Positions 1 to 64,000 of a stretch of DNA of 64,000 nucleotides are shown here, one piece after another. Numbering within the stretch: the first letter of the stretch is position 1; every line of letters begins with the position of its first letter. The notes beneath the pieces were generated by a model. The model saw only the letters and a program-made list of their open reading frames with translations, was not told where the DNA came from and did not search any database. Source of the DNA: Ralstonia pickettii DTP0602 (GTDB lineage Bacteria; Pseudomonadota; Gammaproteobacteria; Burkholderiales; Burkholderiaceae). Location: the NCBI GenBank assembly GCA_000471925.1, contig CP006668.1:434001-498000 (forward strand), read 5' to 3'. The position numbers and the translations under genes were made by a program.

Positions 1-64
1 AGTGATGTGGGAACCCCGGGGTGGCGATTGCGGTAAGCTTCAAGTGCATTCACCGCTCCAACCC

Positions 65-961
65 ATGAACCACGACCGATCCATTGCCACCCAGATCGTT
101 GCGCTGATCCAGTCTGAAGGCCTGCCCGTGGGCGCGCACCTGCCGGCGCAGATGCTGGCCGACAAGCTGCGCGTCTCGCGCTCGCCCGTCAATGAGGCGC
201 TTGCGCTGCTGCATGAGAAGGGCGTGCTCACGCGCGAGAAGAACCGCGGCTTTTTCCTGGCCAGGCCCGTTGCCGCACCGGCCGCGGAACTGGCCTCGCA
301 GCTCGGCCTGGCCGAGCCGGATGTGGCCGCCGCCGCCTACTTCCGGATCGCCGAAGACCTGCTGCAGGGCACGCTGGACACGCAAGTGTCGGAACAGCTC
401 CTCAAGGCACGCTACGGCCTGACCACCACCCAGCTCAACACCGTGCTCAAGCGCATCGCGCAGGAGGGCTGGGCCGAGCGCAAACCGGGCTATGGCTGGG
501 AGTTTTCGTCGATGCTGACCACGCCGAATTCGCTGCTGCAGTCCTACCGGCTGCGGCTGGCGCTGGAGCCGGCCGCGTTGCTGGAGCCCGGCTACCGGCT
601 CGAGTCCCGCACCCTCGAGCGGCTGCGCGCCGCGGAGTTTCACCTGCTGAACGGCGGGATCGAGACCGACACGGCCGACCAGCTCCACGATCGCGGTGTG
701 CGCTTCCATGAATCGCTGGTCGAGGCCTCGGGCAATCCCTTCTTCATCGATACCATCCGGCGCGTCAACCGGGTGCGCCGGCTGCTGTCCTACCGCTCAA
801 TGCGCGACCGGGAACGCTATCCGGAACACGCGAAACAGCACCTGCACATTCTTGACCTGCTGGAGCGTGAGCGCAACGAAGAAGCAGCGCAGGCCATGCG
901 CGAGCACCTCGAACACACGCTGACCGCGCTGGCGCAGATCAGCCGGCTCCTCGAACCCTAG
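65..961 (+). CDS. GntR family regulator (FadR/FCD type)
   Basis: A 298-residue DNA-binding regulator. The N-terminal winged helix-turn-helix is at about residues 5-70 (SRSPVNEALALLHEKGVL). A second winged-helix-like segment lies at about 90-150 (LTTTQLNTVLKRIAQEG), and a C-terminal all-helical FCD-like ligand domain contains RFHESLVEASGNPFF. The frame stays open to the left edge of the window, with an ATG at 5 as alternative start; the ATG at 65 is chosen because family similarity begins there, but no clear ribosome site precedes it. It converges on mhpE. FCD regulators usually sense small organic acids, so control of a neighbouring catabolic operon is plausible but not shown. Confidence 0.85.
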   Translation: MNHDRSIATQIVALIQSEGLPVGAHLPAQMLADKLRVSRSPVNEALALLHEKGVLTREKNRGFFLARPVAAPAAELASQLGLAEPDVAAAAYFRIAEDLLQGTLDTQVSEQLLKARYGLTTTQLNTVLKRIAQEGWAERKPGYGWEFSSMLTTPNSLLQSYRLRLALEPAALLEPGYRLESRTLERLRAAEFHLLNGGIETDTADQLHDRGVRFHESLVEASGNPFFIDTIRRVNRVRRLLSYRSMRDRERYPEHAKQHLHILDLLERERNEEAAQAMREHLEHTLTALAQISRLLEP

Positions 962-997
962 TACTGCCAGGCGCGCGATGCCGTTCCCGCCTCGGCG

Positions 998-2038
998 TCA
1001 GGCTGCGGACGGCGAGGCGCCCGTGCGGGTGTTCAGCAAGTCCAGCGCCACATCGACGATCATGTCCTCCTGCCCGCCCACCATGCGGCGGCGCCCCAGC
1101 TCCACCAACACATCGACGGTCTTCAGGCCGTAGCGCGCCGCAGCGACTTCGCTGTGGCGCAGGAAGCTGGAATACACCCCCGCATAGCCCAGCGCCAGCG
1201 TCTCGCGGTCGACCCGCACCGGGCGGTCCTGCAGCGGGCGCACCAGGTCGTCGGCGGCGTCCATCAGCTTGTACAGGTCGCAGCCATGATGCCAGCCCAT
1301 GCGCTCGGCCGCGGCGATAAAGACTTCGAGCGGCGCGTTGCCGGCGCCGGCGCCCATGCCCGCCAGGCTGGCGTCAATGCGGTCGCAGCCTTCTTCAACC
1401 GCCACGATGCTGTTGGCAACCCCTAGGCTCAGGTTGTGGTGGGCGTGCATGCCGGTCCGGGTCTCGGGCTTCAGCACGTCCTTGAAGGCGCGGAAGCGTT
1501 CGCGCACGTCCTGCATCGTCAGCGCGCCGCCGGAATCGACCACATAGCAGCAGGTCGCGCCGTAGCTTTCCATCAGCTTTGCCTGCTGCGCCAGGTGCTG
1601 CGGCGTGGTCATGTGGCTCATCATCAGGAAGCCCACGGCCTCCATGCCCAGCTCGCGCGCCGCCTCGATATGCTGGCGCGAGATATCGGCCTCGGTGCAA
1701 TGCGTGGCCACGCGCACGATGCGGGCGCCGGCATCGTAGGCGGCCTTGAGGTCGTGCACGGTGCCGATGCCGGGTAGCAGCAGCGTAGCGATCTTCGCAT
1801 TGCGCACCACGTCGGCCACCGCTTCGATCCATTCCAGGTCGGTATGCGCGCCGAAGCCGTAGTTGAAGCTCGAGCCCTGCAGCCCGTCGCCGTGGGCCAC
1901 TTCGATCGAATCGACGCCGGCCTCGTCGAGCGCGCGCGCGATCTGGCGAACCTGTTCCAGGCTGTACTGGTGGCGGATGGCATGGCTGCCGTCGCGCAGC
2001 GTCACATCGGAGATATAGAGTGTCTTGTTGGTGCTCAT
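998..2038 (-). CDS. mhpE: 4-hydroxy-2-oxovalerate aldolase
   Basis: This 346-residue HMGL-like TIM-barrel aldolase splits 4-hydroxy-2-oxopentanoate into pyruvate and acetaldehyde, the last step of the meta pathway. The N-terminal VTLRDGSHA motif (about residues 12-20) holds the catalytic Arg-Asp pair. HAHHNLSLG near residue 200 supplies the metal-binding histidines. It is the last gene of the mhp operon, directly after mhpF; the two proteins normally form a channelling complex that passes acetaldehyde to the dehydrogenase. Length matches MhpE/BphI/DmpG. The start ATG at 2038 follows an AGGAGC-type ribosome site. Confidence 0.96.
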
Positions 2039-2052
2039 GGCATCGGCTCCTG

Positions 2053-3003
2053 TCAGGCGGCAGCGGACTCGGCAAGCATGGCAGCGGCCATGCTCTCGGC
2101 GGTGTTCAGCGCGGCGCTGGTCATGATGTCCAGGTTGCCGGCATAGGCGGGCAGGTAGTGAGCGGCACCCTCGACTTCGAGAAAGACCGTGGTCTTCAGG
2201 CCCGCCAGGCGGCCCAGGCCCGGGATGTTCAGCGGCGCATCGGCCGGGATGGCCTCGAACTGCACCGCCTGCTTGAGCCGGTAGCCTGGCACGTAGCGCT
2301 GCACGTCCGCGGCCATGCGTTCGACCGACGCGGCGATGGCGTCCTGGTCGGCCGGCTCACTCAGGCAGTACACGGTGTCGCGCATGATCAGCGGCGGCTC
2401 GGCCGGGTTCAGGACGATGATGGCCTTGCCGCGGCGGGCGCCGCCCACCTGCTCGATGGCGCGCGAGGTGGTCTCGGTGAATTCGTCGATATTGGCACGC
2501 GTGCCCGGCCCGGCGCTCTTGCTGGAGATGCTGGCGACGATCTCCGCGTAGTGCACCGGCGCCACGCGCGACACCGCCGCCACCATCGGGATGGTGGCCT
2601 GGCCGCCGCAGGTGACCATGTTGACGTTGGGTGCGTCCAGGTGCGCGGCGCCGTTGACCACCGGAATGCAGTACGGGCCGATCGCTGCCGGGGTCAGGTC
2701 GATCATGCGGATCGACGGGCGCAACCCGCGCAGGAAGGCATCGTTGTTCACATGCGCGCCGGCGCTGGTGGCATCGAAGACGAGATCGATGTCATCGAAG
2801 ACCGGCAGGCGCGTGAGCCCTTGCACGCCTTCATGCGTGGTGGCGACGCCCATCCGGGCCGCGCGGGCCAGGCCATCGGAGGCGGGGTCGATGCCGACCA
2901 TCGCGCCCATCTCGACATGCCGGCCATGCCGCAGGATCTTGATCATCAGGTCGGTGCCGATATTGCCCGAGCCGATGATGGCGGCTTTGAGCTTGCGTGT
3001 CAT
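2053..3003 (-). CDS. mhpF: Acetaldehyde dehydrogenase (acylating)
   Basis: A 316-residue CoA-acylating aldehyde dehydrogenase that turns acetaldehyde, NAD+ and CoA into acetyl-CoA. The N-terminal Rossmann motif [10 protein letters not shown] begins near residue 8, and the catalytic cysteine lies in [11 protein letters not shown] near residue 130. The frame extends 25 codons further upstream, but [11 protein letters not shown] at 3003 is the family start and has a GGAGAAT ribosome site. It lies 14 bp from mhpE, its expected complex partner, and 19 bp after the Bug receptor gene, which points to one transcript. Confidence 0.96.
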
Positions 3004-3022
3004 GGGGATTCTCCTGTACGGG

Positions 3023-4042
3023 TTATTCGACGCTGGCGCCGCTGGCCTTGACCAGCGGGGTCCAGCGCGTGCTTTCACTGGCGAGGAAGGTGCCGAACTG
3101 CTGCGGGCTCATCGGCATGGGATCGAGGCCCTGGTCGGCAAAGCGCTTTGCCACTTCCGGCGCCTTCAGCGCCTTCAGCGCGGATTCGTTGAGCCGGGCG
3201 ACCACGGCATCGGGCGTACCGGTGCGCACCACCATGCCGAACCAGACGCCTGCGTCCAGCCCCGGCACCCCCAGTTCCGCCAGCGTGCGCACATCGGGCA
3301 GGCTCGGTGAACGCTTGCTGGCGGCGATCGCCAGCGGCTTGACCTTGCCGCCCTTGATCAGCGGGGAGGTGGTGATCACCGGGTCGAACATCATGTCGAC
3401 CTGGCCCGCCATCACATCCTGCAGCGCGGGCGCCGAGCCCTTGTAGGCGACATGGGTGAACTTGCCACCGCTACTGTCGGCGAACAGCCCGCCGAGCAGG
3501 TGCCCGATCGAGCCGATGCCTTGCGAGGCGTAGTTGACGCCGTCCGCGCGCGACTTGGCCATCGCCACCAGTTCTTTGACCGAGTTGGCCGGGCTTCCCT
3601 GCGGCACGACCAGCACCAGCGGCGAGGCCGCCAGCGCCGTCACCGGCTTGAAGTCCTTGAGCGGATCATACGAGAAATTGCGGTACAGCCCGGGGTTGAT
3701 CGCGAACATCTCGGTGGCCGCGACGAATACGGTGTGCCCGTCGGGTTCGGCGCGCTTGACCGCCAGCGCGGCGATCTGGCCACCGCCGCCGGGGCGGTTC
3801 TCGACGATCACCGGCTTGCCGAGGTCGGTCTGCATCTGCAGCGCGACCTGGCGCGCGATCATGTCGGTGATGCCGCCCGCGGGGAACGGCACGACGATGG
3901 TGACGGGGCGGGTGGGGAACGCCGGCGCTTGAGCCGAGGCCGGCGCAGCGAGGGCGCTCCCGGTGCCGATGAGGGTGGCGGCCGCGGCGAGCGGCGCGAT
4001 CAGGGATGCCAGAAGGCGATGGGGGCGATGGGGCTGTTGCAT
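3023..4042 (-). CDS. Bug/TctC-family periplasmic solute receptor inside the mhp operon
   Basis: A 339-residue extracytoplasmic receptor of the tripartite tricarboxylate transporter (Bug) family. A positively charged N-terminus and hydrophobic stretch form a signal peptide ending near APASAQA (about residue 40). It is followed by the family opening [19 protein letters not shown] and the [11 protein letters not shown] motif. Bug proteins bind carboxylates in the periplasm. No TctA/TctB membrane genes are nearby, so it must share a remote permease or act in sensing. Its position between mhpD and mhpF suggests the ligand is the phenylpropanoid substrate; this is inference. Confidence 0.92.
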
Positions 4043-4097
4043 GCTTTGTCTCCGTTTGCTCTGTCGTTATGTTCTGTAAATCGTTCGGGCCGCCGCG

Positions 4098-4889
4098 TCA
4101 GTCGCTGGCGAACTTCGCGCGCACGGTGCCGACACCGGAGATGCGCGCCTCATAGGTCTGGCCGGGCTGCGCGGGCACCATCGGGCCGAGCGCACCGGTC
4201 AGCACGAGGTCGCCCGCGCGCAGTGGCTCGCGCAGGCTGGCGAGCTTGCGTGCCAGCCACACTGCCGCGTTGAGCGGATGGCCCAGGCAGGCAGCGCCGT
4301 TGCCATGCGAGACACGCTCGTCGCCGCGGGTCATTGCCATCTCCACGGTCTTCAGGTCGAGGCCGGCCAGCGGCACCGGCACCGCGCCCAGCACCACCAG
4401 CCCGCTGGAGGCGTTGTCGGCCACGGTGTCGACATACGAGATGTCCCAGTTGGCGATGCGGCTGCCAACCACCTCGATGGCGGGCAGCACGTAGTCCACG
4501 GCGTTGAGCACATCGAGCACGGTGGCATCGGCTGTGTCGATATCGCGCCGCAGGACCAGCGCGATTTCCGCCTCGACCTTGGGCTGCAGCGTGCGCGCCA
4601 TCGGGATAGGTTCGTCGTCGCCGTAGACCATGTCGGCGAACAGCGTGCCGAAGTCGGGCTGGTCGACGCCGAGCTGGCGCTGCACGGCGGGCGAGGTCAG
4701 GCCGATCTTGCGGCCGACCACGCGCCGGCCTGCGGCCTGCCAGACAGCGACGTTGGCGCGCTGCACGGCATAGGCGGTGGTGGCATCGCCGGCGGCGATC
4801 TCGCCGCGCAGTGGGGCCATGGGTTCGCGCTTGCGTTCGGCTTCGCGCAGGCGCGCGGCCAGGGCGAGGATGGTTTCCTGATCGGGCAT
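4098..4889 (-). CDS. mhpD: 2-keto-4-pentenoate hydratase
   Basis: A 263-residue hydratase of the fumarylacetoacetate-hydrolase-like fold that adds water to 2-hydroxypenta-2,4-dienoate to give 4-hydroxy-2-oxopentanoate. [10 protein letters not shown] and the metal-binding [11 protein letters not shown] segment (paired glutamates, about residues 104-114) are diagnostic. The frame is open 15 codons upstream, but [14 protein letters not shown] at 4889 matches the family start and avoids overlap with mhpB, whose stop is 37 bp upstream. It acts between the MhpC hydrolase and the MhpE aldolase. Confidence 0.95.
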
Positions 4890-4926
4890 GGGTGTCCTTG
4901 TCGGTGAAGTCGTTGTCAGTGCGCGG

Positions 4927-5868
4927 TCAGGCAACGGTGTCTGCCTGCATCACGGCGAAGCCGGCGATCCATTCGAGTATCGGCCGGTAGTACTCGATTT
5001 GGGCGCGATACGGCCCGTTGGCAGCGAGCGCGGCAAAGGCAGCGATCCAGGTGCGCACCTCGTGGGCGGACTTGCCCGCGTCGCGCGAGATCGCGTCGTT
5101 GGTCATGCCGTCCACGCGCGGCAGTTCGCCGTCGGCCAGCATGGCCAGGAACTCGCGGTCCCACTCGGGGTTGAGCGGATGCAGGTGGCTGTCCCCGGCG
5201 GCGAAGGCGCGCGCGGCGGCCACGGTGCGCGCCTGGCGCGCTTCGCGCGAAGCCGGCGGGGGATTGCGGCCGGCGATCAGCCGTTCTGCCACTTCCTCGC
5301 TGGCGCCGTCGATCTCCGGCACCGGCGGCTCGTGCGAAATGCCACCGGAGCCGACCACCAGCACGCGGCGGTCCAGCCGCGACAGGTAGCGGCCGATCGC
5401 ATCGCCCAGCAGCCGCGCGCGCCGGCAGGTCGCCATCGGTGGCGCCACCGAGTTGATGAAGACCGGGATCACCGGATAGCGGTCCAGCGCGCCGGTCAGC
5501 ACTTCCAGCGCTTGCGCGCAGCCGTGGTCGACCTGCATGCGGTAGGACACCGACACGTCTAGGTCCTGCGCCATCACTGCTTCGGCCATGCCGAGCGCGA
5601 GTTCGCGCGGCACGTCGAGCGGGCCGGCCAGGCTGTTGAAGTCGCCGATGGCGCTGGCCGCGACGCCGATGCAGAACGGCGGCATCACGTCATAGAAAAA
5701 ACCGTTGTAGTGGTCGGGGGCGAACACCACCACCAGCTCGGGATCGAACGCTTCCACGCGGGCACGTGCGGCGGCGTGGACCCGTTCGACCTCGGCCACG
5801 ATCTCGGGCGCGGGGTCGTAGTAGCCATGCAGCGGCGTGTGCGACAGGCATTCCAGGTGCATCGGCAT
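4927..5868 (-). CDS. mhpB: 3-carboxyethylcatechol 2,3-dioxygenase (extradiol, LigB fold)
   Basis: A 313-residue class III extradiol dioxygenase that opens the ring of 2,3-dihydroxyphenylpropionate. The N-terminus [12 protein letters not shown] and the segment [19 protein letters not shown] are close to E. coli MhpB. Further conserved histidines occur in [11 protein letters not shown] and [10 protein letters not shown]. The ATG at 5868 is chosen although the frame runs about 80 codons further, because the upstream part lies inside mhpA. It begins 2 bp after the mhpA stop, so translational coupling is likely. An alternative ATG is at 5862. Confidence 0.96.
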
Positions 5869-5869
5869 G

Positions 5870-7735
5870 TCAGGCTCCCGCGGCAAGCTGTTGCACGGAG
5901 GCGGCGTGCGTGTCCCGTGCCGCGCTGGCGCGGGCGGCTGCGCGGGTGTCGGCGTCATTCGCGGCCGGGCAGCGCAGCGCCAGCTTTTGCGCCAGCGCCA
6001 GCACGGCGCCCGAGACCTGCTGCGGCGAACACATGCCCGCGACAAACCGGTCGGGCCGCAGCAGCACCACCGAGTGGGGCTGGCTGCCAAACCAGTCCTT
6101 GAGTCGCCCATGCACGTCGCCCACCGCGATCACGCCGTCCGGCACGTCGTCGCGATAGTCCAGCTGCGGATCCGGCTTGGCGATCACGAATACGCCGCCC
6201 AGCTGGCGCCATGCGGCGCGTGCCTGCGCCGACAGGCCGAAGGTCGGATCGGTGCCCCAGCCCAGGATCGCGAAGCGGTTGCCGATCACATCGTCCAGGC
6301 GTTCCACGGATTTGGCCTCGGTACGCACCATGGGCTGGATAAACATCCGGCCCACCGGCGAGTTGCCGGCCGGATCGCGGCCATGCACCAGCCGGCCCAC
6401 CAGCGATTCGCGCTTCTCGCTCATCAGGCCGAGGAGGCGGCCCAGGGCGGAGTGGCCGGAGCGTTCCAGCCAGCGTGCCAGCAGACCTGCGCGGCGCTGC
6501 GCTTCGGGCAGCAGTACCACGCCTTGCTCATAGCGCGGCATGGGTTTGAAACGCATTTCGACAAAGTACCGCTTCACCGAAGGGAAAGCGTTCAGCACCT
6601 TGGTCAACCCGTCGCGCATTGCCGCGCCCGCGCGGCTGGACGGGGCGAAGATGTCGCCCGCCACCTCGGACAGGTGGATCATCGCCCGCGCATGGGCACG
6701 GCGTTCCGCCGTATAGGTGTCGAGCAGCGCGTCGCCAGCCTGGCCCTTGACGACCATCGCCAGTTTCCAGCCGAGGTTGGCGGCATCGCGGATGCCGCTG
6801 TTGTAACCCTGGCCCTGCCACACCGGCATGATATGGGCGGCATCGCCGGCCAGCAGCACGCGGCCGGCGCGGAAGTCGCGCGCCAGGCGCGCGTTGTGGG
6901 TATAGACGCGCTTGCGGATGTAGTCGACCTGGTCCGGCTCGGCCACCACCTTGCGCATCAGCGCGGCCATGTTCTCGGGCCGGGACAGTTCTTCCTCGGT
7001 CTCGCCGGGCATCACCATGAACTCGAAGCGCCGGATGCCGTGCGGCAGCGCCGCTGACACGTAGGGCCTTTCCGGGTCGCAATGCATGTAGATATGCGGC
7101 GTGCCGATGGGGTCGTTGCGCACGTCCACCACGATCCACTGGTTGGGTTTGGTGCGGCCTTCGAAGGGCAGGTCGAGGGCGCGGCGCACGAAGCTGTTGC
7201 CTCCGTCCGCGCCCACCATGTATGCGGCGCGGATCTGCACAAGGCGGCCCGCTTCGTCGGCGGCATCGACCTGTACGCCGTGCTCATCCTGCGTGAACGA
7301 TGCCACGCTGTGGCCGAGCAGCGTGCGCACATGGTCAAAGCGCTGCAAGCCATCGAACAGGATGCGGTCCGCCAGAGGCTGGATAAAGGCATTGCGGCGC
7401 GGCCAGCCGAACTCGTCGGTGCGCGGCTCGATCGAGGCAAAGCAGCGCCCGCCCGGCGTGACGAAGCGCATCCAGTGGTACGGCGTGGTGTGCGGCAGCA
7501 GCGCCTGCGCCAGGCCCACCGACTGGAACACCCGCAGCGCCTCGTCGTCCAGGCCGATGGCGCGCGGATAGTCGATGATCTGCGGCAGTTTCTCCACCAG
7601 CACCACGCGCACGCCCTGCAGGCCCAGGATATTGGCGAGCGTCAGGCCGACCGGCCCGGCGCCGATGATGGCAACGTCGCAATCGACAATTTCAGGACGA
7701 GCGTCACCGCCCGCCATTGCGATGGCGTGGGTCAT
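5870..7735 (-). CDS. mhpA: 3-(3-hydroxyphenyl)propionate hydroxylase
   Basis: A 621-residue FAD monooxygenase that ortho-hydroxylates 3-(3-hydroxyphenyl)propionate with NADH and O2. It shows the FAD motifs [16 protein letters not shown] (about residues 25-40), [12 protein letters not shown] and [21 protein letters not shown]. It is longer than E. coli MhpA (about 554 residues), with the extra length mainly in an alanine-rich C-terminal tail that looks dispensable. The start ATG at 7735 has a GGAGACAGAC ribosome site. It is second in the operon, 53 bp after mhpC. Confidence 0.95.
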
Positions 7736-7788
7736 GTCTGTCTCCGTTGAATGTTATGTGTTCCGGTCTTCTCTAGCGGCGCGGCGGC

Positions 7789-8730
7789 TCAGACCGTCGT
7801 CGCCTCGGGCACCGGCTTGCCGAGCAGGAAGTTCAGGTGGATCCGGTTGAAGGTGTCGGCGTCCTCGAACTGCGGCCAGTGGCCGCAACCGTCCATCACG
7901 GTGAAGAGCGCGCCGGGAATCATGGTGGCGATGCGGCGGCCTTCGGATACATCGGCGGTGGGATCGTCGGAGGTCCACAGCACCAGCGTTGGTGCCTGGA
8001 TGCGGCCATAGTCGGCCGCGCGCAGGATATTGCGCTGGCGCGTCTCCATGTCCTGCAGCACGATGTTGTCGCGCTGCGCCTCGACCATGCCGGGTTGCGC
8101 GTAGATGGCCTGGCGCGTGGCGACCAGGTCGTCGAACACCTTGGCCTTGTCGGCCATCAGCCATTCGACGCGGGCCTTGATGAAGTCCCAGCCCGGGTCT
8201 TCGACCGCGCGCATCGACAGCGTCTTGAGTCGCTCCATCACCACGGGATCGGCCTGCGAGCCGCCGGCGGTGTTCAGCACCAGCCGATCCACGCGTTCGG
8301 GGTGGTCAATGGCCAGGCGCGATGCCACCCAGCCGCCCAGCGACTCGCCGCTGAACGAGGCGCGTTCGATGCCCAGCGCATCCAGCACGCGGACCACATG
8401 GTCGACATAGGCCGAGACGTCGCGCGGGCCGGCGGGCTTGTCGGTCCAGCCGTGGCCGATCATGTCGATGGCCCAGACGTCGAAGTGTTCGGCGTGCGCC
8501 TTCAGGTTGCGCACATAGGCCTCGGCGTGGCCGCCCACGCCGTGTAGGAGGATCAGCGCCGGCTTGCCGCGTTCGCCGGCGTGCAGGTAGCGGGTGCTGA
8601 TGCCGCCGGCATCGAGCCAGCCCTGGGTGAAGGTGACGCCGCGCAGCTCGGCCCAGATGCTCTGGAACGGATGCGCTGCGGCGGGCGATTGGGAAGTGGC
8701 GGCGAGGGCGGGGGCGGCTTGGGTCGACAT
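7789..8730 (-). CDS. mhpC: 2-hydroxy-6-oxonona-2,4-dienedioate hydrolase
   Basis: A 313-residue alpha/beta hydrolase that cleaves the C-C bond of the ring-fission product. The oxyanion motif is LLHGVGGHAEAY, the nucleophile serine is in FSGESLGGWVAS, the acid lies in the TSDDPTADV region, and the histidine is in DGCGHWPQFED. The frame runs 34 codons further upstream, but MSTQAAPAL at 8730 has an AGGAGACC ribosome site and leaves room for the divergent mhpR promoter. It is the first gene of the mhp operon. Confidence 0.94.
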   Translation of the reverse strand: MSTQAAPALAATSQSPAAAHPFQSIWAELRGVTFTQGWLDAGGISTRYLHAGERGKPALILLHGVGGHAEAYVRNLKAHAEHFDVWAIDMIGHGWTDKPAGPRDVSAYVDHVVRVLDALGIERASFSGESLGGWVASRLAIDHPERVDRLVLNTAGGSQADPVVMERLKTLSMRAVEDPGWDFIKARVEWLMADKAKVFDDLVATRQAIYAQPGMVEAQRDNIVLQDMETRQRNILRAADYGRIQAPTLVLWTSDDPTADVSEGRRIATMIPGALFTVMDGCGHWPQFEDADTFNRIHLNFLLGKPVPEATTV

Positions 8731-8816
8731 ACTGGTCTCCTGGGGTCTTGGAATGAGGACTTGCTTGGACGGAAGTCTAGAGACCGCGTTGTCACCGGCA
8801 AAAAAAATGTGCAAAC

Positions 8817-8833
8817 TGTGCAAGGAGTGCACA
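8817..8833. promoter_or_regulatory. Inverted repeat between mhpC and mhpR
   Basis: TGTGCA (8817-8822) and TGCACA (8828-8833) form a perfect 6-bp inverted repeat with a 5-bp spacer in the 126-bp divergent intergenic region. It ends 23 bp before the mhpR start. IclR-type activators bind such short palindromes, so this is the best candidate MhpR operator. Confidence 0.5.
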
Positions 8834-8856
8834 ACGTTGATTTAAAAGGACTTTTT

Positions 8857-9687
8857 ATGCCCCTGGACCGGGATGCCGTCTACGCCAACGTCAGGGGGCT
8901 GACACGGGGCCTGGATGTGCTGCGCGCGCTGAACCGCATGGAGAGCGGCCGCGCCACCGCCCAGCAACTGGCGGTGGAGACGGGCCTGCACCGCACCACC
9001 GTCAGGCGTTTGCTGGAGACGCTGGTGGCCGAGGGATTTGTGCGCCGCAGCGAGTCTGACGACACCTTCAGGCTGACGCTGCAGGTGCGCGCGCTCAGCG
9101 AAGGCTTTACCGACGACGAATGGATTTCGACGATCGCGGCGCCGTTGATGGGTGAGTTGCTGCAGCAGGTGGTATGGCCTTCGGACCTGACCACGCCCGA
9201 TGGCGACGCGATGATCATTCGCGAGACCACGCACCGTTTCAGCCCGCTGTCTTTCCATCGCGCCATGGTCGGGCGCCGCTTGCCGATGCTGCTGACGGCG
9301 GCGGGCCGCGCCTATTTCACCAATTGCCCTGAGACCGAACAGGAGAACATCCTGTCGGTGCTGCGGTCCGGCGCCGGTGGTGAAGGGCAGGCCGCGCTCG
9401 CGGCCGATGCCACCTATATCCGCAACCTGATCCGGCGGGTGCGCGAGGACGGCTTCAGCACCAACCATGGCGACTGGACCGAGCAGCGCAATATCAGCGC
9501 GGTCGCCGTGCCGCTATGCGTGGGCGAACGCGTGCTGGGCAGCCTGAACGTGGTGTACCTGTCGCGCGCGCTGAAGCCGGCGGAGGCGGAAGCAAAGTTC
9601 GTGGCACCGCTGGCGAGCGTTGCTGCCCGGATCGCCAGCACCATGGCTGCTCGCCGGCCGGCGGGCGATGCCCCCGGCGCGGGCTGA
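8857..9687 (+). CDS. mhpR: IclR family regulator of the mhp operon
   Basis: A 276-residue IclR regulator. The N-terminal winged helix (about 14-75: RGLDVLRALNRMESGRATAQQLAVE, then LHRTTVRRLLETLV) is followed by the effector domain with AAGRAYFTNCPETEQ and SAVAVPLCVGERVLGSLNVVY. It is divergent from mhpC and most likely activates the operon in response to hydroxyphenylpropionates, as in E. coli. The frame is open far upstream, but the ATG at 8857 matches the family start and has an AAAGGA ribosome site. Confidence 0.93.
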   Translation: MPLDRDAVYANVRGLTRGLDVLRALNRMESGRATAQQLAVETGLHRTTVRRLLETLVAEGFVRRSESDDTFRLTLQVRALSEGFTDDEWISTIAAPLMGELLQQVVWPSDLTTPDGDAMIIRETTHRFSPLSFHRAMVGRRLPMLLTAAGRAYFTNCPETEQENILSVLRSGAGGEGQAALAADATYIRNLIRRVREDGFSTNHGDWTEQRNISAVAVPLCVGERVLGSLNVVYLSRALKPAEAEAKFVAPLASVAARIASTMAARRPAGDAPGAG

Positions 9688-9689
9688 CG

Positions 9690-9860
9690 CTACGGGTCCT
9701 GCGCCACGGCGCGCGCCGTGGCCCGCGCCACCAGCGAGTCTTCCGGCATGGCGACCGGTTCCAGCGGGGCGAAGGCAATACGCTGCGCGTCCTTCTGCGG
9801 CACGCCCAGCGTCATCCCGCCTTTCACTCTGCCCCAGGATCGGTCGTCGACGCCGGGCAT
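9690..9860 (-). CDS. Possible small protein or gene remnant (56 residues)
   Basis: A short open frame starting MPGVDDRSWGRVKGG and ending VARATARAVAQDP. Composition and third-position GC look coding, and it fills the otherwise empty gap between mhpR and the ABC transporter. The ribosome site is weak. It is convergent with mhpR, their stops lying 2 bp apart. It may be a real small protein or the 3' end of a lost gene; no function is recognised. Confidence 0.35.
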   Translation of the reverse strand: MPGVDDRSWGRVKGGMTLGVPQKDAQRIAFAPLEPVAMPEDSLVARATARAVAQDP

Positions 9861-9947
9861 GCACCAACGTCAGCCCTGCGCTGCACCTGTGTGGTGATAT
9901 CCCGCACGCCTACCGGTGCCACGCAGTGGCGCTCCCCTCATTTATTG

Positions 9948-9988
9948 CTCGCAAATTTTGCATACAAGGCGGGCATACGACTTGCGAG
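9948..9988. promoter_or_regulatory. Inverted and direct repeats upstream of the amino-acid ABC operon
   Basis: CTCGCAA (9948-9954) and TTGCGAG (9982-9988) form a perfect 7-bp inverted repeat. Between them GCATAC occurs twice as a direct repeat (9960-9965 and 9973-9978). The block ends 50 bp before the binding-protein start and is a candidate operator/promoter region. Confidence 0.35.
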
Positions 9989-10038
9989 GAAGGTGGCTTC
10001 GACAGAAGTCCAACCTTCGGCAAAAGAGGAAAGCCCAG

Positions 10039-10878
10039 ATGGTCCACAACCCTTGTTCCGCCATGATCGCCCGCGTGCGCGATACCGCTTCGGCCGGCCG
10101 CCGCGCCTTGCTGCTCGGCCTGTTTGCCGGCGTTTACATGACGGCCGTGCCGGTGACTGCGCAGGCGGACACCCTGTCCGATATCACCAAGGCCGGCGTG
10201 CTGCGCGTGGCGGTGCCGCAGGATTTCCCGCCGTTCGGTTCGATCGGTGCCGATATGGCTGCGCAGGGACTGGATATCGATGTCGCCACGCTGATGGCTA
10301 AGAAGATGGGCGTGAAACTGCAACTGGTGCCGGTGTCCAGCACCAACCGCGTGCCTTACCTTCAGACTCGCAAGGTCGACCTGATCATCTCCAGCCTTGG
10401 GAAGAACCCGGAGCGCGAAAAAGTATTGGACTTCTCCGAGCCATATGCCCCGTTCTTCAACGGCGTGTTCGGACCGGCGGACCTGCCCGTGAAGGCCGCG
10501 GCCGACCTGGCGGGCAAGACCGTTGGCGTGACCCGCGGCGCAGTGGAGGACCTGGAACTGTCCAAGATCGCCCCCGCCAGCGCGGTCATCAAGCGCTACG
10601 AGGACAACAACGCCACCATCGCCGCCTTCCTGTCCGGCCAGGTCCAGCTGATCGCGACCGGCAACGTGGTGGCGTCGGCGCTGATCGCCAAGCATCCGCC
10701 CAAGGCGCCGGAGACAAAATTCCTGATCAAGAACTCACCTTGCTTTATCGGCATGAACAAGGGCGAGACGGCGCTGCAGGCCAAGGTCAATGCCATCCTG
10801 GCTGAGTCGAAGAAGGACGGTTCGCTCAATTCGCTGTCGATCAAGTGGCTGCTGCGGCCGCTGCCGGCGCAGCTTTGA
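10039..10878 (+). CDS. Polar amino-acid ABC transporter, periplasmic binding protein
   Basis: A 279-residue family 3 solute-binding protein. The signal peptide (RRALLLGLFAGVYMTAVPVTAQA) is cut near residue 43. The mature part opens with LSDITKAGVLRVAVPQDFPPFG and includes GLDIDVATLMAKKMG and RKVDLIISSLGKNPEREK, all typical of Glu/Gln/His/Arg-binding proteins. The frame is open 41 codons upstream; the ATG at 10039 has an AGAGGA site and gives a proper signal peptide. It heads a four-gene operon with two permeases and an ATPase. The exact ligand cannot be read from sequence. Confidence 0.93.
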   Translation: MVHNPCSAMIARVRDTASAGRRALLLGLFAGVYMTAVPVTAQADTLSDITKAGVLRVAVPQDFPPFGSIGADMAAQGLDIDVATLMAKKMGVKLQLVPVSSTNRVPYLQTRKVDLIISSLGKNPEREKVLDFSEPYAPFFNGVFGPADLPVKAAADLAGKTVGVTRGAVEDLELSKIAPASAVIKRYEDNNATIAAFLSGQVQLIATGNVVASALIAKHPPKAPETKFLIKNSPCFIGMNKGETALQAKVNAILAESKKDGSLNSLSIKWLLRPLPAQL

Positions 10879-10902
10879 TGGCGTAGGGACCGGTCCTTCG
10901 TC

Positions 10903-11568
10903 ATGGCATACCAGTTTGATTTCACGTCGGTGTTCGACTACACCGACGTCCTGCTAAAGGGCATTGCGGTGACGGCCCAGCTCACGCTCACCGGTGGGGT
11001 GCTGGGCGTGGCGCTGGCCATCTTCGGCGCGTGGGCCAGGACGCAAGGGCCGGCCTGGCTGCGCGCGTGCGTCAGCGCCTACGTGGAGCTGATCCGCAAC
11101 ACGCCTTTCCTGATCCAGCTCTTCTTTATCTTCTTCGGCTTGCCTAGCCTGGGCGTGCACCTGCCCGAAATGGTGGCCGCATCGCTGGCCATGGTGATCA
11201 ACCTGGGCGCCTACGGCACCGAGATCGTGCGCGCTGGCGTGGCCGCCACGCCGCGCGGGCAGTTCGAGGCCGGCGGCAGTCTGGCCATGTCGCCGCTGCA
11301 GGTGTTTCGCCATGTGGTCCTGCGCCCCGCGCTGCAGAGAATCTGGCCGGCGCTGTCGAGCCAGATTGTCATCGTGATGCTGGGTTCCGCGGTGTGCTCG
11401 CAGATCGCGGCGCAAGACCTTACCTACGCCGCGAACTTCATCCAGGGCCGCAATTTCCGCGCCTTCGAGGTGTACCTGGTCAGTACCGGGGTCTACCTGT
11501 TGCTGGCGCTGCTGCTGCGCCAGCTGCTGCGCGGCATCGGCCACCAGCTCTTTGTGCGGAGGTCCTGA
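10903..11568 (+). CDS. Polar amino-acid ABC transporter permease 1
   Basis: A 221-residue inner-membrane permease of the His/Glu/Gln/Arg (HEQR) class. It has several hydrophobic segments, RNTPFLIQLFFIFFGLPSLG, and the cytoplasmic EAA loop EAGGSLAMSPLQVFRHVVLR that contacts the ATPase. Its stop overlaps the start of permease 2 by one base (TGATG), indicating translational coupling; the two probably form a heterodimer. Confidence 0.93.
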   Translation: MAYQFDFTSVFDYTDVLLKGIAVTAQLTLTGGVLGVALAIFGAWARTQGPAWLRACVSAYVELIRNTPFLIQLFFIFFGLPSLGVHLPEMVAASLAMVINLGAYGTEIVRAGVAATPRGQFEAGGSLAMSPLQVFRHVVLRPALQRIWPALSSQIVIVMLGSAVCSQIAAQDLTYAANFIQGRNFRAFEVYLVSTGVYLLLALLLRQLLRGIGHQLFVRRS

Positions 11569-12224
11569 TGATCGAGTTCACCTTCTGGGACATCCTGCGC
11601 AACCTGCTGCTGGCGGCGCGCTGGACCGTGGTGCTGTCGCTGGTGGCCTTCGTCGGCGGCGGCATGGTGGCGACGCTGGTGCTGCTGCTGCGCACCAGCA
11701 AGCGGCCACTGCTGCGGCGCGCGGCTGGTATTTATATCGAGCTGTTCCAGGGCACACCGTTGCTGATGCAGCTGTTCCTGGCTTTCTTCGGCCTGGCGCT
11801 GTTCGGCATCGAAGTGCCCGCATGGCTCGCCGCCGGGCTGGCGCTGACGCTATGGAGCGCCGCATTCCTCGCGGAGATCTGGCGCGGCTGCGTCGAGGCG
11901 ATCCCGCGCGGGCAGTGGGAGTCCTCCGGCAGCCTGGCCATGAGCTATCTCCAGCAGATGCGCTATGTGATCCTGCCGCAAGCCCTGCGCATCGCCGTGG
12001 CGCCCACGGTCGGCTTTAGCGTGCAGATCGTCAAGGGCACCGCGCTGGCATCGATCATCGGCTTCACCGAGCTGTCCAAGGCCGGCACCATGATCGTCAA
12101 CGCCAGCTTCCAACCGTTCACCGTGTATGCCGCCGTCGCGCTGATCTACTTCGCGCTGTGCTGGCCGCTATCGCAATACAGCAAATCGCTGGAGAGGAAA
12201 TTCAATGCCGCTCATCGCCATTGA
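11568..12224 (+). CDS. Polar amino-acid ABC transporter permease 2
   Basis: A 218-residue HEQR-class permease, paralogue of the preceding one. It has membrane segments from about residue 15, the motif FQGTPLLMQLFLAFFGL and the EAA loop ESSGSLAMSYLQQMRYVILP. The ATG at 11568 is used because it overlaps the stop of permease 1; upstream extension of the frame would lie inside that gene. Its 3' end overlaps the ATPase gene by 20 bp. Confidence 0.93.
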   Translation: MIEFTFWDILRNLLLAARWTVVLSLVAFVGGGMVATLVLLLRTSKRPLLRRAAGIYIELFQGTPLLMQLFLAFFGLALFGIEVPAWLAAGLALTLWSAAFLAEIWRGCVEAIPRGQWESSGSLAMSYLQQMRYVILPQALRIAVAPTVGFSVQIVKGTALASIIGFTELSKAGTMIVNASFQPFTVYAAVALIYFALCWPLSQYSKSLERKFNAAHRH

Positions 12225-12936
12225 CCAGGTCCACAAGTCCTTTGGCAGCAACCAGGTGCTGAAGGGCGTATCGCTCAACGTGGAGCCGGGAGAAGTGATT
12301 GCCATCATCGGCAAGAGCGGCTCGGGCAAGAGCACCTTGCTTCGCTGCATCAATGGCCTGGAAACCATCGACTCCGGCGCCATCACCGTTGCCGGTGCGC
12401 ACCTTGCCGACAGCGAACTGCAGTTGCGTGCGTTGCGGCTCAAGGTCGGGATGATCTTCCAGCAGTTCAACCTGTTTCCGCACCTGAGCGCGGGACGCAA
12501 CGTGATGCTGGCGCCGATGATCGTCAAGGGCGTGCCAGAGTCCGAGGCACGCTTGCTTGCCGAAGTGAACCTGGCGCGCGTGGGCTTGTCGGCCAGGTTC
12601 GATGCCTATCCCGACCAGCTCTCGGGTGGCCAGCAGCAGCGTGTGGCGATCGCACGCGCGCTGGCCATGCAACCCGCGGCGCTGCTGTGCGACGAGATTA
12701 CTTCAGCGCTGGATCCGGAGCTGGTCAATGAGGTCCTGCAGGTGGTGCGCGGCCTGGCCGCGGACGGCATGACGTTGCTGATGGTCACGCACGAGATGCG
12801 CTTCGCGCGCGAGGTGTGCGACCGCGTGGTCTTCATGCACCAAGGCAAGGTGCGCGAGGCGGGGCGGCCCGAGGAGGTGTTTGCGCGGCCGCAGACGGCG
12901 GAACTTCAGCAGTTCCTGGGGATGGCGGAAGTCTAG
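12205..12936 (+). CDS. Polar amino-acid ABC transporter ATPase (GlnQ-like)
   Basis: A 243-residue ATP-binding subunit. Walker A is GKSGSGKST (about 32-40), the Q-loop [12 protein letters not shown], the signature LSGGQQQR, Walker [15 protein letters not shown], and the H-loop MVTHEM. It powers uptake through the two upstream permeases. The Walker B isoleucine replaces the usual Pro/Ala after Asp-Glu, a conservative change. It is the last gene of the operon, facing the TssE-like gene 12 bp away. Confidence 0.96.
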
Positions 12937-12948
12937 CGCGCTGCGACG

Positions 12949-13455
12949 TCACTCGCGTTCACGGTCCGCCTTCAGCAGCTTGAGCCGCGTCTGCCCATCG
13001 GGCGTGAAATGCGTCCCGAACCGCACCAACCCCACCCGATGCAGATGGCAACTCATGGTGAAACTGAGCAGCATGCCGGGCTCGGTCTCTTCGATGGTGA
13101 TGTCGATCGCCTTCAGCCTCGGCTCATAGCGCAGCAGCGTGGTTTCGATCTCGTGCTTGAGCGTGTGAGCCGAGGCCGGCAGATGGCGGTAGATCCGGGA
13201 CAGATCGCCCAACCCATAGTCCGGCAGGTGCGCCAGGCCGCCGCGGCGGCTGTTGAGAATGCGCTGGATATTGTCCTGCACCGACAGGAAGGTCTGCGTC
13301 GCCGCATCGAATTCGTCGACCGCGACGCCGTTGGCGAAGTACCCCGTCACGGCCTCGAAGAGTCCCTGCAGATGATTCGGTAATTTCACGATCACGAAAA
13401 TATGGGCAATGGCGGCGACTACGGCAGGTGCAATGAATAAGCCAAAGTCAGTCAT
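12949..13455 (-). CDS. Orphan TssE-like (GPW/gp25, IraD/Gp25) baseplate protein
   Basis: A 168-residue frame whose part from about residue 28 (HLQGLFEAVTGYFANGV) to the end looks like type VI secretion TssE of the IraD/Gp25 subfamily: SVQDNIQRILNSRRGGLAHLPDYGLGDLS, ending with GLVRFGTHFTPDG. The first 24 residues are a hydrophobic stretch not expected in a cytoplasmic baseplate protein. No ribosome site precedes the ATG at 13455; a GTG at 13386 would give a family-like start. No other T6SS gene is in the window, so it is probably an orphan or a relic. Confidence 0.7.
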   Translation of the reverse strand: MTDFGLFIAPAVVAAIAHIFVIVKLPNHLQGLFEAVTGYFANGVAVDEFDAATQTFLSVQDNIQRILNSRRGGLAHLPDYGLGDLSRIYRHLPASAHTLKHEIETTLLRYEPRLKAIDITIEETEPGMLLSFTMSCHLHRVGLVRFGTHFTPDGQTRLKLLKADRERE

Positions 13456-13532
13456 ATCGACAATGGCATCCGCCTGAACCGTGCCCTGTGGCTGCTGGCC
13501 GAGGGTATGCGCCGGCTCAAAGCCTGACCCGG

Positions 13533-13569
13533 CCCGGAGGGGCCTTTACCACTTGTTGGCCCCTCCGGG
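13533..13569. repeat. 12-bp perfect inverted repeat
   Basis: CCCGGAGGGGCC (13533-13544) and GGCCCCTCCGGG (13558-13569) form a 12-bp perfect hairpin with a 13-nt loop and no flanking T-run. It follows a short coding-like tail (DNGIRLNRALWLLAEGMRRL, plus strand, stop near 13524) that may be the end of a lost gene. The remainder of 13570-13960 holds nothing recognisable. Confidence 0.5.
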
Positions 13570-13971
13570 GCGGAGCCGTAGGCACATTGCTCCATCTGTG
13601 TTGCGGGATTGGACTTTTGCACAGTTCTACCGGACTTTCGCCTGAATGAACACCGGCCTGCCTTGTCTCGCTGGACTCGCGAGTCCGATCGCCATCGCAG
13701 GCGGGTGAGCTCGTGCGGCCGACACGAGGCTGGCGGGCGCTTACGTTTGTCAACAAGCAGAAGAATGGTGGTAGTGGGGCGGGGGAGACGACGGCAAGGC
13801 CCTCCACGCGAGTTCGCCGTCGTCACACAAATTGCGGAAGACCCGTTGAAATGTCCGGTGAGTCTTCAACTTTTCTTGGTCAGTTTTTGGGGTTGCCCGT
13901 GGAGCGGTGGTGCTGGCCTGATGCAGCCAAGTTGTCCGGGTTTTTTTGAGGGCTGGCCGGGGGCACTCAAA

Positions 13972-13995
13972 AAACCCGCCTGGTTTGGCGGGTTT
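13972..13995 (-). terminator. Rho-independent terminator of the phage-type repressor gene
   Basis: AAACCCGCC (13972-13980) pairs with GGCGGGTTT (13987-13995) across a TGGTTT loop. Read on the minus strand the stem is followed by a T-run, which places it 26 bp after the stop of the repressor gene. Confidence 0.75.
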
Positions 13996-14020
13996 CGTGG
14001 GTGCTGGTCACAGCGGATTC

Positions 14021-14473
14021 CTATTTAGTTCCACGCTTTTTGGCTGTTGTGCTCAGAGGGTGACCGGTGAACTCAATCACCTTGTTCTTGCGCGCGGATA
14101 CCGGCTGCTCAGCTAGGCACCCGGCAATGAATTTGGTCACAACGGCGTCCAGATTGGCCTTCTCTGCAGGGCCAATCCTATCGAATTCTTCTCGCGGAAC
14201 GGAGAACGGCCAGGACGCTTTCAGCGGCGATGCAACTGTTCGCTGGGTTCCGGCAGCCGGTGCTGAGGCGCGCTCCGCGCCAAACATCAATGCTTCCTCG
14301 GATAGCTCAAGTATCTGAGCCACTGCGGCCACTCGCGCGCGCTTTGGCGCGATCTCATCGGCGAGCCACTTTCTTACCGTCTCATAGCTGACGCCCGCCT
14401 CGTCCGCCAGCCACTTTGGCGATTTGTCGAGGCGCGTCAATGCGCTACGGATTCTGGAGCCGATCGTTTCCAT
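14021..14473 (-). CDS. Phage-type HTH repressor (CI-like)
   Basis: A 150-residue regulator with an N-terminal XRE helix-turn-helix (METIGSRIRSALTRLDKSPK, then LADEAGVSYETVRKWLADE; about residues 5-60) and a short C-terminal region without a visible Ser/Lys peptidase pair. It is divergent from a Cro-like gene across a 100-bp region rich in short palindromes, the classic lysogeny-switch layout. TTG at 14488 is an alternative start; ATG at 14473 is preferred. No phage structural or integrase genes accompany it, so it is probably a prophage remnant. Confidence 0.75.
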   Translation of the reverse strand: METIGSRIRSALTRLDKSPKWLADEAGVSYETVRKWLADEIAPKRARVAAVAQILELSEEALMFGAERASAPAAGTQRTVASPLKASWPFSVPREEFDRIGPAEKANLDAVVTKFIAGCLAEQPVSARKNKVIEFTGHPLSTTAKKRGTK

Positions 14474-14484
14474 GCGCGAAGGAT

Positions 14485-14512
14485 ACAACTTTATGTTGTG
14501 ATCGACATCACA
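14485..14512. promoter_or_regulatory. Operator cluster between repressor and Cro-like gene
   Basis: ACAAC (14485-14489) and GTTGT (14495-14499), then TGTGAT (14497-14502) and ATCACA (14507-14512), form two overlapping perfect inverted repeats. Further TTGTTGT half-sites follow to about 14543. The region is AT-rich compared with its surroundings, as expected for a bidirectional promoter/operator. Confidence 0.55.
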
Positions 14513-14573
14513 CTAATTTGTTGTGACATGCACGTTTTTGTTGTACGCTCCTGATCAAACTGGAGCTTACGCA

Positions 14574-14840
14574 ATGAGCGCTATTGAAAGATTGGTTGAG
14601 GTGAACGGTGGGCCCGTCGCTGTGGCGAGGGCGCTAAACGACGTTGTCGCCTATCAGGAGGTTCAGCGCTGGGTGAAGCGGGGCTACGCCGCGCCGAAGC
14701 ACTTCCAGCGACTAGTGGTTCTGCTTCCCAGCGAGATGACGATTGATGACCTGTTTGCCGACATGACTTCCGGATCGGCACGCAGGCCAAGTGGCAAGAG
14801 GCAAGCCGCCGCTGATTCTCACCAGATGGCAGCGGCATAA
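14574..14840 (+). CDS. Cro/YdaS-like phage regulator
   Basis: An 88-residue protein beginning MSAIERLVEVNGGPVAVARAL, with helix-turn-helix features QEVQRWVKRGYAAPKHFQRL typical of YdaS/Cro proteins. It is divergent from the CI-like repressor and shares its operator region. The ATG at 14574 is chosen because the upstream frame would run into that operator. It probably opposes the repressor; the rest of the phage is missing. Confidence 0.65.
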   Translation: MSAIERLVEVNGGPVAVARALNDVVAYQEVQRWVKRGYAAPKHFQRLVVLLPSEMTIDDLFADMTSGSARRPSGKRQAAADSHQMAAA

Positions 14841-15435
14841 CCGTGCCTATTTCCCCCGTTACCCGACCGCTTGAATGATCCGCAGACGGCTTTCGCCGTG
14901 CGTCCCCGCACATGGGCTTTCTATTCGCGATGACTGACTGGCGGATGACCCAACGTCAAACACAACCGATTGCATTGGCTTCGACGGTCCGGCCGGTTGT
15001 CGCGATGCTGCCAATTTCAGTGCCGTGTGCCACGTGTCGTCCGCACCGAGCAGGGCAGGGAGGTTTGCGTGAGTCGCCTTCACAGGGCGCCTGCAAGGAT
15101 CAGGTCCACGGTCCACATGCTCCTGAACGTCGGCCAATACTTCTGCGCAGCATGGGCTGCTCCCCAGGGTGGCGCGTGGCGTCGATGCTCGCTTCCTGAG
15201 TGAGCGTCTGGTTGCTCTGGACGATGCGCGCGCTGCATCGCCGTGCATGTCAGGCTGGACTGTACATCGATCTGCTGCGGCACCCGCGACGGAAGCAGGT
15301 CGTCGACCACACCTTGCGCACGCGCGTCTTTGAACGCGACGCCTGCGCTGAAGCACGACGACACACGCTGATGATTGCAGTCGGTGTTGATTCGTGTTGG
15401 TTTCGAAGGGAAGTCTTTTAAAGGAGTTCACGACT
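14841..15435. other. Gene-poor stretch
   Basis: About 600 bp between the Cro-like gene and the DUF2958 gene. Several frames are open on both strands but none has a ribosome site, a recognisable motif or steady codon use. It is probably decayed mobile-element DNA. Confidence 0.4.
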
Positions 15436-15786
15436 ATGATGCAAAGGCTTATCACCGCTGAACAACGCGCGCAACTGCTCGCAAACGGCCAAGCGTACGC
15501 CGCCGGCTACGCTAGCGATCTTCTGCCGGTGGTGCGACTGTTCACGCCGGATGCGCATGCGACCTGGCTACTGGCCGCGCTCGACCCGGCCGATGGGGAT
15601 ACCGCCTACGGTTTGTGCGACGTGGGTATCGGCATGCCCGAACTGGGCCATGTAAAGCTGTCCGACCTGGCATCCATCGTTGGGCCGCTCAAAAGGCCGA
15701 TTCTTCGCGACCTGTACTTCCAGCCAACGCGATCGCTATCTGCGTACGCGCAGCTGGCGCAGCTTGACGGCTCGATCCCCGACTGA
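15436..15786 (+). CDS. DUF2958 domain protein
   Basis: A 116-residue protein with the family signature: LITAEQRAQLLANGQAYAAG at the start, VVRLFTPDAHATWLLAALDP, YGLCDVGIGMPELGHVKLSDL, and PILRDLYFQPTRSLSAYAQLA. The function is unknown. The family is known mainly from plasmids and integrative conjugative elements, so its presence supports a mobile origin for this patch. A strong AAGGAG ribosome site precedes tandem ATG codons at 15436 and 15439. Confidence 0.85.
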   Translation: MMQRLITAEQRAQLLANGQAYAAGYASDLLPVVRLFTPDAHATWLLAALDPADGDTAYGLCDVGIGMPELGHVKLSDLASIVGPLKRPILRDLYFQPTRSLSAYAQLAQLDGSIPD

Positions 15787-15864
15787 CCGAGGCCGCAGGC
15801 CATCCCGGTAGGCTGGCCCGACAGCCTCTGCTGCGCCCAATTGAAGGCTGCAGGGCCGGTCGGT

Positions 15865-15879
15865 GTCGCACAGTGCGAC
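15865..15879. promoter_or_regulatory. 15-bp perfect palindrome upstream of the MHS transporter
   Basis: GTCGCAC, A, GTGCGAC (15865-15879) lies in the 273-bp gap before the transporter gene. It could be an operator for the downstream XRE regulator; no direct support. Confidence 0.3.
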
Positions 15880-16059
15880 CCGTATGGAAAGACGGTGCGC
15901 ACGACTTGATATCCGCGCGCCAACTGTGCATTTCCATGCGGGCGTGGCGCACCCGACGATGCCTGATCGGCATCGCACACGCGTAACCGCTGGGGTCTTG
16001 GTCTCAAAAGGACCAGCCCTGACCGAAGTCCATTGATCACTACCTGACGAGGACCGACC

Positions 16060-17430
16060 GTGAATCCACAACAAGAACTACCTGTGAATCCCGTGAGCGC
16101 AGCTGGGGGCGTCTCGCCCGCACCGGCACGCCCGCTGAGTGCTCGCGACTATAGGACCTTGGCCTTGGCGGCCCTTGGCGGCACGCTCGAATTCTATGAC
16201 TTCGTCATCTACGTCTTCTTCGTCACGGTGCTGGGCGCGCTATTCTTCCCGGCCAACATGCCAGACTGGCTGCGACAACTGCAGACGTTCGGCATTTTCG
16301 CCGCGGGCTACCTGGCACGCCCGCTGGGCGGCATCGTGATCGCACACTTTGGTGACCGGCTTGGCCGCAAGCGCATGTTCACGCTGTCGATCTTGCTGAT
16401 GGCAGCGCCCACGCTGATGATCGGCCTGCTGCCCATCTACGCCAGCATCGGCGTCGCGGCGCCGCTGTTGCTGCTGGCGATGCGGGTGCTGCAGGGCGCG
16501 GCCATCGGTGGCGAGATGCCCGGTGCCTGGGTGTTTGTCGGCGAACACGTGCCGAGCCGGCATTACGGGTTCGGCATCGGGACCCTGACCTCGGGCATCA
16601 CTGGCGGCATCCTGCTGGGTTCGCTCGTTGCCGTCACCATCAATCGCCATTACTCACCGGAGCAGGTGAACGATTTCGCCTGGCGCATCCCCTTCATCCT
16701 GGGCGGCGTCTTCGGACTTGTGTCCGTGTACCTGCGCCGGTTTCTGCATGAGACCCCCGTGTTCCGCGAGTTGGCTGAGCGCAGCAACCTCGCGCGCGAA
16801 CTGCCGATCCGCACCGTGCTGCGCGATCACCGCTCGGCCAGCATGTTCGTTGCACTGCTGACCTGGGTACTTTCTACCTCTATCGTCGTAGTGGTGCTCT
16901 ACACGCCCGCCTACCTGCAGAAGGTCCACCACATTCCGGCCGCGCTCGCCCTCGAGACCAATGCTTTCGCCACCCTCACGCTGACCGTCGGCTGCGTGAT
17001 CGTCGGATGGGCGTGCGACCGCATCGGCATCCGTGCCGTCATGCTGATCGGCTGGGGCGGACTGTTCATGACGGCTTACCTCTTCTACGGCAGCCTGCCC
17101 GGCACGCCTGCCACGCTGTTCTGGCATTATGGGCTGCTGGGCCTGTTCGTCGGCACCATCGCCACCGTGCCGATTGCCGGCGTGCGCGCCTTTCCCGCAC
17201 CGGTGCGCTTCACGGGTCTCTCGTTTGCCTACAACATGTCTTACGCGGTCTTTGGCGGCCTCACGCCGATGATCCTCACGCTGTGGCTACAGCACGACAC
17301 CATGGCGCCTGCTCACTACGTGGCAGTACTGGCCGCTGTCGGGTTTTCGCTTGCGCTCTGGCCACTAGCCAAATGCGGCCATGCCATGCGCAATGGCGCG
17401 GCCAACACGGGCGGCCACGTCAGTCGATAA
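16060..17430 (+). CDS. MFS transporter, metabolite:H+ symporter (MHS) type
   Basis: A 456-residue, twelve-helix inner-membrane symporter. LGGTLEFYDFVIYVFF in the first helix, the loop motif FGDRLGRKRMFTLS, and GAAIGGEMPGAWVFVGEH are typical of the MHS branch, whose members carry citrate, ketoglutarate, shikimate and similar acids. The start is GTG at 16060 with an ACGAGGA site. The XRE regulator begins 15 bp after its stop, so the two are probably co-transcribed. The substrate is unknown. Confidence 0.88.
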   Translation: MNPQQELPVNPVSAAGGVSPAPARPLSARDYRTLALAALGGTLEFYDFVIYVFFVTVLGALFFPANMPDWLRQLQTFGIFAAGYLARPLGGIVIAHFGDRLGRKRMFTLSILLMAAPTLMIGLLPIYASIGVAAPLLLLAMRVLQGAAIGGEMPGAWVFVGEHVPSRHYGFGIGTLTSGITGGILLGSLVAVTINRHYSPEQVNDFAWRIPFILGGVFGLVSVYLRRFLHETPVFRELAERSNLARELPIRTVLRDHRSASMFVALLTWVLSTSIVVVVLYTPAYLQKVHHIPAALALETNAFATLTLTVGCVIVGWACDRIGIRAVMLIGWGGLFMTAYLFYGSLPGTPATLFWHYGLLGLFVGTIATVPIAGVRAFPAPVRFTGLSFAYNMSYAVFGGLTPMILTLWLQHDTMAPAHYVAVLAAVGFSLALWPLAKCGHAMRNGAANTGGHVSR

Positions 17431-17445
17431 CGATGGAGCGACGAA

Positions 17446-18138
17446 ATGAATGCGACTGACAACACGCAACAAGCCCGCCTGCTGACGCCCGCCGAGCTGG
17501 CTGTGTGCATCACGGTGTTCCGCGATGCGCGGCAATGGTCACAGGAGCAGTTGGCCGCAATATCCGGGCTCAACGTGCGAACCGTTCAGCGCGTCGAGCA
17601 CGGTTGGCCCGCCGGCCCCGACACCTGCCGCGCCCTTGCCAGCGCGTTCGATTTCGCGGACATCGACGCGCTCAACAAGCCATTCGCCATTCCCCCCGAA
17701 GACGAACTCAAGGCTGCGCAAGAACAGTTCGACCAGGAGCACGTCACCTTGGCGGCGATTCCGCTGACTACAGGTAAGCAATTGGCCGAGCTGGCGCAGA
17801 CCAGCACGATGGACATGTCGGAACTGGCCTTCGAGATGGGCCGCGAAGCGGATAAGCGCTTCGCCGCGCTGATGGAATATTTCGGCAACTACCGGGATGG
17901 CCAGGGCGCCTATACCGAAGCACAGAAGCGCGAGGCGTCTGACACGATGCAAGCCAACATCGATGTGCTCAAGACCCTTGGCGTTTCGCTACGCTATGTC
18001 GAGCGCAAAGTGCTGCTGAAGGGTGCCTCGGAACCGGACAGGCCAATGCCAGCTAACGTCCTGTACGTGATCGGGTTTCCGCTCGGCAAGGAACCCAAGC
18101 TATTCGCCACGCCAAAGTCTGCCTACATCCGCCTGTAG
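17446..18138 (+). CDS. XRE family regulator
   Basis: A 230-residue protein with an N-terminal helix-turn-helix (about residues 14-70: WSQEQLAAISGLNVRTVQRVEHG). The C-terminal region of about 150 residues contains a helical part (LAFEMGREADKRFAALMEYF) and ends KLFATPKSAYIRL; no family is recognised for it. It lies directly after the MHS transporter and 476 bp before the hydrolase gene of the aromatic cluster, so it could control either. Confidence 0.8.
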   Translation: MNATDNTQQARLLTPAELAVCITVFRDARQWSQEQLAAISGLNVRTVQRVEHGWPAGPDTCRALASAFDFADIDALNKPFAIPPEDELKAAQEQFDQEHVTLAAIPLTTGKQLAELAQTSTMDMSELAFEMGREADKRFAALMEYFGNYRDGQGAYTEAQKREASDTMQANIDVLKTLGVSLRYVERKVLLKGASEPDRPMPANVLYVIGFPLGKEPKLFATPKSAYIRL

Positions 18139-18435
18139 GTTGAAGGGTCAAGTTCCACGCTTGTCAGCGCCGCTCTGAGCCGCCCCCGCCGAATAGCCGA
18201 AGGAATGGCACATGATGAAGAAGGGAGACGCGCGCTGCGCACCTCGATGGTTCGATCCACGACTGATCTTGACTCGTAGCCCCAATTCATGGTCGTCAAT
18301 ACGGCGGGCCTTCCAGACGCAGGCCATTGCGGCGCATTGTGGCTATTTCAGTCTGATTCAAGACGACGGCGGTCGAGATGGAGATTCTTGCGCTAAGGCG
18401 GTGCGATTTGACTCGGGGCTCGGGAAAAACCATTA
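18139..18435. other. Non-coding leader before the aromatic cluster
   Basis: No convincing gene. A plus-strand frame from 18212 begins MMKKGDARCAPRW but soon loses protein-like composition. The stretch leads into the operator-like repeats at 18436-18571. Confidence 0.4.
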
Positions 18436-18451
18436 TTTGACACAATATCAA
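18436..18451. promoter_or_regulatory. Copy 1 of a 16-bp operator-like motif
   Basis: TTTGACACAATATCAA, the first of three copies of the consensus WTTGACRCNNTATCAA in this window. It lies 163 bp upstream of the hydrolase start. Confidence 0.55.
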
Positions 18452-18548
18452 TATTTCTGGGTGAGGCATGGCCGCACTTTGGCGGCATGCGCCTGCGGCG
18501 CGTGCCGCCTTCGTTCCGGATGAGCTGCGACGAGGCAAAGGTTTACTA

Positions 18549-18571
18549 TTATTTGACACGCTATCAAATAA
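18549..18571. promoter_or_regulatory. Copy 2 of the motif, within a perfect 8-bp inverted repeat
   Basis: TTATTTGA (18549-18556) and TCAAATAA (18564-18571) flank CACGCTA; the core TTTGACACGCTATCAA is at 18552-18567. It ends 43 bp before the hydrolase GTG, a natural operator position. The site is AT-rich in GC-rich DNA. Confidence 0.6.
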
Positions 18572-18614
18572 AACCTACATTATTGAGACCGTGGCATTTA
18601 TCACAGGAGACATC

Positions 18615-19868
18615 GTGACTGATCAACACAAGGCGCAGGTGACGGCGGGCATGCGAGGTGCATCATGGGACGCGCGGCTGATGTCTCGTCCGTACCAGAT
18701 GGTTCCCTATGCACTTGGCACGGCAGACGGGCAACGCACACTCGGCTTCCTGTTCACGGTGAACGGCCAGGAAAAGACAGTCGTCTCGCTGATGCATCCG
18801 CGTGAAATGGCCATCACCCACTACCTAGTGCCATTCGTGCTGGATGCCGGCTGTGCCTGCTGGGTTCAGGGTCCGCGTTCGATCGGCAGCGATCTGCGGC
18901 TGGAGCACGAGATCGCGCTGCTCGACGTGGCGGCCGGCATGACGCACCTGCGCGAGTTGGGCTACGAGCGTATCGTGTTGCTGGGCAACTCCGGCGGCGC
19001 GGGGCTCTATGCGTTCTACAACCAACAGGCACTGACGCCGCCCGAACAACGTATCGCGCGGTCCCCGGGCGGACGGCCCACCAATCTCGCTGAAGTGCAG
19101 ATGCCTGAGGTAGACGGCATGATCCTGGTATCGCCGCATCCCGGCCAGGGCAAGCTGCTGATGAGCGGCGTCGATCCTTCCGTGACCGACGAGGACGCTC
19201 CCATGCAGACCGACCCGTCGCTGGACCCGTTCTCCGCGGCCAACGGCTTTGACGCCGCGAGCGGGCGCGGCAAGTATGAGCCGGCATTCGTTGAGCGCTA
19301 CCGTGCCGCACAAGTCGAGCGCGTGGCGCGTATCGATGCGCGTGCCAGGCAGATGATAAAGGCCAAGCACGAAGCGCGGCAACGCATCAAGACGGGCACC
19401 GGCTCCGACGCGGACCGCCGCGTTGCCGCGCATGCGCCGATCTTCCAGGTTTGGCGCACGGATGCGGACCTGCGTTCGTGGGACATCTTGCTTGATCCTT
19501 CCGACCGCAAGACAGGTTCGCTGTGGGGCAAGGATCCGTTTGTATCGAACTGGGGCAGCGTGGGCTTCGGGCGAGTGGTGACGCCGGAATCGTGGCTGTC
19601 GACCTGGTCCGGGCTGTCGTCGAACGCCGCGCTGGACAAGACCATCGGCGCGCTTCACCAGCCGACCTTGCTGCTCGAATACACCGGCGACCAATGCACG
19701 TTCCCGGCGGATATCGAGGCGATCTACCGCCAGATCCCCAGCGAGCAGAAGCAGCACATTCGCGTGCGCGGCAATCACCACGGCATGGCCCTGAGCCGGG
19801 ACGAAGAGGCCGGCCAGTGCATCGCCGGCCGGCACATCGTCGAGTGGCTGCGCGAGAAGATGGTGTAA
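18615..19868 (+). CDS. Alpha/beta hydrolase, first gene of an aromatic-acid cluster
   Basis: A 417-residue alpha/beta hydrolase. The nucleophile elbow is VLLGNSGGAGLYAFY, the likely acid is in LLEYTGDQCTFPADI, and the histidine is in VRGNHHGMALS. A long insertion of about 150 residues between strands (from VSPHPGQGKLLMSG to HAPIFQVWRTDADL) forms an extended cap and makes it longer than common C-C hydrolases. The start is GTG at 18615 with a CAGGAGA site; an upstream in-frame start at 18468 would cover the operator. In this context it may hydrolyse a ring-cleavage product; the substrate is not known. Confidence 0.8.
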   Translation: MTDQHKAQVTAGMRGASWDARLMSRPYQMVPYALGTADGQRTLGFLFTVNGQEKTVVSLMHPREMAITHYLVPFVLDAGCACWVQGPRSIGSDLRLEHEIALLDVAAGMTHLRELGYERIVLLGNSGGAGLYAFYNQQALTPPEQRIARSPGGRPTNLAEVQMPEVDGMILVSPHPGQGKLLMSGVDPSVTDEDAPMQTDPSLDPFSAANGFDAASGRGKYEPAFVERYRAAQVERVARIDARARQMIKAKHEARQRIKTGTGSDADRRVAAHAPIFQVWRTDADLRSWDILLDPSDRKTGSLWGKDPFVSNWGSVGFGRVVTPESWLSTWSGLSSNAALDKTIGALHQPTLLLEYTGDQCTFPADIEAIYRQIPSEQKQHIRVRGNHHGMALSRDEEAGQCIAGRHIVEWLREKMV

Positions 19869-19898
19869 GCCGAGCGAATCCAACAGAGCAGGGCGCCA

Positions 19899-19908
19899 CC
19901 CCCCCCCC
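19899..19908. repeat. Run of ten C
   Basis: A (C)10 homopolymer in the 83-bp gap between the hydrolase and ligase genes. It is non-coding and a likely site of length variation or sequencing error. Confidence 0.7.
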
Positions 19909-19951
19909 GACATGCAGGCGCCCGCTCCAACGACAACAAGGGTAGAGAGAC

Positions 19952-21652
19952 ATGCTGCAGATCCACACCGTACGCCCCCCGCAGTTGCTGGACGGCGTCA
20001 GATATCCGGACGAAGAGCGCCTGCGGCGCTATGTTGCCGAAGGCGTGCTGACCAGCGAAACGCTGGCAGGCGCGTTCCAGGAATCGTTCCGGCGCCATGC
20101 CGACCGGCTGGCGCTGGCCGGTCCGGAAGGCGAACTGACGTATCGGGACCTCGACGAACAGACCGATCGCCTGGGCGCGGCCCTGCTGGCGCTCGGCATG
20201 AAGCCGCTGGACCGCGCGGTATTCCAGTGCGGCAACTGCAATGAGTTGTTGCTGGCGTTCTTCGGCTGCCTGAAGGCCGGCATCATTCCGCTGTGCTCGC
20301 TGCAGGCCTTCCGCAAGCTGGAGATTGGCTACCTGGGCAAGCTGTGCGAGGCGCGCCTGCATCTCGTGCAGGGCGATGATCCCAAGTTTGACGACGTTGC
20401 TTTCGCCGAGGAGATGCAGGCGGAAGTACCAAGCTTCGACTACATCCTGCAAGCGCGCGGCGAGCGTCGCGGCAACGCGGTCCTGGTGGCGCACCTGATT
20501 CGCGACATGCCGCTGGACAAGGCGCGCGGGCTGCTGCGCGAAGTCAGCCTCGATCCCTTCCAGGTCGCCGTCTTCCAGCTCTCTGGCGGTACCACCGGCG
20601 TGCCCAAGATCATCCCGCGCTTCCAGAACGAGTACCTGTACAACATGCGCGCGGTCGCGGCATGCAACGGCTACACGCAGGACGACGCGCTGTTCTTCCC
20701 CACGCCGTACATGCACAACCTGAACATGGGCTGCTTCTTCGGCCCGTTCCTGCTGACCGGCGCCACCGTGACCGTCACACCCGATATCGGCGAAGAGAAC
20801 CTGCAGCGGCTGGTGCGGGACTATCGTCCAACCTGGTTCGGCGTGGCCGGTCCGATCCTTACCCGGATCGCGCCGGAGCTGGCCAAGGCCGGCCCTGCGG
20901 AACGCGCGCGCCGCAATTTCATCTCGCCGAAGAACGGTCCTGGCCTGACCCGGCTCACCGGTTCGCCGACGCACCATATCTTCGGCATGACCGAAGGCGT
21001 GATCATGTTCGCGCGCCGCGATGACCCGCAGGAGATTCGCAACACTTCGATTGGCAGCCCTGTTTCCGCCTATGACGAAGTGAAGATCGTCCGCCCTGGC
21101 ACCGAAGAGCTGGTTGCCGACGGCGAAACCGGCGAGGCGCTGTGCCGCGGCCCCTACACCATCCGCGGCTACTACAAGTCCGAGCAGGAAGACGTCACGC
21201 GCTTCACGGCCGATGGCTTCTACCGTTCCGGCGACCTGATGTCGTCGCGCGTCGTCGACGGCAAGCGCTACTACTTCTTCTGCGGGCGCATCAAGGACGT
21301 GGTCGACCGCGGCGGCGAGAAGATCAACGCCGAGGAGCTGGAGAACGTCATCAACCAGCATCCCGCCGTGCTCGCCAGCGCGGTGGTGGGCATGCCGGAC
21401 CGTATCTACGGCGAGCGCGTGTGCGCCTTTGTCGTGCCCAAGCCGCCCGCCACCAGCCTGACCCTGTCGCAGCTTACCCAGTACTTGCAGGAAGCGGGCT
21501 TGGCCAAGTTCAAATGGCCGGAGCGTCTCGAAGTGATCGGCGAATTCCCGCTGACCGCCTCCGGGAAGCTGAGCAAGGTCCTGCTGCGCCAGCAGATCAC
21601 CCAGACGCTCGAGACCGAAGCGGCTCGCAGCACCACCACCGAAGGGACGTGA
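19952..21652 (+). CDS. Aryl-acid AMP/CoA ligase (EntE/DhbE-like)
   Basis: A 566-residue adenylate-forming enzyme. The phosphate loop is LSGGTTGVPKIIPR, A5 is HIFGMTEGVIM, A7 FYRSGDLM, A8 GRIKDVVDRGGEKINAEELE, and the C-terminal lysine is in TASGKLSKVLLR. The A8 form is the one seen in 2,3-dihydroxybenzoate-AMP ligases, so a hydroxylated aromatic acid is a likely substrate. No carrier-protein or siderophore gene is near. With a downstream FAD hydroxylase and thioesterase it more likely makes an aryl-CoA. Its stop is 1 bp from the next gene. Confidence 0.88.
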   Translation: MLQIHTVRPPQLLDGVRYPDEERLRRYVAEGVLTSETLAGAFQESFRRHADRLALAGPEGELTYRDLDEQTDRLGAALLALGMKPLDRAVFQCGNCNELLLAFFGCLKAGIIPLCSLQAFRKLEIGYLGKLCEARLHLVQGDDPKFDDVAFAEEMQAEVPSFDYILQARGERRGNAVLVAHLIRDMPLDKARGLLREVSLDPFQVAVFQLSGGTTGVPKIIPRFQNEYLYNMRAVAACNGYTQDDALFFPTPYMHNLNMGCFFGPFLLTGATVTVTPDIGEENLQRLVRDYRPTWFGVAGPILTRIAPELAKAGPAERARRNFISPKNGPGLTRLTGSPTHHIFGMTEGVIMFARRDDPQEIRNTSIGSPVSAYDEVKIVRPGTEELVADGETGEALCRGPYTIRGYYKSEQEDVTRFTADGFYRSGDLMSSRVVDGKRYYFFCGRIKDVVDRGGEKINAEELENVINQHPAVLASAVVGMPDRIYGERVCAFVVPKPPATSLTLSQLTQYLQEAGLAKFKWPERLEVIGEFPLTASGKLSKVLLRQQITQTLETEAARSTTTEGT

Positions 21653-21653
21653 T

Positions 21654-22526
21654 ATGACCGAAGCGACTAACCCTGGCGCAGCGCCGTCCGTGCAGCTGCA
21701 TGGCGTTCACCACACGGCGCGTCCCACCTGGAAGCTGGCCGAGACCGTGCATTTCTACCGCGACTTGCTGGGCCTGCCGCTGGTACACGCAATCTCGGCC
21801 AAGGGCTGGGGCCCGGACAACCATGCCGACTTCCTGCACTTCTTCTTCGACAGCGGCAACGGCAGCACCATCGCCTTCTTCTACTACATCGGCACCGAGC
21901 GCCCGGACTGGCTGACCGTGCGCGAGCACTACCAGGACCGCGCCACGCATACCGCCTGGCGCGTGCGCGACGAGGCCGAGCTGCTGCTGTGGCGCCAGCG
22001 CGTGGAGGCGGTCGGTATCCCGCTGCGCTACCAGATCCGCCACGAGGTGATCGAGTCGATCTACTTCAACGACCCGAACGGCTACCCGATCGAGATCACG
22101 TGGCAGGTGCGCCCGTTCAGCGAGGCCGACGCACTGGACGCGAAGCTGACGATCGAAGCTGCCATCGAACTGGAGAACGAGGCCAAGGACGGCAAGCCCT
22201 TCGGATCGATCGAGCCGGTGTGGCAGCGCAAGGCCGGCCAGATCGCCGCGCCGGCCGAATCCGCTGGCAAGGCATCGGTGTTCGTGCTGGACGTGCCGGA
22301 GTTCGCGGCGCTGATCGATGTCGCCGGCAAGACCGAGGGCTACGCCACTACCGCGCTCGGCAATGGCTACGTGCGCATCGACGGCAATCCCACCATCAGC
22401 TTCCGGCGCAAGGCGCTGGGCTTCAAGCCGGCAGTCTGGTACGGCGCGCTGACCGGCGGCCTGGCAGGCCGCATCGAGCAGTTCGACATGGATGCACTGG
22501 TCATCTCACCCGGGGACGCAAAATGA
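21654..22526 (+). CDS. VOC-family extradiol-type dioxygenase
   Basis: A 290-residue protein with one clear vicinal-oxygen-chelate domain (about residues 14-150). Candidate 2-His-1-Glu ligands occur in order: QLHGVHHTARPT, DRATHTAWRV and NGYPIEITWQV. The C-terminal 140 residues are not recognised. It probably cleaves an aromatic ring or a related enol-type substrate. The gene overlaps the FAD hydroxylase by 4 bp (ATGA). A gentisate-type step would be unusual for this fold, since that reaction is normally done by cupins. Confidence 0.8.
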   Translation: MTEATNPGAAPSVQLHGVHHTARPTWKLAETVHFYRDLLGLPLVHAISAKGWGPDNHADFLHFFFDSGNGSTIAFFYYIGTERPDWLTVREHYQDRATHTAWRVRDEAELLLWRQRVEAVGIPLRYQIRHEVIESIYFNDPNGYPIEITWQVRPFSEADALDAKLTIEAAIELENEAKDGKPFGSIEPVWQRKAGQIAAPAESAGKASVFVLDVPEFAALIDVAGKTEGYATTALGNGYVRIDGNPTISFRRKALGFKPAVWYGALTGGLAGRIEQFDMDALVISPGDAK

Positions 22527-23680
22527 AGATCGTCATCATCGGCGGTGGCCCCTCCGGCCTGTTCCTGTCGATCCTGCTGAAGGAGCGGCTGGTTTCGGTC
22601 GACATCGATATCTACGAGCAAAACCCGGAAGACGCCACCTTCGGTTTCGGCGTGGTGCTGGCCGATACCGGCCTGTCGAACCTGCGTGCCGCTTCACCGA
22701 CCGTGGTCGACGAACTGGCCAAGGCAATGCGCTTCAGCGACCGCCATTCGATCGTCAGCCATGAGTTCCCGATCACGATGAAGCGCCCGGGCGCGGGAGG
22801 CGGCGCGATCCCGCGCATCCGGCTGCTGTCGATCCTGCAGGCGCAGGCGCGGGAACTGGGTGTGCGGATCACCTACAACAAGCGCATCAGCGACTTCGCG
22901 GCGCTCGATGCCGACCTCGTTGTCGGTGCGGACGGGGTCAATTCACTGCTGCGCGCCGCGAACGAGGAGGGGTTCGGCACCAGACGCCGCAGCCTGACCA
23001 ACCATTTCGCCTGGTATGGCGTGGAGAAAGCCTTTCCCAACCCGGCGCTGGTGTTCCGCAAGTACAAGGGCGGGTATTTCGTCGCGCACTACTATCCGTA
23101 TTCGGACTCGATGAGCACCTTCGTTGCCGAGTGCGACCACCAGACCTGGATCGACTTCGGCATGGAGACGATGACGCAGGAAGAGCGCCAGGCGCTGTTC
23201 GAGAAGATCTTTGCTGCGGAGCTGGGTGGGGACAAGCTGGTGTCCAACAACTCTGTCTGGCGCCAGTTCCCGGTCGTGATCAACGATACCTGGCATGTCG
23301 GCAACCAGGTGCTGATTGGCGATGCGCTGACCAGCGCGCACTTCTCGATCGGCTCCGGCACGCGTATCGCCATGGAGGATGCGATCGCACTGGCGGATGC
23401 CATCGTCGCCTTTCCTGATGACGTCCAGGCCGCGCTGCAGCGCTACGACGAAGTGCGCCGCCCCGAGAAGGCCAAGCTGATCCGCGCGTCGGAGGCCTCG
23501 TACTACTGGTATGAGCGCATCCGCGAATGGATGGACCTGCCCACGCCGCATGAGTTTGTCTTCCGCTTCATGACCCGCACCGGGCGGGTCGACCTGAACC
23601 GGCTCAAGGAGCAATACCCGAACCTGCTGGCAGAGCTTACGGCAGCCGGCGTCTCCGTGGAAGCAGGGCAGCAGCCATGA
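22523..23680 (+). CDS. FAD-dependent aryl-CoA-type hydroxylase
   Basis: A 385-residue single-component flavin monooxygenase. It has the FAD motif KIVIIGGGPSGLFLSILLKE at the N-terminus, then FGFGVVLADTGLSNLRAA, DLVVGADGVNSLLRA and LIGDALTSAHFSIGSGTRIA. The segment FGFGVVLAD recalls salicylyl-CoA 5-hydroxylases and the monooxygenase half of 2-aminobenzoyl-CoA monooxygenase/reductase, rather than MhpA-type enzymes. Together with the ligase and thioesterase this suggests hydroxylation of an aryl-CoA thioester. It overlaps both neighbours by 4 bp, indicating tight coupling. Confidence 0.83.
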   Translation: MKIVIIGGGPSGLFLSILLKERLVSVDIDIYEQNPEDATFGFGVVLADTGLSNLRAASPTVVDELAKAMRFSDRHSIVSHEFPITMKRPGAGGGAIPRIRLLSILQAQARELGVRITYNKRISDFAALDADLVVGADGVNSLLRAANEEGFGTRRRSLTNHFAWYGVEKAFPNPALVFRKYKGGYFVAHYYPYSDSMSTFVAECDHQTWIDFGMETMTQEERQALFEKIFAAELGGDKLVSNNSVWRQFPVVINDTWHVGNQVLIGDALTSAHFSIGSGTRIAMEDAIALADAIVAFPDDVQAALQRYDEVRRPEKAKLIRASEASYYWYERIREWMDLPTPHEFVFRFMTRTGRVDLNRLKEQYPNLLAELTAAGVSVEAGQQP

Positions 23681-24132
23681 TCCGCGCGACCGAGTACGTC
23701 TTGAGCGACCAGCCCTTCGTGGTGCGCCGCACGGTGCGCTGGAGCGACTGCGACCCGGCCGGCGTGGTCTACACCGGCCGCTTCACGGACTACCTGCTCG
23801 GCGCGGTCGGCCTGTTCTCGGACCATATCGCCGGCGGCGCCGGCCGGCTCGGCGCCGTGCATGGCGTGGGCACCCCGTGCAAGGCCATGCGCTTCGAGTT
23901 CATCGGCACGCTGTGGCCGGATGATGTGATCGACATCGAGTGCTGGGTGGAAGCCATCCGCACGCGCTCCTACGATATCCGCTGCATGGCGCGGCGGCCC
24001 GAGGGCGCGGCAGTGTTCGACGCCACCTTCTCCCCGATCTGCGTACGGCTGGACGAGCGCGTCGGCACGCCCATCCCCGACTCGCTGCGCGCGGCGCTGT
24101 CGGCCTTCCTGCGACCCGCCGCAGCCGCATAG
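23677..24132 (+). CDS. Hot-dog acyl-CoA thioesterase (4-hydroxybenzoyl-CoA thioesterase type)
   Basis: A 151-residue hot-dog protein. The opening strand and catalytic loop RRTVRWSDCDPAGVVYTGRF contain the Asp of the 4-HBT class, followed by CWVEAIRTRSYDIRCMARR. It would release a free aromatic acid from its CoA ester after ring hydroxylation. It starts within the stop of the hydroxylase gene (ATGA overlap) and ends 23 bp before the isomerase-like gene. Confidence 0.86.
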   Translation: MIRATEYVLSDQPFVVRRTVRWSDCDPAGVVYTGRFTDYLLGAVGLFSDHIAGGAGRLGAVHGVGTPCKAMRFEFIGTLWPDDVIDIECWVEAIRTRSYDIRCMARRPEGAAVFDATFSPICVRLDERVGTPIPDSLRAALSAFLRPAAAA

Positions 24133-24155
24133 CACCGCCTTATCTCGCAACCATC

Positions 24156-24911
24156 ATGCAATACAGAATCGGACAAATCGTTCCCAGCTCCAATATCACG
24201 ATGGAGCGCGAAGTGCCGGCCATTTTCGCCGGCCGCATGCAGGTGCTTCCCGAGCGCTTCTCTTTCCATTCGAGCCGCGTGCGCATGCACCGGGTGGTGG
24301 CGGAAGAGCTCGAGAAGATGAACCGCGACATGGGCCGCTGCGCGCAGGAGCTTGCCGACGCGCGCGTCGACATCATGAGTACCGCCTGCCTGGTGGCCAC
24401 CATGTGCATGGGCAAGGGATATCACCGGCAGGTGATCGAAGACCTGAACGCCGCCATCGACGGTGTGCCTTACCAGCCGGCGATCATGACCTCCGCCGGC
24501 GCGCTGGTGGAGGAGCTCAGGGACTTCGGCGCCAAAAGCATTGCGCTGCTCGCCCCTTACAGCGACGCGTTGACGCGCACCGTGGTCGAGTACATCGAAA
24601 GCGAAGGGATCGTGGTGAAGGACGCCATCAATTTCTCGATTCTCGACAACCTGGATGTCGGCGCGCGCGACCCGATGCAGTTGCTTGAAGACGTCAAACG
24701 GCTGGACTCGGCCGGCGTGGACACCGTAGTGCTGTCCGCCTGCGTGCAGATGCCCTCGTTGCCGGCGATCGAGCAGGCGCAACTGGCGCTCGGCATCCCG
24801 GTCACGTCGACCGCAGTCTGCACGGCGCGGCAGATGATGCGCCGGCTCGGGATCCTGGCCGAGGCGCCCAACGCCGGCGCCTACCTCGGCAGCAAGACCG
24901 GCCTCGCCTAG
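24156..24911 (+). CDS. Maleate cis-trans isomerase-like (Asp/Glu racemase superfamily)
   Basis: A 251-residue protein beginning MQYRIGQIVPSSNITMEREV, nearly the signature of maleate isomerases such as NicE. The two expected catalytic cysteines are in MSTACLVATMCMG (about residue 78) and VVLSACVQMPSLP (about residue 194). The reaction would be maleate to fumarate, feeding the TCA cycle. This fits a gentisate- or dihydroxypyridine-like pathway that ends in maleate. Related arylmalonate decarboxylases share the fold, but they lack the N-terminal cysteine. Confidence 0.82.
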   Translation: MQYRIGQIVPSSNITMEREVPAIFAGRMQVLPERFSFHSSRVRMHRVVAEELEKMNRDMGRCAQELADARVDIMSTACLVATMCMGKGYHRQVIEDLNAAIDGVPYQPAIMTSAGALVEELRDFGAKSIALLAPYSDALTRTVVEYIESEGIVVKDAINFSILDNLDVGARDPMQLLEDVKRLDSAGVDTVVLSACVQMPSLPAIEQAQLALGIPVTSTAVCTARQMMRRLGILAEAPNAGAYLGSKTGLA

Positions 24912-24977
24912 CGGTACCCAGGCTTTCCCGCCGCCGCCCGCAGAGGCGGCGCCACACCATAAACGGAGACAACCACC

Positions 24978-26240
24978 ATGCAGCCTGCCCTCCAACCGGC
25001 GCCCCCGGCCGGGCGCTGGACCTATGTCGCGGTCATACTCGGCGCCGCACTGGGGATGCTCGCGGGCTACGCGCCCCTGTTCAATGCCACTGCCGGCGTG
25101 TTCGTGAAGCCGCTGGCGGCGGAGTTCGGCTGGGGCCGCTCGGAAGCCTCGCTGTCCTATGCCGCGTCGATGTTCGGGCTGGCCGTGGTCAGTCCGCTGG
25201 TCGGGACCATGATGGACCGCTACGGCATCCGCAAGGTGATCTCGGTCTCGGCGCTGGTGTTCGGCCTCGCCACCGCATGCATGGCGCTGCAGAACGGCAG
25301 CAAGGCGCTGTGGGTCAGCCTGTCGGTGGTGGTGGGGGTGTTCGGTGCGGCGACATCCGTGCTGGGCTACCTGGCTGTGCTCCCGCAATGGTTCGACCGG
25401 CGCCTGGGGCTGGCGCTGGGCATTGCGATGTGCGGGCTGGGCGCCGGCACGGTGCTGATGCCCGCGACCGCGCAGTACCTTGTGACCGGGTACGGCTGGC
25501 GCACGGCCTATGTGGCGCTGGGCATCGGCTCGATCATGCTGTCCCTGCTTGCCTGTGCGCTGCTGCGCGAGCGGCGCGCCGCCGGAGTTGGCCAACCGAA
25601 AGCGCAGGCAGCGCTGGCGGAAGGCGTGCCGCTCAGGCAGGCCCTGCGCAGCTACCGCCTTTGGGCCATCTGGGGTGTGTTCGTGCTCGGCTCTTCGGCC
25701 ACGCTGTCGCTGGGCCCGCACCTGCCAGCCATGTTTGCGGACAAGGGCTTCAATCCCGCCGACGCCGCACGCAGTGCCTCGATGGTCGGTGTCGGCCTGC
25801 TGATCGGCCGGATCCTGACCGGTATCCTGATCGACCGCATCCATGCGCCGTTCGTTGCCTGTGTCTTCTTTATCGGCGGCGCGGCCGGCATCTACCTGCT
25901 CGGTTCGAGCAACGACTACCAGATGCTGCTGGTGGCGGCGACGCTGATCGGCCTGACGATCGGGGCGGAAGGCGACCTGATCTCCTACCTGGTCCGGTCG
26001 TACTTCGGGCTGCGGTCGTTCGGTGCGCTGTTCGGCGTCGCGTTCTCCGGCTACGGGTTTGGCGCGGTGATCGGGCCCATCGGGCTGGGTGCCTGGTTCG
26101 ACCGGCACGGCAGCTACGGCGTGCCCTTCGTGGTGCTGCCCTACATGCTGCTGGTGGCGGGTGTGCTGACGTTGTCGCTCGGCAGGTATCGGCGGTCCTG
26201 CGCGCATGCCGGCAGCATGCCGGAGCCGGCCGGCGCCTGA
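24978..26240 (+). CDS. MFS transporter (oxalate/formate antiporter or monocarboxylate type)
   Basis: A 420-residue twelve-helix permease with GYAPLFNATAGVFVKPLAAE, GRSEASLSYAASMFGLAV and the loop motif GTMMDRYGIRKVISVSALV, typical of the OFA/MCT-like MFS branch for carboxylic acids. It lies 66 bp after the isomerase-like gene, in which GCCGCC/GGCGGC could form a weak hairpin. It is probably the uptake system for the acid degraded by the upstream enzymes. Confidence 0.85.
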   Translation: MQPALQPAPPAGRWTYVAVILGAALGMLAGYAPLFNATAGVFVKPLAAEFGWGRSEASLSYAASMFGLAVVSPLVGTMMDRYGIRKVISVSALVFGLATACMALQNGSKALWVSLSVVVGVFGAATSVLGYLAVLPQWFDRRLGLALGIAMCGLGAGTVLMPATAQYLVTGYGWRTAYVALGIGSIMLSLLACALLRERRAAGVGQPKAQAALAEGVPLRQALRSYRLWAIWGVFVLGSSATLSLGPHLPAMFADKGFNPADAARSASMVGVGLLIGRILTGILIDRIHAPFVACVFFIGGAAGIYLLGSSNDYQMLLVAATLIGLTIGAEGDLISYLVRSYFGLRSFGALFGVAFSGYGFGAVIGPIGLGAWFDRHGSYGVPFVVLPYMLLVAGVLTLSLGRYRRSCAHAGSMPEPAGA

Positions 26241-26324
26241 TTTTTCGAATGCGGGTGCGCCGGGGTAGAATTCCCAGGGCCGCAATTTTTCTGCGGCCGT
26301 GTGCCATCGACCGGTAAATCCAGG

Positions 26325-27143
26325 ATGCCCGCCGCCCGCAAGTCTTCCGCCGACGCCGCCAGCAAGGCGCCCAAAGCTCCCGAGGTGCCCTCTGCGCCGC
26401 GCCGCCGTGGGCGGCCGCCCAAGACCGACTCGCCCATCGGCGCCGAGCCGATGCTCAGCCGCGTGGCCATCCTGCAGCACGCGATCAAGCTGACCAAGAC
26501 CATGCCGCTGGACCAGATTTCCATGGTGCAGCTGGCCAAGGACTTCGGCGTGGCACCCGGCCTGATCCACTATTACCTCGGCGGCCGGGACCAGCTGGTT
26601 TCCGGCGTGCTCAACGACTACTACCGCCAGCGGGTAGGGCGCCTGCCGTCGCTGACCGGGGACTGGCGCGCCGATGTCGAAGCCATCGCGCGGCTGAGCT
26701 TCGAAGTGGCGGTGGAGAATCCCGGCGTCAGCATCTATGTCGCGTCGCACAACCGCTTCCGCCTGTTCCAGGACGTGGCACCGGGTGAGACCGACTACGG
26801 CATGGAGCTCTTCAATCGCATGACGTCGGCGATCATGCAGGGCGGCTTTACCGCGGAGCAGGTGGCGCTGGGTTACCACCTGATCGCGCAGTATCTGGTC
26901 TCCGCCAGCATGGCGGAAGCATCGCGCCAGCTGCCCGTATACCACCAGGGCTTTATCGAGAAGAAGCTCGATTCCGCGTCCGAGCTGCAATATCCTGGCG
27001 CGCGCTTTGTCAGCAAGGCTTTTTCCCGGCTCTCCTCCGATATCGCCTTCGAGGAGGGCTTGCGCATCACGCTCGACGGCATAGAAGCGTGGAAGCAGCA
27101 GAACCGCCAGCCGGCACGCAAGCCGCGCAGCAAGGCCGCCTGA
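26325..27143 (+). CDS. TetR family regulator
   Basis: A 272-residue regulator. A basic Ala/Pro-rich leader with an AT-hook-like RRRGRPPK is followed by a TetR helix-turn-helix (about 45-95: DQISMVQLAKDFGVAPGLIHYYLGGRDQL), then a helical ligand domain. GTG at 26301 is an alternative start; the ATG at 26325 has a CCAGG site. It sits between the transporter and the Bug receptor gene. It is the likeliest protein to bind the 16-bp motif found at both ends of this cluster (inference). Confidence 0.85.
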   Translation: MPAARKSSADAASKAPKAPEVPSAPRRRGRPPKTDSPIGAEPMLSRVAILQHAIKLTKTMPLDQISMVQLAKDFGVAPGLIHYYLGGRDQLVSGVLNDYYRQRVGRLPSLTGDWRADVEAIARLSFEVAVENPGVSIYVASHNRFRLFQDVAPGETDYGMELFNRMTSAIMQGGFTAEQVALGYHLIAQYLVSASMAEASRQLPVYHQGFIEKKLDSASELQYPGARFVSKAFSRLSSDIAFEEGLRITLDGIEAWKQQNRQPARKPRSKAA

Positions 27144-27273
27144 TCTCCCTTTCCTCGTTGTCCCATTCCGCCAGGGCGCGTCGTTCGTGACGCCGCCCTG
27201 ACTTTGCTCGCATGCAGCGAGGTCCGGTAGTGGTAAGTCCTTATTTGAGATGACACCAATTAAATTAGAATTA

Positions 27274-27289
27274 ATTGACGCTATATCAA
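27274..27289. promoter_or_regulatory. Copy 3 of the 16-bp operator-like motif
   Basis: ATTGACGCTATATCAA matches copies 1 and 2 at 12-13 of 16 positions, with the ends TTGAC and TATCAA fully conserved. It ends 54 bp before the Bug receptor ATG, close to the spacing of copy 2 from the hydrolase gene. A further TTATTTGA half-site is at 27241. Confidence 0.55.
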
Positions 27290-27343
27290 ATATGCATCGC
27301 CAATGACGCCCCCGGCGACGATGTGCTACATACGGGAGACAAC

Positions 27344-28312
27344 ATGAAACGTCGCGCCTGCCTCGGGCTGCTTCTTCTGGCCGGGTTCAGTGCCGCAGCC
27401 ACTGCCAATGCTGCCGGCTATCCGGGCAAGATGGTGCGCATCGTCGTGCCATCGATCGCGGGCAGCGCCCCCGACATCATTGCCCGGCAGGTGGCCGAGC
27501 GGCTGACGGCAACCTGGAAGCAACAGGTCATCGTCGAGAACCGCCCCGGCGGCAACGGCATCGTGGCGATGAGCGCGCTGCGGCAATCGGCCCCCGACGG
27601 CTACACGCTGGGCCTGTTCCATGCCGCCGCCGCCGTCATCACGCCGATGATGTACAAGGAAGCGAAGTTCGACATCCAGCGCGACACGGAGGTGGCCGCC
27701 ACCCTGGCCTACACGCCGATGATGTTCGTCGCCGACCCCAAGGCCGGGTACCAGAGCCTTGCCGATGTGCTCAAGGCAGGCAAGGCGCGCCCGGACGACA
27801 TCACCATTGGCAGCCCGACCCGCGGCTCCGTGCCGCACCTGACCGCCGAGATGATGGGCCAGTTGCAGAAGACGAAGTTTCGGCAGGTCAGTTTCAGCGG
27901 CACCACCCAGGCGATCCAGGCCGTGGTGAAGGGCGATGTGCCGGTCTATGTCGACGGTATCGCACCATTGGTGCCGCTGGTGCGCAGCGGCCGGCTGAAG
28001 GCGCTGGCGGTCACCTCCGACACCGCACTGCCTGGACTGGATGGCATTCCGCTGGCGAAGGACGTGGCACCCGGACTGGTCGCCAAGGGCTGGTTCGCGA
28101 TGTTTGCGCCCAAGGGCACGCCGGTTGCCGTGCTCGACGAGATCAACAGGGCGGTGAGCAGCAGTCTGGCGCAGCCTGCCTTCATCGAGCGCTTGAAGGA
28201 CCTGGGCACGTATCCGATGGCGCAAGGCCGGGAACAGAGCGCGCGCTTCGTACAGGCGGAGAAGGTGCGCTGGGAGAAGGTTATCCAGGATGCGGGCGTG
28301 AAGCCCGAATGA
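27344..28312 (+). CDS. Bug/TctC-family periplasmic receptor
   Basis: A 322-residue receptor. The signal peptide MKRRACLGLLLLAGFSAAATANA is followed by YPGKMVRIVVPSIAGSAPDI and VENRPGGNGIVAM. The SIAG form replaces the usual FPAGG in the first ligand loop, hinting at a distinct ligand. The ATG at 27344 has a GGGAGA site; the upstream frame covers the operator-like motif. It is probably co-regulated with the aromatic cluster and delivers its substrate or a related acid. Confidence 0.9.
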   Translation: MKRRACLGLLLLAGFSAAATANAAGYPGKMVRIVVPSIAGSAPDIIARQVAERLTATWKQQVIVENRPGGNGIVAMSALRQSAPDGYTLGLFHAAAAVITPMMYKEAKFDIQRDTEVAATLAYTPMMFVADPKAGYQSLADVLKAGKARPDDITIGSPTRGSVPHLTAEMMGQLQKTKFRQVSFSGTTQAIQAVVKGDVPVYVDGIAPLVPLVRSGRLKALAVTSDTALPGLDGIPLAKDVAPGLVAKGWFAMFAPKGTPVAVLDEINRAVSSSLAQPAFIERLKDLGTYPMAQGREQSARFVQAEKVRWEKVIQDAGVKPE

Positions 28313-28398
28313 CGTTGGGAGGCGAGAAGCGGGAAAAGACGGAGAAGGGCAGGCCCGGGGCATGACGCCCGAACCGGCGGGCGCTCGTCTCCGGTCGG

Positions 28399-28683
28399 CT
28401 AGGGCAAATGCCTGCCCGGCAGCGAGGATGCCGGTGCGCGCACGGTGCCCGGGCGCGCATCATGGCGCTCGGTGCTCCGCGTGCGTCCCTTGTCCCGCTT
28501 CGCCGCATTGAATGCGCGACTATCCGACAGGCCCCGATTCCCGTTGCCGTGCGCCGGGCCGGAAAAAGCGCCAATCCTGACTTCCTCGCCCATCCCGCCG
28601 ACAACATGCTGCGCGTGAGCGGTTCCCGAGGCGGCAGCCATCATGGCCATTGCCATCAGGGAAAGCGAGTGGATCGTTTTCAT
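28399..28683 (-). CDS. Small exported protein of unknown function
   Basis: A 94-residue protein with a clear signal peptide (MKTIHSLSLMAMAMMAAASG, cut after AHA) and a very strong GGAGGAG ribosome site 6 bp before the ATG. The mature part is basic, Gly/Ser/Arg-rich and without cysteines, so it is probably disordered in the periplasm. It converges with the preceding Bug gene. No family is recognised. Confidence 0.6.
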   Translation of the reverse strand: MKTIHSLSLMAMAMMAAASGTAHAQHVVGGMGEEVRIGAFSGPAHGNGNRGLSDSRAFNAAKRDKGRTRSTERHDARPGTVRAPASSLPGRHLP

Positions 28684-28842
28684 GCGTTCTCCTCCATCCG
28701 TGTCATTGGGCGCCCGGCAGCAAGGGTTTGGCCGCGGCGTCATTTTGGCTGCGGAGGATAGTGCAAACAGATCCCGGTATATGTAATCGATTGTTAATGG
28801 GCGCCGGCCCGCCGCCTTGCCGCAGGCCGGGTGTGACCGGCA

Positions 28843-29922
28843 TCAGCCGGGTCGCCGCCCATGAAAGGCATCATCCAGCAGCTGCCGGATGCCGGCAGCG
28901 TCCAGCGGGCGTGGATTGGGATACTGTTCACGCAGCGCCAGCTCGCATGCACGATCGAGATCTTCCTCGCGCATGCCGATATCGCGCAGCGCAACGGGTG
29001 CGCCCAGCGAAGCCGCCAGGTCAAACACCGCCTGCGCACCGCTGACGCTGTCGCGTCCCAGCGCGGCCGCGACGGCCGCCATGGCTTCCGGCGCCGCCGG
29101 CGCGTTGTAGCCCAGTGCATGCGGCAGCACGATCGTGTGCACCTCGGCATGGGGCAGGTTGTAGGTGCCTCCAAGCGTGTGGCAAAGCTTGTGGTGCAGG
29201 CCTACCCCGACGCTGCCCAGCACGGCGCCACAGAGCCAGGCCCCATAGAGCGCATCGCCGCGCGCCGCCAGCACCTCTGCGTCATCCTGCCCGCTGCCCC
29301 GTGCGATGACGGGCAGGGCGCGGCCCAGCGCCGCGATGCCGTCGCGGCACATCCATTCGCTGACCGGGTTGCGGTCCGCGGCGTACAGCCCTTCGGCGGC
29401 ATGGGCGATGGCGTTGATCCCGCTGGTCACGCTGACCGGAACCGGCAGGCCGAGAGACAGGTCGGGATCGTAGATCACAGTGCGCGGCAGCACCCGCGCA
29501 TTGCGGCCCGTGCGCTTGAGCCCGCCCTCGGTCATGCCGTAGATCGGCGTCATCTCCGATCCGGCATAGGTCGTCGGCACGGCAACGATCGGCAGCGCCG
29601 ATTCGAGGGCGATGGCCTTGCCCAGTCCGATGGTCGAGCCGCCGCCGATCGCCACCACGCAATCGGCGCCAAGTTCAGCCGCGGTCGAGCGCGCCAGGCG
29701 CGCCTGTTCCACCGGCACATGCATGACCGCGCCGTCGAAGATGCCGGCGCAGCGCGCGCCCAGCACCGCCGCCGCACGTTCGGCCAGGTCGCGTTGCGCC
29801 GGTGTGCAAAGCACCAGCACCTTGCCGGCACCGAGGGTGTCGACCTCTTCGCCCAGCGCCGCGAGCGCGCCGGGACGGAAAACGATGCGTTGCGGGTGAG
29901 TCTGGTAGATAAACGGTTGCAT
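28843..29922 (-). CDS. Maleylacetate reductase
   Basis: A 359-residue iron-type alcohol-dehydrogenase-family enzyme that reduces maleylacetate to 3-oxoadipate with NAD(P)H. It has the nucleotide motif VAIGGGSTIGLGKAIAL and AVPTTYAGSEMTPIYGMTEGG, a combination specific to maleylacetate reductases. The metal region SGINAIAHAAEGLYA and HHKLCHTLGG follows. It lies 13 bp after the Bug receptor gene in one operon. No hydroxyquinol or chlorocatechol dioxygenase is present, so maleylacetate must come from another locus. Confidence 0.93.
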   Translation of the reverse strand: MQPFIYQTHPQRIVFRPGALAALGEEVDTLGAGKVLVLCTPAQRDLAERAAAVLGARCAGIFDGAVMHVPVEQARLARSTAAELGADCVVAIGGGSTIGLGKAIALESALPIVAVPTTYAGSEMTPIYGMTEGGLKRTGRNARVLPRTVIYDPDLSLGLPVPVSVTSGINAIAHAAEGLYAADRNPVSEWMCRDGIAALGRALPVIARGSGQDDAEVLAARGDALYGAWLCGAVLGSVGVGLHHKLCHTLGGTYNLPHAEVHTIVLPHALGYNAPAAPEAMAAVAAALGRDSVSGAQAVFDLAASLGAPVALRDIGMREEDLDRACELALREQYPNPRPLDAAGIRQLLDDAFHGRRPG

Positions 29923-29935
29923 GATGGGCGAGCAC

Positions 29936-30940
29936 CTATTCCGTTGCGATATGGCGAGCCTTGATCAGCCGGCCCCAGCGTGCGGATTCTTCCTGGATCA
30001 GCTTGTTGGCCTGCGCGGCATCCCCCGCAATGACTTCGAAGCCGCCGTCCGCAAGTAGCTTGGCAATCGCGGGATCGCGCAGCGTGGCGTTGACCTCGGC
30101 CGCGAGCTTGCCGACCACGTTCGGCGGCGTCTTTGCCGGCGCGATCATCGCCACCCAGGAATAGGCCTCGAACCCCTTGTAGGCTTCGGCCACTGCCGGT
30201 ACGGCTGGCAGTCGCGCATCGCGTTGCCGCGCGGTCACGGCCAGCGCGCGCAGCTTGCCGGCCTGTACGTACGGCAACACCAGCGGCAGGCTGGCGATCA
30301 TCGAATCGACGTGGCTGCCGAGCAGGTCATTGATCGCCGGACCGCCGCCCTTGTACGGGGTATGGATCCCGCTGGTGCCGGCCGCTTCATGGAACAGTTC
30401 GGCCACCAGCTGGTTGGAACTGCCCGCACCCACCGACGCGTAAGACACGGCGTTTGGCTTCTTCGCCGCCGCCACGTAGTCTTGCAGCGTCTTGTAAGGC
30501 GAACTGGCAGGGACGACCAGCACCATCGGCGAGCGCACCATGTACGAGACGCCGGTCAGGTCCTTGTGCGAGGCGTACGGCAGTTTGGGATAGATATAAG
30601 GCTCGGTGGCGAAGGCATCGAACACCATGCCGATGGTGTAGCCGTCCGCAGCACTGCGCGCGATCTGCCCGGTGCCGATGGTGCCGCCTGCGCCAGCGCG
30701 GTTGTCGATCATCACGGGCTGCGCCAGCCGCTTGCGCAGTCCGTCCTGGACCTGGCGGGCGACCTTGTCGACCGTGCCACCTGCCGCATAGGGCACGATC
30801 AGCGTCACGGGTTTGGCGGGCCAGCTCTCGGCGCGAGCGCTGGCGGGCGCGGCCATCGCCACGGCGATCGCGGCGAGCATGCCAGCGGCCGTCAGGCGTC
30901 GCCGGACGTGGGGCATCGTCATCTTTGCAGTTGTCTCCAT
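29936..30940 (-). CDS. Bug/TctC-family periplasmic receptor
   Basis: A 334-residue receptor with a signal peptide (RRRLTAAGMLAAIAVAMAAP, cleavage near ARA), WPAKPVTLIVPYAAGGTVDK, IDNRAGAGGTIGT and the long helix ending YAKLPY-type loops. The open frame extends far upstream, but the ATG at 30940 has a GGAG site and gives a proper signal peptide. It is co-transcribed with maleylacetate reductase and divergent from a LysR gene. Confidence 0.9.
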   Translation of the reverse strand: METTAKMTMPHVRRRLTAAGMLAAIAVAMAAPASARAESWPAKPVTLIVPYAAGGTVDKVARQVQDGLRKRLAQPVMIDNRAGAGGTIGTGQIARSAADGYTIGMVFDAFATEPYIYPKLPYASHKDLTGVSYMVRSPMVLVVPASSPYKTLQDYVAAAKKPNAVSYASVGAGSSNQLVAELFHEAAGTSGIHTPYKGGGPAINDLLGSHVDSMIASLPLVLPYVQAGKLRALAVTARQRDARLPAVPAVAEAYKGFEAYSWVAMIAPAKTPPNVVGKLAAEVNATLRDPAIAKLLADGGFEVIAGDAAQANKLIQEESARWGRLIKARHIATE

Positions 30941-31099
30941 CGGGATCGGCTCCGTTGTCGGTCTTGATATGTCCGGCGCTTCACTTTTGCTTATTTCGCC
31001 AAAGCTCGCCGGTTGCGTTGGCCAGTCGAATGTTAAACTCGCCGCCATACACGCGGGAAGCTGATGTGCTCGCGCAACGCCTTTGCGAGGATCGCAAAA

Positions 31100-32038
31100 A
31101 TGGAATCCGCTCGCTTCGCCGAAAACCTGGCCATCTTTGTCGAAGTCGCGCAGTCTGGCAGCTTCTCGGCCGTGGCTCGCCAGCGCGGCATGGTCGCGTC
31201 GTCGGTCGCCCGCCAGATCGACACGCTGGAGCGGGAGCTCGGCGTGCCGCTGTTCACGCGGTCCACCCGGGCGCTGGTCCGCACCGACGCCGGCGACCTG
31301 CTGTTCGCGCGGGCCACGCGCATCCTGCATGAACTCAGCGATACGCGCGACGCCGTCACCGCGCTGGAGCAGGGCGTCAGTGGCCTGGTGCGGGTAGCGT
31401 GCCTTCCCGCCTTCGGCCGGCGCCACGTGGTGCCGCACCTGGGCGCGCTCTACGCGCAATACCCGCGCCTGACCGTGGAGCTGGCGCTGACCGAGCGCGT
31501 GGTGGATCCCGTGGTGGAACGCTTCGACGTTGTGATACGTGTCGGCCAGCAGGCCGACAGCTCGCTGATTGCACGATGCATATCCGATCAGCGCTACATC
31601 ATCTGTGCGACCCCCGCCTACCTGGCGCAACATGGACGCCCCGTCCATGCGGATGAACTCAGGCGGCACCGCCTCATCGATCGTGGCCACAGCACCAGCA
31701 TGCGCGGCTGGCGGGAATTGCTGACACCGGCGCACAGCGCACAGGCAACCTTTGCGCTCGAGTGCGATGACTGTGACGCGCGCCGGCTGTCTGTGCTCCA
31801 GGGGCTCGGCATCGCGCTGATGCCAGACTGGTCGGTGGGCCCGGATATCGGCGCGGGCCGCCTGGTGGAACTCACGCTAGACGGGCTGTTGCCGCAAGCG
31901 CAGGGGGGCATCTACCTGCTGCGCGCGACGCAGCACGCCAGCGCCAAGGTCAAGGCCTTCTGCACGCACCTGACGGCGAGCATTGGCAGCCCGCCTAGCT
32001 GGCAGTTGGCGATGACGGGGGAGGTGGCGCTGGCTTAG
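31100..32038 (+). CDS. LysR family regulator
   Basis: A 312-residue regulator. The N-terminal helix-turn-helix is FAENLAIFVEVAQSGSFSAV, then QRGMVASSVARQIDTLERELG; the C-terminal periplasmic-binding-like effector domain ends about residue 295. It belongs to the CrgA/DsdC-like short-effector group. An ATG 36 bp upstream (31064) is possible, but 31100 has a GCGAGGA site and the family start MESARF. It is divergent from the Bug-maleylacetate reductase operon, its probable target. Confidence 0.9.
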   Translation: MESARFAENLAIFVEVAQSGSFSAVARQRGMVASSVARQIDTLERELGVPLFTRSTRALVRTDAGDLLFARATRILHELSDTRDAVTALEQGVSGLVRVACLPAFGRRHVVPHLGALYAQYPRLTVELALTERVVDPVVERFDVVIRVGQQADSSLIARCISDQRYIICATPAYLAQHGRPVHADELRRHRLIDRGHSTSMRGWRELLTPAHSAQATFALECDDCDARRLSVLQGLGIALMPDWSVGPDIGAGRLVELTLDGLLPQAQGGIYLLRATQHASAKVKAFCTHLTASIGSPPSWQLAMTGEVALA

Positions 32039-32049
32039 GAACGCAAGGC

Positions 32050-33123
32050 TCAGAAGCGATGCCGCATCCCCACCCCGAACGCATCGCCATGGGATTGGGA
32101 AGTCAGCTTGTCGTAAAAGTAGGCCGCGTACAAGTCGGTGCGCTTTGACAGGTTGTAGTCATAGGCGATTGCCGCGGTATTCCTGCTGAAGTCGTTAGTG
32201 CCATGCCTGGTCCGGCCGTACGCGTATGACAGCAAGACGCTGCCAGCGCCAAGGGGAACCGAGGCGCCGAGCTGGGCGTTCGTGTGTCTGATGTCGCCCG
32301 CGCCCCCATTGATATCGGTCTTGATGTACTGACCCTGGGCAAACATCTTGACCACCTTGAAATCGTAAGACAGTCCGACCTGGGCCGCATTCTGCTTGTT
32401 GAAGCCAACCAGGGCGCTGGGAGCGGTGACGTCTCCTGGTGTCGCATTGAACTTGACTTGCTGGAACGCTGCCGTGGCTCCGAATGCGCCGTTGAAATAG
32501 GTCAGGTTTCCGCCCCACTTGCTCTGGCCGGTACTGCCGGCCTGCTCGCCGAAGGCGTAGATGAGGTTGGCGGTCAGGCCGCCGAACGTCGGCGTCGAGT
32601 ACACGACGGAGTTCGACCAGCCGGAGTCGCCAATGATGCCGGGGTCGTAGACCTGTCCGTTGGTGGCGGCCTTGTAGGTATGAAAGATCGATGGCCCGAA
32701 CGCGTACGAATCGACCAGCGGGTTGAACAGGATCGTCGACAGGAAGTATGGCGTGGTGTTGCGGCCCAGCTTGACCGTACCGTAGCGATTGCTCTGCAGG
32801 CCCACGAAGGCGCTGCGGGTGAAGAAGCCGTCAGTATCCGATCTGCCGGATCGCCCCGTATCGACGCGGTAGAACCCGTTCAGGTCGAAGATGGCACGCA
32901 TGCCGCTCCCAAGATCCTCGACGCCCTTCATCCCCCAGTAGGACGTCTGCATACCGCCTGCACCGACGACCAAGGCGCGTTCCCCGCCCGCGGCGCGTGT
33001 GCTGCCGATGTAGGAATCGACTTGCCCGTACAGCGTCACGCTCGATTGCGCATTGGCATTGAAGCCTAGTCCCGCTGTCAGCAGGGCGGTGCACAGTGCA
33101 GCGTTGCGCGGTCTTTTGGCCAT
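32050..33123 (-). CDS. Gram-negative porin (OmpC-like, porin_4 family)
   Basis: A 357-residue outer-membrane trimeric porin. The signal peptide ends at NANAQ, and the first strand SSVTLYGQVDSYIG and the C-terminal strand ending in Phe (FGVGMRHRF) are hallmark features. It shows regular amphipathic strands throughout and the constriction-loop segment GRNTTPYFLSTILF. The ATG at 33123 has a GAGGAGA site. It lies 396 bp downstream of the orotate operon on the same strand but may have its own promoter. Confidence 0.93.
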   Translation of the reverse strand: MAKRPRNAALCTALLTAGLGFNANAQSSVTLYGQVDSYIGSTRAAGGERALVVGAGGMQTSYWGMKGVEDLGSGMRAIFDLNGFYRVDTGRSGRSDTDGFFTRSAFVGLQSNRYGTVKLGRNTTPYFLSTILFNPLVDSYAFGPSIFHTYKAATNGQVYDPGIIGDSGWSNSVVYSTPTFGGLTANLIYAFGEQAGSTGQSKWGGNLTYFNGAFGATAAFQQVKFNATPGDVTAPSALVGFNKQNAAQVGLSYDFKVVKMFAQGQYIKTDINGGAGDIRHTNAQLGASVPLGAGSVLLSYAYGRTRHGTNDFSRNTAAIAYDYNLSKRTDLYAAYFYDKLTSQSHGDAFGVGMRHRF

Positions 33124-33519
33124 GATGTCTCCTCGTATTGATATGTAGTTGGTTGAAATAAGGAAAAGGGAGCCCGTGGCGGCCATGAGATGGCCGCCAG
33201 CCACAGCGACGGGGATGGGTGTAAAAAGGCGCTAGATCACTGCCGGGGCAGCGGCAAGCGGTGGCCGCGGACCGTGCTGATGACGCCCACGAGATTGCCG
33301 CGCGGTGTACTTCTTCCCTTCAGACGGCTACCGTCAGTGCCTTCAGGAGACCGGTGGCGTTATGTCGCGCCGATGCCCCCCATGCGCCTGGGACCAGCCG
33401 GCGGGGTTGGCAAGGAACGACGCCAGCTCGTGCAATGCAGCCGGCATCCAGCAAGGCCTGGGCGACGGAGGTGCCCAGGGTCAGTTCATTGCGACTCAAT
33501 GACATATGGCAATTCCAAT
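33124..33519. other. Gap between porin and aspartate ammonia-lyase
   Basis: No recognisable gene. A minus-strand frame (33323-33523, with MSLSRNELTLGTSVAQALLD) has protein-like wording but no family match and no ribosome site worth noting. It may be a relic. Confidence 0.35.
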
Positions 33520-34962
33520 TCATCTGGCTGGACCGCCCTCGCGCGGAGGGTTGGACGGATAGACCCGGGGCTGTGTCAATGCCTCGGGGCGCAGGGCTTC
33601 ATCGAGCTCGGCTGCTGTCATCAGCTTGCGGCGCAGCACCACATCGCGGATGTTGGTGTTGTTGGCAAACGCCTCTGCGGCCACCGCGGTGGCGTTCTTG
33701 TAGCCGATGATGGGGTTCAGCGCCGTGACGAGCGCGATCGAGCGCTCGATCGTTTCCCGCAGCCGCTCAGGGTTCGCGGTAATGCCCTTGATGCATTTCT
33801 CCGCGAGGGTGAAGCAGCCATTGGTGAGATGCTTGAAGCTGCGGAACAGGCTCGCGGCAATCACGGGCTCGAAGGCGTTGAGCTGCAGTTGCCCGGCTTC
33901 CGCGGCGAACGTCACGACCGTATCGTTGCCGAAGACCTCGAAGGCAATCTGGTTCACAACCTCCGGGATCACCGGATTTACCTTGCCCGGCATGATGGAG
34001 GAGCCGGCTTGCATCGGTGGCAGGTTGATCTCGCCAAAGCCCGCGCGCGGCCCGCTCGACAACAGGCGCAGGTCGTTGCACGTCTTGGACAGCTTCACGG
34101 CGATGCGCTTCAGTACCCCGGAAATCTGCACGAAGGCGCCACAGTCCTGGGTTGCCTCCACCAGGTTCGGGGCGGTGAGCAGCTCGATGCCCGTGATCCG
34201 GCTCAAGGCCGCGGTGGCCTTGGCGGCGTAATCCGGGTGGGCGGTAATGCCGGTGCCGATGGCGGTGGCGCCGAGATTGACTTCGCGAATCAGCGCGGAG
34301 GCTTCACGCAGACGCGCCATGTCCTCTTCCAGCATCACGGCGTAAGTGGAGAACTCCTGGCCCAGGGTCATGGGCACGGCGTCCTGGAGTTGCGTGCGGC
34401 CGAGCTTGAGCAGGCCGGCGAACTCCACTGCCTTGTCGTGGAAGGCGGCCCGCAGGACTTCCATCGCTTCGAGCAGATGCCCGATGGCGAAGAACGTCGC
34501 GATGCGCAGCGCGGTGGGATACACGTCATTGGTGCTCTGCGCCATGTTGACGTGCTCGTTGGGGTGCAGGTAAGCGTACTCGCCGCGCTTATGGCCCAGA
34601 ATCTCCAGGGCACGGTTGCAGATGACCTCGTTGGCGTTCATGTTGGTCGAGGTCCCGGCCCCGCCCTGGATGGTGTCGACAACGAACTGGTCGTGGAACT
34701 TGCCTTCCCGCACTTCCTGGCAGGCCGCGATGATCGCATCCCTGAGTGGGACCGGCAGCAGCCCAAGCTCGGCATTGGCCTCCGCCGCGGCCTGCTTGAC
34801 CGCTGCCAGTGCGAGGATCAGGTTGGGGTAGGCCGAGATCGGCGTACCGGAGATCTGGAAGTTCTCGACGGCCCGGAGCGTGTGGACGCCGTAGTAGGCG
34901 TCGGCGGGCACGTCGCGCTCGCCTAGCAGGTCGGATTCGATGCGGAATGTGGGGGTGTTCAT
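33520..34962 (-). CDS. aspA: Aspartate ammonia-lyase
   Basis: A 480-residue fumarase/aspartase-superfamily enzyme that deaminates L-aspartate to fumarate and ammonia. It has the N-terminal RIESDLLGERDVPADAYYG, the substrate motif GGAGTSTNMNANEVI, NEHVNMAQSTND, and the catalytic signature loop GSSIMPGKVNP. The aspartase/fumarase choice rests on the GERDVP and TSTNMN forms. It is the last gene of the orotate operon, 27 bp after pyrC, where it would turn the final aspartate into a TCA intermediate and release nitrogen. Confidence 0.93.
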   Translation of the reverse strand: MNTPTFRIESDLLGERDVPADAYYGVHTLRAVENFQISGTPISAYPNLILALAAVKQAAAEANAELGLLPVPLRDAIIAACQEVREGKFHDQFVVDTIQGGAGTSTNMNANEVICNRALEILGHKRGEYAYLHPNEHVNMAQSTNDVYPTALRIATFFAIGHLLEAMEVLRAAFHDKAVEFAGLLKLGRTQLQDAVPMTLGQEFSTYAVMLEEDMARLREASALIREVNLGATAIGTGITAHPDYAAKATAALSRITGIELLTAPNLVEATQDCGAFVQISGVLKRIAVKLSKTCNDLRLLSSGPRAGFGEINLPPMQAGSSIMPGKVNPVIPEVVNQIAFEVFGNDTVVTFAAEAGQLQLNAFEPVIAASLFRSFKHLTNGCFTLAEKCIKGITANPERLRETIERSIALVTALNPIIGYKNATAVAAEAFANNTNIRDVVLRRKLMTAAELDEALRPEALTQPRVYPSNPPREGGPAR

Positions 34963-34989
34963 CAGGGGCTCCCTGCAGCTTGGTGATAT

Positions 34990-36042
34990 CTACAGACTAG
35001 GCGATGCCAGTGTCCATTCCAGCGTCTCGCCCGCCAGGAAGGGCTGGATGCGCTTGCCGTCGGGAAGGGATACCGATCCGGCGACGCGGGTACGGGTCCG
35101 GTGCAGGATGACGGTGCCTTCGTTGAGCGGGAGGCCATAGAAGCGTGCGCCGTGCTCGCTGGCGAAGCCTTCGAACCGTGCCATGGCGTTCTCCTCCTCG
35201 AACACGGTGAGATAGGCCTCCAACGCGGTTGGCGCACTGAAGATCCCGGCACAGCCGCAGGCGGCCTCCTTGGCGGAAGTGTCGTGGGGCGCCGAATCCG
35301 TGCCGAGGAAGAAGGACGGGGACCCTGATGTCGCTGCCCGCCGCAGCGCGAGGCGGTGTTGCTCGCGCTTGAGCACAGGCAGGCAGTAATAGTGCGGGCG
35401 AATGCCCCCGGTGAACATGGCATTACGGTTCAGCATCAGGTGCTGGGGCGTGATGGTTGCTGCCAGCCTTGCGCTGTCATCGCGCATGACGAGGTCGGCC
35501 GCGTCTTCGGTGGTGATATGTTCCAGCACGACCTTCAGGCGTGGAAACGCCGCCAGCAGCGGGCGCAAGGTGCGGCGGATAAACACGGCTTCCCGGTCGA
35601 ATACATCCACCGCCGGGTCGGTGCTCTCGCCATGGACCAGCAGAGGCATTCCAAGCTCCTGCATGATGGCGAGCACGGCGGACACGCGCTCGATCGAGGT
35701 CACGCCGTACTCCGAGTGGGTCGTGGCCCCGGCGGGGTACAGTTTCACGGCGCTAAAGACGCCTGCCTCGAAGCCCTCGCGGATCTCCGCAGGGCGGGTG
35801 CTGTCGCAGAGGTAGCAGGTCATCAACGGCGTAAAGCGTGCGCCCGGCGGCAGTGCCGCGAGGATACGTTCGCGATAGGCAATGGCAGCCGCGATCGTTG
35901 TCACCGGCGGCTTCAGGTTAGGCATCACGACGGCGCGGGCGAACTGCCGTGCCGTATGCGGCAGCACCGCGGCAAGCGTGTCGCCGTCGCGCAGGTGGAG
36001 GTGCCAGTCGTCGGGGCGGCGGATGGTCAGGGTCTCAGGCAT
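34990..36042 (-). CDS. pyrC: Dihydroorotase, class II
   Basis: A 350-residue zinc amidohydrolase of the E. coli PyrC type. It has the metal-binding RRPDDWHLHLRDG (about residues 7-19), the carboxylated lysine in FSAVKLYPAGATTHSE, later metal His in LVHGES and VLEHITT, and the catalytic Asp in LGTDSAPH. All key residues are present. The enzyme is reversible; in this operon it would open dihydroorotate to N-carbamoyl-L-aspartate. The ATG at 36042 is used rather than upstream starts inside the hydrolase gene. It lies 26 bp after that gene. Confidence 0.94.
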   Translation of the reverse strand: MPETLTIRRPDDWHLHLRDGDTLAAVLPHTARQFARAVVMPNLKPPVTTIAAAIAYRERILAALPPGARFTPLMTCYLCDSTRPAEIREGFEAGVFSAVKLYPAGATTHSEYGVTSIERVSAVLAIMQELGMPLLVHGESTDPAVDVFDREAVFIRRTLRPLLAAFPRLKVVLEHITTEDAADLVMRDDSARLAATITPQHLMLNRNAMFTGGIRPHYYCLPVLKREQHRLALRRAATSGSPSFFLGTDSAPHDTSAKEAACGCAGIFSAPTALEAYLTVFEEENAMARFEGFASEHGARFYGLPLNEGTVILHRTRTRVAGSVSLPDGKRIQPFLAGETLEWTLASPSL

Positions 36043-36068
36043 TGGGGATATCCGGGACTTCGTGGGCC

Positions 36069-37322
36069 TTACAGGCTCGAAATGGTGTTGGACAGGACCT
36101 TGACGCCCAGCATGAAGTCGTCGATGTCCATGGCTTCGTCCGGGTTGTGCGAGCCATGCTCGTTGCGCACGAACAGCATGCCGGTGGGGATGCCGGCGTT
36201 CGCGAACAATGACGCGTCGTGGCCGGCGCCGCTCGGTACCAGTTCGGTGGGGAGGTTCTCCCGCTTGCATTGCTCGGTCAGCAGGTCGGAGAGCCGGCCG
36301 TCCATCACGGCGGGCGCGGCATCGATACGTCGGTCAAACTCGAAGCGAACGCCCCGGTCCCGCGCGATCGCCTTGCATTCGGTGCGGAACAACTGATAGA
36401 AGCCTTCGAGCGTCTCGGCGCTCTTGCTGCGGGCTTCGAAGCTGAAGTGCACGGTGTCGGGGATGCGGGAAATGGAATGCTCTTCCGGGCTGGTGGACAC
36501 GATGCCGGTCGTCACTACCAGGTCGATGCCGCGTTCCAGCAGCGCCTTCCAGTGTTCGTCCAGGCGCGTGATCAGGTCCGCCACCGCGAACATCGCGTCC
36601 TTGCGCAGCCAGCGCGGCACTGCGCCGGAGTGCCCCGGCTCACCGACGCAGGTGACCCGGTTGTGCCGCACATTGCCGCGGATGCCGGGGACCACGGCAA
36701 GCGGCAGCTGGCGCGCCACCATGACCGGACCCTGCTCGATATGCAACTCGAGATAGGCCGCGGCGGCGGATTTATCGAACAGCACCTCCTGGTTCGTGAC
36801 CGCTTGAACATCTGCGCCTGCGGCAGCCATGGCTGCGCCGAGCGTCTGGCCGGTCTGGCGATGTCCCAGTGCCAGGTCGTCAGCCGTCAGCTTGCCTAGC
36901 GCAGCGCCCGAGCCCATATAGGCCTTGCCGAACCAGGCGCTTTCTTCCCCGCGGAAAGCAATCACCTTCAGTGGTACCGGCGAGTACGTCCCGCTTTGCT
37001 TCTGGCCGAGCAGGCAGAGCAACCCGGCCACGATGCCCGCGAGGCCATCGTAGTTGCCGCCCCTGGGCACGGAGTCCATGTGAGACCCAACCCAGGCCGC
37101 GGGCGCGCTCGCCTCCGACTCCGGGAGTCGGAATACGAGGTTGGCCGCGCGGTCGGCCTCTACGCGCAGGCCATGACCTTCGGCGAAACGCCGCAGGTAT
37201 TCGGCCACTGCCGTTTCCCCCGCGCCGTAGCTGTCGCGCGTCACGCCAACGCCGTCAAACGATAGCTCGCGTATGTCCCGGAAGAGCTGTTCCGCGACGG
37301 GCTTTAGTTCCAGAATATCCAT
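36069..37322 (-). CDS. N-carbamoyl-L-amino-acid hydrolase (M20 family), probable ureidosuccinase
   Basis: A 417-residue binuclear-metal amidohydrolase of the HyuC/AllC branch. It has the metal-ligand region VGSHMDSVPRGGNYDGLAGI, the Glu-Glu pair in AFRGEESAWFGKAYMGS, LELHIEQGPVM, and a C-terminal SGAGHDASLFANAGIPTGM. The family hydrolyses N-carbamoyl amino acids, allantoate or beta-ureidopropionate. Between PyrC and PyrD genes the natural substrate is N-carbamoyl-L-aspartate, giving L-aspartate, CO2 and NH3. That assignment is inference from context; the family call is firm. Confidence 0.88.
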   Translation of the reverse strand: MDILELKPVAEQLFRDIRELSFDGVGVTRDSYGAGETAVAEYLRRFAEGHGLRVEADRAANLVFRLPESEASAPAAWVGSHMDSVPRGGNYDGLAGIVAGLLCLLGQKQSGTYSPVPLKVIAFRGEESAWFGKAYMGSGAALGKLTADDLALGHRQTGQTLGAAMAAAGADVQAVTNQEVLFDKSAAAAYLELHIEQGPVMVARQLPLAVVPGIRGNVRHNRVTCVGEPGHSGAVPRWLRKDAMFAVADLITRLDEHWKALLERGIDLVVTTGIVSTSPEEHSISRIPDTVHFSFEARSKSAETLEGFYQLFRTECKAIARDRGVRFEFDRRIDAAPAVMDGRLSDLLTEQCKRENLPTELVPSGAGHDASLFANAGIPTGMLFVRNEHGSHNPDEAMDIDDFMLGVKVLSNTISSL

Positions 37323-37394
37323 GACATGTCCAGCATGATTGGTGGCGCCACGCGAGAGCGTGACGCGGCCTGGTCCGGGAGGATGGCTGCCGGC

Positions 37395-38345
37395 TCAGCC
37401 CGACTGCTGCGCGAAGCGCAACCAGCGGTCGCTCAGTTGACGGTCGAGCTTCACCTGTCCGGTGAGGTCACGGATCGCCGCGGTGCCCGTCTCTTCGCAA
37501 TAGGCATGGAGCCCGTCGATGATCTTCTGCATCACGCCAGGGTCACGGAACGAGGCGGTGCCCACCTGGACCGCGCTGGCACCGGCAAGCATGAACTCGA
37601 CGGCGTCGTCCGCGTTCTGGATGCCCCCGCAGCCGATGATGGGAATGCGCACCGCGCGATAGCACTGATGGACCAGCCGCAGCGCAATCGGCTTGATCGC
37701 TGGGCCCGACATGCCGCCCATGACGTTGCCAAGCCTGGGCTTGCGCGTGCGGATGTCGATCGCCATCCCGAGCACGGTGTTGCCCATGACGATGGCGTCG
37801 GCGCCAGCGTCCTCGGCGGCCCGCGCCACGGCGGCGATATTGCTGGCGTTCGGGGTCAGCTTGACCCAGAACGGATGCCTGGTGCGGCGGCGGATCGCGG
37901 AGACTGCCTTGTAGGTGGTCTCCGGCAGCATGGCAAAGGCCATGCCGTCGGCCTCGAGGTTGGGGCAGGAGATATTGGCCTCGATGGCCGCGACTTCCGG
38001 CAGCGACATCTCCTCGCAAGCCAGCGCGAACTCTTCCGCCGTGTCGGCGGAGATCGAGACCACGACCGGTGTGTCGTATTGCGTGTAGGGCGGCAGCACG
38101 CTGCCGCGGTAGTAGTCGAGTCCCTTGCTTGGAATGCCGATGGAATTCAGCATGCCGCTGTGGACTTCCGCAACGCGGGGCGTGGGATTCCCGGCGCGGG
38201 ACTTCGGCGAAACGCTCTTGATCACCAGGGCGCCAAGCTGGTTGAGGTCCATCGCTTCGCGGTACTCGATCGCGAAGCAGCCGGAGGCGGGCATCACGGG
38301 ATTGCGCAGCGTCAGGTCGCCGACCCGTACAGTCAGATTAGCCAA
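37395..38345 (-). CDS. pyrD: Dihydroorotate dehydrogenase, class 1B catalytic subunit
   Basis: A 316-residue FMN TIM-barrel. The substrate/FMN elements are NPVMPASGCFA, HSGMLNSIGI, the catalytic cysteine loop EANISCPNLEADG, FWVKLTPNASNIAA, VMGNTVLG, and GCGGIQNADDAVEFMLAGAS. Class 1 features and the adjacent pyrK indicate the NAD-linked 1B type, unlike the quinone-linked class 2 enzyme usual in proteobacteria. The best start is TTG at 38345 after a GGGGAGG site, overlapping the pyrK stop by 8 bp. The NAD-linked type can run as an orotate reductase, as in Clostridium oroticum. Confidence 0.9.
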   Translation of the reverse strand: MANLTVRVGDLTLRNPVMPASGCFAIEYREAMDLNQLGALVIKSVSPKSRAGNPTPRVAEVHSGMLNSIGIPSKGLDYYRGSVLPPYTQYDTPVVVSISADTAEEFALACEEMSLPEVAAIEANISCPNLEADGMAFAMLPETTYKAVSAIRRRTRHPFWVKLTPNASNIAAVARAAEDAGADAIVMGNTVLGMAIDIRTRKPRLGNVMGGMSGPAIKPIALRLVHQCYRAVRIPIIGCGGIQNADDAVEFMLAGASAVQVGTASFRDPGVMQKIIDGLHAYCEETGTAAIRDLTGQVKLDRQLSDRWLRFAQQSG

Positions 38346-39186
38346 AATCCACCTCCCCAACCACTTCGCGAATCGGAAACACCGGGCCTTCACGGCAGAC
38401 CCTGAGAAACTGCTTGTCGCCCTCGCAGTCGAACAGGCGCACGCAGGACAGGCATACGCCCATGCCACAGGCCATCCGTTGCTCCATGGCCACCTCTCCC
38501 CTGACGGCGGGGTAGTCGCCGAGGATGCGCTGGAGCAGCATCAACAGTCTATGCGAGCCACATGTGTAGACCGCATCGGGCCGCTGTGCGTCGATCAGCT
38601 CGCGCAGCAGCACTGCAACGGTTTCGACCGAAGACGTACCGTCGGCGTCGAAGACGGTGTGGACCTCGGCGGCAGCGCCGCGCAGGAACTCTTTCTCCAT
38701 CAGGTCGTCGCGGCTGCGCGCCGACATCACCGCAGTGATGGCGACGCCTGCGTCCGCGGCTTGCCGGATCAGCGGTGCCATCGTGGCCAGGCCGACACCG
38801 CGGGCCACGACCAGGATGCGCCGGAAGGACGGGGCGAAAGTAAAGGTATTGCCCAGCGGGCCCACGATATCCATCTCGCCATCGACCAGCAGGGTCGACA
38901 TGGCGCGCGTGCCGACGCCGGTCACGTTGTAGAGGAATTCGATGGTGCCGTCGGCCGGGCCGGCGCCGTACACGCTCATGGGCCGGAGCAGGAACGGTTC
39001 CTCGTCACCGGTGCTGGGGCATTTGAGCTGATAGAACTGCCCGGGCCTGGTCATGGTGGCGATCGGCGCGTCCGACGCCAGGCGAATGTACTTGTAGCGC
39101 TGGTTGACCCAGTAGTGCTCGACTACCCGGCAGCGATAGGAAGCGACGGTGGCGCTGCTGCGCCCACCGCACACGGTTGCTGACAT
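38338..39186 (-). CDS. pyrK: Dihydroorotate dehydrogenase electron-transfer subunit
   Basis: A 282-residue FAD/NAD/[2Fe-2S] subunit. The N-terminal FAD barrel includes RPGQFYQLKCP and FLLRPMSVYGAG; the NAD domain includes GPLGNTFTF and ILVVARGVGLATMAPLIRQA. Near the C-terminus the iron-sulfur cysteines lie in ACGMGVCLSCV and LFDCEG, with a further VCREGPVF. It passes electrons between NADH and PyrD. The ATG at 39186 has an AGGAG site. The usual GGTG of the nucleotide site is changed to ARGVG, which is conservative in this family. Confidence 0.9.
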   Translation of the reverse strand: MSATVCGGRSSATVASYRCRVVEHYWVNQRYKYIRLASDAPIATMTRPGQFYQLKCPSTGDEEPFLLRPMSVYGAGPADGTIEFLYNVTGVGTRAMSTLLVDGEMDIVGPLGNTFTFAPSFRRILVVARGVGLATMAPLIRQAADAGVAITAVMSARSRDDLMEKEFLRGAAAEVHTVFDADGTSSVETVAVLLRELIDAQRPDAVYTCGSHRLLMLLQRILGDYPAVRGEVAMEQRMACGMGVCLSCVRLFDCEGDKQFLRVCREGPVFPIREVVGEVDFG

Positions 39187-39248
39187 GATGACTCCTGCTG
39201 ATTTGAAACCGCCGCGCTCGCGCAATGGGAGCGCGGCATTGCGTGCTG

Positions 39249-40496
39249 TTATTCCAGCTCGACGCCCTTGAGTTCAGGGATAAGGAAGAAGGTCGCAAGC
39301 ATGTCCAGCACATAGATGCTGGCGAGCAAGGCGATCGCGACCTGGAACGAGTAGGTGGCAGCGAGCGCGCCGACCACGATGGGGCCCAGGCCGCCAACGG
39401 CCCGGCCGATGTTGAACAGCACGTTCTGGGCTGTAGCGCGGGCGGCGGTCGGGTACGCCTCGGAGATCAGCGCGCCGTATCCGCCGATCATGCCGTTGAC
39501 GAACATGCCCATGACGGCGCCTGCCCACAACATCGTCGTCGGGTCCGACAGCTTTGCGTAAGTGAGGACCATGGCCACGGCACCCGCCTGGAAGATCAGG
39601 AAGGTGGGCTTGCGGCCGATGCGGTCGGCCAGGTGCCCGAAGATATAGACGCCGATCATCATGCCGACGATGGTCACCGAGGTCCACAACGCGGACTTGG
39701 TCAGCGAGAAACCAAGCGCCTTCGACAGGTATGTCGGCAGCCAGATCATGATCCCGTAGTAGCCGAAGTTCTGGACCGAGCAGAGGATGACGATGCCCAG
39801 GCTGGTCCGCGTGGTGCGCCTGTCCGCGACCAGCAGCCTGAAGGCGTTGGCTTTCTTCTCGGTTCTTGTGCTGCGCACGAAGACTTCCGGCTCGTGCAGG
39901 CGGTTGCGCACAAACCAGGCAACGAAGGCCGGCAGCACGCCGATCAGGAACATACCGCGCCAGCCGACGACCGGCAGCAGCAGCGGCGTCAGCAGTGCCG
40001 CCATCAGCACCCCCGCCTGCCATCCCAGCGCGACATAGGACGAGACGCGTGCCCGTTTGCTGGCCGGCCACGCTTCGGCCGCCAGCGCCATGCCGATGCC
40101 GAACTCCCCGCCGAGGCCGATACCGGCGATGGTCCGGTAGATCAGCAGGTCCCAGAATCCTTGCGCAAACGCACACATGCCGGTGAACACCGCAAACAGC
40201 ACGATGGTCCAGGTCAGCACGCGCACGCGGCCGTACCGGTCGCTGAGCGAGCCGAAGATGATGCCGCCGGCGACGGCGCCTACCAGCGTCCAGGTCACCA
40301 GCGCGCCGGACTGGCTGGTGTTCAGCAGCAGCGCTGCGCTGATGGCGGGCAGCATGAAGCCCAGGATGAGCAGGTCGAAGCCGTCCATTGCGTAGCCAAT
40401 GGCAGACCCGGCCAGGGCCTTCCAGGCATAGGGCGACGTCTTTTCTTCAGGAATTGCACCGGCGGGGGCCATCGATGCTTTGGCGTTTGCTTCCAT
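39249..40496 (-). CDS. MFS permease, candidate orotate transporter
   Basis: A 415-residue twelve-helix symporter. The first helix GYAMDGFDLLILGFMLPAI carries the Asp-rich motif of acid:H+ symporters, followed by FGSLSDRYGRVRVLTWT and GIGLGGEFGIGMALAAEAWP. Its closest general class is the aromatic-acid/sialate-type MFS. It is the first gene of the orotate operon, 62 bp before pyrK, so uptake of orotate or a dihydropyrimidine is the simplest role; this is inference. It is unrelated to the citrate-type OroP permease of lactococci. Confidence 0.85.
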   Translation of the reverse strand: MEANAKASMAPAGAIPEEKTSPYAWKALAGSAIGYAMDGFDLLILGFMLPAISAALLLNTSQSGALVTWTLVGAVAGGIIFGSLSDRYGRVRVLTWTIVLFAVFTGMCAFAQGFWDLLIYRTIAGIGLGGEFGIGMALAAEAWPASKRARVSSYVALGWQAGVLMAALLTPLLLPVVGWRGMFLIGVLPAFVAWFVRNRLHEPEVFVRSTRTEKKANAFRLLVADRRTTRTSLGIVILCSVQNFGYYGIMIWLPTYLSKALGFSLTKSALWTSVTIVGMMIGVYIFGHLADRIGRKPTFLIFQAGAVAMVLTYAKLSDPTTMLWAGAVMGMFVNGMIGGYGALISEAYPTAARATAQNVLFNIGRAVGGLGPIVVGALAATYSFQVAIALLASIYVLDMLATFFLIPELKGVELE

Positions 40497-40545
40497 GGGG
40501 AACAGTCCTCTGGATATCGTAGTCGTGACTTGCTGCGGCTGGGGC

Positions 40546-40599
40546 TTATCGGGCGCCTGGGGAGTGGGGTGCTGGCGCGGAAGGCGGATGCTTTGTCAT
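40546..40599 (-). CDS. Possible 17-residue leader peptide in front of the orotate operon
   Basis: A short frame, MTKHPPSAPAPHSPGAR, with a good GGAGACAGAC ribosome site, ends 49 bp before the permease ATG. Five of its 17 residues are proline, so it might slow ribosomes and couple translation to operon expression. It may equally be chance. Confidence 0.3.
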   Translation of the reverse strand: MTKHPPSAPAPHSPGAR

Positions 40600-40609
40600 G
40601 TCTGTCTCC

Positions 40610-40636
40610 TTTTTTAGACCGATGGCATCTAAAAAA
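40610..40636. promoter_or_regulatory. A/T-tract inverted repeat upstream of the orotate operon
   Basis: TTTTTTAGA (40610-40618) and TCTAAAAAA (40628-40636) form a perfect 9-bp inverted repeat. The half-site TTTTTTAGAC recurs at 40703-40712. Two sites on the permease side of the divergent region suggest binding by the XRE regulator. Confidence 0.5.
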
Positions 40637-40786
40637 CCACTGCACCTGCGTCCGGTAGCCGACCTGGGGCGTACAACCGGGCGTCATGCAGTGGAAATCT
40701 TTTTTTTTAGACTATTCGTCCCCGATAGCCATGGCAAGGAATTTCTGATGGGATCAGGGTATCTCCCGAGTCCGCAAAAAGAGGCC

Positions 40787-40824
40787 ATTGCTGTCCCGCG
40801 CCAGCGTGCTATAGTGACAGCAAT
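40787..40824. promoter_or_regulatory. 9-bp inverted repeat before the XRE regulator gene
   Basis: ATTGCTGTC (40787-40795) and GACAGCAAT (40816-40824) are perfectly complementary with 20 bp between, ending 18 bp before the regulator ATG. A candidate autoregulatory site. Confidence 0.45.
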
Positions 40825-40842
40825 CTAATTATTGAGACAGTG

Positions 40843-41727
40843 ATGGATCGTCGTGCCACCGCAGCCGGAATGATCGATTTCGAGGCCATTGGCGCCCGCC
40901 TGCGGGCTTATCGCCTGGGCGCGGAGCTGCGTGCCGAGCAAATTGCCGAAGTGCTGGGGATCTCGCGCGCCGCGGTCTACCGCATGGAAAAGGGCGAGAT
41001 TGTAAAAATTGAGACGCTGGAGAAGCTGGCGGGCATCCTTGACACCTCGCTCGCGTCGCTTTTGGGGGCGGGGACGGAATACTATCCGTCGGCGCTGGCC
41101 TATATCGAGCGCATGCGCCAGCTGGAACAGGGCGCGACCCGGATTCTGGCGCACTTCGAGCCCATTTCCTTCCTGCTCACTTCTCCCGACTACGACCGCT
41201 ATCTGGAGCAGATGCTGCGGGAAAGCGGCGACCACCTCGATGACAAGCGCATCCGGGCCATGATGGAGCTGCTGCAGGAGCGCAAGCGCTCGTTCGTGTC
41301 GAGTCCTGCGCCCATCGTCAGCCTGATCGGGCTGCGCGAACTGGAGCGCTTCGTCCATTTCGGACTTGTCGGCAAAATGGACCTGCCGCCTGCCACCAGG
41401 ATGGAGCGGTCGCTCGCGGCGCGTGCGGAGGTCGAGCGCATTGCCGAACTGCTGGAGAAGCAGCCCATCGGGATGCAGATCGGCATCGTCGACGAGAGCA
41501 TGCCGAACGCGACCTTTCAGGTCTTCGAGCGCCCGAGCGGATCCTATGTGGCGGTCAGCCCGTTCCGCTTCGGCGAGTTCCCGAACATCTCATCCGGCAT
41601 CGCTTCCGTGACCGCCGCGCCCGAAGCCGTTGCCCTGTACACGCACATGGTTGAGTCCCTGTGGCAGCGAGCCTACAAGGGGGCTGACGGTGCGGCGCTG
41701 CTGCGGCGCATGCTCCAGCAGGTTTGA
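40843..41727 (+). CDS. XRE family regulator of the orotate operon
   Basis: A 294-residue regulator. The helix-turn-helix is at about 15-70 (RLRAYRLGAELRAEQIAEVL, then GISRAAVYRMEKGEI). The C-terminal part of about 220 residues ends in GIASVTAAPEAVALYTHMVE and looks like an effector or oligomerisation domain of unknown kind. GTG at 40840 is an alternative start. It is divergent from the orotate operon and followed 37 bp later by a small conserved gene. Control of orotate degradation is inferred from position. Confidence 0.82.
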   Translation: MDRRATAAGMIDFEAIGARLRAYRLGAELRAEQIAEVLGISRAAVYRMEKGEIVKIETLEKLAGILDTSLASLLGAGTEYYPSALAYIERMRQLEQGATRILAHFEPISFLLTSPDYDRYLEQMLRESGDHLDDKRIRAMMELLQERKRSFVSSPAPIVSLIGLRELERFVHFGLVGKMDLPPATRMERSLAARAEVERIAELLEKQPIGMQIGIVDESMPNATFQVFERPSGSYVAVSPFRFGEFPNISSGIASVTAAPEAVALYTHMVESLWQRAYKGADGAALLRRMLQQV

Positions 41728-41764
41728 ATTCAGTTCGTTCCATCCTCCTTCTTCAAAACCAGCG

Positions 41765-42100
41765 ATGACCACCATGACGTTCAGCACTGTCACCGAGCAG
41801 TTCAATGCAAGCGTACCGGGCACCGATGCCTTCCTCAGGGTCAAGGAGAGCATGCCGACACTGATGAAAAGCGATCCGTCGCATGCGGCCGCCTACTTCC
41901 TGGTGTATGGGTTCGCGCGTTCCTATGTGATTCTTCACGACGACGAAGGCATCACGATGGAAGTCGCCGAGATGGCCAAGAACCAGCTACTGGGCTATAT
42001 GCGCGCGGTCGAGCAGGCGCTTCCCGGTGGCGCGGAGGCGCTGCTCGCCGCCATGAACGAGATCGTGGTCCACTACGACGCGAACAAGCAGTTGTTCTGA
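41765..42100 (+). CDS. Conserved hypothetical protein (111 residues)
   Basis: A small, mainly helical protein (FSTVTEQFNASVPGTDAFLR near the start; YFLVYGFARSYVILHDDEGI in the middle) with no signal peptide or metal motif. It lies 37 bp after the XRE regulator and is probably co-transcribed. Its mixed helical composition with many acidic residues suggests a soluble partner or stabiliser; no function is recognised. Confidence 0.65.
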   Translation: MTTMTFSTVTEQFNASVPGTDAFLRVKESMPTLMKSDPSHAAAYFLVYGFARSYVILHDDEGITMEVAEMAKNQLLGYMRAVEQALPGGAEALLAAMNEIVVHYDANKQLF

Positions 42101-42108
42101 CGTCCGCG

Positions 42109-42240
42109 TCAGAGCGACTGACTCAGTGCCGCTCGTTCGGCTTGCGGCTCGCGCGCGCCTTGCCCGAGGCTGCGCTCGATTTCCCGGACGGTCTCAAGCA
42201 ACTTGGGACGGATTTCTTCGTGCAGGCGCGCGGCGTACAT
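42109..42240 (-). pseudogene. 3' remnant of a regulator-like gene
   Basis: A coding-like tail, MYAARLHEEIRPKLLETVRE, running to ERAALSQSL and a stop, reads as the last helices of a larger protein. It resembles C-termini of IclR-type regulators. Upstream of 42240 (minus-strand sense) the frame loses protein character and enters AT-richer DNA, so the 5' part has been deleted. The rest of 42241-42579 contains no gene. Confidence 0.4.
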
Positions 42241-42579
42241 GCCCGGTGCCGCTCACGCCTTGCGTCCGGGAATATCGATTAAACCGGACAAATTTGCACA
42301 ACTGAAAAGGCCTTCCCTGAAGATTCAATAAGGTTGTTTTGCAATGCAGTCTGGAGGTAATGCGCGCGGCCGGCCCTTGCCGGCGGCGCGCAGCATCGCA
42401 TTCCGACCCGACATATCGGGGAGCAGAGGGGCTATCTGCGCGATAGATAACCCTATGCAATATCCTCGCTTGCTTCTCTTCTGGAACGGTCCAAACTTCG
42501 TCTCCAAGGCGTGACGCTTTGTTGCCAGAGCAATCACACTTGTTGCGATTGGACACTCCTAAAGAGACAGCTTCCAGAC

Positions 42580-43988
42580 ATGACTGCACCCACCACGGTT
42601 CAACGTATTGGAACGTTCGCTTCGAACGCGCGAGCGAATCAACTCACCCCGCAGGCTCGCCATCTGTTCAAGCGCAATATCCTCGACAGTCTCGGCTGTG
42701 CGATTGCGGCGCTTCCTGGCACCCCGTTCAAGGCACTGCGAGAGCAGTTCGATGAATACCGTGGCTCGGGTTCGTGCTCGCTGATCGGCGGCGGCAAGAC
42801 ATCGCCTGACCAGGCCGCCTTGTACAACTCCGGCCTAGTCCGCTACGTCGATCTGTTGGACAGCTACATGTCGCCGGGCGGGCTTTGCCACCCCAGCGAC
42901 AATTTCGGCGCCATCCTGGCGGCGGCAGTGCATGTGTCCGCGAGCGGCGAGGACTTCATGCTCGCGCTGGCGGTAGCGTATGAGATCCAGGGGCGTATTA
43001 CGGCAGTCGTTCCGGTGATGGCAAAGGGCTTCAATCACGCTATCCAGCTCGCAGTTTCAGCGGCGGCCGGGTCGGGCAAGCTGTTTGGCCTGGATCAGGA
43101 GCAACTCGCCCATGCGATAGCGATCGCCACCGTGGACAACATTTCGTTGACCTGCGTTCATTCCGAGCCGGTCTCGCAATGGAAGGGATTCTCCCCGGGC
43201 ATCACTGGCATGCGCGCGGTCTATGCGGTGTCGCTTGCAAAGCGCGGGTTCACCGGTCCGCTTCGCCTGTTTGAAGGGCCCAACGGCCTGGTCCGGATGT
43301 TCGACCAGCCAATTGACGTCGATTGGGAGGATCAGCGGCTCGAGATCATCTTCCAGTCCGTGATGAAGAAGTACTGCTCGCTGATCCACGGCCAGCCAGT
43401 GCTCGAGGCCACGCTTGCGCTCAAGCGCAAGAACAACGTGAAAAGTGAAGACGTCGAGCAAGTGGTGTGTGACATCTTCCAGACGGGCTTCGACATCGCG
43501 GGCGGTGGCGCCTTCGGTCCCAAGGATCATCCGCAGACCAAAGAGCAAGCGGACTACAACCTCAAATACCTGATCGCAGCCGCCCTGCTCGACGACCAGG
43601 TAGGGCTGCCCAGCTGGAGCCCGAGCGCGTGCAGGCAGCCGATGCGCAGGCACTGCTGAAAAAGGTCACCGTGCGTCCCGATCCGGCATTCACCGCCCAG
43701 TATCCCCAGGCGCTGAACACCAGGGTGACGATCCGGTGCAAGGACGGCCGCGAGTTGTCTGCCGAGCACGTCGGTTTTGAAGGCGGTCTCGGCAATCCGC
43801 TCAGCTGGGAGCGCGCGGTCGAGAAATTCCATTGGCTGAGCGAGCCATATGCCGATGAAGCGCTTCGAGGCCAGATCATTCATCTGGTCTCGACATTGGA
43901 TGAGCATTCGATTTCTGAGTTGATGCAACTCATGGCGAAGGTGAGTCCGACACCAAAGTTCCCGGCGAAACACCGGGGAATCCAGTAA
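42580..43988 (+). pseudogene. MmgE/PrpD family dehydratase-like gene, frameshifted
   Basis: Reads as one MmgE/PrpD protein (2-methylcitrate dehydratase/cis-aconitate decarboxylase superfamily) split by a frameshift near 43605-43620. The first frame runs from MTAPTTVQRIG through LDSLGCAIAALPGTPF, MAKGFNHAIQLAVSAAAGSG and KYLIAAALLDDQVG. The sequence then continues in the next frame as AAQLEPERVQAADAQALLKK to the stop at 43988. One missing base would explain it. The two parts together have a normal length (about 465 residues). It is either a pseudogene or a sequencing error. Confidence 0.8.
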
Positions 43989-44011
43989 CGACACAGGCTC
44001 AGGAGAGACAG

Positions 44012-44242
44012 ATGGCCCTTATTTCTTGTGATATGCGATTTGGCAGGACCGACGAGCAGAAGCGGCAGCTTGCGGCGGGCCTGCTACGTGTGGTCAGTGA
44101 GGCGACCGGAGAGACGAAGGACGACATTTTCTTCGTGATTCGTGAAGGCCGTGGCATCAACTTCGTCGAGCACGGCGAGCATCTTCCGGAATACGTCGAA
44201 GGCGCGGCCAACGACAAAGCATTGATCAGCCGCCTGAAATAA
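44012..44242 (+). CDS. Tautomerase-superfamily protein lacking Pro-1
   Basis: A 76-residue protein of the 4-oxalocrotonate tautomerase size and pattern (TDEQKRQLAAGLLRVVSEAT, then GETKDDIFFVIREG). The first residue after Met is Ala, not the catalytic Pro-1. It may be an inactive partner subunit, as in heterohexameric tautomerases, or a diverged member. It is followed 19 bp later by a truncated tautomerase that does keep Pro-1. Confidence 0.75.
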   Translation: MALISCDMRFGRTDEQKRQLAAGLLRVVSEATGETKDDIFFVIREGRGINFVEHGEHLPEYVEGAANDKALISRLK

Positions 44243-44261
44243 TGGATTCGAGGAGACAATC

Positions 44262-44396
44262 TTGCCGTTCATTGAATGCCACATTAAAGCCGGCCTGACG
44301 CAGGAGCGTCGGGTCCAGCTGATCGGGGACATCATCCAGAACTCGTGCTCTGTGCACTGGGTGCTGCAGCAACGCATTTGTACAAGCCCGGCATAA
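44262..44396 (+). pseudogene. Truncated tautomerase with Pro-1
   Basis: From TTG at 44262 (AGGAGA site) the frame gives MPFIECHIKAGLTQERRVQL, then IGDIIQ. This is the N-terminal half of a 4-oxalocrotonate tautomerase with the catalytic proline. After about residue 27 it runs out of frame into the next gene remnant and stops at 44396 (44 residues instead of about 62-75). A deletion removed its 3' half. Confidence 0.7.
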
Positions 44397-44534
44397 AGAC
44401 ACATATGCGCAATGCCATTCGTCATGGCGCTACGCAACACGAGATCATGGAGGTGCTGGAGATCCATCGGGATCCACGGCGCGTTGATCGGTGTTCCGAT
44501 GCTGGAAGAAAGCTTCAACAAGCTGGTGATGTAG
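44340..44534 (+). pseudogene. Carboxymuconolactone-decarboxylase-family remnant
   Basis: The segment reads ATHLYKPGIKTHMRNAIRHG, then ATQHEIMEVLE, the C-terminal half of a CMD/AhpD-like protein. A frameshift near 44461 follows, with the next frame giving SIGIHGALIGVPMLEESFNK and a stop at 44534. The 5' half is missing and fused to the truncated tautomerase, so a single deletion probably joined two neighbouring genes. Confidence 0.7.
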
Positions 44535-44663
44535 CGACGCCTGTTCCTGATGCTGCACACCATAGCGCGATGGCGACGGCGGCGTCGCATCGGGCAAGGG
44601 TCTGAACGCGGGTCGCGCGCCCTGGGCCCACGACGCCTAACATAGCTTCATGGAGGTGACACC

Positions 44664-46190
44664 ATGGAGCGGGAACTGAAGTTTGAACTGTCGGCCGACC
44701 AGGCCGGTCGCGTACGGGATCTGCCGCTGCTGCAGTCCATGCAGGGCGGGCAACGGCACGAGGCGGCGCTGAAAAGCCAGTACTTCGACACGCCGGAACT
44801 GGATCTGCGTCGCCGCCATGCTTCCCTGCGCGTGCGTAACGACGGTGACCACCTGGTCCAGACACTGAAGTCCGTGGGCGAGCGTGGTGCCGGCTTGTTC
44901 CAGCGCGAGGAATATGAATCGCAAGTCGCCGGCTGGCAGCCCGATACGACGAAATTGCACAAGCTGGTGCCGAAGGACGCCTGTGTCCGAAGGATCTTTG
45001 ACGCAAACGGGCTGGACGAGCGGCTGGCGCCGGTGTTCTCGGCGGACATCAGTCGCACCGTCGTCCCGCTGAAACTGCCAGAAGGAGACGAAGTCGAGCT
45101 GGCGATCGACCGGGGCGTGGTCAGTGCGGGCGAAGCCAGCCAACCCGTGCTCGAGTTCGAAATGGAACTCAAGGAGGGCGATCCCGCCCAGCTCTATGCG
45201 CTGGCCGCGCAGATCCTTCAAGTGGTTCCGCTGCGCCTGAGCTTCATGAGCAAGGGCGATCGTGGCTATGGGCTGCTGGTTTGCGAGAAGCTGGCGGCCG
45301 TACGCGCGTCGCCGCTCGAACTGGATCCGAAAGACAGCGTGGAAGCCGCCTTCCGCAGCATTGCAGAGAATTGCCTGGCGCAGGTACACGGCAACGAAGC
45401 TGCCGTGGCATCGGGACGTTCGGCCGAGGGCGTGCACCAGATGCGTGTGGGGCTGCGGCGGCTTCGCTCCGCTCTAGACATGTTCTCGCCGGTGCTGGCA
45501 TGTCCGGATGCACTCCAGGACGAGATCCAATGGATCGCCGGGGAGCTTGGCGAGTCCAGGGACTGGGAAGTCCTTGCCCACTCGACGCTCCCGAAGATCG
45601 TGGCGGAGGAAAGTACACAGGCCGACCTGGGCCGTGTGCGGCAGCGTGCCCAGGACATCGCAGCGCAGCGGCGCCAGGCCGCCGCGGAAGCGGTCTCTTC
45701 AGCCCGTTACGCGAAGCTCGCCATCGAGCTGAACCGGTGGGTGGCTTCGGCAGCGTGGCGCAATGAACAGGAGCCGTCGAAGGCAATGGCGGCGCCCGTG
45801 ACCAAATTCGCGCGCGATACGCTGCGCAAGCGGCATCGCAAGCTGGTGCGCAGGGGCCGGGGACTGCACAAGCTGGACGCGCAGCGTCGACATCGGGCCC
45901 GTATCGCGGCAAAGAAGCTGCGGTACGCAACCGAGTTCTTTGCGTCCCTGCTGCCGCAGAAGTCATTGCGCGGGTATCACAAGGCGTTGTCTCGGCTGCA
46001 AGACGACCTGGGCTGGGGCAACGATATCGCGGTGGCCGATGGCCTGCTCAGCAAGCTTCAGCACAGGCACGAGGCGGTGGCGGCGGGCGCGGCCTATGCG
46101 CGAGGGTTCCTGGCCGCCCAGCGCGAAGCGGACCGGCCAAGGCAGAAGCAGCTCTGGAAGCGCTTCCGTCGCGTCGAACGGCCCCGATAG
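44664..46190 (+). CDS. CYTH-CHAD domain protein (inorganic triphosphatase type)
   Basis: A 508-residue cytoplasmic protein. The CYTH domain (about 1-200) opens with the ExExK-type motif MERELKFEL and has RHASLRVRNDGDHLVQTLKS; it would hydrolyse inorganic triphosphate. The CHAD domain (about 220-500) has GVHQMRVGLRRLRSALDMF and the basic HRARIAAKKLRYATEFF, the conserved histidines and Arg/Lys that bind polyphosphate. A strong GGAGGTGAC site precedes the ATG. The nearby ppk gene supports a role in polyphosphate metabolism. Confidence 0.92.
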   Translation: MERELKFELSADQAGRVRDLPLLQSMQGGQRHEAALKSQYFDTPELDLRRRHASLRVRNDGDHLVQTLKSVGERGAGLFQREEYESQVAGWQPDTTKLHKLVPKDACVRRIFDANGLDERLAPVFSADISRTVVPLKLPEGDEVELAIDRGVVSAGEASQPVLEFEMELKEGDPAQLYALAAQILQVVPLRLSFMSKGDRGYGLLVCEKLAAVRASPLELDPKDSVEAAFRSIAENCLAQVHGNEAAVASGRSAEGVHQMRVGLRRLRSALDMFSPVLACPDALQDEIQWIAGELGESRDWEVLAHSTLPKIVAEESTQADLGRVRQRAQDIAAQRRQAAAEAVSSARYAKLAIELNRWVASAAWRNEQEPSKAMAAPVTKFARDTLRKRHRKLVRRGRGLHKLDAQRRHRARIAAKKLRYATEFFASLLPQKSLRGYHKALSRLQDDLGWGNDIAVADGLLSKLQHRHEAVAAGAAYARGFLAAQREADRPRQKQLWKRFRRVERPR

Positions 46191-46207
46191 ACATGCCTGG
46201 CGGCGTC

Positions 46208-47446
46208 CTAAGCCAGCAGCAGCGCTCCCGCATGGAGCAGTACGCCAACGGCGCCACCGACGAAGGTGCCGTTGATCCGTATGTACTGGAGGTCCGGCCC
46301 GATCTCCGCCTCGATCTTCCGGCTGACTTCTTGGGCGTTCCAGCTCTGCACCACTTCGGTGATCAGCGCGGAGATATGGCGGCCGTAGCGAAGCACCACG
46401 GTGCGAACGAGATCCAGCCACCATGCATTGAGTTTCTGCTGGATGGCTGGATCCTCCGAGACGGATTTGCCGAGCGAGGCCAGCGTGCCGGCGATCGTGT
46501 CGCGGCTCAATGACCGCTCGCTGGCGATATCGGCGTTCAGGCGGGCCCGGACTCGCTCCCAGAGAATCCGGTAGTAGTCCTCGCGCCTGAGATACCGGAT
46601 GCAGTCCCGCATCCAGGTCTTGCCAACGCGCCGGTAATCGTCGGAGGTCTGCAGCTTGCCGATCATGTCCTGGATGGCGGCGTCGAACTGCTGGCGCAGC
46701 TCGTGATGAGGATGCGCCACGACTTCATGCAGCAGCGCAATGATGCCTTCCACAAACTTGTTGACGATATACCGGTCGAGCAGGGCAGGCGTGTACCTGG
46801 ACGCCTCGCCGAACTTTGCCTTGACCACATCCGAGTTCGCCACGAGCCAGCGCTCCAGCGCCCGCAGCCCGTGATTCAACAACGGCTGGTGGCGGCCGCC
46901 TTCAGTCAGGATCGTCAGGACATTGCCGGCAAGGCGGGACACATCCAGCGTGCGCAGTTGCGGCACCACCGTGCGTTCGAAGAGCCGCGCAACTTGCTTG
47001 TCGTTGAGGCTGCCCAGCAATGCGGGAACCGAACTTGCGACGGAATCGGCGATGATTCGGCTGTTCTCCGGCCTGGCCAGCCAGGCGGCAACCGCTGCGG
47101 CCGTGTTCTGGCTGCGGAGCCTGTCGACCACGATTGCCGGTGTCAGGAAATTCTGCTCGACGAAACTGCCCAGTCCTTTGGCAATCCGCTCCTGGTTCCG
47201 CGCAATGATGGCGGTGTGCGGGACCGGAATGCCGAAAGGATGCCGGAACAGTGCCACTACGGCGTACCAGTCGGCGATGGCGCCGACGGTGCCCGCCTCG
47301 GCAAAGGCGCGCAGCCATGCCAGGGCAGGATAGTCGCGCTGCAACATGACGCTGACGATCAGCAAGCCGATCATGGCGGCCAGCAGGCAAGTGGCGGTGA
47401 TCCGCATGCGGGTCAGGCGCGCCTGCTTCAGCCGTTCAGGCGCCAT
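46208..47446 (-). CDS. DUF445 membrane protein (YjiN-like)
   Basis: A 412-residue protein. N-terminal membrane helices (RITATCLLAAMIGLLIVSVM and the AEAGTVGAIADWYAVVALF region) are followed by a long helical domain and a C-terminal hydrophobic helix (INGTFVGGAVGVLLHAGALLL). DWYAVVALFRHPFGIPVPHT is the family signature. The ATG at 47446 with an AGGGAAG site is preferred to TTG at 47482. It is convergent with the CYTH-CHAD gene. The function is unknown. Confidence 0.88.
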   Translation of the reverse strand: MAPERLKQARLTRMRITATCLLAAMIGLLIVSVMLQRDYPALAWLRAFAEAGTVGAIADWYAVVALFRHPFGIPVPHTAIIARNQERIAKGLGSFVEQNFLTPAIVVDRLRSQNTAAAVAAWLARPENSRIIADSVASSVPALLGSLNDKQVARLFERTVVPQLRTLDVSRLAGNVLTILTEGGRHQPLLNHGLRALERWLVANSDVVKAKFGEASRYTPALLDRYIVNKFVEGIIALLHEVVAHPHHELRQQFDAAIQDMIGKLQTSDDYRRVGKTWMRDCIRYLRREDYYRILWERVRARLNADIASERSLSRDTIAGTLASLGKSVSEDPAIQQKLNAWWLDLVRTVVLRYGRHISALITEVVQSWNAQEVSRKIEAEIGPDLQYIRINGTFVGGAVGVLLHAGALLLA

Positions 47447-47730
47447 GGCGGTGTCTTCCCTGTTGCCGGTCAGATCGCTCAATACGATGCCTGTCGAAGG
47501 AGTTTGCGGATCACGGTTGCGAGGTCTCGTGCGCGTGCCATATGAAACCGGTGGTCGCTTTTTTCCACGAAAGCGTCCACGAGAGAGAATGGGCTATTTA
47601 CTTAATAATTTTGATTTCGGCAAGTGGCATGGAGCGGACAGGGAATCCGCCAACCTCGCCTGCTCCTCGTCGGATCCAGTATTGCTGCCTGACGAGAGGA
47701 GCAAAGAAATCAGGGGCTATCGAAGGCCTT

Positions 47731-48045
47731 TCAGTTAGGTTTCCCCTCACCGGCGGGTATCTCGTGCTCCCGCAGCCTCTGCAGCGACCTGGTCAGCCTG
47801 GCGCCGTCCTTACTGTCGGCGGCATGAGTCAGGGCCGCTACGCTCGCTTCCAGCCCTGCAAGTTCGCTGTCGCTACGTAGCTTGGTGGCTCTCATCTCCT
47901 CCAGCTCCTTCGCAATGCGCTTGCCCAGCTTGCGCACAAACTCCGGGTCAAGGTGACCGGCCGCGGCGGCAGCTTCGATATGATCGATCAAGCTCCTCAG
48001 TCCTGCCGGGGTGGTCTCGGTAAACGGCGGCATTTCATGTGTCAT
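47731..48045 (-). CDS. Hypothetical coiled-coil-like protein (104 residues)
   Basis: A soluble, strongly helical protein (RSLIDHIEAAAAAGHLDPEF, then KLGKRIAKELEEMRATKLRS) without a signal peptide. It is divergent from ppk across 218 bp. Composition and codon use look genuine. No family is recognised; the location suggests a link with the polyphosphate genes, but nothing in the sequence proves it. Confidence 0.55.
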   Translation of the reverse strand: MTHEMPPFTETTPAGLRSLIDHIEAAAAAGHLDPEFVRKLGKRIAKELEEMRATKLRSDSELAGLEASVAALTHAADSKDGARLTRSLQRLREHEIPAGEGKPN

Positions 48046-48263
48046 TGCTTACTCCAGTGGGCACGCCCAGACCATTTTAGGCAGTGGATGCGCCTGGCGG
48101 GACGAATCTCCGTCCCAAACGTGGATGACAAGTTATTCATGCTGCACACACAGATTGGTGCTGTCACATGTGGAATTGCCGACGGCGGCGCGCCGACCGT
48201 CGTGGGCACGCATATCATGGAACATGAATCCCATCCCACGCACAAATACGCCTGCGAGCTGGC

Positions 48264-50312
48264 ATGCTGAATGGCAATGAACTCTACATCAACCGCGAAC
48301 TCAGCCAGCTGGAGTTTTTCGACCGCGTCTTGCAGCAGGCTGCCGATTCCGCCGTGCCGCTGCTTGAGCGCCTGCGTGCGCTGTGTACCTTCAGCAGCAA
48401 CCTGGATGAGTTCTATGAGATCCGCGTCGCGGCCCTGAAAGAGCAGTGCCTGCTCCAGTCTCCGGTTGCCGGCCCGGACGGGCTCACACCGCAAGAGGTC
48501 TACGCACGGCTCAACGAACGGGTTCGCGAACTGGTCGATCAGCAGTACTGCCTGTTCAATGACGTGCTGATTCCCGCCATGGCCGGGCAGGAGATCTGTT
48601 TCCTGCGGCGCCCCTCGTGGAATCCAGTGCAGGCGGCATGGATCCGGGACTTTTTCTTTGCCGAGCTGATGCCGGTGCTTACCCCCATCGGCCTGGACCC
48701 GGCGCATCCGTTTCCGCGCGTCCTGAACAAGAGCCTGAATTTTGCCGTCGAACTGGAGGGCAAGGATGCGTTCGGGCGCAACTCGGGCTATGCCATCGTG
48801 CAGGCGCCGCGGGCGCTGCCGCGTGTCATTGCACTGCCATCTGATGTTTCCGAGTGCCAGCATGGCTTTGTTTTCCTTTCGTCCATCCTTCATGCCCACG
48901 TCGGAGAATTGTTCAGTGGCATGACGGTTCGCGGCTGCTATCAGTTTCGCGTGACCCGCAACAGCGAGCTGTTTGTCGACGAGGAAGAAGTCAAGAATCT
49001 GCGCGAGGCGCTGCAAGGCGAACTACCGCACCGTCATCTCGGAGATGCGGTCAGGCTTGAGGTGGCCGACAACTGCACCCCGGCGATGACTGCGTTCCTG
49101 CAGGAACAATTCGGCTTGTCGACCAGCGAGGTGTTCTCGGTCAACGGGCCGGTCAACCTGGTGCGCCTGCTGCAGGTGCCGGATCAGGTCGATCGTCCGG
49201 AACTGAAGTACAAGCCTTTCCGGCCCGGCGTGCCCAAGGCCTTGCAGGAGCATGCGGACATCTTCCACGCCATCCGCGAAAGCGACATCCTGCTGCATCA
49301 TCCCTTCCAGTCCTTTGCACCGGTGGTGGATTTTGTCAGGCAGGCGGCGCAGGATCCCGATGTGGTGGCAATCCGCCAGACGGTCTATCGGGCGGGCCAT
49401 GACTCGGTCCTGCTGTCGGCACTGATCGAGGCGGCGCGCAACGGCAAGGAAGTCACTGTCGTGGTGGAACTGCTGGCCCGCTTCGATGAAGAGGCCAATA
49501 TCGGTTGGGCTGCGCAACTGGAGGCAGTCGGCGCGCATGTCATCTACGGGGTCGTTGGCTTCAAGGCACACGCCAAGATGGTGCTGGTATTACGGCGCGA
49601 AGGCGGAAAACTCAGGCGCTATGCGCATCTCGGCACAGGGAACTATCACAGCCAGACAACGCGCACCTATACGGACTTTGGCCTGCTGACCTGCAACGAG
49701 TCGCTGACGCAGGATGTGGCCCAGGTATTCAGCCAGTTGACCGGTCTTGGCCAGACCAACAGCCTGACCCATATCTGGCAATCACCGTTCACCATGAAGA
49801 AGGCATTGCTTGCCGCGATCCGGTGCGAGGCCGAGCACGCCAGATCCGGCGGCAAGGGGTTGATCATCGCCAAGATGAATGCATTGCTGGAGCCGGACCT
49901 GATTCAGGCCCTGTACGATGCTTCACGTGACGGGGTGCGTATCGACCTGATTATCAGAGGCGCCTGTGCGCTGCGCCCCGGCGTGGCGGGCCTGTCGACG
50001 AATATCGAGGTGAAATCGATCATGGGCCGGTTTCTCGAGCACTCGCGCATCTTCTATTTTCACGATGGCGGGGCAGAGAAGGTCTTGCTCTCCAGCGGCG
50101 AATGGATGGAACGGAGCCTCTCCCGGCGGATAGAGATCTGCTTTCCCATCCTCGACACCAGGCTGAAGCAGCGCGTGATCGCGGAAGGCTTGACAGCGTA
50201 TTTGTCGGACCGCTGCGACGCCTGGCAGATGATGCCGGACGGAAAATACGAGCGCCGGTCACCGCATGACGGCGAGGCTGCGCAAAACGTGCTGCTGGCG
50301 GCTTTGACGTGA
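48264..50312 (+). CDS. ppk1: Polyphosphate kinase 1
   Basis: A 682-residue PPK1 that builds polyphosphate from ATP. It has the N-domain opening YINRELSQLEFFDRVLQQA, LCTFSSNLDEFYEIRVAALKE, then the two phospholipase-D-like domains: VDFVRQAAQDPDVVAIRQTVYR, the phosphohistidine site YAHLGTGNYHSQTTRTYTD, and RGACALRPGVAGLSTNIEV. Length and motifs are normal. The upstream 200 bp is divergent with the 104-residue gene. A ppk paralogue elsewhere is likely, as this copy lies among accessory catabolic genes. Confidence 0.96.
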   Translation: MLNGNELYINRELSQLEFFDRVLQQAADSAVPLLERLRALCTFSSNLDEFYEIRVAALKEQCLLQSPVAGPDGLTPQEVYARLNERVRELVDQQYCLFNDVLIPAMAGQEICFLRRPSWNPVQAAWIRDFFFAELMPVLTPIGLDPAHPFPRVLNKSLNFAVELEGKDAFGRNSGYAIVQAPRALPRVIALPSDVSECQHGFVFLSSILHAHVGELFSGMTVRGCYQFRVTRNSELFVDEEEVKNLREALQGELPHRHLGDAVRLEVADNCTPAMTAFLQEQFGLSTSEVFSVNGPVNLVRLLQVPDQVDRPELKYKPFRPGVPKALQEHADIFHAIRESDILLHHPFQSFAPVVDFVRQAAQDPDVVAIRQTVYRAGHDSVLLSALIEAARNGKEVTVVVELLARFDEEANIGWAAQLEAVGAHVIYGVVGFKAHAKMVLVLRREGGKLRRYAHLGTGNYHSQTTRTYTDFGLLTCNESLTQDVAQVFSQLTGLGQTNSLTHIWQSPFTMKKALLAAIRCEAEHARSGGKGLIIAKMNALLEPDLIQALYDASRDGVRIDLIIRGACALRPGVAGLSTNIEVKSIMGRFLEHSRIFYFHDGGAEKVLLSSGEWMERSLSRRIEICFPILDTRLKQRVIAEGLTAYLSDRCDAWQMMPDGKYERRSPHDGEAAQNVLLAALT

Positions 50313-50384
50313 ACCATTCAGGTTCGTGGACACTGCCAACCTTCTGGTCCTGAAGGCAAGCCGCGGATTGCCGAGGTGCTTGAA

Positions 50385-50720
50385 TTACTGCTTGCGTTGG
50401 GCCTGGCTCGCGAATGCTCTCCATTCCCGGAAGACGGTGTCCAGGCACGATGCGGAATCGCAACTGTCCCGTTTCCTCCGGAACGCTGCGATGTCTGCCT
50501 CGGTAATCGATCCTGCCTTGAGCAGCCGCTGCTGGTCGGCATAGATGCGTTGGTAGCCCATGGAAAACAGCGCGGATTCGCAGATCAGCCGCCGCGCCTG
50601 CGTGGGTGCGGCAGGTGTGGCCGAGGGATCGCAGTCGATGTCGGTGGCATGTGCGGTGTTCAGGAAGGCGAGGCCGGCGGCTGCCAGGCAGTAACAAGCG
50701 AAGCGGAAGATGCAGGTCAC
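50385..50720 (-). CDS. Exported LprI-like small protein
   Basis: A 111-residue protein with a signal peptide (RFACYCLAAAGLAFLNTAHA) and a mature helical domain with paired cysteines (CDPSATPAAPTQARRLICES, then KRDSCDSASCLDTVFREWRA), the pattern of lysozyme-inhibitor LprI/DUF1311-type proteins. It probably acts in the periplasm. It is convergent with ppk1 (72 bp) and 138 bp from the GNAT gene. Confidence 0.6.
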   Translation of the reverse strand: MTCIFRFACYCLAAAGLAFLNTAHATDIDCDPSATPAAPTQARRLICESALFSMGYQRIYADQQRLLKAGSITEADIAAFRRKRDSCDSASCLDTVFREWRAFASQAQRKQ

Positions 50721-50858
50721 GATGGGTTTGCGGGAAAGGCCACGCGCGTCTTGCGCCGGCCGGTGGTATCGAGCACCGAGCCTGGCACGATATCACCATC
50801 GTTGCTCGCGAGGACTCCCTCGACCTTGCGATGCCGGCGTCCCTTATCTGTCCCCGAC

Positions 50859-51416
50859 TCACGCAGGCCCCGGCACCTCAGCCAGGCCAAGCGTGACCAC
50901 GCGCAGTGTGCCGTCATCGGGGCAGACGGTATCGACGAAGCCCAGCTTGCGGGCAAGCCCTCGCATCGAAGTATTCGAGGCGAGCACAAAGCCCTCCATG
51001 TTCCGGTAGCCGGCAGCACGGGCAACGCCGATCAGGCTCTGCATCAGGCACTTTGCCAACCCGACGCCATGCCAGTCGTCGGCGACCGTCACGGCAAACT
51101 CGCAGGTATCGCTACCCGGACCTGCGGCGTAGCGTGCGCCGCCGACGATGGTCCCGGCTTCCCCGTCGTCGGCCACGGCGACCAGCGCGAACTCTCGTCC
51201 CGCCACCGGGTGCGTTGCCGACTCGAGCATGGCGTCGGGCAACTCGCGCATCGAAGCCATGAAGCGCGTATAACGCGAATCCTCGGACAGGCGGTGAAAG
51301 GCTGCCAGCAGGCCGGCCTTGTCCTGCACCCGGATCGGGCGCAGCACCACTTGCCGCCCGTCGCGCAAGGTCATGTGGAACGGCAAGCCGGCTTCTGCGG
51401 AGGCATTCTTGTCCAT
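50859..51416 (-). CDS. GNAT family N-acetyltransferase
   Basis: A 185-residue acetyltransferase. It has the N-terminal strand GRQVVLRPIRVQDKAGLLAA, SRYTRFMASM, CEFAVTVADDWHGVGLAKCL (motif A, acetyl-CoA pyrophosphate loop) and LASNTSMRGLARKLGF (motif B). The form resembles the GNAT domain of Pat-type protein acetyltransferases, here standing alone. The substrate is unknown; a protein lysine or small amine is possible. Confidence 0.85.
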   Translation of the reverse strand: MDKNASAEAGLPFHMTLRDGRQVVLRPIRVQDKAGLLAAFHRLSEDSRYTRFMASMRELPDAMLESATHPVAGREFALVAVADDGEAGTIVGGARYAAGPGSDTCEFAVTVADDWHGVGLAKCLMQSLIGVARAAGYRNMEGFVLASNTSMRGLARKLGFVDTVCPDDGTLRVVTLGLAEVPGPA

Positions 51417-51534
51417 GATCGGAAAGGGATAGGGCTACGCAACCAAGCATACGATATTGCCTTGACCGCAGGTGCCACTGTTGGCAATCACACTGCCGCG
51501 CGGGTATTTCTCGCCAAATGACAGCCCGCCGCAA

Positions 51535-52437
51535 CTAGGTGCCCCTTGCGACTTCCGGCACCAGGTCGTGAAGCCGGGACAGAACGAGCCGCGCCGCCCG
51601 GGACAGTGGATGATGTCGCGTGACGCCCATGGCAATGGTCCGCGTTAAGCGCGGCTCGACAATCTCGACTGCGGACAAGCGTCCGCTGGCAACTTCGTGA
51701 TCCACCGCGAGGATCGGCAGTATCGTCAAAGCGCCACCCGCAAGCGCAACCTCCTTCATCGTATTCAGCGATTCCACTTCCAGCGCGACATCCAGCGAGA
51801 TGCCGAGCTGGCGCGCGTGCTGGTCGAGAATCGATCGCAGCCCGTTGGGGGCCGGCGGCAGGACGAGTGGGAGGCCGTCGAGCTTGCGGAACGGCACCGT
51901 CGGCATCCCGGCGAGCGGATGCCCGGGCGCGCAGATCAGGTAAGTGGCGACCTGGGCGAGCACGTCTTCGTCCTGGCGCGGGCCGGGGCCATAGCGGTTG
52001 ATGACCGCCAGGTCCAGGTGGCCCGATTCCAGCTCCTCGTCGAGTTGTCCGCTGAACCCTTCGGCAACGCGCAGCCGGACACCCGGCGCCGTGGCGCGCA
52101 GATCCTCGAACAGCGCCGGTATCAGGCGCCGCGCCATTGACGGCAGCACGCCGATCCTCACCTGGCCGACCGGCACGCCCGCCGCGTCCTTGACCTCGTC
52201 GCGCAGCCGTGCCGACTGGGCCAGCAGCAACTGGACATGCGGGAAGATCCGCTGGCCGAATTCCGACAGCACCACGCCCCGGCCGGTCCGTTCGAACAGC
52301 CGGTCGCCCCATTCGGCTTCGATCTGGGCAATGGCGCGGCTCACCAGCGACTGGGCGATTCCCAGCGAGCGTGCCGCACGTGACAGCGATCCCACTTCGG
52401 CCACCAGCGCCACGGTTTCGAGCTGTTTCAGGTTCAC
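51535..52437 (-). CDS. LysR family regulator of the downstream Bug/acyl-CoA operon
   Basis: A 300-residue LysR protein. The helix-turn-helix is KQLETVALVAEVGSLSRAAR, then SLGIAQSLVSRAIAQIEAEW; the effector domain includes GQVRIGVLPSMARRLIPALF. The start is GTG at 52437. It is divergent from the Bug-synthetase operon, with a 19-bp perfect palindrome between them, the expected layout for a LysR activator and its target. Confidence 0.92.
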   Translation of the reverse strand: MNLKQLETVALVAEVGSLSRAARSLGIAQSLVSRAIAQIEAEWGDRLFERTGRGVVLSEFGQRIFPHVQLLLAQSARLRDEVKDAAGVPVGQVRIGVLPSMARRLIPALFEDLRATAPGVRLRVAEGFSGQLDEELESGHLDLAVINRYGPGPRQDEDVLAQVATYLICAPGHPLAGMPTVPFRKLDGLPLVLPPAPNGLRSILDQHARQLGISLDVALEVESLNTMKEVALAGGALTILPILAVDHEVASGRLSAVEIVEPRLTRTIAMGVTRHHPLSRAARLVLSRLHDLVPEVARGT

Positions 52438-52457
52438 GGCGTCATCCCATCCAAAAA

Positions 52458-52476
52458 GTCGATATCAGATATCGAC
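52458..52476. promoter_or_regulatory. 19-bp perfect palindrome, probable LysR operator
   Basis: GTCGATATC (52458-52466) and GATATCGAC (52468-52476) around a central A, 20 bp upstream of the LysR start and 90 bp before the Bug receptor. It contains a T-N11-A LysR-type core. Confidence 0.65.
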
Positions 52477-52566
52477 GATTCTACTCTTTTGCGTTGGTTC
52501 AGGACTCCATACACTGAGGCCATCCCTCCTGGCAGAGAGGGGCCTTATGAAACATCTGGAGACAAC

Positions 52567-53571
52567 ATGCCGTGCTTTTCCGCTGTGCTTCGCGCATTCC
52601 GGCGACCGTTATGCGCCTTGCTGCTCGCTGCCGCCCCGGCCGCCTTCAGCGCCGCCGCTGCCGCCGCCACCGGCTATCCCGCCAAGCCGATCCGCCTGGT
52701 TGTGCCGTTTCCGGCAGGCGGGCCCACTGACGCGATGGCGCGGCTGATCGGCCAGCACCTGTCGCAGCAGCTCGGACAGCCCGTGGTGATCGACAACCGC
52801 GGCGGCGCCGGCGGCACCATCGCCACCGAGGCCGCCGCGCAGGCGGCACCTGACGGCTATACGCTGTTCTTTTCCACCACCGGCACCATGGCGATCAACC
52901 CGTCGCTCTACCGCTCGCTGAAGGTGGATCCGGTCAAGTCATTCGATGCCGTGGGCTCGGTGGCCTCCACGGTCAACGTGCTGGTGGTGCCGAACAACCT
53001 GCCGGTCGGCAACGTCAAGGAACTGGTGGCGCTGGCAAAGCAGAAACCGGGCACGCTGACGTTCGGCTCGGCTGGTAACGGCAGCTCCAACCACCTGTCC
53101 GGCGAACTGTTCAAGTCGATGGCGGGCATCGACATCGTCCATGTGCCATACAAGGGTTCGGCGGCGGCGTTCACCGACCTGCTTGGCGGACGCATCTCGA
53201 TGATGTTCGACACGGTATCGAGCCAGGTGCAGTACATCAGCACAGGCAAGGTCAAGGCGCTCGGCGTGACCGGCGCGACCCGTTCGGATGCGCTGCCCAA
53301 GGTGCCGACGATTGCCGAGGCCGGCCTGCCGGGTTTCGACGTAACGATCTGGTTCGGCCTGTCGGCACCGAAGGGCACCACGCCAGACGTGATCCGGCGC
53401 CTGAACAGCGAACTGCAGACCGTGCTGGCGCAGGCAGATGTGCAGAAACAGCTCGCCGCGCTGGGCGCCCGGCCGCTGCCGGGTACGCCGGCCGAGTTCT
53501 CGAAACTGATCCAGCATGACGCCGGCAAGTGGTCGCCGGTGGTCAAGGCATCGGGAGCGACCCTTGACTGA
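52567..53571 (+). CDS. Bug/TctC-family periplasmic receptor
   Basis: A 334-residue receptor with a signal peptide (FRRPLCALLLAAAPAAFSAA), [40 protein letters not shown], and FGSAGNGSSNHLSGELFKSM. All typical loops are kept. The ATG at 52567 is preceded by GGAGACA. Its stop overlaps the TTG start of the acyl-CoA synthetase by 8 bp, so uptake and activation of the same acid are translationally linked. Confidence 0.92.
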   Translation: MPCFSAVLRAFRRPLCALLLAAAPAAFSAAAAAATGYPAKPIRLVVPFPAGGPTDAMARLIGQHLSQQLGQPVVIDNRGGAGGTIATEAAAQAAPDGYTLFFSTTGTMAINPSLYRSLKVDPVKSFDAVGSVASTVNVLVVPNNLPVGNVKELVALAKQKPGTLTFGSAGNGSSNHLSGELFKSMAGIDIVHVPYKGSAAAFTDLLGGRISMMFDTVSSQVQYISTGKVKALGVTGATRSDALPKVPTIAEAGLPGFDVTIWFGLSAPKGTTPDVIRRLNSELQTVLAQADVQKQLAALGARPLPGTPAEFSKLIQHDAGKWSPVVKASGATLD

Positions 53572-55702
53572 GACCTCTGCAACCTTCGACGCCCTGTTCT
53601 CGCCGGCATCGGTGGCCGTGATCGGCGCCTCGGACAACCCCAACAAGGTGGGCGGACGGCCGATCCATTACATGCGCGCATTCGGCTATACGGGCGAGGT
53701 GTTTCCGGTCAACCCGGTGCGCGAGGTCATCCAGGGCTATCGCGCGTACCCCGACCTCGGTGCGATCGGCAAGGCGCCGGACGCCGTCGTAATTGCAGTG
53801 TCCGGCGATGCCACGCTCGAGCAGGTGCGCCAGTGCGGCGCCGCGGGCGTCAAGGCTGCCGTCATCATGGCGTCGGGCTTTGCCGAAACGGGCGAGGCGG
53901 GACGCCAGCGGCAGCAGGAACTGGTGGCGGTGGCCAATGCCAGCGGCATGCGGCTGGTGGGCCCGAACGCGCAAGGCACGGCCAACTTCGCCAGCGGCGC
54001 GGTGCTTAATTTCTCGACGATGTTCATGGAGGTGGCGCCCCAGGACGGCCCGATCGCGATCATCAGCCAGAGCGGGGCGGCGAGCGTCATGCCCTATGCG
54101 TTGCTGCGCCAGGCCGGCTACGGCGTGCGCTACCTGGTGGCGACGGGCAACGACGCCGATCTCGACGCCTGCGCGATGACCGCGGCCGTGGCGGCGGACC
54201 CTGAGGTGCGGCTGATCCTGGTCTACCTCGAATCGGTGTCCGACCCGGCGCAGCTGGCCCGCGCGGCGGAGCTGGCACGAGCGCGTGGCGCCAGCATCGT
54301 GGCGATCAAGGCCGGCAACAGCCAGCGCGGTGCCAAGGCGGCAGCCTCGCATACCGGTGCGCTGGTCGGCAACGACGCCGCGATCGATGCCTTCCTGGCC
54401 CGTCACGGCATCTGGCGTGCGCGCGACATCGGCGAGCTGGTTCGCGCTGTGCCGCTGTATTTGCAGCAGCGTCCCCCGGGGCAGGGCCGGACGGTCGTGA
54501 TGAGCCATAGCGGCGCGGTGGGCGTGATGGCGGCCGACCTGGCCGAACGGCACGACCTGCCGCTGACCGAACTGCAACCGGCCACGCTGCGCGAACTGGG
54601 CGCGATCCTGCCCGAGTTCGGCACGGCCAGCAATCCGCTCGACATGACCGCCGCGCTGCTGGGCAAGGGCGACATGTTCCCGCGCGTGCTCCAGGCGCTG
54701 GGCGCCGATCCGCAGGCCGACATGGTGATGGTCGGCATTCCGGTGGCCGGTCCCGGCTACGACGTCGAGGCGCTGGCGCGCGACGCTGCCGCCTTCAGTG
54801 CGCACCACGCCAGGCCGCTGGTGGCGAGCGCGCCGCAACAGCCCGTGCGCGAAGCCTTCGTGCGACACGGCGTGCCGGCCTTCGTCACCGAAGCCGATGC
54901 CGTTGCAGCGCTGGCGCAATACGCCGCGCACCATCGGCTGGCCGAGGCGGCAAAGGCGGCAAAGGTGGCAAAGGTGGCAAAGGTGGCAAAGGCGACCGAG
55001 ACGGCGCCGGCCTGGCCTGACGCACAGCCGCTCAGCGGCAGCGGCTTGCAGGACGAGGCCCACAGCCTGGCCTTGCTCGCCGAAGCCGGCGTACCGATCG
55101 TGCCGCACCGGCAATGCGACAGCGTGGATGCGGCGGTAGCAGCGTTTGACGCGCTCGGCGGGGTGCCTGTCGTGGTCAAGGGCTGTGCGGCGGATGTCCC
55201 GCACAAGAGCGAGCACGGCCTCGTGCACCTTCGGCTGTCCGATGCGGCGAGCGTCGCCAGCGCGACGCAGGACTGCCTCGACACGTTGCAGCGGCTGGGC
55301 GTGGCATCGCCACGGGTGGTCGTGGCGACGATGGTCAAGGGCCGTCATGAGTTTGCGCTGGGCGTCTCGGTCGATCCCGTGTTCGGGCCGCTGGTCATGA
55401 TCGGGGAAGGCGGCACGCTGCTCGAACTCCGCAAGGACGTCGTGACCCTGCTCGCGCCGTTCACCGCCGAAGACGTCAAGGCGGCCTGCGCACGGTTGCG
55501 CCTGGCGCCGCTGTTCGATGGCTATCGCGACATCCCGGCGCTCGACCTGGATGCACTGGCAGCGTCGGCGGTGGCGCTCGGCGACTGGGCATTGCGTCAC
55601 CGCACTGCGCTGGCATCGGTGGATATCAACCCGCTGATGGTGATGGCGGCCGGCCAAGGTGTCATGGCGGTCGATGCCGTGGTGGAACTCAAGGGGAATT
55701 GA
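53564..55702 (+). CDS. ADP-forming acyl-CoA synthetase (FerA-like)
   Basis: A 712-residue fused NDP-forming acyl-CoA synthetase. The CoA-binding domain (LFSPASVAVIGASDNPNKVG, about 10-135) is followed by succinyl-CoA-ligase-like domains with the phosphohistidine motif KAAASHTGALVGND (near 265). A C-terminal ATP-grasp (about 490-710) has VVVKGCAADVPHKSEHGLV and VSVDPVFGPLVMIGEGG. Start TTG at 53564. Sphingobium SYK-6 FerA, which activates ferulate, is of this architecture. A five-copy 9-bp repeat encodes an Ala-Lys-Val linker before the ATP-grasp domain. Confidence 0.9.
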   Translation: MTETSATFDALFSPASVAVIGASDNPNKVGGRPIHYMRAFGYTGEVFPVNPVREVIQGYRAYPDLGAIGKAPDAVVIAVSGDATLEQVRQCGAAGVKAAVIMASGFAETGEAGRQRQQELVAVANASGMRLVGPNAQGTANFASGAVLNFSTMFMEVAPQDGPIAIISQSGAASVMPYALLRQAGYGVRYLVATGNDADLDACAMTAAVAADPEVRLILVYLESVSDPAQLARAAELARARGASIVAIKAGNSQRGAKAAASHTGALVGNDAAIDAFLARHGIWRARDIGELVRAVPLYLQQRPPGQGRTVVMSHSGAVGVMAADLAERHDLPLTELQPATLRELGAILPEFGTASNPLDMTAALLGKGDMFPRVLQALGADPQADMVMVGIPVAGPGYDVEALARDAAAFSAHHARPLVASAPQQPVREAFVRHGVPAFVTEADAVAALAQYAAHHRLAEAAKAAKVAKVAKVAKATETAPAWPDAQPLSGSGLQDEAHSLALLAEAGVPIVPHRQCDSVDAAVAAFDALGGVPVVVKGCAADVPHKSEHGLVHLRLSDAASVASATQDCLDTLQRLGVASPRVVVATMVKGRHEFALGVSVDPVFGPLVMIGEGGTLLELRKDVVTLLAPFTAEDVKAACARLRLAPLFDGYRDIPALDLDALAASAVALGDWALRHRTALASVDINPLMVMAAGQGVMAVDAVVELKGN
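54949..54993. repeat. Five tandem 9-bp repeats inside the acyl-CoA synthetase gene
   Basis: Unit GGCAAAGGY (54949-54957 and four more to 54993) encodes (A-K-A/V)n in the linker between the CoA-ligase and ATP-grasp domains. The copies are near-identical, so unit number may vary between strains. Confidence 0.85.
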
Positions 55703-55705
55703 AAT

Positions 55706-56476
55706 ATGCAAACCGTACGCGTCGAACAGGATCACGACATCGCCATCGTCACGCTGAACCGCCCGACACGCATGAACGCAGTCAACGACGCCCTGCGCGG
55801 CGAGTTGATCGAAGCGCTGGGCCGGCTCAACGCCGAACCTTCGGTGCGCGCCGTCGTGCTGGCCGGTGCCGGCGAGCGGGCGTTCTGCGCCGGACAGGAT
55901 CTTGACGAGGCAGCCACCGTGACCTGGCAGCAGCTCGTGCCCTGGCTGAACCGGCAACGGGCGATGTACCAGGCCGTCCGCGACCTGGACAAGCCCTGCG
56001 TGGCCGCCGTGCGAGGCGTGGCAGCCGGTGCGGGTTTCCAGCTGGCACTGTGCGCGGACTGGCGGCTGACCACGGCGGACAGCCGCTGGGGACAGCCCGA
56101 GGTCAAGGCAGGCCTGGCGAGCATCGTCGGTTCCTATCTGATGACGCTGCACGTCGGGCACACCCATAACGTGCAGATGTCGCTGTCGGGCGAGCTGGTC
56201 AGCGGCCAGCGCGCCTTCGACATCGGCCTGGTGACAGCGCTGTGCGGCGAGACCGAACTGATGACACAGGCGCTCGCGCAGGCCAGATCGCTCGCGGCGC
56301 TGCCGCCGACTGCCGTCCGCCTGTCCAAGCAGCGTTTTCGCGCCATGACGCAGCCGGGATTCGATGACGCCTGTGTCGCCGGGATCCGGGCGCAGCTCGA
56401 ATGCTATGCCGACGGCGAACCGCAGCGCGTAATGGCTGCGTTTCTGGACAAACGCAATACCAAGGAGTCGCAGTGA
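55706..56476 (+). CDS. Enoyl-CoA hydratase/isomerase 1
   Basis: A 256-residue crotonase. The oxyanion-hole loop is ERAFCAGQDLDEAA, and the second is VRGVAAGAGFQLALCADWRL, followed by WGQPEVKAGLASIVGSYLM. It acts on the CoA thioester made by the upstream synthetase; hydration, isomerisation or retro-aldol cleavage are all possible for the fold. It overlaps the aldehyde dehydrogenase by 4 bp (GTGA). Confidence 0.88.
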   Translation: MQTVRVEQDHDIAIVTLNRPTRMNAVNDALRGELIEALGRLNAEPSVRAVVLAGAGERAFCAGQDLDEAATVTWQQLVPWLNRQRAMYQAVRDLDKPCVAAVRGVAAGAGFQLALCADWRLTTADSRWGQPEVKAGLASIVGSYLMTLHVGHTHNVQMSLSGELVSGQRAFDIGLVTALCGETELMTQALAQARSLAALPPTAVRLSKQRFRAMTQPGFDDACVAGIRAQLECYADGEPQRVMAAFLDKRNTKESQ

Positions 56477-57888
56477 AGCAGTTGACCCAACACTACATAG
56501 ACGGCGCACGTCGCCCGATGCGAGGCGGCGAGTTGGTCCGCGTCTACGATTCGGCGACCGAAGCCCCGTTGGCCGAGGTTTGTCTCGGCACCGCGGACGA
56601 CGTGGCCGAAGCCGTGGCGGCAGCCGTGCGGGCACAGCCTGGCTGGCAGGCGCTGGGCGCAGCCGGACGGGCGCCGTACCTGCGCGCGCTGGCCGACGCG
56701 CTGGAAGGCTGCGCGGCGGAGCTGGCCAATGAGATCTCGCGTGAAGTCGGCATGCCGCTGAAGCTGTCGCGCCGCATCCAGGTCGATGCACCGATCGCGG
56801 CGTGGCGCGCCACGGCGGCGCTGGCCGACACGTTCGCCTTCGTCCGCACGATCGGCAATTCCCGCGTGACGCTGGCCCCGGTCGGGGTGGTGGCCGCCAT
56901 TACGCCGTGGAACTACCCGTTGCACCAGATCACGGCCAAGCTGGCGCCGGCGCTGCTGGCCGGCTGCACGGTGGTGCTGAAGCCGTCAGAGCTGGCCCCG
57001 GCCGTGACCGAACGGCTGATGGCCGCGTGCGAGCAGGCGAAGCTGCCGCCGGGCGTCCTCAATCTCGTGCTGGGCGGCGCGGCGGTCGGCGAGGCGCTGG
57101 TATCGCATCCCGGCATCCAGATGGTGTCGTTCACCGGCTCCACGGCGGTCGGCCGCAAGGTCGCCGCGCAGGCGGCCGGCGACATGAAGCGTGTGTCGAT
57201 GGAACTGGGCGGCAAGTCGGCGGCCGTGGTCCTGCCGGGCGCGGATCTCGCCAGGGCGGTCAAGGCGACGGTCAGCTCCTGTTTCCTCAATTCGGGGCAG
57301 ACCTGCAGCGCGACTACCCGGCTGATCGTTGCACGCGAGGACTACCCCCGGTGCCGGCAACTGCTGGCGGAAGCGGCGGCTGCGATGAAACTCGGCGATC
57401 CCGCCGATGGCGAAACCCGGATCGGCCCCTTGCTGTCGGCGCAGCAGCGTCAGCGCGTGCAGGCGCATATCGCCGAAGCGGAGCAGGCAGGCTTTGACCG
57501 GATCGCAGGCGGTGCCGATGCGCCAGTGCCAGCGACCGGCTATTTCGTCGCGCCGACCATCTACGGCAACGTCGCACCCGACAGCCGGCTGGCGAATGAG
57601 GAAGTCTTCGGGCCGGTGCTGGCGGTGCTGTGCTATGACAGCGTCGACGAGGCGATTGCCCTGGCCAACGGCACGCGCTACGGGCTGGCCGCCGCGGTCT
57701 GGGCTGCCGATGACAGCGCCGGCGAAGCGGTCGCCAACGCGCTGCGGGCAGGGCAGGTGGACGTCAACGGCGCCCGCTTCAACCCCGCGGCACCGTTTGG
57801 CGGCTTCGGCATGTCCGGCGTCGGGCGCGAAGGTGGCGTCTATGGGCTGGAGGAGTTCCTGGAGCCGAGATCCGTTCAGCTCCCTTAG
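56473..57888 (+). CDS. NAD(P)-dependent aldehyde dehydrogenase
   Basis: A 471-residue ALDH. It has PVGVVAAITPWNYPLHQITA, the nucleotide helix FTGSTAVGRKVAAQAAG, the catalytic Glu in SMELGGKSAAVV, and the catalytic Cys in NSGQTCSATTRL. The start is GTG at 56473 after an AAGGAG site, within the stop of the hydratase gene. With a hydratase-lyase it would oxidise a released aromatic aldehyde, such as a vanillin-type product; the substrate is inferred. Confidence 0.92.
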   Translation: MKQLTQHYIDGARRPMRGGELVRVYDSATEAPLAEVCLGTADDVAEAVAAAVRAQPGWQALGAAGRAPYLRALADALEGCAAELANEISREVGMPLKLSRRIQVDAPIAAWRATAALADTFAFVRTIGNSRVTLAPVGVVAAITPWNYPLHQITAKLAPALLAGCTVVLKPSELAPAVTERLMAACEQAKLPPGVLNLVLGGAAVGEALVSHPGIQMVSFTGSTAVGRKVAAQAAGDMKRVSMELGGKSAAVVLPGADLARAVKATVSSCFLNSGQTCSATTRLIVAREDYPRCRQLLAEAAAAMKLGDPADGETRIGPLLSAQQRQRVQAHIAEAEQAGFDRIAGGADAPVPATGYFVAPTIYGNVAPDSRLANEEVFGPVLAVLCYDSVDEAIALANGTRYGLAAAVWAADDSAGEAVANALRAGQVDVNGARFNPAAPFGGFGMSGVGREGGVYGLEEFLEPRSVQLP

Positions 57889-57913
57889 TCACGACATCGA
57901 AAGGAATCGCAAT

Positions 57914-58732
57914 ATGTACAGTCAGGTTACCGTTGCTCGCGCGGGGAAAAGCGAGCGGATCGCCGTGGTCACCATGAACCGGCCGGACAAGCTCAATGCG
58001 CTGACCAAGGTCATGGAGGCCGAACTGCGCGACGCCATGGACGCCGTCGATCGCGACGACAACGTCCGCGTGGTGGTGCTGACCGGGGCAGGCAAGGGCT
58101 TCTGCGCCGGCATGGACATCAATGAGCTCGAAGTGCTGCCACCGGGCGATATCCGCGCCGCCCAGTGGATGCGCCCCTTCGACATGAACCGGCGCGCCGA
58201 CTACCAGACCCGCTATGGCTACTTCCCGGCCATGCGCAAGCCCGTGATCGCGGCCATCAACGGTGCGGCGGCGGGGCTGGGGCTGGTGTTCGCGCTGTAC
58301 AGCGACATGCGCTTCGCCAGCGCCAACGCCGCGTTCAGCACCGCGTTTGCGCGCCGGGGCCTGATTGCCGAGCACGGTATCTCCTGGTTGCTGCCGCGTG
58401 TGGTCGGCCCTGGCCATGCGGCCGACCTGCTCTATTCGGCACGCAAGGTGCTGGCCGACGAGGCGCTGCGGATCGGGTTGGTCGACCGTGTGGTCGATGC
58501 CGACGCCCTCATGGCGACGACGCTCGACTATGCCGACGACCTGGCCGAGAACGTCTCGCCCAGATCCATCCGCGTGATGAAGCGGCAACTGTGGGAGCAG
58601 CCATTCCAGTCATTGGCCGAGGCCACGCGCGTCGCCAATGCCGAGATGTTCGAGAGCATCCGGAGCGAGGACTTTACCGAGGGGGTGGCGCATTTTATTG
58701 AGCGCAGGCCAGCCAGATTCACCGGGCGGTGA
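57914..58732 (+). CDS. Enoyl-CoA hydratase/isomerase 2
   Basis: A 272-residue crotonase with VTMNRPDKLNALTKVMEAEL, oxyanion loops GKGFCAGMDINELEVL and NGAAAGLGLVFALYSDMRFA, and FARRGLIAEHGISWLLPRV. It is distinct from hydratase 1, with an insertion (DIRAAQWMRPFDMNRRADYQ) near residue 80. It is the last gene of the operon, 25 bp after the aldehyde dehydrogenase. It is a candidate hydroxycinnamoyl-CoA hydratase-lyase or a beta-oxidation hydratase. Confidence 0.88.
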   Translation: MYSQVTVARAGKSERIAVVTMNRPDKLNALTKVMEAELRDAMDAVDRDDNVRVVVLTGAGKGFCAGMDINELEVLPPGDIRAAQWMRPFDMNRRADYQTRYGYFPAMRKPVIAAINGAAAGLGLVFALYSDMRFASANAAFSTAFARRGLIAEHGISWLLPRVVGPGHAADLLYSARKVLADEALRIGLVDRVVDADALMATTLDYADDLAENVSPRSIRVMKRQLWEQPFQSLAEATRVANAEMFESIRSEDFTEGVAHFIERRPARFTGR

Positions 58733-58905
58733 GCGGTAGCGGTTCGAGGGGCGGGGTTTGTTTCTCTCGCGCAGGAACAGACGTCATACGCTGGGGGTTT
58801 GCATACGGTCGTGGTGGTTTAGATGCCAGTGGTTCGCTCCCCTGTCATCATGTGCCTCCTGGTAACTGCCATGTTGGTAAGCGCGCTCAACGTGGAGCCG
58901 ACGGT

Positions 58906-60504
58906 TCAAACGTCCGCGCAGTCTTGGTTGGTGGGCACGGTGAACTGAAATACGGCGCCGCGAGGCAGGTTCGCGCTCAGCCGTAGCGTTCCCCCATGCG
59001 CTTGCACGATCGAGCGGCAAATGGACAGCCCCATGCCCATTCCGCCGGCCTTCGACGTGCAGAACGGCTCAAAGATGCGCTCAATGTTCTCGGAAGCGAC
59101 ACCCGGCCCCGAATCGCGCACCGTAACCAGGACGGCACTCGGCTCATCCTTGCCGGTGCGAATCGTCAGTTCTCGCGGTCCGTCGTCAACCGCGCTCATC
59201 GCTTCAATGGCGTTGATGATCAGGTTCAGCATCGCCTGTTGGAGTTGCACCCGGTCGCCTTCAACCAGCGGTAAGTCCTCCGTAAGCTCCATCCGCACAG
59301 AAACGTTGTTTTTCATGGTCTCACCGCGCGTCAGGGTCATGACCTCACGAATCGCCTCGTTGATCTGCACCGACTCCTTATACATCGGAGTGTTTTTGAC
59401 GAGGCCACGAATGCGGTTCATGATCTCGCTGGCGCGCCTTGCGTCTTTGGTGATACGTTCAAACGCCTGGCGAGCCTCCTCTAGATTCGGCGACGGTGCG
59501 CTCAGCCAGCGTAGACCCGCCTCGGCATTGGCGCCGCACGCGCCGATCGGTTGCTTTAATTCGTGGCTGATCGAGGCCGTGAGCTGCCCCATGGTCGTGA
59601 CGCGGTTTGCGTGCGCCAGCGCAGCCTGGATCTCGCGGTAGCGGCGCTCGCTTTCGCGCGCTTCGGCCTCCGCGCGCTTACGCTCGGTCAAATCGAGCAC
59701 GAAAGCGACACCTTGGTCCCCGCCATCTTCGAAGCTCGCCACGCCGATCAGCACAGGCACCCGGCTGCCGTCCTTCCGGAAATACTCCTTCTCGAACGGT
59801 TGCAAGCGGCCGGTCCGTTTGAGCTCTGGCAGATATTGTCGGAAATCGCGGTCGAGCCATTCCGGCGGGGTCAGGTCTGTCCAGCAGAGGCGACCAGAGA
59901 CGAGATCCTCACGCTCGTAGCCCACGATGCGGAGGAACGCGTCATTGGCCTCGATGATCCGGCTTTCGCCCCAGATGAAGATCCCGATAATGTCGGCGTC
60001 GACCAGGCGCTGGATTTTCGCTTCGCGCTCTTCGAGTTGTTTGTTCAGTGTTGCTAACGTTCTCAAGTCAGACTGCAACATGTCGCGGCACAGGAGCAGA
60101 AGTCTGAGGAAAGGCTCGCTGTAATGGTTTCCTTTCCTGTCAAGAACGCAAATCGTTCCGAATATCTCGCCATCGGGCCAACTGATCGGAACACCCAGGT
60201 ACGAAATCATGCCCAGTTTAATATCAGGGTTCGATTTCCACTCTTCGTCCTGCAAAGCGTCAGGGACAAGCAGCGGTTGACGGGTCTTCATCACGGTCTC
60301 GCAATAAAGGCCCGTGTTCAAAGGCGCGGTCTCGGCCGGCTCGTAAGGATTCCCTTTGGACTCGCTGGATACGAAGACTTTGATGTTCGGAGGCTCTACT
60401 TGCATTATCAAGGCGGAAGGAACGCGCATGACCTCGGCGAGTAGATCGACAATCTCTTGCCACTTCCTGACGGTTTCAGGGGGCACTTGGATGGAATGTG
60501 GCAT
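58906..60504 (-). CDS. GAF-PAS sensor histidine kinase, orphan
   Basis: A 532-residue soluble kinase. It has an N-terminal GAF domain (about 10-150), a PAS domain (about 165-285, with IGIFIWGESRIIEANDAFLR), and a HisKA phosphoacceptor SISHELKQPIGACGANAEAG (near 315). The HATPase domain has LNLIINAIEAM, RDSGPGVASENIERIFEPF and GMGMGLSICRSIVQAHGG. There is no transmembrane segment. No response regulator is adjacent, so its partner is encoded elsewhere. It converges with the acyl-CoA operon. Confidence 0.92.
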   Translation of the reverse strand: MPHSIQVPPETVRKWQEIVDLLAEVMRVPSALIMQVEPPNIKVFVSSESKGNPYEPAETAPLNTGLYCETVMKTRQPLLVPDALQDEEWKSNPDIKLGMISYLGVPISWPDGEIFGTICVLDRKGNHYSEPFLRLLLLCRDMLQSDLRTLATLNKQLEEREAKIQRLVDADIIGIFIWGESRIIEANDAFLRIVGYEREDLVSGRLCWTDLTPPEWLDRDFRQYLPELKRTGRLQPFEKEYFRKDGSRVPVLIGVASFEDGGDQGVAFVLDLTERKRAEAEARESERRYREIQAALAHANRVTTMGQLTASISHELKQPIGACGANAEAGLRWLSAPSPNLEEARQAFERITKDARRASEIMNRIRGLVKNTPMYKESVQINEAIREVMTLTRGETMKNNVSVRMELTEDLPLVEGDRVQLQQAMLNLIINAIEAMSAVDDGPRELTIRTGKDEPSAVLVTVRDSGPGVASENIERIFEPFCTSKAGGMGMGLSICRSIVQAHGGTLRLSANLPRGAVFQFTVPTNQDCADV

Positions 60505-61013
60505 GGTCGCTATTGCGCTGAAGAACGATTCATCTCATCGATTCATATTCTCGCGACAGGTGAAGGTGTCGTTGCGCGTCGCGCAGCTCAGATCTGTAAC
60601 AGGCGGCTGCTCTCCGATGAGCGCCTATCCCAGCCTGAATGGTAGACCCTGTTCGGGTCGATTACGACGTGACCTTGGCTTCCCATTCCGGGGAACGCAC
60701 AGGGGCAGAAGTCAACGTCCTCGCTGGTCCAGCAGGACACAAATACCGACGTGGCCGCGAGGGGAAGGTGCGCGCCCGTCGCATCTTCGGGGAGGGTCCC
60801 CAGCACACGTTGTGACGGTCGAAGGCCGTCGACGCCCGACAAGAATAGTCAGTGGCATGTATTGCAAAGTAGTTGGCGCACTTTGCATGGCCTGAATCGC
60901 CGCCGCCCCGTTAGTCTTGTCTTAGCGGCCATGACGGCGACGGATGCGGCTCCAGCCGAGACGCGCGCCAACATGGCTTCCTATTCCGACGTTCCTGGAA
61001 GGATGAAACCAGC
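60505..61013. other. Long gap after the histidine kinase
   Basis: About 500 bp with no recognisable gene. A minus-strand frame (60588-60842, with DVDFCPCAFPGMGSQGHVVI) is open but has no ribosome site or family pattern. It may contain regulatory DNA for both flanking genes. Confidence 0.35.
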
Positions 61014-61346
61014 ATGACCTACTCGCTCTCCCGCGCTGACGTGGACAGCATCACCGAAGCAGAGCTGGAACTCAGCACTGTGAAACTCCTGCCGAAGTGG
61101 GACGACATCCCGGCGGACTTCCGCAACGGCAACCTCTACACCCGTATGGCAGAGGCTCGTCTTCTCGACTACCCGATGCCAGGTATCAACATCTCACTTC
61201 TACCTGGCTTTGATGACGAGGGTGCCTGCACGACGATCGATCGCTGCATCACGGCCCATCTGAATGCCTTTGCTCCCAAGCACGAACACCGGATCGCCGG
61301 TGTGGGTTACATGATCTCGAAGATTTGCAGGATTACGTCCGCTTAA
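61014..61346 (+). CDS. Conserved hypothetical protein (110 residues)
   Basis: A soluble protein starting MTYSLSRADVDSITEAELEL and ending HEHRIAGVGYMISKICRITS. It has an acidic N-terminal half and a His-rich C-terminal stretch. The start overlaps other open frames, but steady codon use supports it. No domain is recognised. It stands alone between two long non-coding stretches. Confidence 0.55.
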   Translation: MTYSLSRADVDSITEAELELSTVKLLPKWDDIPADFRNGNLYTRMAEARLLDYPMPGINISLLPGFDDEGACTTIDRCITAHLNAFAPKHEHRIAGVGYMISKICRITSA

Positions 61347-61507
61347 CCTCCAGGCAAGAGGCAATTTTTCGAAGCTGCTGCTGGGGAGGTCTGGCGAGCA
61401 AAGGATCTCGATCGGCCTTTGTCCACCCGTCACGCACATTCGCACAATTGGTGGTAGGCGTGGGCTATGCACCTACTACGCCCGCTTCGGCTCAGAGCCG
61501 GACCAGA

Positions 61508-62431
61508 TCAGGCCTTGCGGTGTGTGGACGTAGCCCTTGACCCTGCGCTTTTTGACGCGACCAGGAGATCGTAGAGCAGTTTCGCCGCGGGCGGCAGCGC
61601 GCGGCCTCGCCGGGATATAAGTCCCAGCGTGCGCGTCACCCGAGGCTCCGTAAGCGGGATCGCCGTCAATGCCTTGTGGCCTTCCGGCGGTAGCGCCATC
61701 CGCGGAACCACACCGATTCCTAAGCCAGCCTGTACCAGACTCACAAGCGCAGGCACGTGGTGGACTTCACAGAACCAGCGTGGCTTGGAGGGTACGCGCG
61801 CCAGCGCTTGATCTATGAGAAAGCGATTGCCGCTGCCTTGAGCGAGGGTGATGTAGTCGTATTGACCGAGTTCCGACCACTTCAGTTTTCTTCTGCTTGC
61901 AAGTGGATGATCGACCTGGCACGCCACGACAAACGCCTCTTCCATCAGCGCTTTGAATTCGATGTCCGCCTCCTGGGTTCCGATGTAGGTCAGGCCAAAG
62001 TCGGCATTGCCGCGAGTCACCGCAAGCAAGACGTCCGCTGAAGACTCATCCATCACCCGCAGCCGGATAAGCGGATATCGCCGATGGAATTCCGCTACGA
62101 CGGACGGCAGAAAATACCCCACCGCCGATGGAACACACGCAAACGTGACCTCTCCGGACAGCCTCTCGGCGACATCGCGGATACCTAGCATCGCTTCTTC
62201 CAGATCGTTCAGGACATTGCGTGCCTTGGACATGAAAGCACGGCCAACGGCGGTCAACTCGATCTTCCGGGTCGTGCGGACAAAAAGATCCACGCCAAGC
62301 GCTTCCTCGAGCTTATCAACACGCCGTGACAGTGCTGATTGCGAAAGGAAGAGTACCTCCGAAGCGGCTCGGAAACTACCGAGGTCGGCTACGGCGAGAA
62401 AGGCGCGTAAATCGGCGAGGTCGAAATTCAT
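61508..62431 (-). CDS. LysR family regulator
   Basis: A 307-residue regulator with helix-turn-helix LADLRAFLAVADLGSFRAAS, then FLSQSALSRRVDKLEEALG, and an effector domain with VTFACVPSAVGYFLPSVVAE. The frame extends 100 codons upstream, but the ATG at 62431 is the family start (MNFDLADL). It is divergent from the Bug-dehydrogenase operon and starts directly beside a 13-bp inverted repeat. Confidence 0.92.
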   Translation of the reverse strand: MNFDLADLRAFLAVADLGSFRAASEVLFLSQSALSRRVDKLEEALGVDLFVRTTRKIELTAVGRAFMSKARNVLNDLEEAMLGIRDVAERLSGEVTFACVPSAVGYFLPSVVAEFHRRYPLIRLRVMDESSADVLLAVTRGNADFGLTYIGTQEADIEFKALMEEAFVVACQVDHPLASRRKLKWSELGQYDYITLAQGSGNRFLIDQALARVPSKPRWFCEVHHVPALVSLVQAGLGIGVVPRMALPPEGHKALTAIPLTEPRVTRTLGLISRRGRALPPAAKLLYDLLVASKSAGSRATSTHRKA

Positions 62432-62472
62432 GTGTAAAACGCAAGAATCCATCGAATATTTGCACTTTACAC
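62432..62472. promoter_or_regulatory. 13-bp imperfect inverted repeat, probable LysR operator
   Basis: GTGTAAAACGCAA (62432-62444) pairs with TTGCACTTTACAC (62460-62472) at 11 of 13 positions, with 15 bp between. It touches the LysR start codon, fitting autorepression and activation of the divergent Bug gene. Confidence 0.55.
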
Positions 62473-62606
62473 GGAAATGCCCGGCGTAGATCATTGCCTC
62501 ACAAAACGTTGCCAGGTGCGGAGGCCGGCTTACGAGGGGTGGAGACAACCTCGGAGCGAGGTGTGCCCTGGCTTGCTCACGCATTCCATCTCGATAGAAG
62601 AGCAAT

Positions 62607-63668
62607 ATGAGATCTGAAGAATCCGATACGCCCCCAGCGCTTGATCTTGCACATCCACTTTCCACCACACGTCGTAAACGGCTAAGCCATGGGCTGGTTC
62701 TGGCGTTCTCCGTCGCGACGGCCTGCTGCATGGGCTTGCCTGAGCCTGCGCAGGCGCAGGCTCAGGCGTGGACGCCGGCTAAGCCCATACGACTGATCGT
62801 GCCATATGGGCCGGGAGGCAGTTCCGACGTCATCGCGCGCTCCATCGCAGCGGAAATGTCCAAGAACCTGGGGCAACAAGTCATCGTGGATAACAAGGGC
62901 GGTGGTCAAGGCATCGTTGCCATGCAAGACGCAGCGCGTGCGACGCCGGATGGCTACACCATGGTGCTGGGACACGTCGGCACCTTGGCGGTCAATCCGG
63001 CCATGATGCCCCGACTGCCCTACGATCCAGAGAAGGACTACGCTCCCGTGACGCTGTTGGCCAAGGTGCCTATGGTTTTTGCGGTTGGCCCTGCCGTAAA
63101 TGCCAGGTCATTGGCCGCCTTCGTTTCACTGGCAAAGGCAAAGCCGGGCAAGCTGACCTATGGCTCGGCCGGCAACGGAAGCGCCGGTCACCTTGCCTTC
63201 GAAATGCTGAAAGTCACGGTGCACGCCGATCTTCTACATGTCCCTTACAAGGGGACCGGCGCGCAAATGACAGATCTGCTGGCCGGCAATATCGACGCTG
63301 CGGCAGCGGGGCTTCCCGGATTTCTTCCACACGTGAAAGCAGGCCGGCTACGCATCCTGGCCGTGGGGGCGGCCGAGCGCCTCCCTGCTATCCCTGATGT
63401 TCCTACCGTCGCAGAGCAAGGCTATCCGGGCTTTGAAAGTTCCCAGTGGTTTGGACTGCTGGTTCCGGCCAAGACGCCAACCGTAGTGGTCGAGCGCTTG
63501 CATGCGGAAGCCGTGAAGGCGCTGAACAGCCCCGCGGTACGCCATCGCCTGGCCGAAGATTCCAGCGCCCCGATGGGGCAAGGCCCTGAGGAATTTGCCC
63601 GATTTATCCGGGCCGAACGGAATCGCTGGGGCGCTGTGGTTCGCAGCGCCAACGTCAAGGCCAACTAG
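62607..63668 (+). CDS. Bug/TctC-family periplasmic receptor
   Basis: A 353-residue receptor with a long N-terminus before the hydrophobic signal (GLVLAFSVATACCMGLPEPA), then TPAKPIRLIVPYGPGGSSDV, VDNKGGGQGIVAMQDAARAT and LTYGSAGNGSAGHLAFEML. A later start near the signal peptide is possible, but no better codon with a ribosome site was seen. It is followed 66 bp later by an Ldh-family dehydrogenase, whose substrate (a 2-hydroxyacid) may be its ligand. Confidence 0.9.
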   Translation: MRSEESDTPPALDLAHPLSTTRRKRLSHGLVLAFSVATACCMGLPEPAQAQAQAWTPAKPIRLIVPYGPGGSSDVIARSIAAEMSKNLGQQVIVDNKGGGQGIVAMQDAARATPDGYTMVLGHVGTLAVNPAMMPRLPYDPEKDYAPVTLLAKVPMVFAVGPAVNARSLAAFVSLAKAKPGKLTYGSAGNGSAGHLAFEMLKVTVHADLLHVPYKGTGAQMTDLLAGNIDAAAAGLPGFLPHVKAGRLRILAVGAAERLPAIPDVPTVAEQGYPGFESSQWFGLLVPAKTPTVVVERLHAEAVKALNSPAVRHRLAEDSSAPMGQGPEEFARFIRAERNRWGAVVRSANVKAN

Positions 63669-63734
63669 GCAGCCGGCGCCAGGTCCTTCCTGTTTCATTG
63701 ATCTTCCGCTGCACCAACACAATTGGGTAACTCT

Positions 63735-64000
63735 ATGAATGTACAAACGGACAGCCGCGCAACCTTGCCGGAGGCGGCGCTTCGCGACCTTGGCAGCCAG
63801 GCGTTCCAAGGGTTGGGGCTGACTCCCGCTGATGCTGATGAAGTCGTCAACCTCCTTGTGACGGCTGACCTTTTCGGGCTTTCCACCCACGGCCTGAGTC
63901 GTATCGAGTCTTACGGCGAGCGCCTCGAAGTTGCCGGAATTGCCGCACGGCCGGCTATCCAGGTCGAACGTGTTGCCAGCGCGCTCGTCAAGGTAGACGG
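63735..64000 (+). CDS. Malate/L-lactate/sulfolactate dehydrogenase family (Ldh_2), partial
   Basis: The first 88 residues of an Ldh_2-family NAD(P)-dependent 2-hydroxyacid oxidoreductase, cut by the window end. ADADEVVNLLVTADLFGLST, then HGLSRIESYGERLE, is the N-terminal signature, with the conserved catalytic His in STHG. The start ATG is at 63735. It is probably co-transcribed with the preceding Bug receptor. Confidence 0.88.
   Translation, partial: MNVQTDSRATLPEAALRDLGSQAFQGLGLTPADADEVVNLLVTADLFGLSTHGLSRIESYGERLEVAGIAARPAIQVERVASALVKVD

Follow-up and report, generated by a model that had tools for sequence, protein, structure and literature searches.

A predicted operon for orotate import and reductive degradation in Ralstonia pickettii DTP0602, with a candidate gene for ureidosuccinase

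Introduction

A run of genes in the 64-kb stretch of Ralstonia pickettii DTP0602 DNA analysed here (the window) very probably encodes a system that takes up orotate and degrades it by a reductive route, with fumarate, ammonia and CO2 as products, the direction of the reactions, the substrate specificities and growth on orotate being predictions from sequence. Orotate is a pyrimidine precursor that is also found in milk, and the biochemistry of the reductive route was established in the 1950s, reportedly by Lieberman and Kornberg in Clostridium (Zymobacterium) oroticum. In this organism, the route consists of an NAD-linked dihydroorotate dehydrogenase (EC 1.3.1.14), dihydroorotase and ureidosuccinase (EC 3.5.1.7). 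To our knowledge, ureidosuccinase is a long-known enzyme to which no gene has been assigned. For the papers listed by our searches of an open-access full-text library, titles and opening parts of abstracts describe no gene cluster for the route and give no data on growth on orotate.

The Gene Run and the Proposed Pathway

The features concerned are listed below in the order of the six-gene run, followed by the divergent genes, the operators and the downstream neighbours.

39249..40496, minus strand: MFS permease, 415 aa, presumed orotate importer (TIGR00895-like, below cut-off)
38338..39186, minus strand: PyrK, FAD/[2Fe-2S] electron-transfer subunit, 282 aa (PF10418 over cut-off)
37395..38345, minus strand: PyrD, class 1B dihydroorotate dehydrogenase catalytic subunit, 316 aa (NF005574 over cut-off)
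36069..37322, minus strand: M20 carbamoylase, 417 aa, candidate ureidosuccinase (TIGR01879 over cut-off)
34990..36042, minus strand: PyrC, class II dihydroorotase, 350 aa (TIGR00856 over cut-off)
33520..34962, minus strand: AspA, aspartate ammonia-lyase, 480 aa (TIGR00839 over cut-off)
40840..41727, plus strand: XRE-type regulator, 295 aa (HTH_31/HTH_3)
41765..42100, plus strand: conserved 111-aa protein (homologues at related loci)
40697..40712, minus strand: operator O1, palindrome, GTCTAAAAAAAAAGAT
40604..40619, minus strand: operator O2, palindrome, GTCTAAAAAAGGAGAC
33376..33505, minus strand: decayed pyrE (tblastn fragments)
32050..33123, minus strand: outer-membrane porin (PF13609, 170.7 bits)

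All six minus-strand genes are intact at these coordinates; PyrD begins at a TTG codon and overlaps PyrK by 8 bp, and the remaining intergenic gaps of the run are 26-72 bp. The XRE gene diverges from the run and is followed by the gene of the 111-aa protein, and both the decayed pyrE and the porin gene lie downstream of aspA. The run from permease to AspA opposite an XRE gene, as claimed in the earlier note, is thus real, its genes being intact and in agreement with family models; that note left out the 111-aa gene, the gutted pyrE and the porin. Such an order is not the product of chance, because it is conserved in all of the 45 named loci fetched by PyrK.

How would these proteins work together? 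The porin and the MFS permease would bring orotate in, and PyrDK, acting as an NADH-dependent reductase, would convert it to L-dihydroorotate, whose ring PyrC would open to give N-carbamoyl-L-aspartate; for both enzymes the class is read from sequence and the direction is what we infer. The M20 enzyme, a carbamoylase by family, would then strip the carbamoyl group of this presumed substrate as CO2 and NH3 to leave aspartate, from which AspA, an aspartase by class, would release fumarate and NH3. A candidate enzyme for every step to aspartate is present together (PyrDK, PyrC and M20 in one run, plus AspA), and the predicted enzyme steps to aspartate are identical to those of C. oroticum. Unlike the clostridial route, they are found in a proteobacterial operon with a permease, an XRE regulator, an operator, a porin and often PyrE, and aspartase comes last here. 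This gene content supports what had been proposed in the earlier note, orotate import and reductive degradation via dihydroorotate, N-carbamoyl-aspartate and aspartate.

Assignment of PyrDK, PyrC and AspA

PyrD scores 374.3 bits with the dihydroorotate dehydrogenase model NF005574 (cut-off 269) and 324.1 with TIGR01037 (cut-off 270), and stays under the cut-offs for a class 2 enzyme (TIGR01036, 81.8 against 200) and for PreA (140.9 against 335); PyrDB of L. lactis (1ep1) is among its best solved relatives. PyrK has the DHODB Fe-S domain PF10418 (49.7 bits, cut-off 23.9), matches NCBIfam PyrK models below cut-off (best 123.1 against 270), and keeps the four Fe-S cysteines when aligned with the PyrK structures 5ksw and 1ep1. 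The pair has the hallmarks of a class 1B dihydroorotate dehydrogenase and is predicted to be an NAD(H)-linked orotate reductase. It shares with L. lactis PyrDB-PyrK the same two subunits, a PyrD model over cut-off and the Fe-S cysteines; unlike that enzyme, it adjoins a carbamoylase gene in a genome that also encodes a class 2 PyrD. PyrC is placed among class II dihydroorotases by TIGR00856 pyrC_dimer (451.8 bits, cut-off 292.95) and aligns with dihydroorotase structures of the 1xge/3mjm type, while AspA is placed among aspartases by TIGR00839 aspA (700.8 bits, cut-off 681.2), aligns with the solved aspartases 6wng and 1jsw, and does not reach the cut-off of either class II fumarase model.

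The M20 Carbamoylase as Candidate Ureidosuccinase

The remaining step is the one catalyzed by the orphan enzyme. The M20 protein belongs to the hydantoinase/carbamoylase family TIGR01879 (267.3 bits, cut-off 204), and none of the Pfam and NCBIfam families listed for it is named ureidosuccinase. Its closest NCBI subfamily name is 'allantoate amidohydrolase' (397.1 against a cut-off of 399), and the AllC model itself, TIGR03176, gives 190.1, under the cut-off of 597.75. With AllC it has the superfamily and the zinc ligands in common; unlike AllC, the operon M20 has Ser/Thr in place of a conserved Asn. His81, Asp92, Glu127, His194 and His392, which we take to be the zinc ligands from AllC and L-carbamoylase structures, are kept in 167 of 167 rows of the alignment. 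ErtE, an N-carbamyl-L-glutamate amidohydrolase of the same M20 carbamoylase superfamily, takes its name from a substrate that is likewise acidic and an N-carbamoyl amino acid. However, the operon M20 scores 271.4 with the ErtE model NF058540, under the cut-off of 520 and below the 349-359 bits reached by five other carbamoylases that this genome encodes, lies outside the ErtE clade, and differs at residues 130, 215, 237, 285 and 286.

In a tree, the M20 proteins of these operons group in a clade of their own, apart from 22 other carbamoylases (support 100/100). Arg is conserved in the clade at 215, 237 and 286, and the Asn that the 22 others share at 285 is Ser/Thr here. In seven fetched loci, an M20 protein that is 55-58% identical is paired with PyrE, without PyrDK, and has Val at 286, and locus L151 has Ile at this position in the presence of PyrDK; thus, the link between the extra Arg and orotate reduction is not a strict one. 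It is also to be noted that 88 plasmid records match M20 and 72 match PyrK, so that some M20 relatives occur without PyrK. We regard the M20 clade as a strong candidate for the ureidosuccinase (EC 3.5.1.7) gene, with N-carbamoyl-L-aspartate as the likely substrate, and the operon offers a one-gene, one-assay test of this orphan enzyme.

Transport and Regulation

The MFS permease resembles aromatic-acid:H+ symporters (TIGR00895, 351.6, under the cut-off of 418.55), and all of the 45 named loci except L047 and L065 have a homologous MFS protein (43 of 45). A TRAP transporter replaces it in L047, L148, L151, L175, L177 and L178, and in L065 neither an MFS nor a TRAP transporter was found. The porin is a recurrent neighbour, at least 38% identical in 27 of the 45.

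Homologues of the XRE regulator are found in 40 of the 45 named loci and at seven of eight plasmid operons fetched (293-516 bits), the eighth (L172) having a LysR gene instead. A conserved operator, GTCTA-N6-TAGAC, precedes the permease gene: with at most one mismatch, the palindrome is present in 29 of 44 upstream regions and absent from 15, whereas shuffled sequences have it in 0.9% of cases and random segments in 3.6%, and it is perfect in 19 upstream regions, 16 of these from Pandoraea, the genus to which 16 of the 45 named loci belong. The best site of the window is O2, with one mismatch; O1 has two and overlaps the -10 element of a candidate promoter (-35 TTGCCA at 40737-40732, a 17-bp spacer, -10 TAGTCT at 40714-40709) that was picked by eye and is absent from the consensus scan. 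We propose that XRE acts on GTCTA-N6-TAGAC at the permease promoter, with orotate or an intermediate as its presumed signal. The 111-aa protein, which has no match in Pfam or NCBIfam, is predicted to be a five-helix bundle (model pLDDT 93.5); a homologue is present in 19 of the 45 named loci, and its HMM matches five of seven small-gene candidates beside plasmid operons.

Related Operons and Alternative Readings

The series permease (MFS or TRAP)-PyrK-PyrD-M20 is found again in members of the Alpha-, Beta- and Gammaproteobacteria. Each of the 45 named loci, which were selected by PyrK, has M20 directly after PyrD, whereas PyrC matches are found in only 18 and AspA matches in only 17, so that permease-PyrK-PyrD-M20 is the core of the operon. 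The set of six genes described in the earlier note is one arrangement among several. PyrE is near full length in 19 of the 45 loci (over NCBIfam cut-offs in L043 and L175) and fragmentary in 2 more; 26 have no near-full-length PyrE in the stretch examined. PyrF adjoins an Agrobacterium operon (TIGR02127, 263.2, cut-off 110.6), and a P. putida plasmid operon has a class I dihydroorotase instead of PyrC (NF006688, 701.3, cut-off 535) together with a malic-enzyme-like gene. Because relatives carry PyrE, adjoin PyrF or swap in a class I dihydroorotase, the chemistry of the operon is anchored to orotate.

A tblastn search with PyrE of L043 covered 660 bases of the window and, from L035, 1,700 bases. 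Residues 1-38 (E 4e-6) and 202-222 (E 2e-5) of this PyrE were matched in the window, and nothing better than E 0.62 was obtained in L035. The window remnant, starting at 33505, retains the N-terminal and C-terminal ends in different frames and has lost the centre. It had been argued that biosynthesis is an unlikely purpose since pyrE is absent; this argument fails, pyrE being a regular member of the operon family that has decayed here, although the conclusion stands. In the relatives, PyrE would divert part of the orotate into UMP, a task that in this organism an intact PyrE of another type on contig 1 (TIGR00336, 183.8, cut-off 106.8) would serve. The genome also encodes a class 2 PyrD on another contig (TIGR01036, 423.6 bits, cut-off 200) and a second PyrC on contig 1, 60% identical to that of the operon, which are the separate biosynthetic copies that were to be looked for, and an AspA relative, 70% identical, lies elsewhere. 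Together with the gene content, these copies and the relatives with PyrE, PyrF or another dihydroorotase strongly support the reading as orotate degradation.

The direction of PyrDK is not fixed by sequence, because class 1B dihydroorotate dehydrogenase is a biosynthetic oxidase in many Firmicutes. Could the operon then run in the oxidative direction, the permease importing dihydroorotate or N-carbamoyl-aspartate, PyrDK supplying PyrE with orotate on the way to UMP, and M20 doing no more than trimming excess N-carbamoyl-aspartate? PyrE in many related operons and PyrF beside one would fit such a salvage. However, M20 is never missing while near-full-length PyrE is not seen in those 26 loci, the window pyrE is decayed, class 2 PyrD already covers biosynthesis, and AspA and the malic-enzyme-like gene of the P. 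putida plasmid point to recovery of carbon and nitrogen, so that we consider this improbable. It is a little less probable still that the same enzyme classes degrade another acid of pyrimidine-like or hydantoin-like structure, a substituted orotate or 5-carboxymethyl-hydantoin for instance. Hydantoins are the classic substrates of hydantoinase/carbamoylase pairs, and the transporter resembles aromatic-acid symporters; yet PyrC is by its score a true dihydroorotase of class II, it is exchanged in one operon for another dihydroorotase class and not for a hydantoinase, and PyrE, which acts on orotate, regularly accompanies the operon. A redundant cluster for de novo pyrimidine synthesis is hardly credible, even though PyrC and PyrD/PyrK are named after biosynthesis and PyrD is annotated as a protein of pyrimidine biosynthesis, since carbamoylase and aspartase run the opposite way, the regulator is divergent with a permease adjoining, and the PyrD, PyrC and PyrE copies elsewhere mean that the window does not hold the sole pyrC and pyrD.

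Klebsiella Plasmids and Milk

We lean slightly towards a combined picture. In it, the M20 clade would supply the gene that ureidosuccinase lacks, and the operon would be a system for using orotate that is mobile across the proteobacteria, controlled by a dedicated regulator and operator, with PyrE salvage as an optional branch and a helical-bundle protein as partner; in Klebsiella it would travel beside lactose genes in a milk-use plasmid region. If the orotate reading of the operon is right, the public labels 'allantoate amidohydrolase' and 'pyrimidine biosynthesis' would need correcting for a whole protein clade, orotate uptake would gain a candidate permease and regulator, and orotate might be a nutrient whose use repays the carriage of genes, possibly also in milk.

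Fifty-three Klebsiella plasmids carry the operon. Klebsiella from mastitis are described as carrying acquired lac plasmids (PMC12724306), and by comparison lac-bearing Klebsiella plasmids, with the lac genes nearby, house 49 of these 53 operon copies; 'orot', 'pyrimidine', 'pyrC' and 'pyrD' do not appear in the main text of that article. As to their source, 29 of the 53 operon plasmids came from people and 9 from milk. Among these few and related plasmids, the 9 of 53 from milk compare with 1 of 56 sampled lac-bearing records without the operon (Fisher p 0.007).

Organization of the operon and the proposed flow

The six closely spaced minus-strand genes opposite an XRE regulator, which an earlier note had read from the window, are all intact and lie in the order that it gave. 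Its gene list was incomplete, as a decayed pyrE and a porin gene downstream were overlooked, and its argument from the absence of pyrE was wrong in detail, since the gene is kept as two ends in different frames.

Genes of the operon and its surroundings in the window
39249-40496, minus strand: MFS permease, intact; below the cut-off of the best NCBIfam model
38338-39186, minus strand: PyrK, intact; over the cut-off of the Pfam Fe-S model, below the NCBIfam PyrK cut-offs
37395-38345, minus strand: class 1B dihydroorotate dehydrogenase PyrD, intact; over the curated equivalog cut-off
36069-37322, minus strand: M20 carbamoylase, intact; over the hydantoinase/carbamoylase cut-off
34990-36042, minus strand: class II dihydroorotase PyrC, intact; over the curated equivalog cut-off
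33520-34962, minus strand: aspartase AspA, intact; over the curated equivalog cut-off
40840-41727, divergent from the operon: XRE regulator
41765-42100, plus strand with XRE, divergent from the operon: uncharacterised 111-aa protein
33376-33505, downstream of the operon: decayed pyrE, two ends only
32050-33123, downstream of the operon: porin

The PyrK and PyrD genes share 8 bp, the remaining intergenic gaps are 26-72 bp, and the operon is probably a single transcription unit. A start codon upstream of the permease opens only a 17-codon frame (40546-40599, minus strand), beginning, as judged by eye, where related Cupriavidus permeases begin; the window permease presumably starts downstream of it, at 40496.

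Gene classes, their order and conservation, separate biosynthetic copies, partner genes and a conserved operator are observed directly, and the sequence of steps read from them is most likely one from orotate to fumarate. The permease would take up orotate, PyrDK would reduce it with NADH to L-dihydroorotate, PyrC would open this to N-carbamoyl-L-aspartate, M20 would split the carbamoyl acid into aspartate, CO2 and NH3, and AspA would release fumarate and a further NH3. The chemistry of orotate breakdown has been described in Clostridium oroticum and, in the 1950s, also in aerobic bacteria; a paper of 1955 in J. Bacteriol. reportedly deals with orotate in aerobes. The gene cluster is not described in open-access titles and abstract openings among the matches listed, a search mostly outside subscription journals. 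The gene set, the regulator with its operator, the PyrE branch, a candidate clade of ureidosuccinases (EC 3.5.1.7) and the Klebsiella plasmid setting appear to be new.

Biosynthetic copies in the same genome

The genome that carries the window comprises 8.13 Mb in three contigs; Cupriavidus necator A5-1 is its closest named relative in the set of fetched loci (PyrK 96% identical). Absence of a separate biosynthetic pyrC and class 2 pyrD would speak against a degradative operon; both are present on contig 1, as a class 2 PyrD of 423.6 bits to TIGR01036 (cut-off 200) and a second PyrC 60% identical to that of the operon. The same contig also encodes an intact PyrE, which belongs to a different type (TIGR00336, 183.8 against a cut-off of 106.8). 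A second aspartase-like protein of the genome is 70% identical to the operon AspA, and the operon M20 is the sole member of its kind in this genome, the next five being 30-33% identical.

Conservation of the gene order

Forty-five named loci were taken from a PyrK scan of genome contigs and cover up to about 9 kb on each side; 16 are from Pandoraea and two from one Caballeronia genome, further genera include Cupriavidus, Paraburkholderia, Trinickia, Variovorax, Hydrogenophaga, Comamonas, Castellaniella, Pusillimonas and Eoetvoesiella, and one record is gammaproteobacterial. The six-gene neighbourhood that the earlier note described recurs in part. M20 directly after PyrD stands in all 45 (gap 7-159 bp), but PyrC is found in 18, counting a 153-base fragment in L039 and a gene in two pieces in L078, and AspA in 17. 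Copies elsewhere in their own genomes could serve the loci that lack PyrC or AspA; copies outside the operon were searched in the window's genome alone. Anywhere in the stretch, MFS occurs in 43/45, XRE in 40/45 and a porin in 27/45, and the 111-aa gene is present in 19. PyrE is found in 21 loci, near full length in 19 (tblastn, at least 597 of 684 bases) and as fragments in L040 and L052. Locus L047 has a TRAP transporter in place of MFS, and neither transporter was found in the stretch of L065.

In the family sample, PyrK matches at E 1e-20 in 59/398 genomes, 48 with the operon type (at least 62% identity) and 11 with only a second type, whose identity to the operon PyrK is 42-49%; the operon type is patchily distributed across the family. 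The second PyrK-PyrD type, which stands without any operon-type PyrK in these 11 of 398 genomes, was rejected as the same system, for M20 of the operon clade is absent from all 15 loci fetched (L088-L101, L107). Four of them were scanned for other genes: L089 has both asparaginase and dioxygenases nearby, L092 asparaginase and L090 dioxygenases. The pair is followed in L089 and L092 by proteins of 232 and 243 aa that have no Pfam match.

Partner genes and orotate

How is the operon connected with orotate? Three independent facts tie it to this compound: PyrE, PyrF and a swap of dihydroorotase. The recurrent extra gene encodes orotate phosphoribosyltransferase, over the NCBIfam cut-offs in L043 and in the plasmid region L175, and this enzyme is the best match, though under the cut-off, in L047 and L049; L077 has PyrE of the recurrent type and a second PyrE of another type over the cut-off. 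Eight plasmid regions (L171-L178) were chosen by eye from 88 M20-matching and 72 PyrK-matching records. On an Agrobacterium plasmid the operon adjoins PyrF, the enzyme next after PyrE (TIGR02127, 263.2 against a cut-off of 110.6). On a Pseudomonas putida plasmid a class I dihydroorotase occupies the PyrC position (NF006688, 701.3 against 535), so that the step is kept with the enzyme class changed. Plasmids of the Alphaproteobacteria Nitratireductor, Pacificitalea and Roseicitreum carry XRE, TRAP transporter, PyrK, PyrD, M20, PyrE and a small gene, and Roseomonas a LysR gene, PyrK, PyrD, M20 and PyrE.

The M20 carbamoylase clade

In a tree of 69 rows, operon-type M20 and relatives (47 rows) are split from 22 other carbamoylases with support of 100/100; branching within the clade is mostly open, and a long-branch warning applies to AllC_1z2l. 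Residues were surveyed in 167 partially overlapping rows, namely 120 database proteins, the proteins of the 45 loci and of the window, and the latter's genome copy L082. The presumed zinc ligands do not vary between rows, Arg215 and Trp130 are present in all 167 rows, Arg237 and Arg286 each in 166 with Lys in the other, and position 285 is Ser in 152 and Thr in 15. None of the 22 other carbamoylases shares Arg215, Arg237, Arg286, Trp130 or Ser/Thr285 at the same positions; position 285 is Asn in all of them, a residue that in known carbamoylases binds the substrate carboxylate. The additional arginines, if located in the active site, would fit a dicarboxylic substrate, such as the N-carbamoyl-L-aspartate proposed here. 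All eight plasmid relatives retain Arg286, Arg215 and Trp130, and seven each retain Arg/Lys237 and Ser/Thr285. Among functionally named NCBIfam models the closest match is ErtE, but this resemblance was rejected as an argument for an acidic N-carbamoyl substrate: on the ErtE model the operon M20 reaches 271 bits, less than five other carbamoylases encoded in its genome (349-359 bits).

Selection by M20 at E 1e-90 matched 29/399 order-level genomes, the window's own included, and at class level 1/369, which is the window's own, with no other match. Twenty stretches were fetched from this selection. Of 11 with M20 of at least 50% identity, three have PyrDK, seven have PyrE without PyrDK and one has neither; the nine at 42-44% identity have no pyr genes in the stretches. 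In the seven (L143-L147, L149, L150) an M20 55-58% identical, with Val at 286, adjoins PyrE, and another route may possibly lead there to the same carbamoyl acid; in L151, where PyrDK is present, residue 286 is Ile. Near M20 lie amidase, amidohydrolase, CN-hydrolase and TctC genes in L146, and amidohydrolase, hydantoinase B and TctC genes in L143.

Regulation

Regions of up to 450 bp in front of the permease were compared for 43 named loci and the window; 29 of these 44 contain the palindrome GTCTA-N6-TAGAC with no more than one mismatch, 19 of them without any. The corresponding rates are 0.9% for mononucleotide shuffles and 3.6% for random segments drawn from these loci, some of which may hold the operator site itself. 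The sample is not independent, as 16 of the 19 perfect sites are from Pandoraea; the other three are from Paraburkholderia and Caballeronia. The window has two candidate sites, O1 (40697-40712, two mismatches), overlapping the -10 element of a candidate permease promoter selected by eye from conserved upstream regions, and O2 (40604-40619, one mismatch), 77 bp beyond O1. A consensus promoter scan of 32000-42600 gave one promoter-like site, located elsewhere, where 1.9 were expected. XRE homologues of 293-516 bits stand at seven of the eight plasmid operons, four of these alphaproteobacterial, and the regulator would presumably respond to a ligand. A leader riboswitch or attenuator was rejected: the hairpin upstream of the permease has a folding z-score of -1.55, with 16/200 shuffles at least as stable, and the single Rfam match in 31500-43000 lies within pyrC, far below the gathering score.

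Klebsiella plasmids and milk

A 5.6-kb block of PyrK, PyrD, M20, PyrC, XRE and the small gene is present on 53 Klebsiella plasmids, over at least 80% of the query and at least 99% identity; two more Klebsiella records match over 4% only, and megablast against 5,426 E. coli genomes gave no match. Among the matches listed, one joined place spans at least 80% of a 13.1-kb permease-to-lacZ query in at least 49 records. On L171 (NZ_CP050823.1) the operon lies 1.4 kb from lacYZ, near copper genes and with a divergent permease, as seen in Klebsiella plasmids.

Cow's milk is rich in orotic acid. Of the 53 plasmids, nine are of milk or mastitis-milk origin and 29 of human origin. Of 60 lac-matching records sampled, four carry the block, and one of the 56 without it is from milk. 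Enrichment of the block in milk has a Fisher p of 0.007, or 0.018 after nine non-Klebsiella rows are dropped, and is a lead and not proof, because the records are related and few. According to one paper, sheep milk contains orotic acid (PMC12191573), and a term search of the main text of a mastitis plasmid paper (PMC12724306) gave no occurrence of orot, pyrimidine, pyrC or pyrD.

The small protein and a split neighbour

The 111-aa five-helix family (window, L171-L178 and L184-L186) has no Pfam or NCBIfam match. Its gene accompanies XRE or the permease, occurs in 15/398 family genomes, and is distant from PyrK in some genomes of the genus. An HMM matched five of seven small-gene candidates beside the plasmid operons (22.6-163 bits), those of L172 and L178 being unmatched. 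The predicted structure has a pLDDT of 93.5, and its fold may follow a CheA P1-like arrangement, at a level compatible with chance for helical bundles. Beyond it, a MmgE/PrpD gene (42580-43985, plus strand) is split into two frames near 43640 by either a frameshift or a sequencing error, and the profile of its C-terminal domain aligns in two segments, positions 1-85 and 83-170.
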